A DNA stretch of 64,000 bases from Glaciecola sp. (GTDB lineage: Bacteria > Pseudomonadota > Gammaproteobacteria > Enterobacterales > Alteromonadaceae): positions 34,594 through 98,593 of the forward strand of contig JAAZVZ010000009.1 of the NCBI GenBank assembly GCA_018623155.1. The letters are read 5' to 3'. Shown piece by piece: positions 1 through 64,000 of this stretch; positions within the stretch are counted from its first letter, which is position 1, and every line of letters starts with the position of its first letter. The notes beneath the pieces are model-generated. The model was given only the letters and a program-made list of their open reading frames with translations, had not been told where the DNA came from and did not search any database. The position numbers and the translations under genes are program-made.

Positions 1-825
1 GACTTTGTGAATGGCTTAAATGTCTTATCAAACCTCACCGATGGCAAGCTATATGTGAGTAAAGCTGCTGGCGCATCAGTCGACACTGGTAATGCCAAGG
101 TAGAAGGCCATGAGTTTGCAGGTCCACACCCAGCAGGATTGGTTGGCACACACATACATATGATTGATGCGGTAGGTGCTAACAAAATTAACTGGCACAT
201 CAACTACCAAGACGTCATTGCGGTCGGTGCGCTATTTACCACCGGTCAACTTGACGCATCTCGCGTTGTTTCAGTAGCCGGTCCTGCAGCAAAGAACCCA
301 CGTCTAGTGCGCACTTTAATCGGTGCATCACTTGACCAACTAACAGCAAGTGAAGCATCTTTAGATAATACGCGAGTGATTTCTGGTTCCGTTTTACATG
401 GAACGAATGCAGTAGGTCCTCATGCCTATCTAGGTCGTTTCCACTTGCAAGTGTCTCTCATTGAAGAAGACAAAGAAAAACGTTTGTTCGGTTGGATTAC
501 GCCAGGCGGTGACAAACACTCAGTAACGCGTGCTTATCTAGGTCATTTAAATACCAAGCGTTTGTTTGATATGACCTCTACTACCAACGGTTCTGACCGT
601 TCTATGGTGCCAATTGGCAACTATGAGCGCATCATGCCGTTAGACATTTTACCAACGTTGCTATTGCGCGACATCATTTCAGGTGACACTGATACGGCTC
701 AACAGATGGGCTGTTTGGAACTGGATGAAGAAGATTTGGCATTGTGTTCTTATGTTTGCCCTGGCAAATATAACTATGGCCCAATCTTGCGTGATTGTTT
801 AACCAAAATTGAATTAGAGGGTTAA
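1..825 (+). CDS. nqrA: Na+-translocating NADH:quinone reductase subunit A (5' truncated by window)
   Basis: Open frame runs from the window edge to the stop at 825; NqrA-like C-terminal half followed by nqrB-F in canonical order. Confidence 0.95.
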
Positions 826-828
826 CCA

Positions 829-2040
829 ATGGGTTTGAAAGCATATTTAGAAAAAATTGAGCCGGATTTTGAGCCGGGTGGTAAGCACGAAAAGTGGTAC
901 GCGCTTTATGAAGCCGTCGCGACTGTGCTCTACACTCCGGGCAAAGTGAACAAATCAACGACTCACGTCCGCGATAGCATCGACTTAAAACGCATCATGA
1001 TCATGGTATGGATGGCGACGTTTCCAGCGATGTTCTACGGCATGTACAACATTGGTAATCAAGCGAACATCGCAATTTTAGGTGGTGCAACCTTACCAGA
1101 TGCATGGCAAGCAGCGTTATTCACTGCACTTGGCGGACAACTTGGTGTGGCAGATGCTTCTGCACTGACCTTGTTCTTCTATGGTGCATGTTGGTGGCTA
1201 CCGATTTATGCGGTGACATTCGTTGTCGGTGGTTTCTGGGAAGTATTATTTGCTTCAGTACGTAAGCACGAAGTTAACGAAGGCTTCTTCGTGACATCTG
1301 TGCTATTTGCTTTGACGTTACCTGCGACTGTGCCGTTATGGCAAGTGGCGCTAGGTATCACGTTTGGTGTCGTTATCGCTAAAGAAGTGTTTGGTGGTAC
1401 TGGACGTAACTTCCTCAACCCAGCCTTATCTGGTCGTGCGTTCCTATACTTTGCATACCCTGCACAAATGTCTGGCGACTCAATTTGGGTAGCCGCTGAT
1501 GGTTACTCAGGCGCAACGTGGTTAAGCCAAGCTGCTTCTGGCTCAATGGACTTTTCTGACATGAATGCTTGGATGCAAGCTTTCTTGGGTAACATCCAAG
1601 GCTCAGCAGGTGAAGTATCAACGCTGATGATTATGTTGGGCGGTTTATTCATTATTTATCTTCGCATAGCGAGTTGGCGTATTGTTGCAGGCGTGCTATT
1701 TGGTGTTATTTTCTTAACATCTATCCTAAACATGGTGGCTCCTGCGGATAATCCAAACCACTACCTAGCCATGCCTTGGTACTGGCACATGGTGATCGGT
1801 GGTATGGCATTTGGTATGTTCTTCATGGCGACTGACCCAGTATCAGCATCATTTACCGACACAGGTAAATGGGCATACGGTTTCTTCATCGGCATGATGA
1901 CAGTGATTGTCCGTGTACTGAACCCTGCATTCCCAGAGGGGATCATGCTCGCTATCTTGTTCGCCAATTTATGGGCGCCATTATTTGACTATTTCGTTGC
2001 ACAAAGCAACATCAAACGGAGGGTTGCACGTGTCAGCTAA
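829..2040 (+). CDS. nqrB: Na+-translocating NADH:quinone reductase subunit B
   Basis: 403 aa polytopic membrane protein; contains [11 protein letters not shown], matching the covalent FMN-threonine SGAT motif; operon position. Confidence 0.97.
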
Positions 2041-2806
2041 AAAAGAAACTTTAGGCGGTACGGTTGGCGTAGTCCTCGCAGTATGTCTTGCCTGTTCCAT
2101 TGTCGTATCAAGTGCGGCGGTTGGTTTGCGTTCACTGCAGCAGTCAAATGCTGCAGTTGATAAGAAGACGAACATCTTAACTGCTGCAGGTTTACATGAA
2201 GCAGGAATGACTAAAGATGCGATTGCAGAGCTTTACGCTGCACGTGTTGAAGAGAAATTTGTTGATTTAGAAACCGGTGAGTATGTTGCTAATCCTGTTG
2301 CTGACTCAGGCAAAGCCTTTGATATGTACGGCAAGATGTCGAAAGACCCAGAAACCAGTGTGACAGTTGAAGGTAACGTGGGTTTCTCACGTCGCTCGGC
2401 GATTGCTAACGTGTTCCACATCAAAGATGAAGACGGCGCTATCTCTCGTATCATTTTACCGGTACACGGTGCAGGTCTTTGGGACTTGATGTATGGCTTC
2501 TTAGCAGTAAACTCTGATGGGAACACGATTGAAGAGTTGGTCTACTATGCCCACAAAGAAACTCCAGGACTGGGTGGAGAAATCCAAAACCCAGCATGGA
2601 TGGCCAAGTGGAATGGTAAGCAAATTTTCGATAATGGCGAAGTCGCTATCACAGTCAAAAAGCAAGCGGGTACTGATAACCCGTACGCGGTTGATGCACT
2701 ATCTGGTGCAACATTGACTTCAAACGGCGTCGCGAACACCTTGCAATATTGGGCAGGCGAAAATGGCTTCGGTCCGTATCTTGAAAAACAATCTTGGAAA
2801 TCATAA
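2030..2806 (+). CDS. nqrC: Na+-translocating NADH:quinone reductase subunit C
   Basis: Likely GTG start at 2030 ([11 protein letters not shown]) with GGAGGG upstream; [13 protein letters not shown] flavinylation motif; the ORF-track start at 1985 is upstream of this. Confidence 0.95.
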
Positions 2807-2818
2807 GGGGCATCACTC

Positions 2819-3454
2819 ATGGCGAGTAACGCGAAAGAAATGAAAAAAGCCCTCTTTGGGCCGATTATCGACTCGAACCCCATTGCACTGCACGTACTAG
2901 GTATTTGTTCTGCACTGGCGATCACTACCAAGTTAGAAACTGCATTAGTTATGTCGTTAGCATTAACGTCAGTATTGGCATTTTCAAACTTATTTATCTC
3001 AATTATTCGCAACCACATTCCATCAAGCGTGCGTATCATCATTCAGATGACCATCATCGCGTCATTGGTAATCGTTGTTGACCAAATTTTGAAAGCGTAT
3101 TCATACGAGATTTCAAAACAACTCTCGGTATTCGTTGGCTTGATTATTACCAACTGTATCGTCATGGGTCGTGCTGAAGCGTATGCGATGAAGTCACCAC
3201 CAATGATGAGTTTGCTAGACGGTATTGGTAACGGTTTAGGTTATTCATTTATCCTAATCGTCATCGGCACCATCAAAGAGCTATTCGGTTTTGGTACTAT
3301 CTTAGGCTTTGAAATTTTACCATTGGTCACAAACGGTGGCTGGTATCAAGCAAATGGTCTGTTAATTCTGCCATTTAGCTCATTCTTCTTAATCGGCGGT
3401 ATGATTTGGTTTATCCGTACCATTCGCCCTGAACAGGTCGAACCTAAGGACTAA
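2819..3454 (+). CDS. nqrD: Na+-translocating NADH:quinone reductase subunit D
   Basis: Polytopic NqrD/RnfE-type protein in operon context. Confidence 0.97.
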
Positions 3455-3456
3455 TC

Positions 3457-4065
3457 ATGGAACAGTATGTTGGACTATTAGTGCGCTCAATCTTTGTTGA
3501 GAACATGGCACTATCACTTTTCTTAGGCATGTGTACTTTCTTGGCGGTATCAAAGAAAGTAGCAACTTCAATGGGCTTAGGTGTTGCGGTTATCGTGGTA
3601 TTAGGTATTTCAGTCCCGGTTAACCAAGTTATTTATACCAATATCCTTGCACCGGGTGCATTGGCATGGGCCGGTTTCCCCGATGCAGATTTGAGCTTCC
3701 TTAGCTTCTTAACGTTCATTGGTGTTATCGCAGCACTTGTACAGATTTTGGAAATGAGCTTGGATAAGTTTTTCCCAGCGTTATACAACGCATTAGGGAT
3801 TTTCTTACCGCTAATTACGGTAAACTGTGCGATCTTCGGTGGTGTTGCGTTTGCAGTACAGCGTGAATATAACCTGACAGAGAGCTTTGTGTATGGCATT
3901 GGCTCAGGTATAGGTTGGGCGCTAGCTATCGTATTATTAGCAGCAGTTCGTGAAAAACTAAAATATGCGGATATGCCTGATGGTGTTCGCGGTCTAGGTT
4001 CAGTATTTATGATTGCAGGTCTGATGGCCTTAGGTTTCCAATCATTTACTGGTATCGCAATTTAA
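3457..4065 (+). CDS. nqrE: Na+-translocating NADH:quinone reductase subunit E
   Basis: Polytopic NqrE/RnfA-type protein in operon context. Confidence 0.97.
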
Positions 4066-4080
4066 TAGGAGAGCTAGATT

Positions 4081-5310
4081 ATGAATATAGAAGTTGTCCT
4101 CGGCGTAGGCATGTTCATTGTAATTGTACTTGCGCTTGTATTTATTATTATGTTTGCCAAGTCGAAGCTTGTACCTTCAGGCGACGTGCAAATTACGGTT
4201 AATGGCGATCCGGAAAAAACCATCGTCGCAGCACCAGGTGGCAAACTCCTTGGCGCATTAGCCGACTCAGGTATTTTCGTATCATCAGCGTGTGGTGGCG
4301 GTGGCTCATGTGGTCAGTGTCATGTCAAAATCAACACCGGTGGTGGCGAAATTTTACCAACTGAGTTAGACCACATTACGAAACGCGAAGCAAAAGAAGG
4401 CTGTCGCTTATCCTGTCAGGTTGCGGTTAAGCAAGACATGGATATTGAGTTACCTGAAGAAATTTTCGGCGTTAAGAAATGGGAATGTGAAGTTATTTCA
4501 AACAATAACGAAGCGACGTTCATCAAAGAACTGAAGCTTGCAATCCCTGATGGCGAATCTGTACCGTTCCGTGCAGGTGGTTATATTCAGATTGAGGCAC
4601 CACCTCATCATGTTAAGTACAAAGATTTTGATATCCCAGAAGAATATCGTCCAGATTGGAACCACTTTGGCTTCTTTGATGTGGAGTCTAAAGTGGACGA
4701 AGAAACGATTCGTGCATACTCAATGGCGAACTATCCTGAAGAAGAAGGTATTATTATGTTGAATGTGCGTATTGCTACGCCACCGCCTAATAACCTTAGC
4801 TTACCTGCAGGTAAAATGTCATCGTTCATTTGGAGCTTGAAAGAAGGTGATAAAGTCACGATTTCTGGTCCTTTCGGTGAATTCTTCGCGAAAGAAACAG
4901 ACGCTGAAATGGTCTTCGTGGGCGGTGGTGCAGGTATGGCGCCAATGCGTTCACACATCTTTGACCAACTTCGTCGCATCAAGTCAGACCGTAAAATGTC
5001 TTTCTGGTACGGAGCGCGTTCTAAGCGCGAAATGTTCTACGTACAAGATTTCGATATGTTGGCGGCAGAAAACGATAACTTCGATTGGCACGTGGCACTT
5101 TCTGATCCACAGCCTGAAGATGATTGGGACGGTTACACAGGCTTTATCCACAACGTATTGTTGGAAAACTACCTAAAAGACCACCCTGCCCCAGAAGATT
5201 GTGAGTTCTACATGTGTGGTCCTCCAATGATGAACGCAGCGGTTATCAACATGCTCAAAGACTTGGGTGTTGAAGACGAAAATATCATGTTAGATGACTT
5301 CGGTGGCTAA
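4081..5310 (+). CDS. nqrF: Na+-translocating NADH:quinone reductase subunit F
   Basis: N-terminal TM, 2Fe-2S motif [17 protein letters not shown] reductase domain. Confidence 0.98.
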
Positions 5311-5326
5311 CATAATATTTACCAAG

Positions 5327-5352
5327 GAGCCGGCTTTTGTCGGCTCTTTTTT
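5327..5352 (+). terminator. Intrinsic-terminator-like hairpin between nqrF and apbE
   Basis: GAGCCGGC-TTTT-GTCGGCTC stem (one G:U) followed by TTTTTT. Confidence 0.75.
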
Positions 5353-5368
5353 ATTGGGTTAAAGAAAA

Positions 5369-6382
5369 ATGACGAAACAAATTTTTGTATTAATATTCTG
5401 TGTTGTGCTGTGGTCATGTTCCCAACAAGCGCCTACAAATAATGAGATATTTCTCAATGGCAATACGATGGGAACGACTTACAATGTCAAATACCACAGT
5501 AGTGATGCCATATCTTCTGAAGCACTTCACGCACAGATCAACGACGCATTAATTCGCATCAACCAACTTATGTCGACTTATATATCAGATTCTGAACTAT
5601 CTCGTTTTAACCAATTGACGGCGGGAGAATCAATGATGTTGAGTCAGGAGACAATATTAGTTATTGAGGAAGCTAAACGCCTTGCGACTTTATCTGGTGG
5701 TGCATTAGATGTCACCATTGGACCATTGGTAAATCTGTGGGGCTTTGGCCCACAAAAACGCCCTGAAAAAATTCCGACTCAAGCACAAATAGATAGCGCT
5801 AAAGCGCTTATGGGATTAGAACATATCGCAATTGAAGGTAGCATGGCTACGAAACACATCGATGGTCTATATGTTGATTTATCACCGATCGCAAAAGGTT
5901 ATGGCGTAGATGTGTTAGCTGAGATACTCGAATCTCACGACATCGATAATTACTTAGTGGAAATTGGTGGTGAAATGCGAGTCTCGGGAAGTAAACTAAA
6001 CGGTTCAGATTGGCGTATAGCGATTGAAAAGCCCTTGAGTGAGCAACGAGCCATTCAAAAAGTTATTTCTATTGGAAACCATGCGATTGCGACATCCGGT
6101 GATTATCGTAATTATTACGAAGAAGATGGTATTCGTTATTCACATCTAATCGATCCTGAAACAGGTCTCCCCATACAGCACAAATTAGTCTCTGTAACCG
6201 TTGTTCATCGCACTTCTATGATTGCAGATGGCTTGGCAACAGCATTGAGTATCATGGGTACTGAGAGAGCATTACAATTGGCCGAAAGTGAATCTTTAGC
6301 CGTGTTACTCATTACTAAATCAGACAATGGTTTTGTGGAGTATCGCTCGCCAGAATTTGACCAGCTTGTTACAATACATTAA
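5369..6382 (+). CDS. apbE: FAD:protein FMN transferase (ApbE), lipoprotein
   Basis: Lipobox-like LWSCS; ApbE motifs NGNTMGTTYNVKY, GGEMRVSG, HLIDPETG; downstream of nqrF. Confidence 0.95.
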   Translation: MTKQIFVLIFCVVLWSCSQQAPTNNEIFLNGNTMGTTYNVKYHSSDAISSEALHAQINDALIRINQLMSTYISDSELSRFNQLTAGESMMLSQETILVIEEAKRLATLSGGALDVTIGPLVNLWGFGPQKRPEKIPTQAQIDSAKALMGLEHIAIEGSMATKHIDGLYVDLSPIAKGYGVDVLAEILESHDIDNYLVEIGGEMRVSGSKLNGSDWRIAIEKPLSEQRAIQKVISIGNHAIATSGDYRNYYEEDGIRYSHLIDPETGLPIQHKLVSVTVVHRTSMIADGLATALSIMGTERALQLAESESLAVLLITKSDNGFVEYRSPEFDQLVTIH

Positions 6383-6400
6383 GCAATATAGGAATTGATT

Positions 6401-6634
6401 ATGAGCACGTTTATCTTAGCATTTGTGTTTTTTGTGACGATGGTTTTGGCTATGGCTGTCGGTTATTTGGTGCAAAAAAAGACCATATCGGGAAGCTGTG
6501 GGGGGCTAGGAGCCCTAGGTATCTCGAAGGCCTGTGATTGTCCAGAACCTTGTGATCGAAAAAAAGCGCGAATGGAGCGTGAAGAAGCCCGCCAGAAAAA
6601 AATTGCCGAATGGAATAAGGATAAAATTATTTAA
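6401..6634 (+). CDS. nqrM: Na+-NQR maturation protein NqrM (DUF539 family)
   Basis: 77 aa, one TM, Cys-rich SCGGLGALGISKACDCPEPCD; next to apbE; ATG at 6401. Confidence 0.9.
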   Translation: MSTFILAFVFFVTMVLAMAVGYLVQKKTISGSCGGLGALGISKACDCPEPCDRKKARMEREEARQKKIAEWNKDKII

Positions 6635-6698
6635 TAAAAGACAGCTCGCTTTATTTTATGTTAATTTAGTATTTACAATTATAAAAATATAAAGCGAT

Positions 6699-9449
6699 AT
6701 GAAACGATTAATTTCTTTCTTTGTAATCATTTTACTACCCTTTTTTAGTCACTCTCAATCTTCTGGGAGTGACCCATTTAAAAGATTATTTGGCGATATT
6801 CCAAAGCAATTTACTCCTATATATAAGTCAGCTAAACGTTTGCAAAAGCCTGGGTTTTATCAGGATATTGTCACGCGTAATGGGCTTGATTTTACAAGAT
6901 TATCAACTCGTGGGCAGTACACCGGTATTACTGAGTATCAGGGCCATGGTCAACATTGGATTGAATTTGACACAGAAAATGGTACTTATTCTGTCAATAT
7001 CATGCGTGAAGGGCATATACATGGTGTATTTGAAGGTGATTCGTTAGGGGCTGCCAAATTAGCACGTCAGCCACAATATCAAGCTCTGCAAGTTGATAAC
7101 ACGGTTGTTGTAGACATCATGTTGTTATATACGCCTAATATCGTCAATGCCTACCCAGATGAATTGACAGAAACACTTCTCGCTCATTTAGTCAATAAAG
7201 CGAATCAGGCATTTGTGAATAGTGATATCAATGTTCAGTTGCGATTAGTACACACTCATTTTGTTGATTATCGTATAGGCTCAAATTTTCAAGCGCTTGA
7301 CGATTTAACTGCAGCACTCAATAACGACATTTCTGATAGCAGCCTCAGTCAAGTACGTGTGCTAAGGGATGAAATGGGAGCAGATATTGTTGCGATGATC
7401 CGTACCCATGATTTGATTGAACGTGAGGTATGTGGTGTAGCAAGGTTCCCGAATACTGAGACAGATGTTTTGGTCAACATTTCAAATGTTGGGATCAGTG
7501 GTGGTTCAAATTGCATAGACACATTTACCCATGAAATTGGTCATAATTTTGGTGCTGGACACCAAGCGGTGGATGGCCAGAGTCGCGGAGCATTGGACAA
7601 TTCAGGGGCATTGTTAATCCCTGGTAAATTCAATACTGTGATGTCTTCCATAGGTACTGGCGATGATAATCGAAACTTTAAGCTCAATGTGTTTTCTAAT
7701 TTAGATAACCAATGTGGGGGGCGCATTTGTGGTGATGCTGAGTTCGCCGATAATGCCAGTACAGTAGAGGCTTTTGCCTTGCAAAACGCTAATTTGCGAG
7801 AAGCAACTATACCATTAGATAATTTCAGCTTACCGCTGAAAACCTTTCCCGATAGTGATAACGATTCGGTAGATGATCGCTTTGATGCTTTTCCACATTT
7901 GGCCTCAGAAACCTCTGATGTTGATAATGATGGTATAGGCGACAATTCCGATGCATTTGTAAATGATTCCACTGAATTCATTGATACGGATAGTGATGGC
8001 ATTGGTAATTCAGCCGATCAAGATGACGATAATGATGGGGTGTTAGATAGCTTGGATGACTTACCATTAGATGCGCAAGAATCCGTTGATTCAGACGGTG
8101 ATGGTGTCGGAGCCAACCGTGATGCCTTGGAAAATGATTTCAGAGAGTTTTTGGATAATGACGGTGATGGAATCGGTAACCGAGCCGATCCTGATGACGA
8201 TAATGATGGTCTACCTGATTTTTATCAGTCTCAGTCCTTAAGTGCCTATGATGTCCTAGTAGTGAGTGCAGATTCCAATGAGTTACTTTCTTTTGATGCG
8301 AGTACAGGTGCATTTAATGAGATAGTAACAACATTACCAGAGGGAAGTTTCACGTTTCGTAGTGATCTCGTGGTCACGCAAAATCAAGCGCAAGTTTTTT
8401 TTATCGCTCAAAGTGATGTATATCGCCTCGACCGTCAAACGGGTGAAGTCAGTGTATTACTTGACCGCAGTGAACTATTCGCAAACTTTCCTGAGCATTT
8501 GGGCCTCGTAGATGATGAACGCCTTGTCGTAACAAACTCACGTTTTAATTTTGAAATCATTGAGATATTTGATTTAACTTCATCTGGTAGTGTACTTACC
8601 TATCAGAGGTTTATTGAAGGTGTACAGCGTGATTTAAACATTTTGACTTCCCAAAGAATGATGGTAACAGACCGTTTAAATAACCGCGTCAACATTCTCA
8701 GTCTAACTGACTCTGCTTCAGAACTCACTCTTTTTGCTGATGAGTTCCTGGAAAAACCTGAATATATTGATCTAACCAGTACGGGTTTTATACTAGTCTC
8801 CACATCAGAAAATAATGTGAATTCGTACCGCGGTACCGGAGCATATCGAAGTCAGACGGTTAGTGGTGACCAGTATGGAATTGACAAAATTGGTTGTTTA
8901 GTCGTTGGGCCTCAAGATATTTTGTTAATATGTGATCCAAATAATAACCGAATTTTGGCATTTGATGCTAACTCAGGACAGTTCATTAGTGAAATCATTA
9001 ACGACAATGGCTCGTCATTGGCAAGGCCTGTGGGAGTTGCCTTTGTTGCAAAAGCCAATGATCCAACCCCTTATGTAGCCGATTTTGATATCGATTCCGA
9101 TGGTGTGGTCAATGCGTCAGATGCATTTCCTCGCGATCCTAATGAGTCAGTAGATACGGATGGCGATGGCATTGGTAACAATGAAGATACTGACGATGAT
9201 AATGACGGCATGCCGGATTCTTATGAGAACCAGTATAATTTTGATCCATTGGACCCAAGTGATGCAACACAAGATGCAGATGACGACGGATCGAGTAATT
9301 TAGCCGAGTATACCATCGGTTCGAATCCACGAGTCAGCTCACAAACTGAACTGGAGCAACGCAACTCAGGCGGAAGCGGGGGAGCCGTACAATGGTGGTG
9401 GTTACTACTTGGTACATTGCTGTTCGGTAGAAGGTATTTTTCTAATTAA
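6699..9449 (+). CDS. Secreted reprolysin-like zinc metalloprotease with TSP3-type repeats and GlyGly-CTERM-type C-terminus
   Basis: Signal peptide; HEIGHNFGAGHQ (HExxHxxGxxH); repeated DxDxDGxxD units; C-term GGSGGAVQWWWLLLGTLLFGRRYFSN. Confidence 0.88.
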   Translation: MKRLISFFVIILLPFFSHSQSSGSDPFKRLFGDIPKQFTPIYKSAKRLQKPGFYQDIVTRNGLDFTRLSTRGQYTGITEYQGHGQHWIEFDTENGTYSVNIMREGHIHGVFEGDSLGAAKLARQPQYQALQVDNTVVVDIMLLYTPNIVNAYPDELTETLLAHLVNKANQAFVNSDINVQLRLVHTHFVDYRIGSNFQALDDLTAALNNDISDSSLSQVRVLRDEMGADIVAMIRTHDLIEREVCGVARFPNTETDVLVNISNVGISGGSNCIDTFTHEIGHNFGAGHQAVDGQSRGALDNSGALLIPGKFNTVMSSIGTGDDNRNFKLNVFSNLDNQCGGRICGDAEFADNASTVEAFALQNANLREATIPLDNFSLPLKTFPDSDNDSVDDRFDAFPHLASETSDVDNDGIGDNSDAFVNDSTEFIDTDSDGIGNSADQDDDNDGVLDSLDDLPLDAQESVDSDGDGVGANRDALENDFREFLDNDGDGIGNRADPDDDNDGLPDFYQSQSLSAYDVLVVSADSNELLSFDASTGAFNEIVTTLPEGSFTFRSDLVVTQNQAQVFFIAQSDVYRLDRQTGEVSVLLDRSELFANFPEHLGLVDDERLVVTNSRFNFEIIEIFDLTSSGSVLTYQRFIEGVQRDLNILTSQRMMVTDRLNNRVNILSLTDSASELTLFADEFLEKPEYIDLTSTGFILVSTSENNVNSYRGTGAYRSQTVSGDQYGIDKIGCLVVGPQDILLICDPNNNRILAFDANSGQFISEIINDNGSSLARPVGVAFVAKANDPTPYVADFDIDSDGVVNASDAFPRDPNESVDTDGDGIGNNEDTDDDNDGMPDSYENQYNFDPLDPSDATQDADDDGSSNLAEYTIGSNPRVSSQTELEQRNSGGSGGAVQWWWLLLGTLLFGRRYFSN

Positions 9450-10929
9450 ACCAGTTCTTATGAGGCGGTGTGTTTTTCACCGCCTCATTTATAACTAACG
9501 GTACCTTGTGCAAATACTGCTTGAGTGCCGCAACATCAATATCGTGACAATTGCGATGCAATGAGTTGGGGAAAAGCTCTAAGCCATGGTAAATGGCCCA
9601 CCAACTTTCGGGTGTAAATAGTGCATCCTCTGTGTATTCAATATTTCCTGTTTCTGCATAAAGTCCAATTTTGTGTGAGAGTGTCTCGGGGATCCCTTGA
9701 GTGGTGACTCTTTGCCAAAACGGCGTGTCTTTGCGCTGACTGATGCAATAGTGTAGCACTAGGAAGTCTCTAATTTCAGTGTATGTTGCGCACATTTCAC
9801 TATTAAACGCGTCTGCTGAGAATGGTGTACATTTATCTTGAGGGAAGCGCTTAAGAAAAGCTTGCAACCCTTTTGTTACCATGTGAATCGCAGTGGATTC
9901 AAGAGGCTCGAGAAAGCCACCGGCTAAACCTAAGGCTAAACAATTACCTTTCCAGCTTTCATGTCTGTATCCTGTTTTGAAATTCAGAAATCTAGGTTCA
10001 TGAAGCATGGGACTGTCTAGAGTGGATTTGAGTGTTTCCAGTGCTTGCTCATCAGAGCAATACTCGGTTGAAAATACATAACCATTACCAATGCGCTGTT
10101 GTAAGGGAATATGCCAACTCCAGCCACTATTATGTGCTTGTGCGCGAGTATAGGGTGGAATAGATATTTGATGTTGCTTGGATAATTCGCTTTGTACCGT
10201 AACCGCTCTATCTACAGGTAGGTATTGAGACCAATCAGTGTATTGTGTCTTCATATATTGACCGATTAGCAGTGCGTTAAAACCGGTACAATCAATAAAA
10301 AAATCTGCTTCTATACAGCTATGATTGTTAAGGTGAAGGCGTTTCATTATACCGTTATCCACCTCAGCATGATTGACTTCAGCTGTTATATGACGCACTC
10401 CGTTTCGGGTGGCGTGATGTTTTAAGTACTCGGCAGTTAGCCTAGCATCAATATGTAAAGCGTAAGAGGATAAAGACAATGGTGAATTTGGATGTTGCTT
10501 TCCAATTGCGAAACGATGCTGTCTTGCCAAACATGTGGTTGGGCTGTATTCGAGGTACTCATCACCCAGCCCCAAACTTCGACCAAAACGCCACGCATCA
10601 TAAAACGGAACGCCGTTAATTTCGTTACCTGTTTTACCAAACGGGTGAAAATAACGATGTTCTGTCGAATGCCAATTACGGAACTCTATACCTAGCTTAA
10701 AAGTCGCTTGGGTTTTATTAATAAAGTCCTGATGATCAATGTCTAAATAATCCAACATATCAATAAAAGGAGGGATGGTTGCTTCACCAACGCCTATGGT
10801 TGGTATATCCGGTGATTCAATCAAAGTGATTGATAAATCGTTATGACTAAGCTCTTTACAAAGAATATTTGCGGCAATCCAACCGGCAGTTCCACCGCCA
10901 ACAATCACTATATGTTGTATATTTTTCAT
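9442..10929 (-). CDS. Flavin-dependent (tryptophan-halogenase-family) halogenase
   Basis: MKNIQHIVIVGGGTAGWIAA FAD motif, GVGEATIP, ATFKLGIEFRNW with candidate catalytic Lys, GWSWHIPL (WxWxIP). Start at 10929 preferred over ORF start 11007. Confidence 0.88.
   Translation of the reverse strand: MKNIQHIVIVGGGTAGWIAANILCKELSHNDLSITLIESPDIPTIGVGEATIPPFIDMLDYLDIDHQDFINKTQATFKLGIEFRNWHSTEHRYFHPFGKTGNEINGVPFYDAWRFGRSLGLGDEYLEYSPTTCLARQHRFAIGKQHPNSPLSLSSYALHIDARLTAEYLKHHATRNGVRHITAEVNHAEVDNGIMKRLHLNNHSCIEADFFIDCTGFNALLIGQYMKTQYTDWSQYLPVDRAVTVQSELSKQHQISIPPYTRAQAHNSGWSWHIPLQQRIGNGYVFSTEYCSDEQALETLKSTLDSPMLHEPRFLNFKTGYRHESWKGNCLALGLAGGFLEPLESTAIHMVTKGLQAFLKRFPQDKCTPFSADAFNSEMCATYTEIRDFLVLHYCISQRKDTPFWQRVTTQGIPETLSHKIGLYAETGNIEYTEDALFTPESWWAIYHGLELFPNSLHRNCHDIDVAALKQYLHKVPLVINEAVKNTPPHKNWFN
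9460..9488. terminator. Perfect inverted repeat between convergent genes, inside the halogenase 3' coding end
   Basis: ATGAGGCGGTG-TGTTTTT-CACCGCCTCAT, 11-bp perfect stem; no strong T-tract follows. Confidence 0.5.
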
Positions 10930-10989
10930 AATTGTCTTGGCCTTTATGAATATCCTTTCGTCATCATTAATTTGCATTATAATCACGTC

Positions 10990-12045
10990 ATGCGAAAAAT
11001 TATACACATCGATATGGATTGCTTTTATGCCGCTGTGGAATGCAGGGATAATCCGGCTTTGAAAGATATTCCAATCGCGATCGGCGGAAGTTCAGAACGG
11101 CGTGGAGTGATTGCAACCTGCAACTATCCGGCTCGTGCATTTGGTGTACGCTCGGCCATGTCTACTGTTCATGCTTTGAGACTATGCCCCGACTTAACGT
11201 TAATCAAAGGGCGAATGGATGTGTATAAGCAAGTGAGTGAACAAATCCGAGAGATTTTTTTACGCTACACCGAAATCATTGAACCTTTATCATGGGATGA
11301 GGCTTATTTAGATGTCACTCATGTTGAACAATTTAACGGATCAGCCACTCTCATAGCACAAGATATTCGGCGGACTATTGAAGCAGAAATAGGGATAACT
11401 GCATCCGCAGGCGTCGCGCCTATCAAGTTCGTGGCGAAAGTTGCCAGTGATGAAAACAAACCCAACGGGATATGCGTGATCACGCCTACTGAGTTGGATG
11501 AATTTGTTGCACAAATGCCACTGCATAAAATCCCTGGTGTAGGCAAGGTGACACTGGAACAGCTCAATAACTTGGGCTTATTCACCTGTGCTGATGTGCG
11601 TAATTTTCCTTTTGCTCGCTTGCATAAATCGTTGGGTAAGTTTGGTGCTATTTTATGGAATCGATGTCATGCAATTGATGATAGAGCCGTTAGTGTCGAA
11701 CGTATTCGAAAATCAATTGGGGTTGAACGCACACTGAGTGAAGATATTCTTACTCGTTCTGAGATCGAGAAAGTAATCGCTTATCTTCTCCCCAAAATAG
11801 AACAGCGTATTGCCCATAACGATGCAGAGAATCGAATTAAAAGCCAAGGGATTAAACTCAAATTTAATGATTTTCAGCTGACCACAATAGAGCATACGCG
11901 GCCATTTTATGATCCAGCATACTTTAATGACCTCCTGTCAGAAATTTTGTTGCGACGAAAAAATAGGGCTATTCGTTTGGTTGGGTTACACGTTGGCTTA
12001 AAAGATGAAAGCGATATCGAACAGCTATTTCTGCCTTTTGATTAA
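10990..12045 (+). CDS. dinB: DNA polymerase IV
   Basis: MRKIIHIDMDCFYAAVE, SWDEAYLDVT, HhH GVGKVT; Y-family polymerase. True start 10990. Confidence 0.95.
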   Translation: MRKIIHIDMDCFYAAVECRDNPALKDIPIAIGGSSERRGVIATCNYPARAFGVRSAMSTVHALRLCPDLTLIKGRMDVYKQVSEQIREIFLRYTEIIEPLSWDEAYLDVTHVEQFNGSATLIAQDIRRTIEAEIGITASAGVAPIKFVAKVASDENKPNGICVITPTELDEFVAQMPLHKIPGVGKVTLEQLNNLGLFTCADVRNFPFARLHKSLGKFGAILWNRCHAIDDRAVSVERIRKSIGVERTLSEDILTRSEIEKVIAYLLPKIEQRIAHNDAENRIKSQGIKLKFNDFQLTTIEHTRPFYDPAYFNDLLSEILLRRKNRAIRLVGLHVGLKDESDIEQLFLPFD

Positions 12046-12440
12046 GGCTCTTGAGTGCGCACGACTTCTATGATTTCTGTCGTTGAGATCGACGGTGTAC
12101 GGGGTAAATAAACCACTTCACACTGGTCTCTATGCTCATCAAAACGTCCCACCCAGTCATCACCCATCACCAAAACGTCCGCATCATACTGTTCGATATA
12201 ATTGCGCTTTAATTCTAATGACTCTTCGAAGAAAACTTCATTTACACAAGATAATGACTCAATAATTTTTTTGCGAGAGGCCTGGTCATAAATTGGATTA
12301 CGTCCTTTTTTGGACCTATTTAAAGCGTCAGATGACACGCCAACGATTAAGTAATCACCATATTCACGAGCACGTTCTAGGATATGAACATGGCCAATAT
12401 GAAATACGTCAAAGGTCCCAAAGGTAATTACTTTTTTCAT
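12042..12440 (-). CDS. Glycerol-3-phosphate cytidylyltransferase-like nucleotidyltransferase
   Basis: MKKVITFGTFDVFHIGHVHIL (HxGH) and STTEII motif; 132 aa single domain. Confidence 0.88.
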   Translation of the reverse strand: MKKVITFGTFDVFHIGHVHILERAREYGDYLIVGVSSDALNRSKKGRNPIYDQASRKKIIESLSCVNEVFFEESLELKRNYIEQYDADVLVMGDDWVGRFDEHRDQCEVVYLPRTPSISTTEIIEVVRTQEP

Positions 12441-12523
12441 AGTTCACTCTTTGTTTAATGTAAGTGATTAATATACCATAATCCAAGCATGTATTTTGGT
12501 GAAATTCCTATTAAGGCATATTT

Positions 12524-13477
12524 ATGCAGGTATTAAAAACATATTTTAGTGACGCATCCGCATTGGCTTATGGGTGCATGGGCTTAGGCGGTGGATGGAA
12601 TACTAATGTGTTAGCAAACGAGGACGTCACAAAAGCTGAGCAGATTATAGACACTTGTCTGGATAACGATATCACAGTGTTTGATCATGCTGATATTTAT
12701 ACCTTCACCAAAGCAGAACAAGCCTTCGGTAAAGTTCTCAAAAGTCGACCAGACTTACGTGAGCAAATGATCCTGCAATCCAAATGTGGTATTCGTTTTG
12801 CAGACGAGCATGGGCCTAAGCGGTATGATTTTTCTGCGCAATGGCTCACTGAATCGGTACAAGGGATTTTACAGCGCTTGAATATCGATTACCTCGATAT
12901 TTTGCTGTTGCATCGTCCTGACCCTCTGATGGAATTGCATGAAACCGCACAAGCACTGAATCAAATGCACGCTCAAGGGCTTTTCAAAGCGATTGGTGTT
13001 TCCAATATGTCAGTAGCACAAATTGAGTTTTTGCAAAGTGCACTGGCTATGCCCATCATCGTAAATCAAGTGGAATGCGGATTACATCATTTAGCATTAC
13101 TTGACCAACAAGTCATCGGTAACGATGCGCAATATCCTTCCTATAATACCTTTAGTGGCATGCTTGAATATTCGCAAACGAAAGGCGTGCAACTTCAGGC
13201 TTGGGGGGCTCTTTCGCAAGGGCGATATAGTCGTCCTCAAACTGATGTGGAACATCGCGTTCATAAAGTCTTGGCTGAAATTGCTTTGCATCATGGCGTA
13301 TCGATTGAAGCAGTGCAACTGGCGTTTTTGACTAGACACCCCGCCAATATTCAGCCTGTGATTGGAACGACAAATATTAATAGAATTTGTGAATGTTCAA
13401 AATTGGCAAATATCATATTGTCTCGTGAAGAATGGTACAAGTTGCTAGAGACCGCAAGAAATGCGGAGTTACCATGA
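12524..13477 (+). CDS. Aldo/keto reductase (YdhF-like)
   Basis: AKR fold motifs: FDHADIY, LLLHRPDP, GVSNMS, WGALSQGR. Confidence 0.88.
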   Translation: MQVLKTYFSDASALAYGCMGLGGGWNTNVLANEDVTKAEQIIDTCLDNDITVFDHADIYTFTKAEQAFGKVLKSRPDLREQMILQSKCGIRFADEHGPKRYDFSAQWLTESVQGILQRLNIDYLDILLLHRPDPLMELHETAQALNQMHAQGLFKAIGVSNMSVAQIEFLQSALAMPIIVNQVECGLHHLALLDQQVIGNDAQYPSYNTFSGMLEYSQTKGVQLQAWGALSQGRYSRPQTDVEHRVHKVLAEIALHHGVSIEAVQLAFLTRHPANIQPVIGTTNINRICECSKLANIILSREEWYKLLETARNAELP

Positions 13478-13680
13478 CTAACTTTAGGGCTTCTATCTAA
13501 TAACTTAGTATTACTTTGGGTCAATGCTTTTGAGAAATAAGCGTTGAAGGTTTACAATGCGGTTTATGGCGTAAAAATAACAATAAAAATCAAAATAATC
13601 ATAAAAACTCCCGCCTGCACGACGAAAAATTTACAATTTAGTCGACGTTTACGTCACCTCTATACCCAGGAGTACCCTAC

Positions 13681-15282
13681 ATGTCCATCTCCCAAGATTT
13701 GGCTGCAATTGGCATCGTTGATGCTACGGAGATCGTTTATAACCCGAGTTATGAACAATTATTTGAAGAAACCACAAAACCTGAACTAGAAGGTTTTGAA
13801 AAGGGTGTTGTTACTGAGTGTGGTGCAGTATCAGTGAACACAGGGCAGTTCACAGGACGCTCACCTAAAGACAAATACATCGTACGCGATGATGTAACAC
13901 GTGACACCGTTTGGTGGGCCGACCAGGGCAAAAACGACAACAAAGCGATTTCGCAAGATGTCTGGAATGACTTAAAAGCCCTAGTGACCAAGCAATTATC
14001 GAATAGTCGTTTATTTGTGGTTGATACCTATTGTGGTGCCAATCCAGATACTCGTCTTAAAGTGCGTTTTGTGACACAAGTTGCATGGCAAGCACACTTC
14101 GTGAAAAACATGTTCATTCGCCCCTCAGAAGCAGAATTAGAAACGTTTGAACCAGATTTTGTGGTCATGAATGGTGCCAAAACTACCAATCCTGATTGGC
14201 AAAAACACGGCCTGAATTCTGAGAACTTCGTTGCCTTTAACCTAACTGAAAAGATCCAACTCATCGGCGGCACATGGTACGGCGGTGAGATGAAAAAAGG
14301 CATGTTCTCTATGATGAACTACTTCTTGCCACTGCAAAACATCGCATCAATGCACTGTTCTGCGAACGTTGGCAAAGAGGGTGATGTGGCGATTTTCTTC
14401 GGTTTGTCAGGCACAGGTAAAACCACACTGTCAACGGACCCTAAGCGTGAGTTAATTGGTGATGACGAGCACGGTTGGGACGACAACGGCGTCTTTAATT
14501 TTGAAGGTGGTTGTTACGCCAAAACGATTAACCTGAGCAAAGAAGCGGAACCGGATATCTACAATGCCATTCGCCGTGATGCGTTATTGGAGAATGTTAC
14601 CGTACTTGAAGGCGGAGAAATTGATTACGATGATAACTCCACGACTGAGAATACTCGTGTTTCTTACCCAATCCATCACATTGATAACATTGTTAAGCCG
14701 GTCTCTAAAGCCGGCCATGCGAAGAAAGTTATTTTCTTAACTGCAGATGCGTTTGGCGTATTACCCGCAGTTTCTAAATTAACTCCTGAGCAAGCACAGT
14801 ATTATTTCTTATCGGGTTTTACTGCGAAATTAGCGGGTACTGAGCGCGGTATTACTGAGCCAACGCCTACGTTCTCAAGCTGTTTTGGCGCGGCGTTCTT
14901 GACGCTTCACCCTACTCAATATGCCGATGTATTGAAATCGCGTATGGAAGCAGTTGGTGCAACAGCGTACTTGGTGAATACCGGTTGGAACGGTACTGGC
15001 AAACGTATTTCAATTAAAGCCACTCGCGCGATCATTGATGCCATCTTAGATGGTTCCATTGATGAAGCACCGACTCAGGTTGTCCCATTGTTCAACCTAG
15101 AAGTGCCAACGGAGTTAGGTGAAGTATCACCTGAGGTACTTGATCCTCGTGGTACCTATGCTGACGCATCCGAGTGGACTGAGAAAGCATCCAAGCTGGC
15201 CGGTTTGTTTGTGGATAACTTTGAAAAGTTCACAGATACCGAGAATGGTGCAGCGCTCGTTGAGTCAGGGCCTAAGCTGTAA
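13681..15282 (+). CDS. pckA: Phosphoenolpyruvate carboxykinase (ATP)
   Basis: [25 protein letters not shown] (P-loop), IGDDEHGW. Confidence 0.98.
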
Positions 15283-15301
15283 GAATCGATATTAGTTAAA
15301 A

Positions 15302-15345
15302 AACCACACTATATCATTGAATATAGTGTGGTTGTTTTGTTTTTT
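15302..15345. terminator. Bidirectional intrinsic terminator between pckA and the dehydratase
   Basis: AACCACACTATAT-CATTGA-ATATAGTGTGGTT perfect 13-bp stem, T-rich tail; A-tract on the other side. Confidence 0.9.
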
Positions 15346-15352
15346 GAATTCA

Positions 15353-16378
15353 TTAACCACTTACCTTAGGTACTTGTTGCAAATAATCTACCTCATAGAT
15401 CTTTTGCATATTCTGTACACTGATATTCCCTCCAGAAAGCATCACCAATACCGTCTGTGGTGAATTTTGCTCAGCCAGCCAGCTAACGACACCGGCCATC
15501 GTCATACAGCAGGTAGGTTCAATATGTAGCTTTAATAAGTGTTGTAACCATTGAGTCCAATAGGCAATATGGATTTCGCTCGCCTCATAAAAACCATCTA
15601 GCTCTTGTAACAAGGCAAATGTCATATCACCTACTGCAGGTGTTGCAGCACCATCTGCTAGGGTGTTAGGTGTGCCACTCAAGGTATGTATTGCCCCTTG
15701 TTGCAATGAAATGGAAGCATCATTTGCATTCTCGGGCTCGACACCAATTACCTGTGCTTTGTGAGCTAATTCTCGAGCGGCAAGCAATGCGCCAGATACT
15801 AATCCACCACCGCCACATGGTGCAAATATCGCATCTGGAGTGATATTTTGGGAACGGCATTGCTCTAATGCCTCGAGCGTTGCAGTACCTTGTCCTGAGA
15901 TAATATCAGAATGATTAAAGGGAGGAACCCAAATCACATTATCCTCATTAGCTGCCGCTTTAACTGCTTCATCCGCTTCAAGGCGAGTCGGAAATAGGCG
16001 TAAGTCAGCGCCATATTCGATGGTACCTTGTGCTTTGACGGCGGATATATTTTCGGTACTAAAAATCGTCACATCGCGTCCAGCGTCTGCACCAGCATAA
16101 GCAACAGCTTGTGCGTGATTGCCAGAACTGTTTGCCACAATATAATCCGGTAGTCGGTCTTCAGCCAGTGCGCGTTGGATAAAGTTCGTTGCGCCACGAA
16201 GTTTAAATGCACCGGTTGTCTGTAAACATTCCGCTTTAAAGAGCACGGTGTGTCCCAACCAATCGTTGAGTAGGTTTGAAGTCACAATGGGTGTTGTGTC
16301 AACCTTACCAGCGATTCGCTGTTGCGCAGCTTGAACATCCAAAAAAGTAGGTAGTATCACAGTGATTGTTCCATCCAA
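15353..16378 (-). CDS. PLP-dependent threonine/serine dehydratase-like protein
   Basis: Fold-type II motif TGAFKLRGA; SSGNHAQAVAY; GGGGLVSG. Confidence 0.88.
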   Translation of the reverse strand: MDGTITVILPTFLDVQAAQQRIAGKVDTTPIVTSNLLNDWLGHTVLFKAECLQTTGAFKLRGATNFIQRALAEDRLPDYIVANSSGNHAQAVAYAGADAGRDVTIFSTENISAVKAQGTIEYGADLRLFPTRLEADEAVKAAANEDNVIWVPPFNHSDIISGQGTATLEALEQCRSQNITPDAIFAPCGGGGLVSGALLAARELAHKAQVIGVEPENANDASISLQQGAIHTLSGTPNTLADGAATPAVGDMTFALLQELDGFYEASEIHIAYWTQWLQHLLKLHIEPTCCMTMAGVVSWLAEQNSPQTVLVMLSGGNISVQNMQKIYEVDYLQQVPKVSG

Positions 16379-16393
16379 AAGTTCATAATGTAT

Positions 16394-18598
16394 CTATTTT
16401 AGATGTGTATCAAAGTGCTTTGTGATGGTCTTATACATATGGATTTGAGTATTTTTACCTCGTATCCCGTGTTTTTTGCCTGGATAGTCCATCACATAAA
16501 ATAATTTAGCGTTATCTTGTAAATGCTTGTACAGCTTGGTCGCATGGGTAAATAATACGTTGTCATCGGCCATACCGTGCATGATCAATAACTCATCTTC
16601 TAACCGGTTGGCGTATGGGAAGACGGATGCGGCGTCGTATTTTTCAGATACCACACGTGGGTCGCCCATGTAACGTTCAGTATAGTGCGTATCATACAAC
16701 CGCCATTCGGTTACAGGAGCTCCTGACACGCCAGCTTTGACTAATCCCGGATGTTTGAACATGGTCATCAACGTCATATATCCACCGTAAGAGTGGCCAT
16801 AAATACCGATGCGATTGCCATCCACAAAGGGTTGAGATTTCAGCCACTCAATACCGCGTTTTTGATCCACTACTTCGATGTCGCCCATTTGTTGATAGAT
16901 GTGGTCTTCAAATGCTTTACCGCGATAATTCGAACCACGATTGTCAATGCTAAAGACCACATATCCCTGCTGCGCCCAGTATTGGAACATCAATCCCCGT
17001 GTGCCGCCCCATCGATTTGTCACGACCTGTGCAATGGGGCCTCCATAGTGGTAAACGATGGCAGGTGCTTTAGATTGTGTATTACGTGGGCGATATAAAC
17101 GGTAATATAGGTCTGTGCCGTCTTCTGCTTTGATGCTCCCGAATTCAGGTGCAATCCAATTCTCATAATAATGGGTCAAAGGGTGGTTCATATCTATAGC
17201 GTTTTCGTCTAGCCACGTAATCTGTGACCCATCAGAACGATATAAGCCAGTTTGGGAAGGTGTATTGATTGTAGAAAAACTATTTACAAAGACCGATGCA
17301 TCAGAACTGAAATTGACGGCATTAAATTGCCCAGCAGGGGTGATGCGCTTTTGATTTTTACCTGCAAAATCAATACTATATAAATGCGTTTCAAGTGGTG
17401 TATCGGCACGTCCACTAAAATAAATCACCCCTTCTTTTTCATCCACCGCATTAAGCTCTGTTACCACCCAATCACCTTGGGTTAATTGTCTAACTAGCTC
17501 GCCATTATTGCGATATAGATATAGATGCTTGAATCCATCACGCTCACTCGCCCAAATAAATTGGTCAGATTGTGTGAGAAAACGCAAGGACTTATGTAAG
17601 TTGATCCAAGTGGGACTCGTTTCAGTCAGAAGGACTTGTGTTTGACGTTTTTTTAGGTCAAAAGCACGCAGTTCGAGGCTTTTTTGATCGCGTGATTGCC
17701 ATTGATAGGTCAATACTTGGCTGTTGGGCATCCAATTGACGCGAGGAAGATACATGTCTTGTTCAGCACCCAAAGGCACTTGTGTACGGCGAGCATCGCT
17801 CAGTGTTTGTACATAGAGTTCGATAAGGGCATTATCAGTACCTGCAAATGGGTATTTCTGATCGATCATATCAATGTGGTCTGCGTAAATCTCTGAACGG
17901 GTTGCGTCTTTGACTCCACTTTCATCAGTACGCGTAAAGGCGATGGCACTCTCATCTGGCGCCCACCAATAACCAGTCATACGTGACATTTCTTCTTGAG
18001 CAACAAATTCGGCCATACCAAATTTGATAGCTCCGCCACCACGTTTAGTAATAGGAGTCTCTTTACCTGTTGCAATCTCTAAAACATACAAGTTTTGTTC
18101 ACGAATATATGAGATATAGTTTCCTTGCGGCGACAGCTTAACATCTGTTTCAAACTCGGGTGTTTCGACTAAGCGAGTGGCGGATTTATCACCGAGTCGG
18201 TAATAATACACGTCACCAGCAAGTGGAAAGATTAAGGCCTTGCCATCCTTTGACCAGTGATAAGAGACGATACCTGAGCCAGATAAACGAAGTCTTTCAC
18301 GCCGAGCTTTCTCCTCATCGGAAAGTGTTTCTGGGCCTGTATGTAGGTCATCAGCATCAAACAAAATGCGCTCTTCACCGCTAGGGATATGATATTCCCA
18401 TAAATCAAAGCGAGTAGTATCGGTCGTTTTGGCACGAATGAAGGTCACCCGTTCACCGTCAGGAGATAACTTTACCTGCGATGGGGCGGTACCAGTTAAG
18501 GAAGGAGCAGACATAATGCGTTCGATACTGAGTTCTTGTGCAATAGAGAATGCGCTACAAGTCAGCAACAAAGTGGCTAAAACGAGTTTTATTTTCAT
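16394..18598 (-). CDS. S9 family prolyl oligopeptidase / dipeptidyl peptidase IV-like
   Basis: Signal peptide, beta-propeller region, catalytic GHSYGGYM, C-terminal KHGI. Confidence 0.92.
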   Translation of the reverse strand: MKIKLVLATLLLTCSAFSIAQELSIERIMSAPSLTGTAPSQVKLSPDGERVTFIRAKTTDTTRFDLWEYHIPSGEERILFDADDLHTGPETLSDEEKARRERLRLSGSGIVSYHWSKDGKALIFPLAGDVYYYRLGDKSATRLVETPEFETDVKLSPQGNYISYIREQNLYVLEIATGKETPITKRGGGAIKFGMAEFVAQEEMSRMTGYWWAPDESAIAFTRTDESGVKDATRSEIYADHIDMIDQKYPFAGTDNALIELYVQTLSDARRTQVPLGAEQDMYLPRVNWMPNSQVLTYQWQSRDQKSLELRAFDLKKRQTQVLLTETSPTWINLHKSLRFLTQSDQFIWASERDGFKHLYLYRNNGELVRQLTQGDWVVTELNAVDEKEGVIYFSGRADTPLETHLYSIDFAGKNQKRITPAGQFNAVNFSSDASVFVNSFSTINTPSQTGLYRSDGSQITWLDENAIDMNHPLTHYYENWIAPEFGSIKAEDGTDLYYRLYRPRNTQSKAPAIVYHYGGPIAQVVTNRWGGTRGLMFQYWAQQGYVVFSIDNRGSNYRGKAFEDHIYQQMGDIEVVDQKRGIEWLKSQPFVDGNRIGIYGHSYGGYMTLMTMFKHPGLVKAGVSGAPVTEWRLYDTHYTERYMGDPRVVSEKYDAASVFPYANRLEDELLIMHGMADDNVLFTHATKLYKHLQDNAKLFYVMDYPGKKHGIRGKNTQIHMYKTITKHFDTHLK

Positions 18599-18669
18599 TG
18601 GTTTTGTGTCGTTTAGGTGATTTATTCGTATAATACCTTAACTTTTCATATACCTGTCAATGATGTTCT

Positions 18670-19356
18670 ATGCAAATTTCTGGGCAAACGATACAAAAAT
18701 CGGGTTTGACTGCTACCGTGGTCGGTGCGACCGGTTTGGTTGGTAAGGCGTTAACGCAACAGTTATTAGCGCACCCTGATTATTCTGAAGTAACCATTTT
18801 AGTGCGTCGTGAGCTCGTTCGAGGAGAGTTTGTTGATCCTCTACTGAAGTTACGGGTGATTGTGATTAACTTTGAGGATTTTCAGAATTATCAGGGATAT
18901 TTTAGTGTCGATCACGTTTTTTGTTGCCTGGGCACAACCATCAAGAAAGCGGGTTCTCGCAAAGCGTTTCGCTATGTTGATTTTCAATTAGTTCACGTTG
19001 CTGCACAACTTGCTCGAGCGCAACGAGCTAAGGGGTTCGTTTGGGTATCAAGTGTCGGCGCTAATGCTAAATCTAAGCATTTTTATCTCAAGGTAAAAGG
19101 AGAATTAGAAAATGCGATTTTGACCATGCCACAGCTAGAATACGCTGCAGCAGTAAGACCCTCTTTGTTGTTAGGCGCTCGAGAGGAGCTTCGTCGTAAA
19201 GAACAGTTAGGAATCTGGATGAGTCGTTGGTTATCATGGTGCTTTGTAGGCAAATTTGCTCGATACAAGCCTATTCACGCTAACCAAGTTGCGCGACAAA
19301 TGATAGACTTGCAACCTAAATTGAAAATATCAGCTGAGGTTATCCAAGTTGTCTAA
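18670..19356 (+). CDS. NAD(P)-binding Rossmann protein (HTATIP2-like)
   Basis: TATVVGATGLVGKALTQQLL; VSSVGANAKSKHFYLKVKGELE. Confidence 0.8.
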   Translation: MQISGQTIQKSGLTATVVGATGLVGKALTQQLLAHPDYSEVTILVRRELVRGEFVDPLLKLRVIVINFEDFQNYQGYFSVDHVFCCLGTTIKKAGSRKAFRYVDFQLVHVAAQLARAQRAKGFVWVSSVGANAKSKHFYLKVKGELENAILTMPQLEYAAAVRPSLLLGAREELRRKEQLGIWMSRWLSWCFVGKFARYKPIHANQVARQMIDLQPKLKISAEVIQVV

Positions 19357-20086
19357 CTCAGGAAACGACGGATTTCGTTTTAAGCAATTTGTTATTGAGC
19401 ATAATCAATGTGGCATGAAAGTCGGCACAGATAGTATTGTGTTGGGCTCTTGGGTGAATACTAGAGATGTTCGATATATCTTAGATATTGGAACAGGTTC
19501 GGGTTTACTCGCTTTAATGTTGGCGCAGAAAACGTTTAATACGAGTCTTATCTCTGCCGTGGAGATTGAACCTGCAGCAGTGCGTCAAGCACGTAACAAT
19601 ATTCAAAAGTCCAAATTTGCCGATCAAGTCAGAGTGATTGAGAGTGACATTAAAACTTTTCACGCCTCAATCCCTTATGATTTGATTATTTCCAATCCGC
19701 CATATTATAAAGGAATGCACAAGCAGCAACACAATTTGATAGACCCGAACCAAGCTAGAGTCTATGCTCGTTCGCAACAACATTTGTCACATAAACAGTT
19801 AGTGGAACAGGTAGTTAGGCTCTTAAGTTTAAACGGATATTTTTATTGTGTGATCCCGACTAGTGATGTCCCTAATTTATTGGAATATGGGTCTAAAGAA
19901 GGACTTTATTTGAATAAACGCCTAGATATTCGCAGCAATCAACACAGCGACAAAATCCGAAGTTGCTTGTGTTTTTCCCGGAACAAAAACATCGTTGAAC
20001 TTGATGAACTGGTTATTTATGAAAGTGCTAGGTCGTATACCGAAGAGTATCGGTCTATGTGTCGGGATTATTATTTGAATTTTTAA
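19349..20086 (+). CDS. trmN6: tRNA1(Val) (adenine(37)-N6)-methyltransferase
   Basis: FRFKQFVIEHNQCGMKVGTDSIVLGSW; DIGTGSGLLALM; NPPY motif. TTG start inferred. Confidence 0.88.
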   Translation: MSNSGNDGFRFKQFVIEHNQCGMKVGTDSIVLGSWVNTRDVRYILDIGTGSGLLALMLAQKTFNTSLISAVEIEPAAVRQARNNIQKSKFADQVRVIESDIKTFHASIPYDLIISNPPYYKGMHKQQHNLIDPNQARVYARSQQHLSHKQLVEQVVRLLSLNGYFYCVIPTSDVPNLLEYGSKEGLYLNKRLDIRSNQHSDKIRSCLCFSRNKNIVELDELVIYESARSYTEEYRSMCRDYYLNF

Positions 20087-20091
20087 GATGA

Positions 20092-20460
20092 GTGGTGGGT
20101 TTGAATCCGATGGCAATCTCGTTGGACAATATGGGGCAAGTTATCGATATCACGCCAATCAGTTGGAATGGTGTCCCTTTGCATATTCCCAAGTTTCAAA
20201 TTTATGCAATTATACCCAACCCGGTGTTTTCTGGTTTTCACCATAAAGACGGCAAGCAGTTTCCATTGATGGACGTTGAGACATATCAAATACCAATAGT
20301 AGAGCCATACGGCGGTTCGCTTGATACTCCCCCCAAATTTGCTGTGATCATCAGTCATTATATAGAGAATGAATTTAGTTTGTACGCTTATCCAGCCGAC
20401 AATATTGAAGAAACGTATCGCATTAGTTATTCAGAGTGGCTTGCAGAAGGTTCTGAATAA
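20092..20460 (+). CDS. Uncharacterised ~122 aa protein, weakly CheW-like
   Basis: ORF tightly packed between trmN6 and a membrane protein gene; possible starts GTG 20092 or ATG 20110. Confidence 0.65.
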   Translation: MVGLNPMAISLDNMGQVIDITPISWNGVPLHIPKFQIYAIIPNPVFSGFHHKDGKQFPLMDVETYQIPIVEPYGGSLDTPPKFAVIISHYIENEFSLYAYPADNIEETYRISYSEWLAEGSE

Positions 20461-20966
20461 TGTTCACAGGGTACGACATTATCGCTGAGCTCATCGGTGC
20501 CGGCGCCCTTGCTTTTAACATTGTTGCGTACCGGCAAAATGATATGGCACGCTATTTAATATTTTCGGGTTGTTCGATGGCTTGTTTAAGTGTGCATTTT
20601 TATCTACTGGAAGCGTTCGCTGCAGCCATTGGGTGTGCATTGGCCGCCTTACGCAATGCGGTAGCTCTCAAATCCCGAGCATCATGGGTTGTGGTCTTGT
20701 TTGTCTCGTTAAATATGTCAGCTATGCTGATTGAATATTTTGTGCTTAAACATGGTGCTTTATTGTTTCTTGCCTATACATCGGGATTTATTTTTACCGT
20801 TGGCTCAATTGTGATCACTCAAGTCGAGGTAATGCGCCGCTGGTTCTTAGTTGCTGAAGCGCTAGGATGTTTGTATGCCATAATTGTAGGCAGTATATTT
20901 GGCACCATTTTTAACCTAGTCAATATAACGAATATCGTGAGCAAAATGCGTAAAGTTCAAGGTTAA
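20460..20966 (+). CDS. YgjV-like inner membrane protein
   Basis: Multi-TM 168 aa; YRQNDMARYLIFSGCSMACLSVHFYLLEAF. Confidence 0.78.
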   Translation: MFTGYDIIAELIGAGALAFNIVAYRQNDMARYLIFSGCSMACLSVHFYLLEAFAAAIGCALAALRNAVALKSRASWVVVLFVSLNMSAMLIEYFVLKHGALLFLAYTSGFIFTVGSIVITQVEVMRRWFLVAEALGCLYAIIVGSIFGTIFNLVNITNIVSKMRKVQG

Positions 20967-21025
20967 TGATATAAAAAAACCGCCTAACTCATAAGAGGTA
21001 AGCGGCTTATTCAAGTAAAGACTTA

Positions 21026-21430
21026 CTAATCGTCTTTAACCAATACTGACACTCGGTTGATACCAGCAATCTTAGCTTGGTTCATTACTTCAACGACGAT
21101 ACCATGCTCAGCATCTTCGTGTGCCTGAATCGCTGCAACATCAGTGTTATTTTCGGCGAGAAACGTTTGAATATTTGCCACAACTCGACGGATATCGACT
21201 TCACGACCATTCATTTTGATAACACCTGCGTCGTCAATTTGAATCGATAAAGCTTTGCTCGGTTGTTTTGATTCGTTGTTGTCTTTAGGGCGATTTACAT
21301 CAAGGCCCTTCTCTTTGGCAAAAGAAGTCGTCACAATGAAGAAAATCAACATGATGAAGACGATGTCGAGCATCGGCGTCATGTCAATTTGTGCTTCGTC
21401 ATCACTGGAGGTATGTTTTTTCTTTTTCAT
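21026..21430 (-). CDS. ExbD/TolR-family biopolymer transport protein
   Basis: MKKKKHTSSDDEAQIDMTPMLDIVFIMLIFFIVTTSF; real start 21430. Confidence 0.92.
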   Translation of the reverse strand: MKKKKHTSSDDEAQIDMTPMLDIVFIMLIFFIVTTSFAKEKGLDVNRPKDNNESKQPSKALSIQIDDAGVIKMNGREVDIRRVVANIQTFLAENNTDVAAIQAHEDAEHGIVVEVMNQAKIAGINRVSVLVKDD

Positions 21431-21533
21431 ACTACTATTGATCTTATTTATGATGAAATTAACGTCTAGTATAATGAAAATTGAGCAAAAAAAACAGCAA
21501 AAATGTAAATAGAATGTAGGTTTTTTAGCTTGA

Positions 21534-22337
21534 TTAACCTGACGTTTCCTGCCTGTAAGTAATTGCTTGACCAAGTTGCATGAAATACTTGGAAAACAGT
21601 CGATTTACTGCCAAACGGTGATTGCCTATTGGGTATAATCCTTGTTGTGCCCACTCTGATTGCTTTGTCCCGAACACCAAGAAATGGTTCTTGATTGCTT
21701 GATCTTGCACCATGGCTTCAAAGGCTCTAGCGCATACTTCTTGAGGCAAAGCAAAGTATATACTTTTGTTTGCTTTATCCATCGCTACAGAGGATGACAT
21801 AAGAGGGTTAAGTTCCCCTTCAATTGGACTTAACAATATGGTGTGAAGCGTTTCTAACAAACAGGTGTTGAGAGGGTGTTGTCGCAGTGGTTTTGAGCTC
21901 AGACTCAACGCCGAAGCAAAAGCGCCCGTTTGATTGATCTGAAACACTTTTGGGGCTATGTAGTGATCAAATGCGTGAAACCATTCGTGGGCGAGTGACC
22001 CAGCACCGGCATTTTTGGCAAGCGCCAACTCGCGTTTGACTGGTGTATAATGCGCACTGACACCTTTGCGTCCACCGCTACCGAAGGCCAATGCAAGGGT
22101 TTGGTTTAACCCTAATGTGACATAGGGCACTTGTAAAATATCGGCCAGGTCACATAGCGCGTCAAAAAATAAGTTAGCAGCAAGTTGTTGTTCTACCGCA
22201 GAGACCCATTTACCGATGGTGATACCGCGTAAACCAAAAAACTTGTGAATATCAGCAAAACTGACATCCGCGCCAGCACGATGTGAAGGTCCATCACGAT
22301 AAAAGCCTCGTTGTAAACGATTTAGTGGTTGTCCCAC
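21534..22337 (-). CDS. CLCA_X-family protein with LPD1-like HEWFHAFD metallopeptidase-like motif
   Basis: GSGGRKGVSAHYTPVKRELALAKNAGAGSLAHEWFHAFDHYI. Confidence 0.75.
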   Translation of the reverse strand: MGQPLNRLQRGFYRDGPSHRAGADVSFADIHKFFGLRGITIGKWVSAVEQQLAANLFFDALCDLADILQVPYVTLGLNQTLALAFGSGGRKGVSAHYTPVKRELALAKNAGAGSLAHEWFHAFDHYIAPKVFQINQTGAFASALSLSSKPLRQHPLNTCLLETLHTILLSPIEGELNPLMSSSVAMDKANKSIYFALPQEVCARAFEAMVQDQAIKNHFLVFGTKQSEWAQQGLYPIGNHRLAVNRLFSKYFMQLGQAITYRQETSG

Positions 22338-22873
22338 TAGTCTGTAAACTCAGCTAAAACGCCATCAATCCACTTGGCAACTCTGGCATCTGTCTGCTCA
22401 AATTGATTCTCATCATCCAGAGCTAAACCGACAAAGAACTCTCGATCATCCGTTAACGCTTTTGATTGATTAAATTCATATTCTGCTGTGTTCGGCCAAT
22501 AACCACATACATGAGCACCGGCTGCGACAACGACATCATGTAACATACCCAAGGCATCTTGGAACCAGTCAGCATAGCCGTACATATCACCTAATCCATA
22601 TAACGCAACGGTTTTGTCAGTCCAATTAATTTGCGCCGCTTCATCCCAATGACTTTCCCAATCTTCTTGTAATTCACCAAAATCCCAAGTCGATATGCCT
22701 AAGATAACCTTGTCGTATTGTGCAACATCCGCAAGCGCAACGTCTTTGATATTATACATATCTACAACAAAATCCCCATTTACTTCGATAGCGGCTTTAA
22801 TTTTTTCACCCGCCATTTCGGTATAGCAGGTGGTAGAGCCATAAAATAACCCGATGCGTTGCAAGAATATCAC
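22337..22873 (-). CDS. fldB: Flavodoxin FldB
   Basis: IGLFYGSTTCYTEMAGEKIK; STWDFGELQEDW; ALYGLGDMYGYADWFQDALGMLHD; GTG start. Confidence 0.92.
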   Translation of the reverse strand: MIFLQRIGLFYGSTTCYTEMAGEKIKAAIEVNGDFVVDMYNIKDVALADVAQYDKVILGISTWDFGELQEDWESHWDEAAQINWTDKTVALYGLGDMYGYADWFQDALGMLHDVVVAAGAHVCGYWPNTAEYEFNQSKALTDDREFFVGLALDDENQFEQTDARVAKWIDGVLAEFTD

Positions 22874-22917
22874 CTTAATGTATTGGTCTAAGAATATGGC
22901 GCGTAGAATACCAAAAT

Positions 22918-24759
22918 TTACAGGTCCTCAAAAGGTATCTTGCTCTGATCGGCACACAGTAATGTACATTTTACCTCGCTTAAATCAAACTCTGAGCGAT
23001 TTGGCAGTTGCAATACACCCATCGCACACGGATTGATATGTTCAGCAGCATCATAACCGAATGGCTTGCGTTCAGTAATCTTCATAAAGCGACGTTTGGT
23101 CAAAAAATTCAGCGGCGAACGAGAGGAATAAAAAAGTCGATTCAGGTGGTCAAAAAAGCGTAATAACTGGTCTGGAAACTGATTTTTGATGCCACTACAA
23201 GTAAATTGAAGAACTTGGGGGGAGTTGCGTCTGAAGCGCATGCGAACGTCGTATACAAATGAATAGTGAACATCCCCACTTAAAATCATAAAGCGAGGAG
23301 GGGTTTTGATGTGGCGAAATATATTGAGCATAACATTGGCAGTGCCTTTATGCGCCATCCAGTTTTCGGCATCTACGGTAAGTGCTTGACCAAACCACGT
23401 GAATACGCGCTGGATCATTTCAATAAATTTCATGCCGTATATGGGTGCGGCTGATACTACGATAACGTTGTCATGCCCAACAATAGATTGCTGAAAATTA
23501 ACCAATGCTTCCCAGTCCATCAGACCCGAAGGCTTTTTGGGATTTGATTCTGAACGCCAACGACGCGTGCGAGTGTCTAAGACTCGAACGGGTGGTTGAG
23601 TATCGAGCGAGTAATGCCACTTTTCCCAGTCAAATATAGCCTCGAGAAGCTCATCGTGTGCTTTGATCTTGGTTTTGAGTAGGTGCTTTTTGAGGAGTCG
23701 GAGCAAAGGGGTTAAGCGTTTGGGTTGATTACCAATCCCTTGAAATAAGGTGTAGCCTAAAAGTGCGTTACCAATAATCCGTTTTGAAAATGGATTTCCA
23801 TACACCGCCTCTTCCCAAGCCCGATTGAGGTTCCAATCGTCGGTAATATCGTGATCATCAAAAATCATATAAGTTGGAATGCGCGCAAGAACGGTTTGTA
23901 CGCTTTCCAAACCTTCAACAAAGGTTTCTACAATCTGCTGTTCTTTGCGGTATCTGTCGCGAAATTCATCAGGAGCAACACTCTCATCAAATTCAATAAA
24001 TTTCCACATTACGGGGGAAAAGCTTAACAAATACAACGCACAAATTTCAGCAAAGCTCATTAAATGGTTTTGCGCATTTACTGAGGTGAATAATGGTTTG
24101 CGCTTCGCCCGAAAAAACACCTTGTCCAAAGTTTCGTTAGCTTCGCTATCGGGTAACAAAGATTCGCGGAGATAATAGCCATAAGCGTGACCGCAAAGAT
24201 CATTTGAACATTGCACGACACCGTCGGTAAAGGATTCTTGGTGTAACCCAAGTAAAGTAATCACTTGATTAATCGCATGTAAGGTAGGACCTGCAACATC
24301 ATCCACATACACCTGATCGCCAGTTAAAAACAATATGTCAGGCCGTTCATCACTTTCGAGCAACCCCACCACAGTAGGTAGCGCATCGTGTCCTTCACTA
24401 TGGATTTTGCGACAAGAACCATGCATTACATTGGTCAGCTGTGAGGGCACATAGCACTTTGTGGATGTATTTGAGAGGGAGAGGCTCTTGTCATCTACTT
24501 GAATATCATAGATAAAAGGAGAGTCGACCTTGAACAAGTCCTTTTTATGTACATGGATAATATGTAAAAAAGCGTTTTTGCCAAGAGGCAAGCAATCTTG
24601 GTTCACGTGACGTGGGGTGAACGTTATTTTTCGGCCAAGTTGGGTAAGCGTAATCTCAGGTGCACACAATTGGCTTGTCACAAGTGTGACACATATTTCA
24701 TCTACACTTGTGTGTCTAAGAAACGGACCAGCAATGAGTAAAGGGATTTTGTTTGTCAT
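22918..24759 (-). CDS. PhoD-like alkaline phosphatase D family protein
   Basis: LFLTGDQVYVDDVAGP; IPTYMIFDDHDITDDWNLN; MILSGDVHYSF metallophosphatase motifs. Confidence 0.85.
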   Translation of the reverse strand: MTNKIPLLIAGPFLRHTSVDEICVTLVTSQLCAPEITLTQLGRKITFTPRHVNQDCLPLGKNAFLHIIHVHKKDLFKVDSPFIYDIQVDDKSLSLSNTSTKCYVPSQLTNVMHGSCRKIHSEGHDALPTVVGLLESDERPDILFLTGDQVYVDDVAGPTLHAINQVITLLGLHQESFTDGVVQCSNDLCGHAYGYYLRESLLPDSEANETLDKVFFRAKRKPLFTSVNAQNHLMSFAEICALYLLSFSPVMWKFIEFDESVAPDEFRDRYRKEQQIVETFVEGLESVQTVLARIPTYMIFDDHDITDDWNLNRAWEEAVYGNPFSKRIIGNALLGYTLFQGIGNQPKRLTPLLRLLKKHLLKTKIKAHDELLEAIFDWEKWHYSLDTQPPVRVLDTRTRRWRSESNPKKPSGLMDWEALVNFQQSIVGHDNVIVVSAAPIYGMKFIEMIQRVFTWFGQALTVDAENWMAHKGTANVMLNIFRHIKTPPRFMILSGDVHYSFVYDVRMRFRRNSPQVLQFTCSGIKNQFPDQLLRFFDHLNRLFYSSRSPLNFLTKRRFMKITERKPFGYDAAEHINPCAMGVLQLPNRSEFDLSEVKCTLLCADQSKIPFEDL

Positions 24760-24824
24760 GTTTTGAGTAATGTATATACAATAAAAGACAACACCTTAAG
24801 ACTAACAAAAATAAGTGAATAAAT

Positions 24825-27231
<2,407 letters not shown>

Positions 27232-27495
27232 TTATTGGGGCATATTGAATAGCTTTTCTCTTTGCCATTGTGCTTTGTTAAATGTTTTTATAGATACCGC
27301 GTGCATCGAACCATCAGCGATTTTGTCATTAAGTGGGCCATATACAAACTGTTGTCGTTTAACGCGAGACATCTCATCAAATTTGTCGCTCACGGCAATG
27401 ATTTGAAAGTGTGAACCATCACTCTTGACGTGTACTTCTTCTAATTCTAGAGTGTCTTTTAGATGCTGCTCGATTTGTTCGTTGGTCATGGACAA
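27232..27495 (-). CDS. ibaG: BolA-family protein IbaG
   Basis: BolA-like: VKSDGSHFQIIAVSDKFDEMSRVKRQQFVYG; next to murA. Confidence 0.9.
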   Translation of the reverse strand: MSMTNEQIEQHLKDTLELEEVHVKSDGSHFQIIAVSDKFDEMSRVKRQQFVYGPLNDKIADGSMHAVSIKTFNKAQWQREKLFNMPQ

Positions 27496-27507
27496 CCTTT
27501 ATCTTAA

Positions 27508-27792
27508 CTAAGTGTTTAACAATTCGTCGGCATTCGATAGCGCCGCAAGATGTCTTAATTTATCAGGAACGCGTTCGAAACGCACTTTTATGTTGTGCTG
27601 TTTACAGTCGCGCAACAAGTTAATTAATACGGCAAGACCCGCGCTATCAATAACTTCAATACCTGATAAGTCGATCCGCAAACTCGTTTCATTAAGAATT
27701 TGAGGGATCTGACAAGTAATGTTGTTGATTATCTGAGCGTTTGAACATTGTCCAGATATAACAAGAAGCGCTTTACTGTAGTTGAGTTCCAT
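27508..27792 (-). CDS. mlaB: STAS-domain protein MlaB
   Basis: IDLSGIEVIDSAGLAVLINLLRD; mla operon. Confidence 0.92.
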   Translation of the reverse strand: MELNYSKALLVISGQCSNAQIINNITCQIPQILNETSLRIDLSGIEVIDSAGLAVLINLLRDCKQHNIKVRFERVPDKLRHLAALSNADELLNT

Positions 27793-28466
27793 TATTTTGC
27801 CGCGGTTGCATTTTGTAATACGATAGGTGCATCGATCTTTTGTTGCATTAAAGCAATCACTTTTTCAACGCCGTCTTGACGGATAATGGTTTCAAACTCG
27901 CTGCGTTTTGAGGATAATAAACTTATCCCTTCAGCCACCATATCATATCCTTTCCAAGAGTTCGTTCGACTGTCATAACGTACTTTAAATGCGACTTTTA
28001 TGTCCGGACGACCTTCATCTTGAATCAATGCACGAACGGTAATGGTTTTTTTACCAACATAATCTCCATTTGGCTCGAACGAAACCGTTTGGTCATCATA
28101 ATAACCCATTGCATTGGCATACGTTGTGACAAGGTATTCTTTGAACACGTTTACAAATTCAGCCAGTTGAGGCTTAGGGACCTTCCGAGCATTCTTGCCT
28201 AGCACCATAAATGCTGAGAAACGATAGTCAATATAAGGCAGTAAGTTTTCACGCATAATTGTTCGTAAATGCTCTGGGTTTTGGTCAATCAGTGATTTCT
28301 CTTCCTTCATTCGACCAAATGTCGCTGCAGCTGCCTCTTGAATCATAGCATATGGATCGATAACTTCTGGTTGAGCAAATGATTTAGCCGTTCCAAAGAT
28401 AAGCGTGAAGCAGATGAGAGCCCCCAATAATTGGGAAGAAAAAATGGGTGAAAAAAGACGCTTCAT
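27792..28466 (-). CDS. mlaC: Phospholipid-binding protein MlaC
   Basis: Signal peptide; MlaC-like; mla operon. Confidence 0.95.
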   Translation of the reverse strand: MKRLFSPIFSSQLLGALICFTLIFGTAKSFAQPEVIDPYAMIQEAAAATFGRMKEEKSLIDQNPEHLRTIMRENLLPYIDYRFSAFMVLGKNARKVPKPQLAEFVNVFKEYLVTTYANAMGYYDDQTVSFEPNGDYVGKKTITVRALIQDEGRPDIKVAFKVRYDSRTNSWKGYDMVAEGISLLSSKRSEFETIIRQDGVEKVIALMQQKIDAPIVLQNATAAK

Positions 28467-28486
28467 TAATGATTCCTTTGATATTC

Positions 28487-28954
28487 TTAGTTACTGTCGC
28501 GACTAAATAAAAATTGTCCAATCAAATCTTCTAGAACTAATGCTGATTTGGTATCTGAAATAAAGTCGCCATCAGCTAGTACAATGGGGTCGTCAAAAGC
28601 AAATCCAGGTTGAAAACCAATGTACTGTTCTCCTAACAAACCAGAAGTCAATATAGCAACTGAACTCGTATCTGGAAAGTTATTGTATTGTTCAGAAATA
28701 CTTAACACGACAACCGGGGTAAAGTCATCTTGATCAAGATAAATCGATTCGACTCGGCCAACCGTAACCCCTCCAACTTTTACCGCAGAGCGTGGCTTTA
28801 AACCGCCAATATTGTCAAATTTAGCATACAGTGTGTAGCTTTGATCTGAACCAGACAGACCTTGATTGGCGACCTTGAGCGCTAACAACAAGACAGCTAA
28901 AAGTGTTAATACGACAAAAGTTCCAACCAGTAGTTCAGTTTTACGTGTGGTCAT
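28487..28954 (-). CDS. mlaD: MCE-domain protein MlaD
   Basis: KTELLVGTFVVLTLLAVLLLALKVAN; IGGLKPRSAVKVGGVTVGRV. Confidence 0.96.
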   Translation of the reverse strand: MTTRKTELLVGTFVVLTLLAVLLLALKVANQGLSGSDQSYTLYAKFDNIGGLKPRSAVKVGGVTVGRVESIYLDQDDFTPVVVLSISEQYNNFPDTSSVAILTSGLLGEQYIGFQPGFAFDDPIVLADGDFISDTKSALVLEDLIGQFLFSRDSN

Positions 28955-28962
28955 ATATATTC

Positions 28963-29739
28963 CTAGTTTATGCCAAACATGAGTGCTGTAAGCACAAAAT
29001 CCAAGCCAAGAACGGCTAGGGACGAATACACAACGGTTTGTGTCGTGGCTTGAGAAATACCCTCAGAAGTGGGTATGGCATCATATCCTTTAAAAATCGC
29101 AATCCACGTAACGACAATAGCAAAAACAAAACTCTTTATTATGCCATTGACGACATCTTTATCCCATTCAACTGTGGCTTGCATGATCGACCAATAAGAA
29201 CCGGCGTCCACCCCAAGCCAGTCAACACCGACAAGGTGTCCACCCAAAATTCCAATCGCAGAAAAAATTAATGCCAGCATGGGCATGGCAATGACACCTG
29301 CCCAAAAACGAGGAGCAATAATGCGACGGAGTGGGTCAACTGCCATCATCTCTAAGCTACTGAGCTGTTCAGTCGCCTTCATCAAACCAATCTCAGCGGT
29401 TAACGCAGAACCTGCTCGACCCGCAAATAGTAAAGCCGTGACCACAGGTCCAAGCTCGCGCAGTAAAGACAAGGCTACCATTGGGCCAAGGGAACCTTCC
29501 GCACCATAATTAACTAAAATGGTATAACCTTGCAGTGCCATGACCATACCGATGAAAAGTCCTGATACTATTATGATCAAAAGAGACTGCACCCCTACAA
29601 CGTAAATTTGTTGCACGGTAAGGCGAATATTTTTACTCTGTGGGATGGCAAGAATAGCACCTGCAAGCATCAAGAAAGCGCGGCCAAAACTCATAAGAGC
29701 ATTCAGAGTATTCTGGCCAATAGATTGCAGGTAGTTCAT
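28963..29739 (-). CDS. mlaE: ABC permease MlaE
   Basis: MlaE permease; [31 protein letters not shown]. Confidence 0.97.
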
Positions 29740-30560
29740 TTTTTGCCTCCTTGCTGAGGAGACCCTAATAAGGTGTCGTGTAAGTCTTCTGCTGGGAAGT
29801 GAAATGGGACTGGTCCATCTGCTTCACCACGCAAAAACTGCTGGACTAAAGCCGAGTCAGAGGCTTTTATTTGTGCGGGCGTACCTTCACCAATAATTTT
29901 CTGATTTGCTAAAATGTAAACATAATCGGCAATATCTAATACTTCCGTTACATCATGAGTAACGACAATACTGGTTAAATCTAGAGCACTGCTAAGAGCC
30001 TTAATAAGTTTAACCAGCACACCCATCGAAATTGGGTCTTGTCCAGCAAATGGCTCATCATACATGATCAGTTCAGGGTCGAGAGCAATCGCACGAGCAA
30101 GCGCAGCGCGACGAGCCATACCGCCTGAGAGTTCACTTGGCATGAGATCAGCCGCCCCACGTAATCCTACCGCTTCCAGTTTTAAATAAACTAATGTCCG
30201 TATGATATCTTCGTTGAGTTTGGTGTGTTCACGCAAGGCAAATGCGACATTATCGTAGACAGAAATGTCTGTAAATAATGCACCAGATTGAAACAACATA
30301 CTCATTTTCTTTCGAGTTTGGTAAAGTTCGCGTCGCGACATTTGAGGGACAGAGTCGCCTGCGTATCGAATATCACCAGCATCGGGCCGTAGTTGACCAC
30401 CGATGAGTTTCATTAGAGTGGTTTTACCAATTCCGCTAGGTCCCATAATCGCAGTGATCTTACCTTTTTTTATAGTGAGATTGATGTCGTCATAAATGAC
30501 GCGATCACCACGTAAAAAACGTAAGTTTTCGACAGACACAAGGGTGGATGAATTACTCAT
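29736..30560 (-). CDS. mlaF: ABC ATPase MlaF
   Basis: Walker [24 protein letters not shown], Walker B. Confidence 0.96.
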
Positions 30561-30787
30561 GAATGTAGGTGGTTCCTTAACCTGTGGAAATTTTTAGTAA
30601 ATTTATATTTGTCTATATTATGCGCCAAGGTACCCATATCAGGCAAATTTTAAAAGTTACAAGGTTTGTCTGAGAATAATCGCCAAGACGGCATTTTTTA
30701 CGTTATTATACAGCTATATGGTTTATAGACTGTTGATTTAAACAAAATGTTCACCATTAATACATTTTATTCAAGGATTTTGCTCGC

Positions 30788-31744
30788 GTGTTAATACAAA
30801 TTGGGATTTTTATCGTCGGACTTGTGGTGCTAAGTTGGAGTGCAGATCGCTTTGTTCACGGCGCCTCAGCGCTTGCCAAAAACCTCGGCGTCTCACCGAT
30901 GATGATTGGTTTAACGATCGTCGCTATGGGCTCATCTGCTCCTGAAATAGTCGTGTCGGCAACCGCGTCATTGAGTGGCTCTCCTAATACTGCTATTGGT
31001 AATGCGATTGGTTCAAATATCACCAATATTGCCCTAGTTCTTGGGGTTACAGCGTTAATCAAGCCATTACTGGTCTCTTCGGGCACCTTAAAACGTGAAT
31101 TTCCTTTGTTGTTTTTTGTATGCATCGTCGCAGCATGGTTTTTACATGATGGCGTATTTGACTTCTATGAAGGTGTGATTCTGCTGGTCATGTTTGGCCT
31201 TGTGTTGGTTGGCATGGGCATTTTGTCTATGAAGGTAGACAAAAACGATCCATTAGTGATCGAGAATGAGACCGAAATCCCTTCTAATGTGAACACTTCA
31301 GTTGCCGTATTATGGGTCATTGTTGGTTTGGTTATGTTGCCTTTGTCTGCTCATTTTTTGGTCGAATCAGCCGTATTCATCGCAAAATACTTTGGTATTA
31401 GTGATTTAGTTATAGGTTTGACGATCATTGCGATTGGTACAAGTCTACCAGAGCTTGCCGCATGTATCGCAGGTGTCCTAAAAGGCGAGGACGATTTGGC
31501 TATGGGTAACATCATTGGTTCCAACATTTTTAACATACTTGCGGTTCTTGGCATGCCCGCGGTGATTGCACCAGGCGTCATTGACCCGAATGTTGCGGGT
31601 CGGGATTTGTTGGTGATGTTGAGTTTGACCGTGTTATTACTGATTTTTAGTTTTAATTTTGTTGGTACTAGGCGCATTAATCGATTCGAAGGGGCGATTT
31701 TATTTATATGTTTTATTGCATATCAGGTCCTCTTGTTCGCATAA
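30788..31744 (+). CDS. yrbG: Calcium/sodium antiporter (YrbG family)
   Basis: Duplicated alpha repeats GSSAPEIVVS / GTSLPELAA; GSNITNI, GSNIFNI. Confidence 0.93.
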   Translation: MLIQIGIFIVGLVVLSWSADRFVHGASALAKNLGVSPMMIGLTIVAMGSSAPEIVVSATASLSGSPNTAIGNAIGSNITNIALVLGVTALIKPLLVSSGTLKREFPLLFFVCIVAAWFLHDGVFDFYEGVILLVMFGLVLVGMGILSMKVDKNDPLVIENETEIPSNVNTSVAVLWVIVGLVMLPLSAHFLVESAVFIAKYFGISDLVIGLTIIAIGTSLPELAACIAGVLKGEDDLAMGNIIGSNIFNILAVLGMPAVIAPGVIDPNVAGRDLLVMLSLTVLLLIFSFNFVGTRRINRFEGAILFICFIAYQVLLFA

Positions 31745-31783
31745 TATGGCTATGAACAGCCGAATTTGGCACTAGAGAACATT

Positions 31784-32752
31784 ATGTCTGAGCATCACTT
31801 TATTCAATCAGCTAAGCAAGTTATTGCTATTGAAGCTAATGGCCTTTCTGAGTTACCTCAGGTCTTAGATGAAACCTTTGTGGCAGCATGTCAGTTACTT
31901 AAAGATTGCCAGGGTAAAGTGGTAGTTTCAGGTATGGGTAAATCTGGACATATTGGCTCAAAGATTGCAGCAACGCTTGCTAGTACAGGTACTCCAGCGT
32001 TTTTTGTACATCCAGGGGAAGCCAATCATGGTGATTTGGGGATGCTGGACGCTAACGATGTTGTCATTGCAATTTCTAATTCGGGTGAAACACAAGAGCT
32101 ACTTGGATTATTACCAGTACTTAAAAGGCTAAACATTCCTTACATCGCGATTACCCAACAAGCTGAGTCAACGCTAGCACAGCATGCTAAGTTTGTACTT
32201 ACTATCCCTGTGCCATCCGAGGCGTGTTCGCTGGGACTAGCGCCAACGACCTCAACAACGGTTACATTAGTCCTAGGCGATGCGTTGGCGATCGCTTTAC
32301 TGGATGCCAAAGGCTTTACATCTGATGATTTTGCCCTGTCACACCCAGGTGGCTCACTTGGTCGTAAGTTATTGTTGCGCTGCAGTGACATTATGTTGCG
32401 TAGGGAAGAAATACCCAAAGTGAATACAGATACTGTGATTACCGAGGCCTTACTAGAAATTAGCCAAAAAGGATTAGGGATGACAGGTGTGGTTGCTGAC
32501 AATCAGTTAGTGGGAATTTTTACTGATGGTGATCTGCGCCGTGTGCTGGATCAAAAAGTGGATATTCATCACTGTTCAGTAGTCACCGTAATGACTCCAA
32601 ACCCAATTACGGTCGAGCCAGATATGCTAGCGGTAGACGCATTAAATATTATGCAGCAAAAGCAGATAACGGCTTTATTGGTTGTGGATGAAGCGCATAA
32701 TGTTATCGGTGCTTTTAACATGCATATGTTACTCAAAGCAGGAGTGGTTTAA
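31784..32752 (+). CDS. kdsD: Arabinose-5-phosphate isomerase
   Basis: SIS domain GMGKSGHIGSKIAATLASTGTPAFFVHPGEA plus CBS pair; followed by kdsC. Confidence 0.95.
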   Translation: MSEHHFIQSAKQVIAIEANGLSELPQVLDETFVAACQLLKDCQGKVVVSGMGKSGHIGSKIAATLASTGTPAFFVHPGEANHGDLGMLDANDVVIAISNSGETQELLGLLPVLKRLNIPYIAITQQAESTLAQHAKFVLTIPVPSEACSLGLAPTTSTTVTLVLGDALAIALLDAKGFTSDDFALSHPGGSLGRKLLLRCSDIMLRREEIPKVNTDTVITEALLEISQKGLGMTGVVADNQLVGIFTDGDLRRVLDQKVDIHHCSVVTVMTPNPITVEPDMLAVDALNIMQQKQITALLVVDEAHNVIGAFNMHMLLKAGVV

Positions 32753-32753
32753 C

Positions 32754-33299
32754 GTGCAAACACTTTATACTACATTGCCAAACGACGTCGTCGGAAAGTT
32801 GTCTGACATAAAATTAATTGCTTTTGATGTAGATGGTATCTTTTCTGATGGGCGCATTTATCTTGGTAACCAAGGCGAGGAGCTTAAAGCATTTCATACT
32901 CGTGATGGTTATGGCATCAAATCGCTTCAAGTCATTGGGATTGAGGTGGCCATTATTACCGGACGAGCTTCTAAATTAGTCCAAGATCGTATGAGTGCTC
33001 TTGGCGTGCAACATATTGTGCAAGGTTGCGAGGATAAAGCAAAAGCACTTGTCACACTTAAACAAACGCTTGGATTAAAAACGCATCAAGTTGCCAGTAT
33101 GGGGGATGATATGCCTGATATTGGGATGTTTACAGAGTCTGGCTTATGTATAAGTGTTGCGGACGGACACCCTTTGGTTCAACAACAATGTCAATGGATT
33201 ACCGTTGCAAAAGGTGGTCAAGGAGCCGTCAGAGAAGTTACCGATACTCTGCTACAAGTGCATGGCCAGATCAACGGTATACATAGTGCGAGTTTGTAA
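32754..33299 (+). CDS. kdsC: KDO-8-phosphate phosphatase
   Basis: HAD motifs IAFDVDGIFSDGRIY, GDDMPDI; GTG start at 32754 after AGGAG. Confidence 0.93.
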   Translation: MQTLYTTLPNDVVGKLSDIKLIAFDVDGIFSDGRIYLGNQGEELKAFHTRDGYGIKSLQVIGIEVAIITGRASKLVQDRMSALGVQHIVQGCEDKAKALVTLKQTLGLKTHQVASMGDDMPDIGMFTESGLCISVADGHPLVQQQCQWITVAKGGQGAVREVTDTLLQVHGQINGIHSASL

Positions 33300-33862
33300 T
33301 GAATCGAGTCGGGTATTCCATTCTGGTTTTATTTATTCTGATTGTCATTGTTTTTAATCTTCCTATTTCTCTTCACTCTGATGAAAAACAAACAAAAGAT
33401 AATGAGCCTTCATTGCTGACTCCGACTTATTTGGCTGAACAGTTATCTTCGCAACGATTCAATGAAGATGGTTTATTAAGTCATGAAATCAATGCCAGTC
33501 GAATGGAACACTATGCTGAACTTGGATTTATGGTGTTTACCCAACCTCGCTATACTATTTTTTTGGAAGACGGCAGTGAGTACGTCATTAGTGCACAAGA
33601 AGGCACTTTGTATGATGATAACCGCATGCTCCTTGAAAATCATATTGTGATTGAAAGCCAAAATGAAACTGACTTCATACAGCAGATTAGTGCAGAATAT
33701 ATAGAAATGAATTTAAATACTAAAGCATTGAGTTCTAACTCTGCTATCGTGTTACGTGGTAAAGAGTTTTCCATGCACAGTAATGGCTTGGATGCGAATT
33801 TAGCGGAAAAACGCTTTGCGTTATTAGAGCATACACGAACTGAGTTTAAACCAACCCAATAA
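33299..33862 (+). CDS. lptC: LPS export protein LptC
   Basis: Single TM plus LptC-like domain; position kdsC-lptC-lptA-lptB. Confidence 0.92.
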   Translation: MNRVGYSILVLFILIVIVFNLPISLHSDEKQTKDNEPSLLTPTYLAEQLSSQRFNEDGLLSHEINASRMEHYAELGFMVFTQPRYTIFLEDGSEYVISAQEGTLYDDNRMLLENHIVIESQNETDFIQQISAEYIEMNLNTKALSSNSAIVLRGKEFSMHSNGLDANLAEKRFALLEHTRTEFKPTQ

Positions 33863-33876
33863 ACAATGAGACCACC

Positions 33877-34377
33877 ATGCGTTTAATATTAATTTTTATC
33901 GTTTTAATGAGTCATTTTTTGTATGCGGAACAAAATGATTTCACACAACCAATTACCATCAAATCGGTATCGCAGTTTGTAGATGGGTTGAATGATGTTG
34001 CAGTCTACAAAGACAATGTTGTGATTACTCAGGGATCATTGAATATTACTGCAGACGAAGTGCGGATAGATGCCAGTGCTGGAGATGGTAATGAAGTATT
34101 CATTGCGTTGGGTAAACCGGCGTCTTTTGAGCAACGTCTACAGGACGGGAGTCTGGTTCGGGCAACTGCAAATGAAGTTCGTTACACTCGTGTAAATAAA
34201 AAAATTAACTTAGCTGGAAGTGCTCAATTAGCTCAAAATTCTAGTACTGTTACAGGTGAAAATATTATTTTCGATATGCTCAACGAGCAATTAATTGCCT
34301 CCGGTACAGATGGCGATTCTGGTAGAGTAAAGGCCGTTTTTCAAGCAGAGCAAGCACTTAACAAAGAAGAGCAATAA
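33877..34377 (+). CDS. lptA: LPS transport periplasmic protein LptA
   Basis: Signal peptide and OstA-like repeats; operon position. Confidence 0.93.
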
Positions 34378-34382
34378 ACACC

Positions 34383-35108
34383 ATGGCAGTCCTAAAAGCA
34401 ACTCACCTCGCTAAATCTTACAAGTCTCGGCAAGTCGTTCGTGACGTATCACTAGAAGTGGAATCAGGACAAATAGTAGGCTTGTTAGGACCAAACGGAG
34501 CGGGCAAGACCACGACTTTTTACATGATTGTCGGAATCGTACCTTTGGATAAAGGTGAGATTACTTTAGATCAAACGGATTTAACGTATCATCCGATGCA
34601 TGAACGTGCTAGGCAAGGTATTGGTTACTTGCCACAAGAAGCCTCTGTGTTTCGCAAATTGAGTGTCTATGACAACATTATGGCGATATTACAAACCCGT
34701 AAGGAGCTCTCACAAGAACAACGGGAAGCCGAGGCAGACTCACTGATCGACGAATTTAATATTAATCATATCCGTAATTCTGCTGGAATGGCGTTATCCG
34801 GGGGGGAGCGTCGTCGAGTCGAAATTGCTCGCGCACTTGCAGCTAAGCCTCAGTTTATTTTGTTGGACGAACCTTTTGCTGGCGTCGATCCAATTTCTGT
34901 TGGCGATATCAAGCAGATAATACAACAACTCAAAAATAAAGGTTTAGGTGTACTGATTACCGATCACAATGTACGTGAAACGCTAGATGTTTGTGAAAAA
35001 GCTTATATTGTCAGCCAAGGAGAGTTGATCGCCTCAGGAACAGCTTCGCAAGTCCTTGATAATCAAAAGGTTAAGGAAGTATACCTTGGCGAGCAATTTA
35101 GGCTATAA
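34383..35108 (+). CDS. lptB: LPS export ATPase LptB
   Basis: [24 protein letters not shown]. Confidence 0.98.
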
Positions 35109-35162
35109 TCATTTTAGGCAAATATTCAGGATGTTATTTGCTAGGTTAGATTAAGGAATTAA

Positions 35163-36620
35163 ATGAGACCCTCTCTGCAACTCAAATTCAGTCAGCAACT
35201 GACTATGACGCCGCAACTTCAGCAGGCGATTAAGTTGTTACAACTTTCCACACTGGATTTACAGCAAGAAATACAAGAAGCATTAGACGCTAATCCTTTG
35301 CTTGAGGTGGAAGATGATTTTACTAGCAATATCGAATCACTCGATGCATCTCAGAACAAAGATTCCGACACTTCAGATTCCATCTCATCTCATGAAGCCC
35401 TAGAATCGGACAACGTCTCAGATGATTTGCCCTTAGATAGTACCTGGGATGAATATTACAGCGCTTCTTCTGCACCGGCTCCTATGACAAACTCAGTTGG
35501 GGGGGATGAGGATACCGTTTACCAAGGTGAAACAACGCAGAACATTCAAGACCATCTGCTTTGGCAAGTGGATTTGACCCCTTTTTCAGATACCGACCGC
35601 GTCATTGCCTTTGCCATTATTGATAGCATAGATGATAGTGGGTATTTGACGACGACTACGGAAGATATCCTTCAAGCAATTGATTTGGAGGATGTGGAAC
35701 TTGATGAAGTAGAGTGTGTCCTCAAACGCGTGCAAATGTTTGATCCAATCGGTTCAGGTTCACGCAATGTACAAGAATGTTTATTGATTCAGTTGCGTCA
35801 GTTTGATCACGACACCCCTTATTTGTCAGAGGCTCAAGCCATTATCAAAGAACACAGTGATTTACTCGCAGCCAAAGATTATCGAACTTTAATGCGTAAG
35901 ACGCGTCTAAAAGAACAAGATCTTCGAGAAATTATGCTGTTGTTGCAGTCATTGAACCCGAGACCAGGAAGTGTGATTCAGGTTGAAGCGCCATCTTACA
36001 TAATACCTGACGTGAGTGTAGTCAAAAAGAACGGACGTTGGTTGGTTGAACTTAATCCTGATAGTTTACCTAAGTTGAATATTAACCAACAGTATGCTGC
36101 ACTGAGCAAAAACTCGCGCAACAGCGCAGATAGCCAATTTATAAAATCGCACATGCAAGAGGCAAAGTGGTTTATTAAAAGCCTCGAATCGCGCAACGAT
36201 ACATTATTAAAAGTAGCTAATTGTATCGTTCAACAGCAAATTGGATTTTTTGAGCATGGGCCTGAGATGATGAGGCCTATGGTACTTAACGATGTGGCTG
36301 AGATGGTTGATATGCACGAATCGACCATATCCCGTGTCACCACACAAAAATACATGCACACACCACGTGGTATTTTTGAACTGAAATATTTCTTTTCAAG
36401 TCATGTGGCGACCGAATCTGGCGGAGAATGTTCTTCTACTGCGATTCGAGCATTGATCAAAAAACTGGTTGCGGCAGAAAATACAGTGAAGCCGCTCAGT
36501 GATAACAAGATTGCAGAAGTGTTAGCCGATCAAGGTATAAAAGTAGCGCGGCGAACCATTGCAAAATACCGGGAGTCATTAAATATCCCATCTTCGAGCC
36601 AACGCAAAAGCTTGGTTTAA
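35163..36620 (+). CDS. rpoN: RNA polymerase sigma-54 factor
   Basis: N-terminal Q-rich region I; RpoN box [10 protein letters not shown]. Confidence 0.99.
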
Positions 36621-36647
36621 AACAATGAAACAAGAAGGAAGTCAATT

Positions 36648-36935
36648 ATGCAAATAAACCTGACTGGTCACCACGTTGAAATTACCGATTCACTGCGGAA
36701 TTACGTTGATACTAAATTCGAAAAACTCGAGCGGCATTTTGACCATATCAATAATGTACAAGTGATTTTGAATGTAGAGAAAATTCGACAGAAAGCTGAA
36801 GCGAAGATGAACCTTAACGGTGGAGAGGTGTTTGCAACCTCGGAACACGAAGATATGTATGCTGCGATTGATAGTTTAATTGACAAACTCGATCGCCAAG
36901 TGATTAAGCACAAGGAAAAGCTTCAGCGTCATTAA
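36648..36935 (+). CDS. hpf: Ribosome hibernation promoting factor (short form)
   Basis: 95 aa; MQINLTGHHVEITDSLRNYVDTKFEKLERHF. Confidence 0.96.
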   Translation: MQINLTGHHVEITDSLRNYVDTKFEKLERHFDHINNVQVILNVEKIRQKAEAKMNLNGGEVFATSEHEDMYAAIDSLIDKLDRQVIKHKEKLQRH

Positions 36936-36937
36936 TC

Positions 36938-37384
36938 ATGAGCATTCAACATTTACTTCATATTGACCGCACGTTGTGTGCGGTCTCTTGTCAGAGCAAA
37001 AAACGTATTTTAGAAACTATTTCTCAAGTGGTTGCCAGTCAACTCGAAGATGTCGCCCAAGCGGAAGTCCTTGCCAGTTTAGTTGGTCGCGAGAAAATGG
37101 GTTCTACTGGTATTGGTAAAGGTATTGCGATCCCGCATGGACGTTTAGCCAATATCAATGAAGTGATTGCGGTTGTTTTGACAACACAACCTGGCGTCGA
37201 TTTTGATGCGGTAGATAATCAGCCAGTTGATATATTTTTTGCGCTTTTAGTGCCTGAAGAACAGATAGAGGGTCACTTACAAACATTGGCAGCCATTGCT
37301 GCAAGACTCAATGATGAGCGAATTGTGAGTGAGGTTCGCGCAGCGACTAACCCACAACAAATCATCGACGCTCTACAATCATAA
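36938..37384 (+). CDS. ptsN: PTS IIA-Ntr protein
   Basis: GIAIPHGR phosphorylation-site motif. Confidence 0.96.
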   Translation: MSIQHLLHIDRTLCAVSCQSKKRILETISQVVASQLEDVAQAEVLASLVGREKMGSTGIGKGIAIPHGRLANINEVIAVVLTTQPGVDFDAVDNQPVDIFFALLVPEEQIEGHLQTLAAIAARLNDERIVSEVRAATNPQQIIDALQS

Positions 37385-37400
37385 TCATCAAGGGGCCTTT

Positions 37401-38258
37401 ATGAAACTCATCATTATCAGTGGACGTTCAGGCTCGGGAAAATCCATTGCCTTAAGAGCCTTAGAGGATTTAGGTTATTATTGTGTAGATAATATACCAG
37501 TTAATTTATTACCAGCATTGACCCAAATGCTGACTAACGAATATCATGAAGTCGCAGTGAGCGTTGATGTTCGTAATCTCCCAAAAGAATCTAATGAACT
37601 AGCGGAAATATTGGATTATTTACCTCATACTTGGGATGTATCAATTGTTTATCTAGACTCATCTAAAGACGTTTTGTTAAAACGCTACAGTGAAACCAGA
37701 CGCTTACATCCATTATCACGACACAATCGCTCATTAGAAGAAGCCATCAAATCTGAGAAGCTGTTATTAGAGCCTATTCAAGAGCGAGCTGATTTGGTGA
37801 TTCACACAGACAAACTCACAGTGCATGAGCTTGCTGAGATTGTTAAAGAACGGATTTTAGGCAAAAAAAGTACCCGTCTCGTATTGGTCTTTGAGTCTTT
37901 TGGATTCAAATATGGTATTCCCAAAGATGCAGATTACGTTTTTGATGCGAGATTTTTACCCAATCCGCATTGGGAGCCTGAGTTAAAGCACTTTACTGGT
38001 TTGGATACTCCAATTCAGTATTTTTTGGGTGGGCAACCGATTGTAAGCAAATTTATTTGGCAGATTCAAAATTTGATCACGACTTGGCTGCCTCATCTAG
38101 AACGCAATAATCGCAGTTATGTTACGGTGGCAATTGGTTGTACCGGCGGCCAACACCGTTCGGTGTATGTCGCTGAGCAACTCAAACAAAACATCATTGA
38201 GATGTACCCGGATGTGCAAATTCGCCATCGAGAATTGCAGAAAAATGAGAAAAAATAG
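37401..38258 (+). CDS. rapZ: RNase adapter RapZ
   Basis: MKLIIISGRSGSGKS; GCTGGQHRSVY; start 37401. Confidence 0.97.
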   Translation: MKLIIISGRSGSGKSIALRALEDLGYYCVDNIPVNLLPALTQMLTNEYHEVAVSVDVRNLPKESNELAEILDYLPHTWDVSIVYLDSSKDVLLKRYSETRRLHPLSRHNRSLEEAIKSEKLLLEPIQERADLVIHTDKLTVHELAEIVKERILGKKSTRLVLVFESFGFKYGIPKDADYVFDARFLPNPHWEPELKHFTGLDTPIQYFLGGQPIVSKFIWQIQNLITTWLPHLERNNRSYVTVAIGCTGGQHRSVYVAEQLKQNIIEMYPDVQIRHRELQKNEKK

Positions 38259-38260
38259 TC

Positions 38261-38539
38261 ATGCCGATAATTTGTGAAGAGCTCACTATTGTTAATCGTC
38301 TTGGGCTGCATGCTCGTCCTGCAACTCAACTTGCCAAAATTTCAGGTGAATTTGACTCAACGATTACATTACAAATCGAAGATAAAACGGCCGAGGCATC
38401 CAGTGTGTTAGGCTTAATGTTACTTGCTGGTTCACAAGGTAAAGTGGTTCAGGTGACAGTAGAAGGGGACGATGCTGAAGAGGCGTTTGAGGCGGTTAAA
38501 ACTCTGTTTTGTACTAAGTTTTTAGAAGAAGATAACTAA
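38261..38539 (+). CDS. ptsO: Phosphocarrier NPr
   Basis: HPr-like NRLGLHARPA; downstream of rapZ. Confidence 0.95.
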   Translation: MPIICEELTIVNRLGLHARPATQLAKISGEFDSTITLQIEDKTAEASSVLGLMLLAGSQGKVVQVTVEGDDAEEAFEAVKTLFCTKFLEEDN

Positions 38540-38613
38540 CTTCTCAATTTCTTTTTCTCCCTCTTTCGTTTATCATTACACTATTCCGAACGCGCACAGT
38601 GTGGAGCTAAGTT

Positions 38614-39972
38614 ATGGCAGAACTCTTAGCCACGCCAACTCCAATAAACCAAGTTAGTATGATTATCGACGCTTTAAACGCCGGTAAGTTTGTGTCTGTG
38701 CGCAAGATCCTCCATGAAACGCCAGCTTGCGATGTTGCTCTGATCCTTGAATCCAGTCCAAGTAAGACTCGTGATGAGTTATGGGAATTACTCGATGCCG
38801 ATTATCACGGTGACGTATTAGAAGAACTTTCTGAAGACGTACGGAACGGTATTATCAGCAAAATGATGCCTGATAATGTCGTTGAAGCACTCGAGGACAT
38901 GGACACTGATGATTTGGCTGAGACGCTGAGTACCCTACCGGTTGACGTAGTGCAAGAAATACTTGATTCAATGGATGCCCAAGACCGGCATCGGGCCGAG
39001 CAAGCACTGAGTTATGGCGAAGAAACTGCCGGTTTCATTATGAATACCGACACCATTACTCTGCGTCCTGATGTGACGATTGATGTGATATTACGTTATC
39101 TCAGATTGCGTGGTGAGTTGCCAGAAAATACCGATACCTTTTATGTGGTGAATCGCTCAGATGTGTTAATCGGCAGTGTACCAGTAACCCGGTTACTGAC
39201 ATCACTTTCTGAGATGACGGTAGCAGAGATCATGGATGAAGAACCAGAAGTGATCACTGTCAGTACACCAGATGACCAAGTAGCCATGTTATTTGAGCGC
39301 TATAATTGGTTATCTGCTCCAGTTGTTGATGAGAATCATCTATTGGTTGGTCGTATCACGATTGATGATGTGGTTGATATTATTCGCGAGGATGCGGAAC
39401 ATTCTATGATGAGTATGGCCGGTCTTGACGACGAAGAAGATACATTTGCTCCAGTCATGCAATCAACCAAACGCCGTTCGGTCTGGTTAGGGGTTAATTT
39501 GGTGACTGCTTTATTAGCTGCTATGGTCTCTGATTTGTTTGAGCAAACACTGGCACAATTAGCAGTGCTTGCGATTCTTAACACAATCGTACCAAGCATG
39601 GGCGGCGTAGCGGGTAATCAGACATTAACACTAGTTATACGGGGTATGGCACTTGGACATGTTAACGAATCTAACCGAACGTTTTTGATCAGCAAAGAAC
39701 TTGCTATAGGCTTTCTCAATGGGATGATATGGGCGGTCTTGATTGCCACGGTTGTTGCGTTGTGGAAACAAGATTTTCAGCTAGGTGTGATCATTGCCTT
39801 TGCCATGATGATGAATATGGTCGCAGCAGGTTTATCTGGTGCAACATTGCCATTGCTCATGAAGAGACTGAAAATAGACCCTGCACTTGCTGGAAGTGTT
39901 ATTCTTACCACTATTACCGATGTAGTGGGGATCTTTGCCTTCCTTGGCACAGCGACGCTATTTTTGATTTAG
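38614..39972 (+). CDS. mgtE: Magnesium transporter MgtE
   Basis: MgtE N domain, CBS pair and C-terminal TM region. Confidence 0.95.
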   Translation: MAELLATPTPINQVSMIIDALNAGKFVSVRKILHETPACDVALILESSPSKTRDELWELLDADYHGDVLEELSEDVRNGIISKMMPDNVVEALEDMDTDDLAETLSTLPVDVVQEILDSMDAQDRHRAEQALSYGEETAGFIMNTDTITLRPDVTIDVILRYLRLRGELPENTDTFYVVNRSDVLIGSVPVTRLLTSLSEMTVAEIMDEEPEVITVSTPDDQVAMLFERYNWLSAPVVDENHLLVGRITIDDVVDIIREDAEHSMMSMAGLDDEEDTFAPVMQSTKRRSVWLGVNLVTALLAAMVSDLFEQTLAQLAVLAILNTIVPSMGGVAGNQTLTLVIRGMALGHVNESNRTFLISKELAIGFLNGMIWAVLIATVVALWKQDFQLGVIIAFAMMMNMVAAGLSGATLPLLMKRLKIDPALAGSVILTTITDVVGIFAFLGTATLFLI

Positions 39973-39997
39973 TTCCCATACTCGTTGGAAAGTGTCG

Positions 39998-40537
39998 TTA
40001 ATCTTTGAGCAGTTGAGCAAAGGTCTTTTTGAACTTAGTTAACTTAGGACCTACGACAAAATTGCAATAGGTATTCCCTGGATTGTTATTAAAATAGTCT
40101 TGATGATAAGCTTCTGCGTCATAATAATTTTCTAGCGGTAACACTTCCGTGACAATCTCTCCATCGTAGATTTTATCCGCTTGAAGTTTGGCAATGAAGG
40201 TAATTGCAGCAATATGTTGGGCTTCGTTGTGGTAATAAATACCACCTCGATATTGTGAGCCTATATCATTACCTTGTCGATTTAGTTGAGTCGGATCATG
40301 CAGAGCAAAGAAAATTTCAAAAATTTGCTCTAGATTGATTTGTTCAGGGTCAAAGGTCAGCTGAACGACCTCTGCATGACCAGTGTTTCCTGAACACACT
40401 TGCTCATAGCTTGGATCAACGACTGAACCATTACTGTAACCCGATATGGCTTTTTTGATACCTTTTACTCGATTAAAGGCCGACTCTATACACCAGAAAC
40501 ATCCTCCGGCTAAAGTGATTTGTTCTAATTGCGACAT
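39998..40537 (-). CDS. msrA: Peptide-methionine (S)-S-oxide reductase
   Basis: LAGGCFWCIESAF; start at 40537 (MSQLEQ). Confidence 0.95.
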   Translation of the reverse strand: MSQLEQITLAGGCFWCIESAFNRVKGIKKAISGYSNGSVVDPSYEQVCSGNTGHAEVVQLTFDPEQINLEQIFEIFFALHDPTQLNRQGNDIGSQYRGGIYYHNEAQHIAAITFIAKLQADKIYDGEIVTEVLPLENYYDAEAYHQDYFNNNPGNTYCNFVVGPKLTKFKKTFAQLLKD

Positions 40538-40666
40538 GGTTTTCTCTATATAGGTAATGTTATTTATGGTTATGGTGCTTGCCAGACTATTGATCAAGTA
40601 TTACCAAAAAATAATTGCACTAAATGCATTCTTAGCCGTATTAATCCTGATGTTTGGAGAATGTAT

Positions 40667-41065
40667 ATGACCTTAACTTTATTTTATGATGGCCAATGCC
40701 CGTTATGTCAAAAAGAAATGGCGCACTTACGCAAGCTTAATAGCAATGGTTATTTGTTGTTTGAGGATATCATGGCGTCTGATTTTAATCAGCGTTATCC
40801 AGATCTGGATTGGCATGCATTAAATAATCGTATTCACGGAATGACCGACCAAGGTGAGATGGTAACCGGTCTTGATGTCACCCATTTAGCTTGGTCACTG
40901 GTCGGCAAAGGGTGGGTGTATGCGCCATTGCGCTGGCCGATCATTCGGTGGTTTGCTGATCACGCATATAACCTGTTTGCAAAACATCGATATACCATTT
41001 CGTATTGGCTAACTGGTCAAAGACGCTGTTCTGTCTGTGGTCCTAAACCTGAAGGTAAACAATGA
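40667..41065 (+). CDS. Thiol-disulfide oxidoreductase DCC family (DUF393)
   Basis: LFYDGQCPLCQKEMAHLRKLN (DxxCPxC); start 40667 with GGAGA upstream. Confidence 0.88.
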   Translation: MTLTLFYDGQCPLCQKEMAHLRKLNSNGYLLFEDIMASDFNQRYPDLDWHALNNRIHGMTDQGEMVTGLDVTHLAWSLVGKGWVYAPLRWPIIRWFADHAYNLFAKHRYTISYWLTGQRRCSVCGPKPEGKQ

Positions 41066-41805
41066 ATTCAAATAATGGTGAACACGCGCTTGTGATTGGC
41101 GCGAGCAGTGGCATTGCACAAGCTGTCATTAAACAATTCTTAACTCACTCTTCGGTCTCCAAAGTGGATGCCGTTTCACGTCGATGTATCAGTCATACAT
41201 TTGGGGAAAAGGTTGCATATCACGATATTGATTCGTCACACGAATCACAAATTAAAGCATTCATTGCAGCACGAAAAGCAGAAGGTATAACCTATCGGTA
41301 TATAGTGTGTACGATTGGGTTCTTACACAATCAAGAGCTAGGAATCAAGCCAGAAAAGCGCTTAGAGGATATTCAAGCGGAGGCGATGCAACAGTATTTT
41401 GCGATCAACACGATTATTCCAACACTTTGGCTTAAAAATCTTCCCGCAGTGGTCGCTAGAAACTCACCAACGACCATGGCTTTTTTCTCCGCGCGAGTTG
41501 GCAGTATCAGTGATAATCGATTAGGTGGTTGGTATGGCTATCGAGCATCTAAAACAGCATTAAATATGGTGATTAAGAACGCTGCAATTGAGTACGCTCG
41601 ACGACATAAACAAGTGACTTTAATGGCATATCATCCAGGTACAGTAGACACTGGTTTATCTAAGCCGTTTCAAGCAAATGTGCCCCAACAAAAGCTCTTT
41701 ACTCCAGCGTTTACAGCCCAATGTCTTGTGCAACAGTTAGAAACAGCACAGGCTGAATATTCGCCGTATTATGTCGATTGGGATGCGCAAAATATCCCTT
41801 GGTAA
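41062..41805 (+). CDS. SDR family oxidoreductase
   Basis: ALVIGASSGIAQAVI; YGYRASKTALNMV. Confidence 0.88.
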   Translation: MNSNNGEHALVIGASSGIAQAVIKQFLTHSSVSKVDAVSRRCISHTFGEKVAYHDIDSSHESQIKAFIAARKAEGITYRYIVCTIGFLHNQELGIKPEKRLEDIQAEAMQQYFAINTIIPTLWLKNLPAVVARNSPTTMAFFSARVGSISDNRLGGWYGYRASKTALNMVIKNAAIEYARRHKQVTLMAYHPGTVDTGLSKPFQANVPQQKLFTPAFTAQCLVQQLETAQAEYSPYYVDWDAQNIPW

Positions 41806-41870
41806 ATGACTTTTTGACGCAACACTGATACTATTATTACTAATAAAAAAATAATAATTAGGATAGTGTT

Positions 41871-43289
41871 ATGGGAGCATCACGCGAGCAGTTCGGTTCT
41901 CGCTTAGGCTTTATTTTGGCTGCGGCAGGCTCTGCTGTGGGGATTGGTAACTTGGTAGGTTTCCCCGTTGGTGCAGCCAAAAACGGTGGTGGCGCATTTT
42001 TATTGATGTATGCTGTCTTTGTTTTTTTCATTTGCTTGCCAGTTATGATGGCCGAAATGTCTGTTGGTCGTCACACTCAGAGGGATCCTTTAGGGGCATA
42101 TAAGAAACTTGCGCCGAATTCAAAGTGGTCTATTGCAGGTTGGTTATCCATTATTACGCCTTTTATGATTGCGGTATTTTATTCCGTTATTACTGTTTGG
42201 ATCCTAGGGTATCTCGTTGAATCGGTATTAGGTAATTTGGCACAATTAGCCGATCCAGATAACTTTGGTCAGTTTATTAATTCTGGTAAAGTTTTTGGTT
42301 ATTTAGTGGCTGTGTTAGCGATTATGTACCTTATTCTTCAAGGTGGGGTAAAAGAAGGTATCGAACGAGGCGCAAAAATATTAATGCCTGCTTTGTTCTT
42401 TATGCTTATCGGTATGGTGATATTTGTCTTGCTACAAGACAATGCAATGCTAGGTGTAGAATTTTATCTTATTCCAGATATCAGCAAGATAGACTCAGGT
42501 GTTGTTAATGGGGCTTTATCTCAAGCGTTTTTCTCTTTATCCCTCGGGATGGGGATTATGATTACATACGGTAGCTATGTTGACCGACGTGCAGATGTGC
42601 CAAACTCTTCTAAGTTAGTTGCATTGACAGATACAGGCGTTGCGTTTACTGCAGGTTTGATGATTTTGCCTGCGATATTTACTTTTAACCCTGAGATCCG
42701 CGCTGAAGATTTGAGTGACTCATCAGTGGGTTTGATTTTTACGTTTTTACCCAAAATTTTCCTCGCACTACAAGCCACTATCGGCTACGTTGGCGCTTCA
42801 GTTGTGGCCAGTGTCTTTTTCCTATTGGTCTTTTTTGCGGCAATCACATCGTTGGTATCGATTTTTGAAGTGCCGGTTTCATCATTGATGAGTGAAAAAG
42901 ATGTGTCTCGTCCCAAAGCCCTTGCTATTGCTGGTGCGTTGTTGGTCATCTTGTCGTTAATGTGCGCAGTATCATTTGGCATGGTGCCATTTTTCACTGA
43001 CTTTATGAGTTATGCTGGCGCAAATAAATCATTTTTTGATGTGGTAATTGACGTGTTTTACGAAACGATACTGCCTCTCAATGGCTTATTGATTTGTTTA
43101 TTCGTGAGTTACCGTTGGCGCAAAGAACACTTCAATGCCTCGTTGGAAGAAGGCTCTACGACCTATCGCGGTTCATGGTTTGAACGTTATGTTAATTTTT
43201 CAATTGGCACCTTCATTCCAGTCGTGTTGGCATTTATTTTCATGAATACGGTTTTAACCAAATACTTTGGTATAGCGATGCTTGGTTAG
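41871..43289 (+). CDS. Sodium-dependent transporter (SNF/NSS family)
   Basis: REQFGSRLGFILAAAGSAVGIGNLVGFP NSS signature. Confidence 0.95.
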   Translation: MGASREQFGSRLGFILAAAGSAVGIGNLVGFPVGAAKNGGGAFLLMYAVFVFFICLPVMMAEMSVGRHTQRDPLGAYKKLAPNSKWSIAGWLSIITPFMIAVFYSVITVWILGYLVESVLGNLAQLADPDNFGQFINSGKVFGYLVAVLAIMYLILQGGVKEGIERGAKILMPALFFMLIGMVIFVLLQDNAMLGVEFYLIPDISKIDSGVVNGALSQAFFSLSLGMGIMITYGSYVDRRADVPNSSKLVALTDTGVAFTAGLMILPAIFTFNPEIRAEDLSDSSVGLIFTFLPKIFLALQATIGYVGASVVASVFFLLVFFAAITSLVSIFEVPVSSLMSEKDVSRPKALAIAGALLVILSLMCAVSFGMVPFFTDFMSYAGANKSFFDVVIDVFYETILPLNGLLICLFVSYRWRKEHFNASLEEGSTTYRGSWFERYVNFSIGTFIPVVLAFIFMNTVLTKYFGIAMLG

Positions 43290-44116
43290 AGCATATCGTA
43301 GGGACTTTTATATTGATATTCAAAGCCCAGCAGACGCTGGGTTTTTTGTGTCAGAACGACTTTGCCGTGAGGCATTCGTTTGGGATCTGGAATGATGTTA
43401 GGAAACGTCAAAAAACGTTGTTGTGCCGCATATTGATAATAGTCTTCCCGAGTTGGATGTTCTGGTGCGCAAAGGTGCAAGGTTACGCTTGAGGGTTGTT
43501 GCGTAATGATGGTATGTAACGCAGTAACAACATCGTCTTGATGAACCAGGTTAACTCTCTGCTGTCCGTTGCTAAACGTTTCGCGTTTCACAATACTGGT
43601 AATGGGGTGGCGGTCGTTGTCAACGAGACCGGCTAAACGCACAACACAGCTTTTTGGTTGCTTGAGGATATATTGTTCCAGTTCAACATGTGCCTTTCCA
43701 GAAGGGGTGTTCGGACAAGTGGGAGTATGCTCGTCAACCTCATGATCTGCCTTGCCAAATACTGAAGTGGTGGAGACGAAAATCACATAGGCTTGTGGTG
43801 AAAGCATTAATAGTGTCTCGATAAATTGTTTCACTTGAGACACAAAAACCAGGGCATCCAAATCTCTGCGCTTTGGAGGGATGTTAATTAAGATAACGTC
43901 GAGTTGACTCACGCTCTGATAATCTTGTGGCGCAAGCGGATGCTGTCGCAGATTGAGTTTAACAGGGGTGATACCCAAAGCCGATAGCACCTCAAACTGT
44001 GACTCTCTAGTGGTACTGCCAATGACCTGATATCCGGATTGAATGAGCTTAGTAGCTAGAGGTTGACCGAGCCAACCACAGCCAAAAACGCCTACTCGCA
44101 GGCTACTATTGCGCAT
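43286..44116 (-). CDS. NAD-dependent epimerase-like protein (YeeZ-type)
   Basis: LRVGVFGCGWLGQPLA Rossmann motif. Confidence 0.82.
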   Translation of the reverse strand: MRNSSLRVGVFGCGWLGQPLATKLIQSGYQVIGSTTRESQFEVLSALGITPVKLNLRQHPLAPQDYQSVSQLDVILINIPPKRRDLDALVFVSQVKQFIETLLMLSPQAYVIFVSTTSVFGKADHEVDEHTPTCPNTPSGKAHVELEQYILKQPKSCVVRLAGLVDNDRHPITSIVKRETFSNGQQRVNLVHQDDVVTALHTIITQQPSSVTLHLCAPEHPTREDYYQYAAQQRFLTFPNIIPDPKRMPHGKVVLTQKTQRLLGFEYQYKSPYDML

Positions 44117-44990
44117 TATTGTGAGTACCTTTGCGGTATTGAATCACATCAAAGTCATTCAGTGATTCGATATTGCCAGCCAGCTCAGTTTCTGCTTGGT
44201 CAGCCGCTTCAACAATTGCACAAAAGGTCACCATCGCCTCACTGATCTGTGAACCATGATGAGCCATTTTGTCGCCAACACGTTGTGCTAAGGTATCTGG
44301 GTCAAAGGCTTCTAAACCAAAGTTACCCTCACCAAATAACAACTCAGCCCCAAGCGCCAGCATGAGGCGTCCCATATTCTGTTCTATTGTGTCAGATAAT
44401 ACTCGTTCAAAGTCCTGTTCCCATTCTGGAGTAAACCAATTTGCCCCATTCATATTGGGTGCGATAGAAAGGTTACCTTGTGGATCATATATATCGTTTT
44501 GTAATCCTTCAGCGATACCACTAAGCAATTCATTGAGTTTGATGATCATCTCATCCTCTTCACCAAGTAAAGGAGACAGAATATCGTTGATGGCCACATT
44601 ACTGAGCTCAAGTCCTTGCGCTGCGATTTCAATACCCATCGGGACTGCAGCATTGATATTATAGTAATACTGCTCAGCTAATGCTTTTTCTGATGCAGTA
44701 AGGGCAAGTTTAGTGCCATCAATCTTAACATTTTGTTCAGCATCGATAGTGAGAGCTTGGCGTTGTTCTGTAGTCACTGTCATCACACCGTTTTCAATAC
44801 CGAGTGTGCCTTGCATACTGACATCACACTGAGACATCTCAATATGGAAGCTACTCGCTTCAGTGGTCGCGCTGAACATCATCAAACTGCCAAAACAAAT
44901 AGCAGTGATGCTTTTGAAACGTAATGAAGTAGAATCTTTCATAAATATTCCTTTGGTTAATCGATACCATAATGGATAACCAAGATCCAT
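44106..44990 (-). CDS. DUF2884 (YggN-like) family protein
   Basis: YggN-like secreted protein; likely internal start near MKDSTSLRFKS with signal peptide. Confidence 0.72.
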   Translation of the reverse strand: MDLGYPLWYRLTKGIFMKDSTSLRFKSITAICFGSLMMFSATTEASSFHIEMSQCDVSMQGTLGIENGVMTVTTEQRQALTIDAEQNVKIDGTKLALTASEKALAEQYYYNINAAVPMGIEIAAQGLELSNVAINDILSPLLGEEDEMIIKLNELLSGIAEGLQNDIYDPQGNLSIAPNMNGANWFTPEWEQDFERVLSDTIEQNMGRLMLALGAELLFGEGNFGLEAFDPDTLAQRVGDKMAHHGSQISEAMVTFCAIVEAADQAETELAGNIESLNDFDVIQYRKGTHNNAQ

Positions 44991-45193
44991 GCCAATAAAA
45001 ATAACGACGTATCGCCGATTAAAACCGATTATTCAGGTACGATATACTTTGCTAATTGCAAAAAGTTAGGCAAAACAATGAATATGTGTAAGTTTTGACT
45101 AACATCAAAGTATCATGTCTTTTTGCTTGTGATAACTAGGGTTTTTTGGGGAAGCTTGATATAATTTAACCAATTGTTTTATTGGAGTCAGAA

Positions 45194-45385
45194 ATGATTG
45201 AATGGATAAATGCACTTGCGTTTGGCGGTGCTGTTTTAGCCTTGGTATTGGGTGTAACTTGTGTGATTATGGCTTTTTTGTCAAGCGAGACGGGTGAAGC
45301 CGGTATGAAGGAAAAAGTTGAATACGGCTTTTTCGGAGTGACGGGTATTATTTTTACCGCTTTATTAGCTTACGCATTAGCTTAA
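45194..45385 (+). CDS. Small two-TM membrane protein, uncharacterised (63 aa)
   Basis: ATG 45194 with GGAG six bases upstream; TATAAT at 45160-45165; own terminator downstream. Confidence 0.7.
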   Translation: MIEWINALAFGGAVLALVLGVTCVIMAFLSSETGEAGMKEKVEYGFFGVTGIIFTALLAYALA

Positions 45386-45404
45386 TCAAGTAACGTTTAG
45401 TTAT

Positions 45405-45438
45405 AAAACGGTTGTCAGAGAATGACAACCGTTTTTTT
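45405..45438. terminator. Intrinsic terminator
   Basis: AAAACGGTTGTCA-GAGAA-TGACAACCGTTTT perfect 13-bp stem plus T-tract. Confidence 0.92.
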
Positions 45439-45446
45439 GTGCCTAT

Positions 45447-46694
45447 TTACCCTTTATCACTGACGCGTTGATAACACCTTAGACCAAACAATGGCATGAT
45501 CGCCAGTAAGTGGTCGAAAATGTCCGCTTGGATCCCTTCATATTCAACCCACACCGTTGTATTGGTAAAACAATACAATTCAATAGGAAGTCCCGTTTCT
45601 GTTGGTTTGAGTTGACGCACCATCAGCGTCATCTGTTGCGCAATGTTTGGATGCACTTTGAGATAAGCTTCGATATACGCTCTAAATGTGCCTATATTGG
45701 TCAAACGACGAGCATTTTTGGTGTCTTTTGCATCGATGGCATTCTTGTTGTTATCGCTATTGATTTCACCAAGCTTTTCCGTCATGTACTGTGCGATGCG
45801 TTTAAATTGTTTGAGCTCATCTAGTTGCTCATCAGTTAAAAAGCCAATACTAGACTGGTCTATTAATAATGCTCGTTTAATGCGCCGACCTCCAGAGCGC
45901 TCCATACCTTGCCAATTCCGAACGGACTCATTGGTTAATGAATAAGTTGGAATAGTCGCAATAGTTTTGTCCCAGTTTTGCACTTTTACCACGTTTAATC
46001 CGATTTGTTTGATCTCACCATCAATGCCAAATTTCGGAATTTCGATCCAGTCACCACGATTAAACATTCGATTGGCTGCGATTTGAATACCCGCAACGAA
46101 GCCCAAAATCGTGTCACGAAAAATCAATAATAATACTGCGGTAATGGCAGTTAAACCAGATAGCAATAAATAAGGGCTTTTTTCTAAGATAAGAGAAATT
46201 GACAAGACAATAGCAATGAGCGCAAACAGCAACTTGAATACTTGAATGAATCCTGTAATAGGAGCCTTGCTAGCAAGTTTGGATACGTTATATAAATCTT
46301 CAATGGTATTGAGCAGTGCATAAACTGCAAATATACCGGCAAAGACAATATAAACAAGAGCTGCTTTATTGATAAAGCTTGCGATTAAGGTGTTTTGTTC
46401 AAGTAAAATCGGTGTTGCAATTAACACAAAAACGGCCGGCATTACGTGGCCTACGCGATTAAAAAATCCGTGTTCAAGTAATGCGTCATCCCAACGATAC
46501 TCGTTTTCAAATAAGCGCAATAATATCTGTGATTGCAATATAGTACGCATGACATAAAACACGATAAATGCACCGAGCAATATGCTTATAATGGCTGATA
46601 GCTTGTAGAGGACGTGCTGATTGCTAATGTCGTCTTGCTGCGTGATTTGACTAATGATATGAATGAACATATCCACAAATTGTGTACTTTCCAT
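45447..46694 (-). CDS. Mechanosensitive ion channel (MscS family, YbdG-like)
   Basis: MscS pore/beta domain: FVAGIQIAANRMFNRGDWIEIPKFGIDGEIKQIGLNVVKVQNWDKTIATIPTY; start 46694 supported by GAGG. Confidence 0.92.
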   Translation of the reverse strand: MESTQFVDMFIHIISQITQQDDISNQHVLYKLSAIISILLGAFIVFYVMRTILQSQILLRLFENEYRWDDALLEHGFFNRVGHVMPAVFVLIATPILLEQNTLIASFINKAALVYIVFAGIFAVYALLNTIEDLYNVSKLASKAPITGFIQVFKLLFALIAIVLSISLILEKSPYLLLSGLTAITAVLLLIFRDTILGFVAGIQIAANRMFNRGDWIEIPKFGIDGEIKQIGLNVVKVQNWDKTIATIPTYSLTNESVRNWQGMERSGGRRIKRALLIDQSSIGFLTDEQLDELKQFKRIAQYMTEKLGEINSDNNKNAIDAKDTKNARRLTNIGTFRAYIEAYLKVHPNIAQQMTLMVRQLKPTETGLPIELYCFTNTTVWVEYEGIQADIFDHLLAIMPLFGLRCYQRVSDKG

Positions 46695-46701
46695 TGTTAC
46701 C

Positions 46702-47610
46702 TCAATGAGCTGTAATATCGTCATTGTTTAAATACATTGCGATCCGCTTATCTTTGCTTGTCCAAAGCGCATTTAACCATTGTTGGAAGGTGGCTTTGAA
46801 TTCATTATCTGTATCATAATTGCCACGTAATTCATGTGATATGGGCACCTTTTCTACATCAACAATAATCCGTTTCATTCGCCCGCATAACATATCCATC
46901 ATTGGATAGCCTTCATTTTCTGGATATACCAGAGTTATGTCGAGCAATTCCGTAAATTGCTCACCCATGGTATTGAGTGTAAAAGCCAGACCGGCTGCTT
47001 TAGGACGAAGTAGGTGGGTATATGGAGACTGCTTTTGGTTGTGTTTTAGCGTTGTAAATCGAGTGCCTTCTGCAAAATTGACGACGGTTGTTGGGGTGAG
47101 CTTATACTTTTCGCATTGTTTTTTTGTGGTTTCAATATCTTTCCCAGCAAGATTGGGATTTTTAGTGATTTGCGCTTTGCTAAAACGCCGCATGAAGGGC
47201 ATGTCTAAAGCCCACGCCCCCAAACCAACAATAGGTAACCAAATCAGTTCTTTTTTGAGGAAAAATTTGGGTGCCGGGATCCTTTGATAAGCAAAATCCA
47301 TGACTAAGATGACATCGAGGTAGGAGCGGTGATTAACCGTGACGAGATACCATTGATCTTTTGACAGCTCAGAGCTGACTCGATAATTAATATTAATGCG
47401 GTTGAAGAACTTAAGTAAACTGATACTGCATACACCAAAGGCTATTTCAAAGTTAGCAATGACCGGATTAATGGTTTGGCGTAAAAAAGTAAGTGGGATG
47501 AGTTTGACGATGCCTAAGACAATGATTAGACCGCCCCAAAAGCACAGATTAAAAATCTGCAATGCGAAGTGCAATGGAAACACAAAGAGGGCTTTCATAT
47601 TGCGCATCAT
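46702..47610 (-). CDS. 1-acyl-sn-glycerol-3-phosphate acyltransferase-like (YihG type)
   Basis: NHRSYLD acyltransferase motif; FAEGTRFT. Confidence 0.9.
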   Translation of the reverse strand: MMRNMKALFVFPLHFALQIFNLCFWGGLIIVLGIVKLIPLTFLRQTINPVIANFEIAFGVCSISLLKFFNRININYRVSSELSKDQWYLVTVNHRSYLDVILVMDFAYQRIPAPKFFLKKELIWLPIVGLGAWALDMPFMRRFSKAQITKNPNLAGKDIETTKKQCEKYKLTPTTVVNFAEGTRFTTLKHNQKQSPYTHLLRPKAAGLAFTLNTMGEQFTELLDITLVYPENEGYPMMDMLCGRMKRIIVDVEKVPISHELRGNYDTDNEFKATFQQWLNALWTSKDKRIAMYLNNDDITAH

Positions 47611-47688
47611 CGATGATTATTAAAAGTTATTATTATTAAAATTAATGCTATGCAAAAGTGCAGATGAAGTCAATTACGCTTAATCAAA

Positions 47689-47724
47689 AAAGCCTGCGAT
47701 CTTTTGATTGAGATTGCAGGCTTT
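47689..47724. terminator. Terminator-like hairpin 3' of pntB
   Basis: AAAGCCTGCGATCT-(8 nt)-AGATTGCAGGCTTT near-perfect inverted repeat. Confidence 0.7.
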
Positions 47725-47745
47725 GCATAGAAGGTTTAGTAATGG

Positions 47746-49134
47746 TTACTGATCACCAAACTCACGAATGATATTGTTGATGGTGTCTTTGGCATCGCCC
47801 AGCACCATGCGAGTATTGTCTTTAAAAAACAGTGGGTTATCCACACCGGCAAAGCCGGCGTTGGCTGAGCGTTTCAAGACAAATACGGTCTTGGCACGAT
47901 ACACTTCGATAACCGGCATACCGTAGATAGGGCTGCCTTCCATTTCTTTCGCTGCCGGATTGACGACATCATTGGCCCCGATGACGATGACTACATCGTA
48001 GTTTTCCATACGCGGATTCACATCATCCATTTCATATAACTGTTCATAGGGTACGTCAGCTTCTGCCAATAACACGTTCATGTGTCCTGGCATTCGACCA
48101 GCAACAGGGTGAATCGCGTAATCAACGGTACAGTTGTTTTCTTCAAGCAAGTTTTGCAGTTCACGTACTGCGTGTTGCGCTTGTGCCACCGCCATACCAT
48201 AACCTGGTACAACCAAGACCGCCTGTGCTGCTTCGAGGACATAAAAGGCATCTTGTGCCGACATCACTTTGACTTCACCTGTGATGACCTCACCCATTTC
48301 AACCGGTTTAGCAAAGCCTGAAAGCAATACGTTAAGCAATGAACGGTTCATCGCTTTACACATGATGTTGGTCAGAATGAGACCTGATGCACCCACCAAA
48401 AGACCCGTAACAATCAGAATCGTGTTATCAATCGCCAGACCCGCAGCACACGCCGCAATCCCTGAATAACTGTTTAATAAAGCAATGACTACGGGCATAT
48501 CGGCACCACCGATTGAAATCGTCGCCAAAATACCAAAGCTCAATGCCAGCAATATGGCTAAGCCTAATAAAAACGCACTGTCTGGGTTGTATACGAAGGC
48601 AATGCCAACCACCACGAAAGCGGCTAGGTGTGCAATACTGAGTTCACGAAGCCCCTTAAAAATAACAGCTTTTGAACCTAGCTTGCCAGATAGTTTACCC
48701 CAAGCGATCAAACTGCCTGAGAACGTGATGCCACCAATCAATATAGTAATAATGACTGTGCTAAAAACAAATCCACTGGTAAAACGCAGCGCCATATCAG
48801 ACATGGCGACAATGGTTGCCCAACCTACTAGTAATGACGCTGCACCACCAAAACCATTGAATAAAGAGACCATTTCAGGCATGGCGGTCATTTCAACAGA
48901 TTTCGCTTTCCACGCCCCATACGCCCCTCCAATGATGAAGCCCAAGACAATATACTGGTATTGTAGGACTTCTTGGTCAATGAGAGTGATGACTACGGCA
49001 AAGAGCATACCAATCGCCGAGACAAGGTTACCGCGCCTTGCGGTATCTGGATGTGAAAGAAGTTTTAAACCACCAATAAACAAGGCGGCGGCTAATACAT
49101 AGACCAAATTAATGGTTAAATCGACTGCGTTCAT
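47746..49134 (-). CDS. pntB: NAD(P) transhydrogenase subunit beta
   Basis: PntB membrane plus dIII domain VPGYGMAVAQAQH. Confidence 0.97.
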   Translation of the reverse strand: MNAVDLTINLVYVLAAALFIGGLKLLSHPDTARRGNLVSAIGMLFAVVITLIDQEVLQYQYIVLGFIIGGAYGAWKAKSVEMTAMPEMVSLFNGFGGAASLLVGWATIVAMSDMALRFTSGFVFSTVIITILIGGITFSGSLIAWGKLSGKLGSKAVIFKGLRELSIAHLAAFVVVGIAFVYNPDSAFLLGLAILLALSFGILATISIGGADMPVVIALLNSYSGIAACAAGLAIDNTILIVTGLLVGASGLILTNIMCKAMNRSLLNVLLSGFAKPVEMGEVITGEVKVMSAQDAFYVLEAAQAVLVVPGYGMAVAQAQHAVRELQNLLEENNCTVDYAIHPVAGRMPGHMNVLLAEADVPYEQLYEMDDVNPRMENYDVVIVIGANDVVNPAAKEMEGSPIYGMPVIEVYRAKTVFVLKRSANAGFAGVDNPLFFKDNTRMVLGDAKDTINNIIREFGDQ

Positions 49135-49143
49135 GCCTAATCC

Positions 49144-49428
49144 TTATTTACTGTCTTTTTTCTTAAACATGCCGAGCATCCTATCTGTAACGAGATAGCC
49201 ACCCACCACGTTGATGCTTGCGAGTGCTACTGCGCCCGTGCCTAATAAAATGGTTAGCCACTCGTGATCGCCTCCTGCAGAAGCGATAGCCCCAACCAGG
49301 GTTATGCCTGAGATGGCATTTGAACCAGACATCAGTGGCGTGTGCAAAGTGGCTGGTACTTTACGAATGAGTTCAAAGCCTAATAACGCGGCCAGTAAGA
49401 CGATAAAAATCAGATAAATCATTTCCAT
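49144..49428 (-). CDS. pntAB: NAD(P) transhydrogenase alpha subunit, membrane part
   Basis: 94 aa; RKVPATLHTPLMSGSNAISGITLVGA. Confidence 0.95.
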   Translation of the reverse strand: MEMIYLIFIVLLAALLGFELIRKVPATLHTPLMSGSNAISGITLVGAIASAGGDHEWLTILLGTGAVALASINVVGGYLVTDRMLGMFKKKDSK

Positions 49429-50585
49429 TATTTTGCTCCTTTGAACGCATTGACTAACATGTCATTGATGACGGCACCATCATGCGTAATCACACTTTGT
49501 GCTAAGATTTCATCGTCTAAATCCAAATTAAACGACTGCGTTTCAGAATCTGTGAACTCATCAATTAAATTGGCGAGGTTATTGGCGTACATCTCGGTGG
49601 CATCACGCGCAACGGCTTGACTCCAGTTGCCAGTACCGATGACGGTGACACCGCCAATCGTTTTGGTCTTGCCCGCGACAGAGCCTTCAACATTGCCACC
49701 GGATTGTGCAGCCATATCCACGACAACCGAACCGGGGCGCATAAAAGATAACGTTTCCTTACTAATTAGGACTGGGGGTTTGCGCCCAAATAACTGCGCA
49801 GTGGTGATGACGATGTCTGAATCGGCAATGGCATCGCGCTGGGCATCTTGTTGAATTTGTTTTTGTTCCGCAGTCAGCTCTTTGGCATAACCATCTTTTG
49901 TTTGCCCGGTCTCACCAATATCGATATGTAAGAATTTACCGCCTAAAGACTGTACTTGTTCAGCAACGACTGGCCGAGTGTCGTAAGCCAACACATTGGC
50001 GCCTAATCGCTTAGCGGTCGCAATGGCCTGAAGTCCGGCGACACCCGCGCCGATAATGAATACTTTAGCCGGTTTAATGGTTCCTGAAGGGGTCATCATC
50101 ATAGGTAGGATTGACGGCAGCGCTTTGGCCGCTTGCATCACCATGACATAACCAGCCAAACTAGCTTGTGAACTCAGCGCATCCATTTTTTGAGCACGCG
50201 TGGAGCGTGGAATCATTTCAATTGATAGGGTGTTGAGTTTTGCCTTGGCCATATCTTCAATTAAAGACTGATTGAAGAAAGGATCGCAGTGACCAATCAC
50301 AATCGCATTGGCTTTGATTTGCGAGACTTCTTCTGGCATTGGACAATTGACATACAAGAGGATGTCCGCTTTTTGCAACGCGATTTCACGGTCTTTAGTG
50401 ACGTTTACGTCTACTTCAGTAAAATCACTGTCACTAAAACCAGCCGCTTTTCCGGCATTTGTTTCTAGCGTGACAGTGTATCCTAACCGTATCAGTTTTT
50501 TGGCACTGGCGGGTGTTAATGCACAGCGCTTTTCAGTACTAAACTGGCGTCCCTTTTGTGCTTCGTTGACCACAAAAATGTTCAA
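49428..50585 (-). CDS. pntAA: NAD(P) transhydrogenase alpha subunit, NAD-binding part (Re/Si-specific)
   Basis: Alanine-dehydrogenase/PNT domains; FIIGAGVAGLQAIATAKRLGANV. Confidence 0.95.
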   Translation of the reverse strand: MNIFVVNEAQKGRQFSTEKRCALTPASAKKLIRLGYTVTLETNAGKAAGFSDSDFTEVDVNVTKDREIALQKADILLYVNCPMPEEVSQIKANAIVIGHCDPFFNQSLIEDMAKAKLNTLSIEMIPRSTRAQKMDALSSQASLAGYVMVMQAAKALPSILPMMMTPSGTIKPAKVFIIGAGVAGLQAIATAKRLGANVLAYDTRPVVAEQVQSLGGKFLHIDIGETGQTKDGYAKELTAEQKQIQQDAQRDAIADSDIVITTAQLFGRKPPVLISKETLSFMRPGSVVVDMAAQSGGNVEGSVAGKTKTIGGVTVIGTGNWSQAVARDATEMYANNLANLIDEFTDSETQSFNLDLDDEILAQSVITHDGAVINDMLVNAFKGAK

Positions 50586-50813
50586 AGCAAACTCCTTATA
50601 TTCATCGTTCTAATTGTGTAGGGTAATGAACGAAATATTTATAATGATTAATGTATACGCAAATATGCTGGATTTAGCCTATATGGATGAAAGACAAGAG
50701 GGTATGCTACTTTTGGTTAGGCAACATAGTACTTTTGGACTATCGTAGTTAAGATATTGAAGGAGTTTTTAATACAATGTGAACTCGGTAGTCTAAATGT
50801 TAATAGACATATG

Positions 50814-51299
50814 TCAATGTTCCGATTTGGAAAAGGTTTCCATGGCTTCTTGATCCAGTCGATAACCGATCCATTCCGATTGTGGTTTAGCACCAATCGA
50901 TTCGTAAAATTCGATAGATGGTGTATTCCAGTCCAGAACATTCCATTCAAAACGACCACAGCCTTTATCGAGTGCAATTTGGTTCAAGTGTTTGAGAAGT
51001 GCTTTGCCCGCTCCAATACCTCGAGACTCTGGCGTTACATACAAATCTTCAAGAAATAGCCCATTTTTCCCGAGCCAAGTCGAGTAGTTAAAAAAGTAAA
51101 CAGCGAAGCCAATTGGATGACCTTCATATTCACAGATCACTGCATCAACGCTAGATTCAGGTCCAAAAATACTGTATTCAATATCTGCTTGAGTGGCGAG
51201 AACCTCATGTTCTGCTTTTTCATAAATCGCAAGCTCTATAATGAACTGCATAATAGTTGGGGCATCATCAAAAGTGGCGGGACGGATTGTTATTGACAT
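50814..51299 (-). CDS. GNAT family N-acetyltransferase
   Basis: LEDLYVTPESRGIGAGKALLKHL. Confidence 0.9.
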   Translation of the reverse strand: MSITIRPATFDDAPTIMQFIIELAIYEKAEHEVLATQADIEYSIFGPESSVDAVICEYEGHPIGFAVYFFNYSTWLGKNGLFLEDLYVTPESRGIGAGKALLKHLNQIALDKGCGRFEWNVLDWNTPSIEFYESIGAKPQSEWIGYRLDQEAMETFSKSEH

Positions 51300-51424
51300 T
51301 TTGGGCCTTCAGCGCGCGAGTAAAAAGCATCTTTTAACACAGGAATGTTAGCATAGATGATTTTCAGGTTATACCGCTAGTGTTTGTGTGGTAAAATTTT
51401 GAAGATTTACCTAATGAGAAGCCC

Positions 51425-52447
51425 ATGAGCCACAAGTCATTTCCTCGCAGATTTTCAGTTGCCCCGATGCTAGATTGGACCGATCGTCATTGTCGCTATT
51501 TTTATCGGCAGATGACTCAGCATGCCTTGTTGTACACAGAGATGGTTACTACTGGGGCGATTATTCATGGCAAAGGGGATTTTTTAGGGTTTAATGAAGC
51601 AGAACATCCAGTTGCTTTGCAACTAGGTGGTTCAGACCCAGCGGCAATGGCAGAATGTGCGGTTAGAGCACAAACTCAAGGTTATGATGAAGTAAACATC
51701 AATGTCGGTTGTCCATCAGATCGCGTACAAAACGGTGCTTTTGGTGCATGTCTAATGGCGCAACCAGAGACAGTCGCAGAATGCATAAAAGCAATGCAAA
51801 GAGTCGTTTCTATCCCAGTTACCGTTAAATCGCGAATCGGTATCGATGATATGGATGAGTACGAGGATTTAACTCGATTTATTCAAGTCGTGGCAGACGC
51901 TGGTTGCGATACGTTTATTGTTCATGCACGCAAAGCATGGCTCAAAGGGTTAAGTCCCAAAGAAAATCGTGATATTCCTCCATTAATGTATGAGCGAGTA
52001 TATCAACTCAAGCAACAGTTCCCCCACCTTCATATTGGTATTAACGGTGGGATCAACAATCACACAGATGGGATTGCCCATTTAGCACACGTTGACGAGG
52101 TCATGCTTGGACGTGAAGTCTATGCCAATCCGTATTGTTTAGCTGAGGTCGACACCTTGTATTATGATGAGCAATATGAAGTGCCGAGTCGAGCAGCTGT
52201 GGTAGAGCGTATGCATCGCTATACCCAAGCTTATGTGAATGACGGAGGGCGAGTATGGCATGTCGCGAGGCATATGTTAGGGCTGTTTCAAGGCCAACCA
52301 GGTGGTAAGGTTTGGCGGCGATACCTGAGCCAGAATGCAATTAAAGGCGAGGTTTCAGCCGATGTGCTGTTGGACGCGCATGCAGAAATGGAAGCCACCA
52401 AAGCACGCGCTTTGGCATTTCAGGCTGATAAAGCGATGCAAAGTTAA
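51425..52447 (+). CDS. dusA: tRNA-dihydrouridine(20/20a) synthase
   Basis: FSVAPMLDWTDRHCRYFYR; NVGCPSDRVQNGAFGACLM. Confidence 0.96.
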   Translation: MSHKSFPRRFSVAPMLDWTDRHCRYFYRQMTQHALLYTEMVTTGAIIHGKGDFLGFNEAEHPVALQLGGSDPAAMAECAVRAQTQGYDEVNINVGCPSDRVQNGAFGACLMAQPETVAECIKAMQRVVSIPVTVKSRIGIDDMDEYEDLTRFIQVVADAGCDTFIVHARKAWLKGLSPKENRDIPPLMYERVYQLKQQFPHLHIGINGGINNHTDGIAHLAHVDEVMLGREVYANPYCLAEVDTLYYDEQYEVPSRAAVVERMHRYTQAYVNDGGRVWHVARHMLGLFQGQPGGKVWRRYLSQNAIKGEVSADVLLDAHAEMEATKARALAFQADKAMQS

Positions 52448-52635
52448 CTTGGCTTTTTTTTTGAGTTGAACATCTCGTCGGTTATAAAGTTCCACACCTT
52501 TACCGAAAATAATTTGACTAATATATAGTGACTTTTACTAATTAACTTGGTCAAAAAAACCACGTTAATCATTTCTTTATCCGCCACTTTCATAAAAATT
52601 CATTATAAAACATTGGTTTACAATTTATTTCAGAA

Positions 52636-52653
52636 TTGGCACAACCCTAGCAA
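52636..52653 (+). promoter_or_regulatory. Candidate sigma-54 (-24/-12) promoter
   Basis: TTGGCACAACCCTAGCAA; GG (52638-52639) and GC (52650-52651) separated by exactly 10 nt. Confidence 0.7.
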
Positions 52654-52719
52654 TAGTCAATGCGACTCAAACAATACGCTGTAACTATTGTTATTAATTT
52701 CTTTAAAAAGGGTATGACT

Positions 52720-53037
52720 ATGACTGTTACAACTAAACTTGCTAAATCCATTGTTGCTACTGCATTCTTAGCGGCAGCATCCGCTACGGCCTATGCGCAT
52801 ACAGTGCAAACGGTTCCATTAAACACATATGTGAATGCAATGATGCAACAAACAACGGCATTGAATTCACAAGAAGTGCATTTTGCTGCGGTGGAATCGG
52901 TCGCCAACATGACTCACCAGCTATCACTTGATGACCAGCCACAATTTGCTCCCAATATTAATGTGATTGATATTGTACAAAACACCATCTCAGTGGGTAT
53001 TAAAGAGCTTAAAAATGTTGAAGATGAGGCTGAGTAA
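52720..53037 (+). CDS. Small exported protein of unknown function (~105 aa)
   Basis: Signal peptide MTVTTKLAKSIVATAFLAAASATAYA; AAAAAGGG seven bases upstream of ATG 52720; the ORF-track start at 52660 lies at or before the predicted TSS. Confidence 0.72.
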   Translation: MTVTTKLAKSIVATAFLAAASATAYAHTVQTVPLNTYVNAMMQQTTALNSQEVHFAAVESVANMTHQLSLDDQPQFAPNINVIDIVQNTISVGIKELKNVEDEAE

Positions 53038-53039
53038 TC

Positions 53040-53159
53040 ATGTTTCTCACAGACTTAATGTGGTTATTTTGCGCGCCTATTCTTGCCTTTTTTGCCGCAG
53101 TAGGTTTATGGCTAGGCAGCTTAAAGATTCCGTATCATATTTTTCTGTTGAAACGATAA
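53040..53159 (+). CDS. 39-aa membrane microprotein
   Basis: Manual translation MFLTDLMWLFCAPILAFFAAVGLWLGSLKIPYHIFLLKR*; begins 2 nt after the previous stop; below the ORF-track length cut-off. Confidence 0.55.
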   Translation: MFLTDLMWLFCAPILAFFAAVGLWLGSLKIPYHIFLLKR

Positions 53160-53190
53160 CGGGTGTAAAAGCTTCTAAAGGAGACAAAAA

Positions 53191-53397
53191 ATGAATAAAC
53201 AAAAATACGACTCACGGCTGTACCGTGATGCAAGTAACCCTATGATCAGTGGTGTGTGTAGTGGCATTGCAAAACGCTTTGATCTCGATGCCGTTTGGGT
53301 AAGAGCAGGAGCTATGACGGCCTTTTTGTTTGCTCCGACCGCCATTGCATTGGGATATATATTAGGGATTTTGTTTTTACGCAAACGCTACGCATGA
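53191..53397 (+). CDS. PspC domain-containing membrane protein
   Basis: 68 aa; LYRDASNPMISGVCSGIAKRFDLDAVWVRAG plus TM; RBS AAAGGAGA. Confidence 0.9.
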   Translation: MNKQKYDSRLYRDASNPMISGVCSGIAKRFDLDAVWVRAGAMTAFLFAPTAIALGYILGILFLRKRYA

Positions 53398-53500
53398 TTA
53401 CATCATAGAAAATAACTATGATGTAAATCAAAAATTTGTCACATAAAAATGCGCAAAATGATGCTATGCTATGGGTATCATTTTTGTGCTAGGGAATGCC

Positions 53501-54490
53501 ATGCCAGAATCAATTAATTTTAAAAATATCGGGTTTGCGACCCTCGCATTCATTTTCGTACTAACTCTGCTAGGTTGGGTATGGAGTTGGTCTCCAGTAA
53601 CGTTTTCGGTGAAAGACGTCGTGGCAGAACAAGCGACTAAGTTAAAAGTGAAGCCAGTAGTAGGGTTTGCGACAACAACCGCGGTCATTGAAGTCGGCGA
53701 TACCTTGTTACATAAATCTGGAGGCTATCTTACTAATGATATTGCGCCTCCCGGTGTACTGATGGACAACATGCCCGCATGGGAGTTTGGTGTACTGGAG
53801 ATGCTACGTGATGTGACCTTAGCGTTGCGTAAAGATTTTTCTCGGTCGCAATCTCAATCAGTTGAAAATGAGTTTTTGGTGAAAGCACAACCCAATTTGA
53901 ATATCGATAGTACCAAATGGATTTTACCGTCGGCAGAATCTCAATATGGGGAAGCAATTGATTTAATAAAGGCTTACCGACTTGCGTTAACGCAACAACA
54001 GGCTAGCAGTCAGTTTTTTGCTCGAGCAGATAACCTGCGGGATTACCTCAAAGAAGTCGAGAAACGCTTGGGCTCTATGTCACAAAAACTCAGTGCCAGT
54101 GTGGGCGCTGATATCGTCAATACCGATTTAGCAGGCGACGCCAAAGCGTCTCAGTCCACACCAACACCAATGCAACTGACTAACAAAACGAGTTGGTTCA
54201 AAATTGATGATAATTTTTATCAAGCGCGCGGTATGGCATGGGCCTTATTGCACATATTGCGAGGGATCGAAATGGACTTTCGCGATATTTTGGTGAACAA
54301 AAATGCCTTGGTGAGTTTACGTCAAATCATTCGTGAGCTGGAAGCGACTCAAGAGACAGTATGGAGTCCGATGATTCTTAATGGCAGTGGTTTTGGTATG
54401 CTCGCCAATCACTCATTGGTCATGGCAAACTACATCTCCAGAGCCAATGCGGGCATCATTGAACTGGCTGAGTTACTCAACCGGGGTTAA
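53501..54490 (+). CDS. DUF2333 family protein
   Basis: VVEV-like region TTTAVIEVGDTLLHKSGGYLTNDIAPPGVLMDNMPAWEFGVLEMLRD; start MPESINF. Confidence 0.82.
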   Translation: MPESINFKNIGFATLAFIFVLTLLGWVWSWSPVTFSVKDVVAEQATKLKVKPVVGFATTTAVIEVGDTLLHKSGGYLTNDIAPPGVLMDNMPAWEFGVLEMLRDVTLALRKDFSRSQSQSVENEFLVKAQPNLNIDSTKWILPSAESQYGEAIDLIKAYRLALTQQQASSQFFARADNLRDYLKEVEKRLGSMSQKLSASVGADIVNTDLAGDAKASQSTPTPMQLTNKTSWFKIDDNFYQARGMAWALLHILRGIEMDFRDILVNKNALVSLRQIIRELEATQETVWSPMILNGSGFGMLANHSLVMANYISRANAGIIELAELLNRG

Positions 54491-54520
54491 ACCAATTAAA
54501 ACTAAACACTTGGAACGCAA

Positions 54521-55273
54521 ATGAAAACACATATAGCAGTTGTATTATCTGGTCTAATTTTGAGTACTAGTACTCATGCTGACACGTTATTGGGCCTGTA
54601 TGGTGGTGCCCAAATGTGGGCAATGGAAAGCGAAGGCGCGTTTGCATCAGACGCCAACTTAGCTAACTTCACCTTTGATGATGAGCGTCAAGGATCCTAT
54701 TACCTGGCGTTTGAACATTTTATTCCCCTAGTGCCGAATGCTAAATTAATTCAAACGAGTTTTGATACAGATGGTTTTACTGATTTGTCTTCAAGTTTTA
54801 CTTTTGGCGGCGAAACATTTTCATCAGATTCCCGGTTAAATACGGATATCGAGATGAGTATGACAGATCATATTTTGTATTATGAAATCCTAGATAATGA
54901 TTTAATTAGTGTTGATTTAGGGATTAATGCCAAGAAGATAGATGCGACAATTAGTGTTGACGATTCGGCAAATGGCGTATCAGGTTCACAGGATGTCAGC
55001 GGTTATATTCCAATGCTGTATTCCAAAATTGAATTCGGGATCCCTGCAACCGATTGGTCCATCTACGCAGAAGGAAGTTATTTATCAATTGATGATCACA
55101 GTGTGAGTGATCTGAATGCTGCCATTGAGTACCGTGTTATCGATAGCTTAGCAATGAACGTTGCATTACAGATTGGTGCACGAGCTGTTACTGTAGAGTT
55201 AAACGACCTTGACAACACCAACACAGATTTAGAGTTCAGTGGAGTGTATGCAGGGGTTGAGGTTCATTTCTAA
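54521..55273 (+). CDS. TIGR04219-type outer-membrane beta-barrel protein
   Basis: Signal peptide, beta-barrel pattern, C-terminal aromatic (VEVHF). Confidence 0.78.
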   Translation: MKTHIAVVLSGLILSTSTHADTLLGLYGGAQMWAMESEGAFASDANLANFTFDDERQGSYYLAFEHFIPLVPNAKLIQTSFDTDGFTDLSSSFTFGGETFSSDSRLNTDIEMSMTDHILYYEILDNDLISVDLGINAKKIDATISVDDSANGVSGSQDVSGYIPMLYSKIEFGIPATDWSIYAEGSYLSIDDHSVSDLNAAIEYRVIDSLAMNVALQIGARAVTVELNDLDNTNTDLEFSGVYAGVEVHF

Positions 55274-55389
55274 AAACCTTGCTGTTTTTTTAGTTCAAAA
55301 AGTAATAAAAAATCGTTAATTATTCTTTTATCTTATACCTGAGGTCGTTTAGAGTGGGGGTATTGATAATAAGGGTTAACGATTTTTTT

Positions 55390-57177
55390 ATGGCAAATCC
55401 AAACGTACCAGGTGTACTGGCTCCCGCACAACTCAGTGCCATTACGCAAGCAATTCAAGGTTTAGATAATCAACAGTTACACTGGGTGAGTGGTTATATC
55501 GCCGGTTTAGCGGCGGCACAAGGTGGGGTTGTTGCGGCAACTGAAGCATCGGCAAATCAAGCTCAACTTACCATTTTATATGGTTCACAAACGGGCAATG
55601 CGAAAGGCGTTGCCCACTCCTTTGCTGAAAAAGCGAACGCGACAGGAGTGCCCGCAAAAGTTGTTTCTATGGCAGATTATAAGCCTCGTACACTAAAATC
55701 TGAAACCCATGTTGCAGTCATCGTGTCGACTCACGGCGAAGGTGATGCGCCGGATGATGCGGTCGAATTACATGAATTTGTCGCCAGCAAAAAAGCACCT
55801 AAGCTAGCCAGTACAAAGTATTCGGTTCTGGGGCTAGGCGATACTAGTTACGAATTTTTCTGCCAAACTGCAAAGGACTTTGACGCTCGGTTGTCGGGGC
55901 TCGGTGCAACGGCGGTGGCTGAACGCGTCGATTGCGATGTCGATTATGCACAAGCCTCACAAGCGTGGATGGATAGTGTATTAGCAGCAATAAAAGACGA
56001 TTTTAACCAACCAATCGCCTCAGTTACTCCCGTTGCAGAAGCGGCAAATGCGCCAGTTGCTTCGCAATACAGCAAACAAAATCCATTTGCAGCAACCCTT
56101 ACAGAAAGCCTCAAAATAACGGGGCGTGATTCTGTCAAAGACATACGACACATCGAAATAAGTTTAGAAGACTCAGGTATTCAGTATCAGGTAGGCGATG
56201 CCTTAGGTGTGTATTTTAGTAATTCTGATGATGTTGTTAGTCGCATCTTGGCAGCATTGTCATTAGATGGTCAAACCGAGGTAGAGGTCGCGGGAGAAAA
56301 GCTACCTTTGAGTGATGCTCTGACTGACAAATTAGAATTGACGCTGTCATATCCAACATTTATCAGTAAGTTGTCTGAAAGTACTGGTGCTGAATCTTTA
56401 CAGAAACTGTTAGCAGATAAATCAGCGTTGCGTGAATATATCGCAGACCGTCAAATTGTTGATATTGTTATCGACCACCCTGTGGTTTGTTCTGCTCAGC
56501 AGTTGGTAGATGCCTTGCGTCCAATTACGCCTCGTTTATATTCGATTGCTTCATCTCAAAGTGAAGTAGAAGACGAAGTGCATTTAACCGTTGCGCTGGT
56601 GGAATATGATGAGTTTGGTTTTACGCATCAAGGTGGTGCCTCTGGTTATCTGGGTAAGCGTTTGGCAGAAGGCGATACGGTTAAAGTGTATGTCGAACCA
56701 AATAACAATTTTCGTATTCCAGCGGATCCAAATACACCCATTATCATGATCGGTCCTGGGACTGGTATTGCTCCATTTAGAGCGTTCATGCAAGAACGAG
56801 ACGCACAAGATGCACAAGGGGATAATTGGTTGTTCTTTGGCAACCCTAATTTTACACAAGATTTTCTTTATCAGACTGAATGGCAAGGTTATAAAAAATC
56901 AGGATTGTTAAACCGAGTTTCATTAGCGTGGTCACGTGATCAGGAAGAAAAAATTTATGTGCAACACCGTCTTCTCGAAGAGGGTGAGGAAGTCTATGCA
57001 TGGCTTGAGCGCGGAGCGCATGTTTATGTATGTGGTGACGCAACTCACATGGCGAAAGACGTTGAAAATACTTTACTAACTATCTACCAAACCCACGGCA
57101 AACTTTCTGAAGCAGATGCCAAAAAAGCGCTTCTAGCACTGCGCAAAGCCAAACGATATCAAAAGGATGTTTACTAA
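55390..57177 (+). CDS. cysJ: Sulfite reductase (NADPH) flavoprotein alpha subunit
   Basis: Flavodoxin domain [16 protein letters not shown] plus FNR domain; start 55390. Confidence 0.96.
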
Positions 57178-58880
57178 TGAGTGATTCTAAGAACTTAGTT
57201 GTTGAAGGTAAACTTGCCGATAACGAACGAATTAAAGGTGAAAGTAACTTTTTACGAGGTACCATCACAGACGATTTAAAAGATGACATGACGGGGGGCT
57301 TTACCTCAGATAACTTTCAATTAATTCGTTTTCACGGTATGTATCAGCAAGATGACCGTGATATTCGGCCTGAGCGCATCAAGCAAAAATTGGAGCCTAT
57401 GCACAATGTGATGCTTCGTGCTCGTTTACCTGGCGGAGTCATTACACCTAAACAATGGTTAGCAATTGATGAATTTGCGGATACTCATACGCTTTATGGC
57501 AGTATTCGTCTTACCACACGACAAACATTTCAGTTCCATGGTGTATTGAAGCCTCATATTAAATTGATGCATCAGACATTGAACAAAATCGGCATCGATT
57601 CAATTGCGACCGCCGGTGATGTAAACCGTAATGTCCTATGTACGTCTAATCCGGAAGTATCTAAAGTACATCAAGAAGCTTATGCTTGGGCCGTCAAAAT
57701 AAGTGAGCATTTGCTACCACGTACCAAGGCATACGCTGAAGTATGGCTAGATGAAGAAAAAGTGGAAACCACTGAAGAACCTATTTTAGGTAATCATTAC
57801 CTGCCGCGTAAATTCAAAACGACGGTTGTTATCCCACCTCAAAACGATGTAGATGTTCATGCGAATGATTTGAGCTTTGTTGCGATTGCGCAAGGCGATA
57901 AATTAGTCGGATTTAACGTTCTTGTTGGAGGTGGTTTGGCTATGACTCATGGAGATCACAGTACGTTCCCTCGCAAAGCCGATGATTTTGGCTTCATTCC
58001 ATTAGAGCATACACTGGCGGTTGCTGAAGCGGTTGTAACGACTCAGCGCGATTGGGGAAATCGAGTGAATCGCAAAAATGCCAAAACCAAATATACGCTT
58101 GAGCGAGTCGGAGTCGAAACATTCAAGAATGAGGTTGAAAAACGAGCTGGTGTAAGCTTTGCCCCATCGGCAGAATATGAATTCACAGGTCGCGGAGACC
58201 GCTTTGGGTGGGTTGAAGGTGTTGATGGCAATTTTCACCTGACTTGCTTCATTGAAAATGGACGGATCCTTGATTACCCAGAAAAAACGTTAAAAACAGG
58301 TTGTCGTGAAATTGCCAAGATTCATACTGGTGAGTTTCGTATGACGGCAAACCAAAACTTAGTCATAGCTCAAGTGGCTCCTGAGCATAAGGCAAAGGTA
58401 GATGCGCTTGCTAAACAACATGGTCTAATGCCGGATGTGTCGAAGCAACGAACAGACTCAATGGCTTGTGTCTCTTTGCCTACATGTCCTTTGGCAATGG
58501 CGGAGGCTGAGCGTTATTTACCTGATGCCGTAACGCAAATTGAAAGCATGTTGGCAAAGCATGACTTGGCAAATGAATCCATTATTTATCGCATTACCGG
58601 TTGTCCAAATGGTTGTGGGCGTGCAATGTTGGCTGAAGTGGGATTGGTCGGTAAAGGTCCAGGAAAATACAACTTGCATCTTGGCGGAAATCGAGAAGGT
58701 ACACGCATTCCAAAAATGTATCGCGAAAATATTACCGATACAGAAATTATGAATATTTTGGATGAATTGATTGGGCGTTGGGCAAAAGAGCGTACTGAAA
58801 ACGAGGCGTTTGGAGATTATGTTGTGCGCGCTGAGATCATTGCCCCAGTCGTTGATTCAGCGAGGGACTTTTATGCATAG
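57177..58880 (+). CDS. cysI: Sulfite reductase hemoprotein beta subunit
   Basis: Siroheme/4Fe4S ligands [16 protein letters not shown] and [10 protein letters not shown]. Confidence 0.98.
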
Positions 58881-59607
58881 TCTTGCGACTCAGAAAAGTG
58901 CTGAGTTTGAACGTTCCGATCTTACTCGTGTGAATGGCGTTCTTGAATCGTTATCGCCACTTGGACGTGTCGAATGGGCGTTTGCTAATTTGCCTGAGCA
59001 AGCTGTTGTTTCCTCGAGTTTCGGTGCGCAATCAGCGGTCATGCTGCATTTGATTAATGCTGTTGCACCTGGCACCCCAGTTGTATTAACAGACACAGGT
59101 TATCTTTTCCCTGAAACGTATCAGTTCATTGATGAATTAACCGAGCGTCTTTCATTAAACCTTAAAGTCTATCGCGCTCCTTGGACGGCCGCATGGCAAG
59201 AGGCTCGTTTTGGGAAACTTTGGGAAAATGGGCTTGAGGGGATCGAACGATACAACCAAATCAACAAAGTGGAACCCATGCAACGAGCTCTAAATGAGCT
59301 CAATGCAGGGACTTGGTTTGCTGGATTGCGTCGTTCACAATCGCAAGGACGAAGTCAGCTATCTGTGCTACAAGATATTGGGCAGCAGATCAAAGTCTAC
59401 CCTATCATTGACCAATCTAATAAGCAGCTCCACGAATACCTAAAAACACATGATTTGCCTTATCATCCATTATGGGAGCAAGGTTATGTGTCAATTGGTG
59501 ATTGGCATACGACACGTGCTTTGACGGCAGGGATGAGTGAGGAAGATACGCGCTTCAATGGGTTGAAGAGAGAGTGTGGTCTACATGAGTTCGGAGATGG
59601 AATTTAA
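58873..59607 (+). CDS. cysH: Phosphoadenylyl-sulfate reductase
   Basis: [15 protein letters not shown]-terminal KRECGLHEF; true start 58873. Confidence 0.96.
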
Positions 59608-59668
59608 TACAACACAATACATATAATTAAGATAAGGTAATGTGGGTGTACGTGTAATTTGTAACTTA

Positions 59669-59719
59669 ATGTCATGTTGCTGTCATATAACTGTAACAAT
59701 ACTGTCATAAAGGTTGATT
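59669..59719 (+). promoter_or_regulatory. Candidate tandem Pho-box (PhoB) array
   Basis: ATGTCAT-GTTG-CTGTCAT-ATAA-CTGTAAC-AATA-CTGTCAT-AAAG-GTTGATT: 7-mers with 4-nt spacers at exact 11-nt pitch. Confidence 0.72.
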
Positions 59720-59785
59720 TTTATAACTATATGTTCTATATTTAAAGCCTAACTAGCATATTGCTAGTTTGAAAGGAGTACATAT

Positions 59786-60091
59786 ATGCGTAAATTAGTC
59801 ACAATCACAGCCTTATTATTAGGAACTGGTCTTGCGCATGCTGAATCGAATAATCAATTACTAGATTGTGTGGAGAAGGCGAGTTTAACTATAGACTCTG
59901 CTTGTGTTGCTAAACACATCGAGCAAAGTAATGCGTTTCAACGCGCTCAGCAAAATATCATTAATATGGCCGATGCCAATTCTGATTTTGCAGTTGCCAC
60001 AATAAGTCTTGATCCAAAGACACTAAATATTGAGATTGTCGCTCATCATGATGCTGGACAAACTGCGCTTTTAACTAAGCCTGCTCAATAA
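59786..60091 (+). CDS. Small secreted protein of unknown function (101 aa)
   Basis: Signal peptide MRKLVTITALLLGTGLAHA; GAAAGGAG RBS; two Cys in mature region. Confidence 0.75.
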   Translation: MRKLVTITALLLGTGLAHAESNNQLLDCVEKASLTIDSACVAKHIEQSNAFQRAQQNIINMADANSDFAVATISLDPKTLNIEIVAHHDAGQTALLTKPAQ

Positions 60092-60111
60092 GATAATATC
60101 TTATAGCAAAC

Positions 60112-60142
60112 AAAAAACCCGCACGATATGCGGGTTTTTTGT
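60112..60142. terminator. Intrinsic terminator
   Basis: AAAAAACCCGCA-CGATA-TGCGGGTTTTTT perfect stem. Confidence 0.93.
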
Positions 60143-60165
60143 TGTGTAAAACAGGCCTTTATTAC

Positions 60166-61305
60166 CTATGCTGGTTGAACGAGTTGTATTTGAATAAACT
60201 GCCAACGCTGCTTTTGTTCTATAAAGGCTTGTTTAAGCTCTTCACAGGTATTCTGTAAATCAATTTTCTCTACGGTTTTTTGTAAATGTCTTTGTTGAAT
60301 TCGCACAAGACGCTTGTGAGACGCATAATACGCATTGCATTTTTCTATTAAAAGATGATATTCAGTTTCAAGCTTTTGCTTAAGCACATCAGCATTATGA
60401 ACGTGTGCAATTTTATTTTTCGCTTTGAGCAACTGCATTGAAAATTTGGCTTGTTGAATACGATCCTCTGGAACCGTTCTAAGATTTTTGGTCAAACCAA
60501 ACCAGGATAAAGATTTTATGAGCCATTTTGTTGGATCATAATGCCACCAGCGGATTCCGTTGCGATAGTCATATTCAAAAATATGATGATAATTGTGATA
60601 CCCTTCACCAAAAGTAAACAGAGCAAGTATGCCATTATCGCGAGCGGTATTCACATCCGTATAAGTTTGCTTGCCCCAGATGTGTGCCAAAGAGTTAATG
60701 AAGAATGTGACATGATGTACCAAGACTAAACGACACACCCCAGCAATCAAAATCATTTCTACAATATTGCCATTAAGCCAACCAATTACCCCAGTGATAC
60801 CAAAATTAGCAATTAACACTATTGCGATATAATGGTTATGCTGCCACATTACTATTTTGTCTTTTAGTAGATCTTTACAGTTTGAGTAATCACTGTAACG
60901 AACGGGTTGATACTCTCTCAACATCCAACCAATATGAGAGTACCAAAAGCCTTTTTTGGCTGAATAAGGATCTTTTTCATTATCATCAACATGACGATGA
61001 TGTACTCGGTGGTCAGAAGACCAGTGTAAAATACTATTTTGCAATGCCATCGCACCTCCAACGGCAAGAACAAACTTAATGATGGGATGTGCATCGTATG
61101 TTTTGTGTGACCAGAGTCGGTGATAGCCTGCGGTAATCGACATGCCAGTATAAAAAAACAGCACAACCGTCACGACAATTGTACTGGTTTCGACACCATA
61201 GCTCATCGCCCACCATGGAACGCCCAGTAACGTGATGAGGGTTAATACAGAAAAGATGATAATATTTAACCAGATAAGTGGTGGTTTGGGTTGTATTTTG
61301 GGCAT
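60166..61305 (-). CDS. Acyl-CoA/fatty-acid desaturase
   Basis: His boxes HRLWSH, HRVHHRHVD, EGYHNYHH; multi-TM. Confidence 0.93.
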   Translation of the reverse strand: MPKIQPKPPLIWLNIIIFSVLTLITLLGVPWWAMSYGVETSTIVVTVVLFFYTGMSITAGYHRLWSHKTYDAHPIIKFVLAVGGAMALQNSILHWSSDHRVHHRHVDDNEKDPYSAKKGFWYSHIGWMLREYQPVRYSDYSNCKDLLKDKIVMWQHNHYIAIVLIANFGITGVIGWLNGNIVEMILIAGVCRLVLVHHVTFFINSLAHIWGKQTYTDVNTARDNGILALFTFGEGYHNYHHIFEYDYRNGIRWWHYDPTKWLIKSLSWFGLTKNLRTVPEDRIQQAKFSMQLLKAKNKIAHVHNADVLKQKLETEYHLLIEKCNAYYASHKRLVRIQQRHLQKTVEKIDLQNTCEELKQAFIEQKQRWQFIQIQLVQPA

Positions 61306-61344
61306 GTCGGACTACTTTTTTTATAAATCTTGCTGTTATATTTC

Positions 61345-61362
61345 AGCGTACACGTGTAAGCT
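61345..61362. promoter_or_regulatory. Candidate FabR/DesT-type operator
   Basis: AGCGTACACGTGTAAGCT, 18-bp near-perfect palindrome in the divergent desaturase/fabR intergenic region. Confidence 0.72.
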
Positions 61363-61407
61363 AAACATAAGTTATTTCGAACCAGAACGCAAGTAGTCAA
61401 AAGTCTG

Positions 61408-62025
61408 ATGTCACAAAAAATCACACGCGAACAACAAAAACTGCAAACAAGACAGAACATTATCGATGCTGCATTTGCCAGTCTTGATGCGACAAAAAGT
61501 TTATCGTCGGTAAGTCTTCGCGAAGTAGCCAGAGTTGCAGGTATTGCGCCAACATCTTTTTACCGACATTTTAAAGACATAGATGAGCTCGGATTAACCC
61601 TAGTGGATGAAGCTGGATTAACCTTACGCCAACTAATGCGCAGTGCTAGACGACGAATTTCTTCTGAGAATGGTGCAATCAGTACCTCGGTAGAGACATT
61701 CGTTGAGTTTGTTTTGGCTCACAATAACGTATTTCGTTTATTATTACGGGAGCACACAGGTACATCTGCAGATTTTAGAGCGGCTGTGCTAAGAGAAATT
61801 CAGCATTTTACAGATGAATTGACGGATTATATTGTTTTGAAGGAACAAACGACGTATTCATTAGCCCAAATGCAGGCTGATGCAATGGTTAAAATTGTTT
61901 TTAGTGCTGGAGGGGAATTACTCGATGCGAGTGACGTACAAATATCCGATATTACGGAGCGCACCAAACGCCAATTGTATATGGTACATTTTGGTGCGAC
62001 AGTGTTAGTTAATAAGCCGGTTTAG
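61408..62025 (+). CDS. fabR: TetR-type regulator FabR
   Basis: TITR-like [38 protein letters not shown]. Confidence 0.93.
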
Positions 62026-63113
62026 ATTTTTCTTTGCAAGAATACGCCAGCCTCAATATGGTGAGTAAAAGGGAATTGGTCAAATAATGCTGCTTTAGTG
62101 ACCTCATGTGTTTTACTTAATTGGATTAGGTTTTCTGCTAACGTAACAGGGTTACATGATATATATATAATGTTGTTATATTCACTGAGCATTTTACACG
62201 TCTCTTCATCTAAACCAGCTCTAGGCGGATCAACCAAAACCGTTTGCAAATCGAAGTCTGATAAATTGATGCCTTCCATACGTCTAAAGGTTCTTACACC
62301 TCTCTGCGCTTCGACAAATTCTTCACTGGACATACGCAAAATAGTACAGTTATCCGTACCGTTTTGTTCAATATTGTATTGCGCAGCGTTCACCGATGTC
62401 TTGGATATCTCGGTGGCGACAACCTGGTTAAAGTAACGAGATAATGGAATACTAAAATTTCCGGCACCACAATAAAGTTCTAACAGGTCACCTTCAAGTT
62501 GCTTACCAATATCAGCCGCCCACTCAATCATTTTGCAATTTACTAACGCATTGGGTTGGGTAAAGCTATTTTCGACATGCTTAAATGTATAATTGTGACC
62601 ATGTATGGGAAGGGTTTCTATCACATGATCTCGAGTGACTACTTTTTTCTGTTTTTTGGCACGGCCAATGAAATCAATTTGATAATCTTCGTTGAGCTGG
62701 TCACGTAATTGATTAATGTGTTTGTCCCATTCTTCATCCAGTTGACGATGGTACAGTAAAGACACTAACACCTGTTCGTTCAAACAACTTAGATAATCAA
62801 TCTGAAAGAGTTTATGGCGTAATACCGGTGATGTTTTTATACCGTCAATAACATCAACCATCGCGCGATTAATCATCTGACTCGCTGCGGGTAACTGATC
62901 AACACGATACTTTTGCTTAGTGTTTTGATCAAACATGATGTGATACAAATCATCCCCATCATGCCACACACGAAATTCAGCACGCATCCGATAATGCGAA
63001 TGTACTGAAGGGACAATATGTGTGTTGGATAGAACCGATTCTGAAACAATGGGTGATAAAAGTGTGCGAAGACGAGATATCTTCACATCAAGTTGTGATG
63101 TGTATTCAGTCAT
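62022..63113 (-). CDS. trmA: tRNA (uracil(54)-C5)-methyltransferase
   Basis: [28 protein letters not shown] catalytic Cys motif. Confidence 0.96.
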
Positions 63114-63579
63114 TACCTTTTTCTTTTGCTAGGCGTACTTTAAGTGTTCTTTCAGAAAACTCTGTATCGTTTAATTTCTTAATCATGCGTTGCGCATCTT
63201 GAGCATTGACTTCAACAAAACCAAAACCTTTTCGTTTACCGGTACGACGATCTTTCATTAAACGAACTGAATCTACATAACCATATTGTTCAAAATGTGC
63301 TTTGATTGCTTTTTCTGGAACTTTATATGCAAGGTTACCTATGTATAGTGTAGTTAAGTCGTCTTTATTAACGTTCTGTTTGTTTCCTCTACTTTTACTC
63401 GTGCTAGTAGTGGATGATGAATGTGTTGTCGCGGTGATAGTGAAGATTAGCCATGCCCCTAAAACACCAACAGCAAATGCGATGAATTGTGACAAGGTGA
63501 ACATATCCGGCGAAAATAAATGAACTAAACCCGCGATAAGTAAAAAGAAGATAAGAAATAATATAGGTGAGCCTTTCAT
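63106..63579 (-). CDS. Membrane-anchored RRM RNA-binding protein
   Basis: Two N-terminal TM segments then [22 protein letters not shown] (RNP2), RKGFGFVEV (RNP1); start 63579. Confidence 0.9.
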
Positions 63580-63777
63580 AATAATACCTGTAGTTATAAT
63601 AATACGGTGATGAAATATGTATGTTACTCCGATTGTTCGAATAATCAAATTAGAGACAAATCATGTGAAAGTTAGGTTAAGAATAGCCATTAAACGCCAA
63701 GTTTTGTGTGCTTTTTAGACGTTTTGTGCAAAATTTGACTGAAACACAAAAAAGACCATGTTTTTTGAGAAAAAGTG

Positions 63778-63805
63778 TTGACGTTAGAAATGAAGTCTGT
63801 AGAAT
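63778..63805 (+). promoter_or_regulatory. rrn P1-like promoter
   Basis: TTGACG - 16 nt - TAGAAT, then GC-rich discriminator GCGCATCTCGC. Confidence 0.85.
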
Positions 63806-63842
63806 GCGCATCTCGCTTGAGGGGGAACACCTCAACAAGCAC

Positions 63843-63900
63843 GAAACTTCGGTTTCAACGTTCTTTAAAAATTAGATAACAAGACAATTTGTGTGGGCAC
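63843..63900 (+). promoter_or_regulatory. rrn leader antitermination (nut-like) region
   Basis: GAAAC-TTCG-GTTTC hairpin, boxA-like GTTCTTTAAAAAT, and TGTGTGGGCAC as in enterobacterial rrn leaders. Confidence 0.75.
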
Positions 63901-63943
63901 TCATTAAGAGTGTCACAACGACAATTCATATTTCGATATATTT

Positions 63944-64000
63944 TAATTGAAGAGTTTGATCATGGCTCAGATTGAACGCTGGCGGCAGGCCTAACACATG
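63944..64000 (+). rRNA. rrs: 16S ribosomal RNA (5' end only)
   Basis: AATTGAAGAGTTTGATCATGGCTCAGATTGAACGCTGGCGGCAGGCCTAACACATG. Confidence 0.98.

Follow-up and report, generated by a model that had tools for sequence, protein, structure and literature searches.

A predicted PspF-controlled satellite operon of the phage-shock response behind dusA in a Glaciecola genome

Three small genes that follow dusA in the 64-kb stretch of DNA analysed here (the window) very probably belong to the PspF regulon, as an operon that is a satellite to the phage-shock (Psp) response. They encode an exported protein, termed X, a membrane microprotein and a short PspC-domain protein, termed PspC2. The prediction is made from the sequence and follows from two properties: a canonical pspF-pspABC locus is present elsewhere in the genome, and the best match to a PspF-enhancer matrix in the window is found 90 nt 5′ of a sigma-54 site that precedes X.

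Gene set and sigma-54 promoter

The features of the locus and the rpoN gene of the window are listed by position.

35163–36620: rpoN, in which an RpoN box is found
51425–52447, plus strand: dusA (PF01207, E=4.5e-89), the conserved upstream neighbour
52525–52541, plus strand: weaker candidate PspF enhancer, ATAGTGACTTTTACTAA (PWM score 7.6), 22 bp 5′ of the strong site
52547–52563, minus strand: strong candidate PspF enhancer (UAS), plus-strand sequence TTGGTCAAAAAAACCAC (PWM score 14.6; shuffle p=0.015)
52636–52653, plus strand: predicted sigma-54 promoter (−24/−12), TTGGCACAACCCTAGCAA, with a predicted start near 52663
52720–53037, plus strand: X, exported, ~105 aa, with a signal peptide and an acidic tail with an -AE end
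53040–53159, plus strand: microprotein, 39 aa, one transmembrane segment (TM), motif like AP(I/V)(L/M)(A/T)(F/Y)
53191–53397, plus strand: PspC2, 68 aa, a PspC domain alone (PF04024, E=5.8e-16)
53498–54490, plus strand: DUF2333 protein (PF10095, E=1e-142), the conserved downstream neighbour

A first-pass annotation of this DNA had described a packed set of an exported protein, a one-TM peptide and a PspC-domain protein, and the open reading frames are real. The intergenic region between dusA and X is 272 bp long. X has an ATG at 52720 and an alternative ATG at 52714, and its signal peptide ends AYA-H. No convincing match to X was found in Pfam, NCBIfam or PDB, nor to the window X in PHROGs, and the microprotein matched no Pfam or NCBIfam family. 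The AlphaFold model of X, made from a two-sequence alignment, has a pLDDT of 50.6, too low to support a molecular function. In alignment A2, many members of the X family finish with -AE or -SE behind an acidic tail; these ends could be a feature of the protein or a trace of the downstream ribosome-binding site.

PspC2 scores 58.5 bits against PF04024, where the gathering threshold is 25, and thus has a PspC domain. Against TIGR02978 it scores 55 bits with a cut-off of 104, and the first half of the model alone is covered. PspC2 is therefore not a full-length PspC; the second half of the full protein is missing. Neither pspA nor pspB is present within 52400–53500, and the locus is accordingly not a canonical pspABC operon. 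Downstream of pspC2 are the gene for the DUF2333 protein and then that for a YfaZ-like barrel protein (53498–55273). Among upstream regions of DUF2333 genes, 1 of 53 has an enhancer site and 1 of 53 a sigma-54 site, and the DUF2333 gene is probably outside the regulated unit.

The sigma-54 element spans 52637–52651. Its GG (52638–39) and GC (52650–51) are exactly 10 nt apart, as the first-pass annotation had it, and the distance to the ATG of X (52714 or 52720) is about 62–68 nt, in agreement with its ~65 nt; the presence of rpoN in the window was also correctly noted. This site is the sole perfect match to TGGCACNNNNNTWGCW in the 64-kb window. Matches with two mismatches or fewer number 65 across the window, with 62 expected, which is the chance level. 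A bare sigma-54 match is therefore weak evidence, and conservation and enhancer sites, which make the evidence strong, were used in place of consensus counting. That orthologues should also have the GG/GC element in front of them had been set beforehand as a test of the promoter, and a sigma-54 site is present upstream of 68 of the 72 X copies.

Candidate PspF enhancers and the canonical psp genes

The PspF-enhancer matrix is 17 bp long, and its training set consists only of pspF-pspA intergenic regions from the family, 30 in number. It recovers the enhancers of E. coli pspA and pspG, both of which are absent from the training set. The strong site of the window is its top match on both strands of the entire 64 kb. 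The tandem arrangement of candidate enhancers, with a spacing of 21–22 bp, is that of pspA promoters and is often seen at other X promoters. Shuffle p values of 0.05 or less were obtained in 49 of 52 test regions (2 from E. coli, 50 upstream of X); the X promoter of a sister genome, G007, scores just 8.7, with a shuffle p of 0.149. Scores of at least 12 are found upstream of X in 61 of 72 cases, and upstream of DusA, DUF2333 and YfaZ-like genes in 0 of 45, 1 of 53 and 0 of 44, respectively. The composite pattern TTGGTCAAN{75,105}TTGGCACAA, which joins both types of site, has three matches in the genome itself (the pspA promoter, the X promoter and one other) and none in the control. The third match, at G000:C2:40556–40671 on the minus strand, could be due to chance. 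On the basis of the matrix scores, the upstream counts of X compared with its neighbours and the composite pattern, control of the X promoter by PspF is strongly predicted.

Contig C6 of the same genome carries pspF, pspA, pspB and the gene for a 148-aa PspC together, in the canonical pspF-pspABC arrangement and with a sigma-54-like site of its own. The genome encodes one PspA (on C6) and two PspC-domain proteins; PspG was not detected in it with PF09583. All 150 genomes sampled from the family (150 of 150) have a PspF homologue. The first-pass annotation held that the unit lacks pspA, pspB and pspF. This is true of the locus but not of the genome, as all three are on C6; the absence is local only. 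Given the canonical locus on another contig and the universal PspF of the sample, the unit is not a Psp system that is missing its usual partners.

Distribution and origin in the Alteromonadaceae

Profile searches at E≤0.001 find X in 113 of 199 Alteromonadaceae genomes and in 39 of 52 genera; the weakest matches lean partly on gene context, inspected in a sample of cases. A profile is needed, since a search with a single X sequence finds 9 of 150 genomes only. In a sample of the class, X is present in 3 of 369 genomes, all three from Alteromonadaceae, and one other family of the order has a weak X match with a pspA-pspC pair behind it. Matches in two further genomes (G634 and G700) were discarded; they lie inside long open reading frames and look like matches to a signal peptide.

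The usual order in the family is dusA, X, in some cases the microprotein gene, pspA2, pspC2, Y110, DUF2333 and YfaZ-like. In many genera X is directly before pspA2 with no microprotein between them. Most X genes without pspA2 directly behind are followed by a one-TM open reading frame similar to the microprotein in size and motif. No pspB was seen at the X locus of any relative. In a PspA tree, canonical PspA and E. coli PspA fall in one clade (97/85), with the PspA2 of the dusA locus apart; the PspC-domain alignment offers too few columns for its tree to split canonical PspC firmly from PspC2.

Y110 is a membrane protein encoded in relatives and not in the window, and its gene takes the place of pspG. 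It has no Pfam match, and an hhalign value of 87% over 23 columns only is no more than suggestive of homology to PspG. In another family (L189), a true PspG is encoded before DUF2333, in the same position as Y110. The DUF2333 and YfaZ-like genes are near-constant downstream of the locus, and are also 3′ of pspG in L189.

X with a microprotein-like open reading frame is also found away from dusA at five loci (L107, L120, L122, L126 and L127), each with sigma-54 and PspF-like sites. Tandem X copies are present in L108 (1815–2815) and L152 (1852–3432); in L108 each of the two copies has its own sigma-54 site and microprotein-like open reading frame. A locus of another family, L191, displays short tandem repeats right behind pspC2 (8992–9269).

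Relatives indicate how the window arrangement arose. Four genomes of the same genus (G056, G091, G120 and G144) have two PspA genes, with pspA2 at the X locus behind its own sigma-54 site; a PspF-like site before pspA2 was scored in the last three. The sister Glaciecola sp. (G007 and L021; Alteromonadaceae) have the locus without pspA2. Directly before pspC2 they carry an enhancer (scores 15.9 and 13.7) and a sigma-54 site, TGGCATGAGGATTGA, and behind the microprotein a terminator-like hairpin, with folding done for G007. The window, which also has no pspA2, does not have a spacer of this type, and 31 nt are left between microprotein and pspC2. By this comparison, the window lineage lost pspA2 and then its promoter, with fusion of X, microprotein and pspC2 into one unit. 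As the spacer with the second promoter is gone, the three genes would share a single promoter.

X and pspC2 without pspA2 at the locus are also found in genera g4, g7, g16 and g20. In G144 (L192, 3400–4030), X is a 15-codon open reading frame, while the sigma-54 promoter is intact and the microprotein open reading frame is kept. Between the window and G007, pN/pS is 0.14/0.57 for X, 0.14/0.45 for the microprotein and 0.10/0.47 for pspC2, and dN/dS is about 0.14–0.23 over the three genes (about 0.15 for X). Judged by these ratios, all three genes are under purifying selection.

Proposed function, alternatives and known systems

In E. coli, stress at the inner membrane causes PspA to let go of PspF. 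The course of events that we infer for the window genome, from stress induction and PspF binding to the molecular roles of the three proteins, would begin with the release of PspF by canonical PspA under inner-membrane stress. The freed PspF would bind the tandem candidate enhancers at 52525–52563 and drive sigma-54 RNA polymerase at 52637–52651, in parallel with the canonical pspA promoter. A single transcript would give exported X, the one-TM microprotein and the short PspC-domain protein. PspC2 may serve canonical PspA as an anchor in the membrane or as a partner; X and the microprotein would act at the inner membrane, on its periplasmic side. The three products would thus be extra envelope effectors or modulators made with the Psp response. 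A bolder suggestion, plausible but tentative, is that X and the microprotein form an undescribed periplasm-plus-membrane arm, a sensor or effector on the outer side of the inner membrane, that is PspF-controlled in most Alteromonadaceae genera and works with or without a dedicated PspA.

The first-pass annotation favoured a separate sigma-54 envelope-stress system, here taken to have its own control, in which PspC was kept and PspA and PspB were replaced by the periplasmic protein and the microprotein. The local absence of pspA, pspB and pspF and the novelty of X and the microprotein speak for such a system, and sigma-54 control is upheld. The separateness is not: the genome has a canonical pspF-pspABC, the enhancers fit the PspF matrix, and relatives carry a pspA paralogue, pspA2, at this same locus. 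Replacement of PspA and PspB is likewise not supported, and an independent system is highly improbable. What remains of the proposed undescribed system is that X and the microprotein are themselves undescribed, within a predicted satellite of the PspF regulon. Five strong Sigma54_activat proteins are encoded in the genome, three of them homologues besides PspF and TyrR, and one of these could in principle act on the same promoter. The enhancer sites are nevertheless of the pspA-promoter type, down to the tandem ~22-bp spacing, which makes another activator very unlikely.

Small exported and small membrane proteins that occur together, and also as standalone and tandem copies (L107, L120, L122, L108, L152), bring to mind a toxin-antitoxin or secreted-peptide/immunity pair that is in a psp locus by chance. 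Such a pair is hard to reconcile with the many genera in which X precedes pspA2 directly without a microprotein, with G144, where X is reduced to 15 codons and the microprotein is kept, or with the PspF and sigma-54 signals at both standalone and operon copies; it can be given very little credence. It is also unlikely, if less remote, that the genes are relics of an operon that is degenerating after loss of pspA2. The step-wise reduction within the genus and the small genome (2.3 Mb) are in keeping with decay, but the dN/dS values of all three genes and the retention of X and pspC2 without pspA2 in the four other genera argue against it. The satellite operon of the PspF regulon is the preferred reading.

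Several known arrangements resemble this predicted satellite. The E. coli dusA-pspG locus shares the position behind dusA and, in the spacer that follows dusA, a sigma-54 promoter and a PspF enhancer (predicted in the window), but encodes PspG only, whereas the window locus encodes X, the microprotein and PspC2. Several further families of the order also have the dusA-pspG arrangement. With the canonical pspF-pspABC of C6 the window locus has in common PspF enhancers (predicted at the window locus), a sigma-54 promoter and a PspC domain; it differs in its domain-only PspC2 of 68 aa, in having no pspB, in the missing pspA2 and in two new genes. A PspA-PspC-PspG operon in f205, another family of the order (L186–L188), is preceded by a PspF-like enhancer and by sigma-54 signals, as at the window locus, but no X was detected there by profile.

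Among the listed sigma-54 sites of E. coli is the spacer between dusA and pspG (PMC8743547). The E. coli PspF regulon is described as comprising pspABCDE and pspG only (PMC2763126, PMC9239133). Main-text passages of two comparative Psp surveys (PMC11237479, PMC9239133) contain no alteromonad names and no description of the X locus, and further searches of non-subscription papers found none.

The same control signals as those of pspA precede the genes for X, a conserved exported protein, and the microprotein. Of the 52 genera sampled in this large marine family, 39 have X. The natural variants, namely X and microprotein alone, X-pspA2-pspC2, microprotein without X, and pspC2 without pspA2, allow a part-by-part comparison. 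The Psp response in Alteromonadaceae would gain two undescribed components, the exported protein X and the membrane microprotein.
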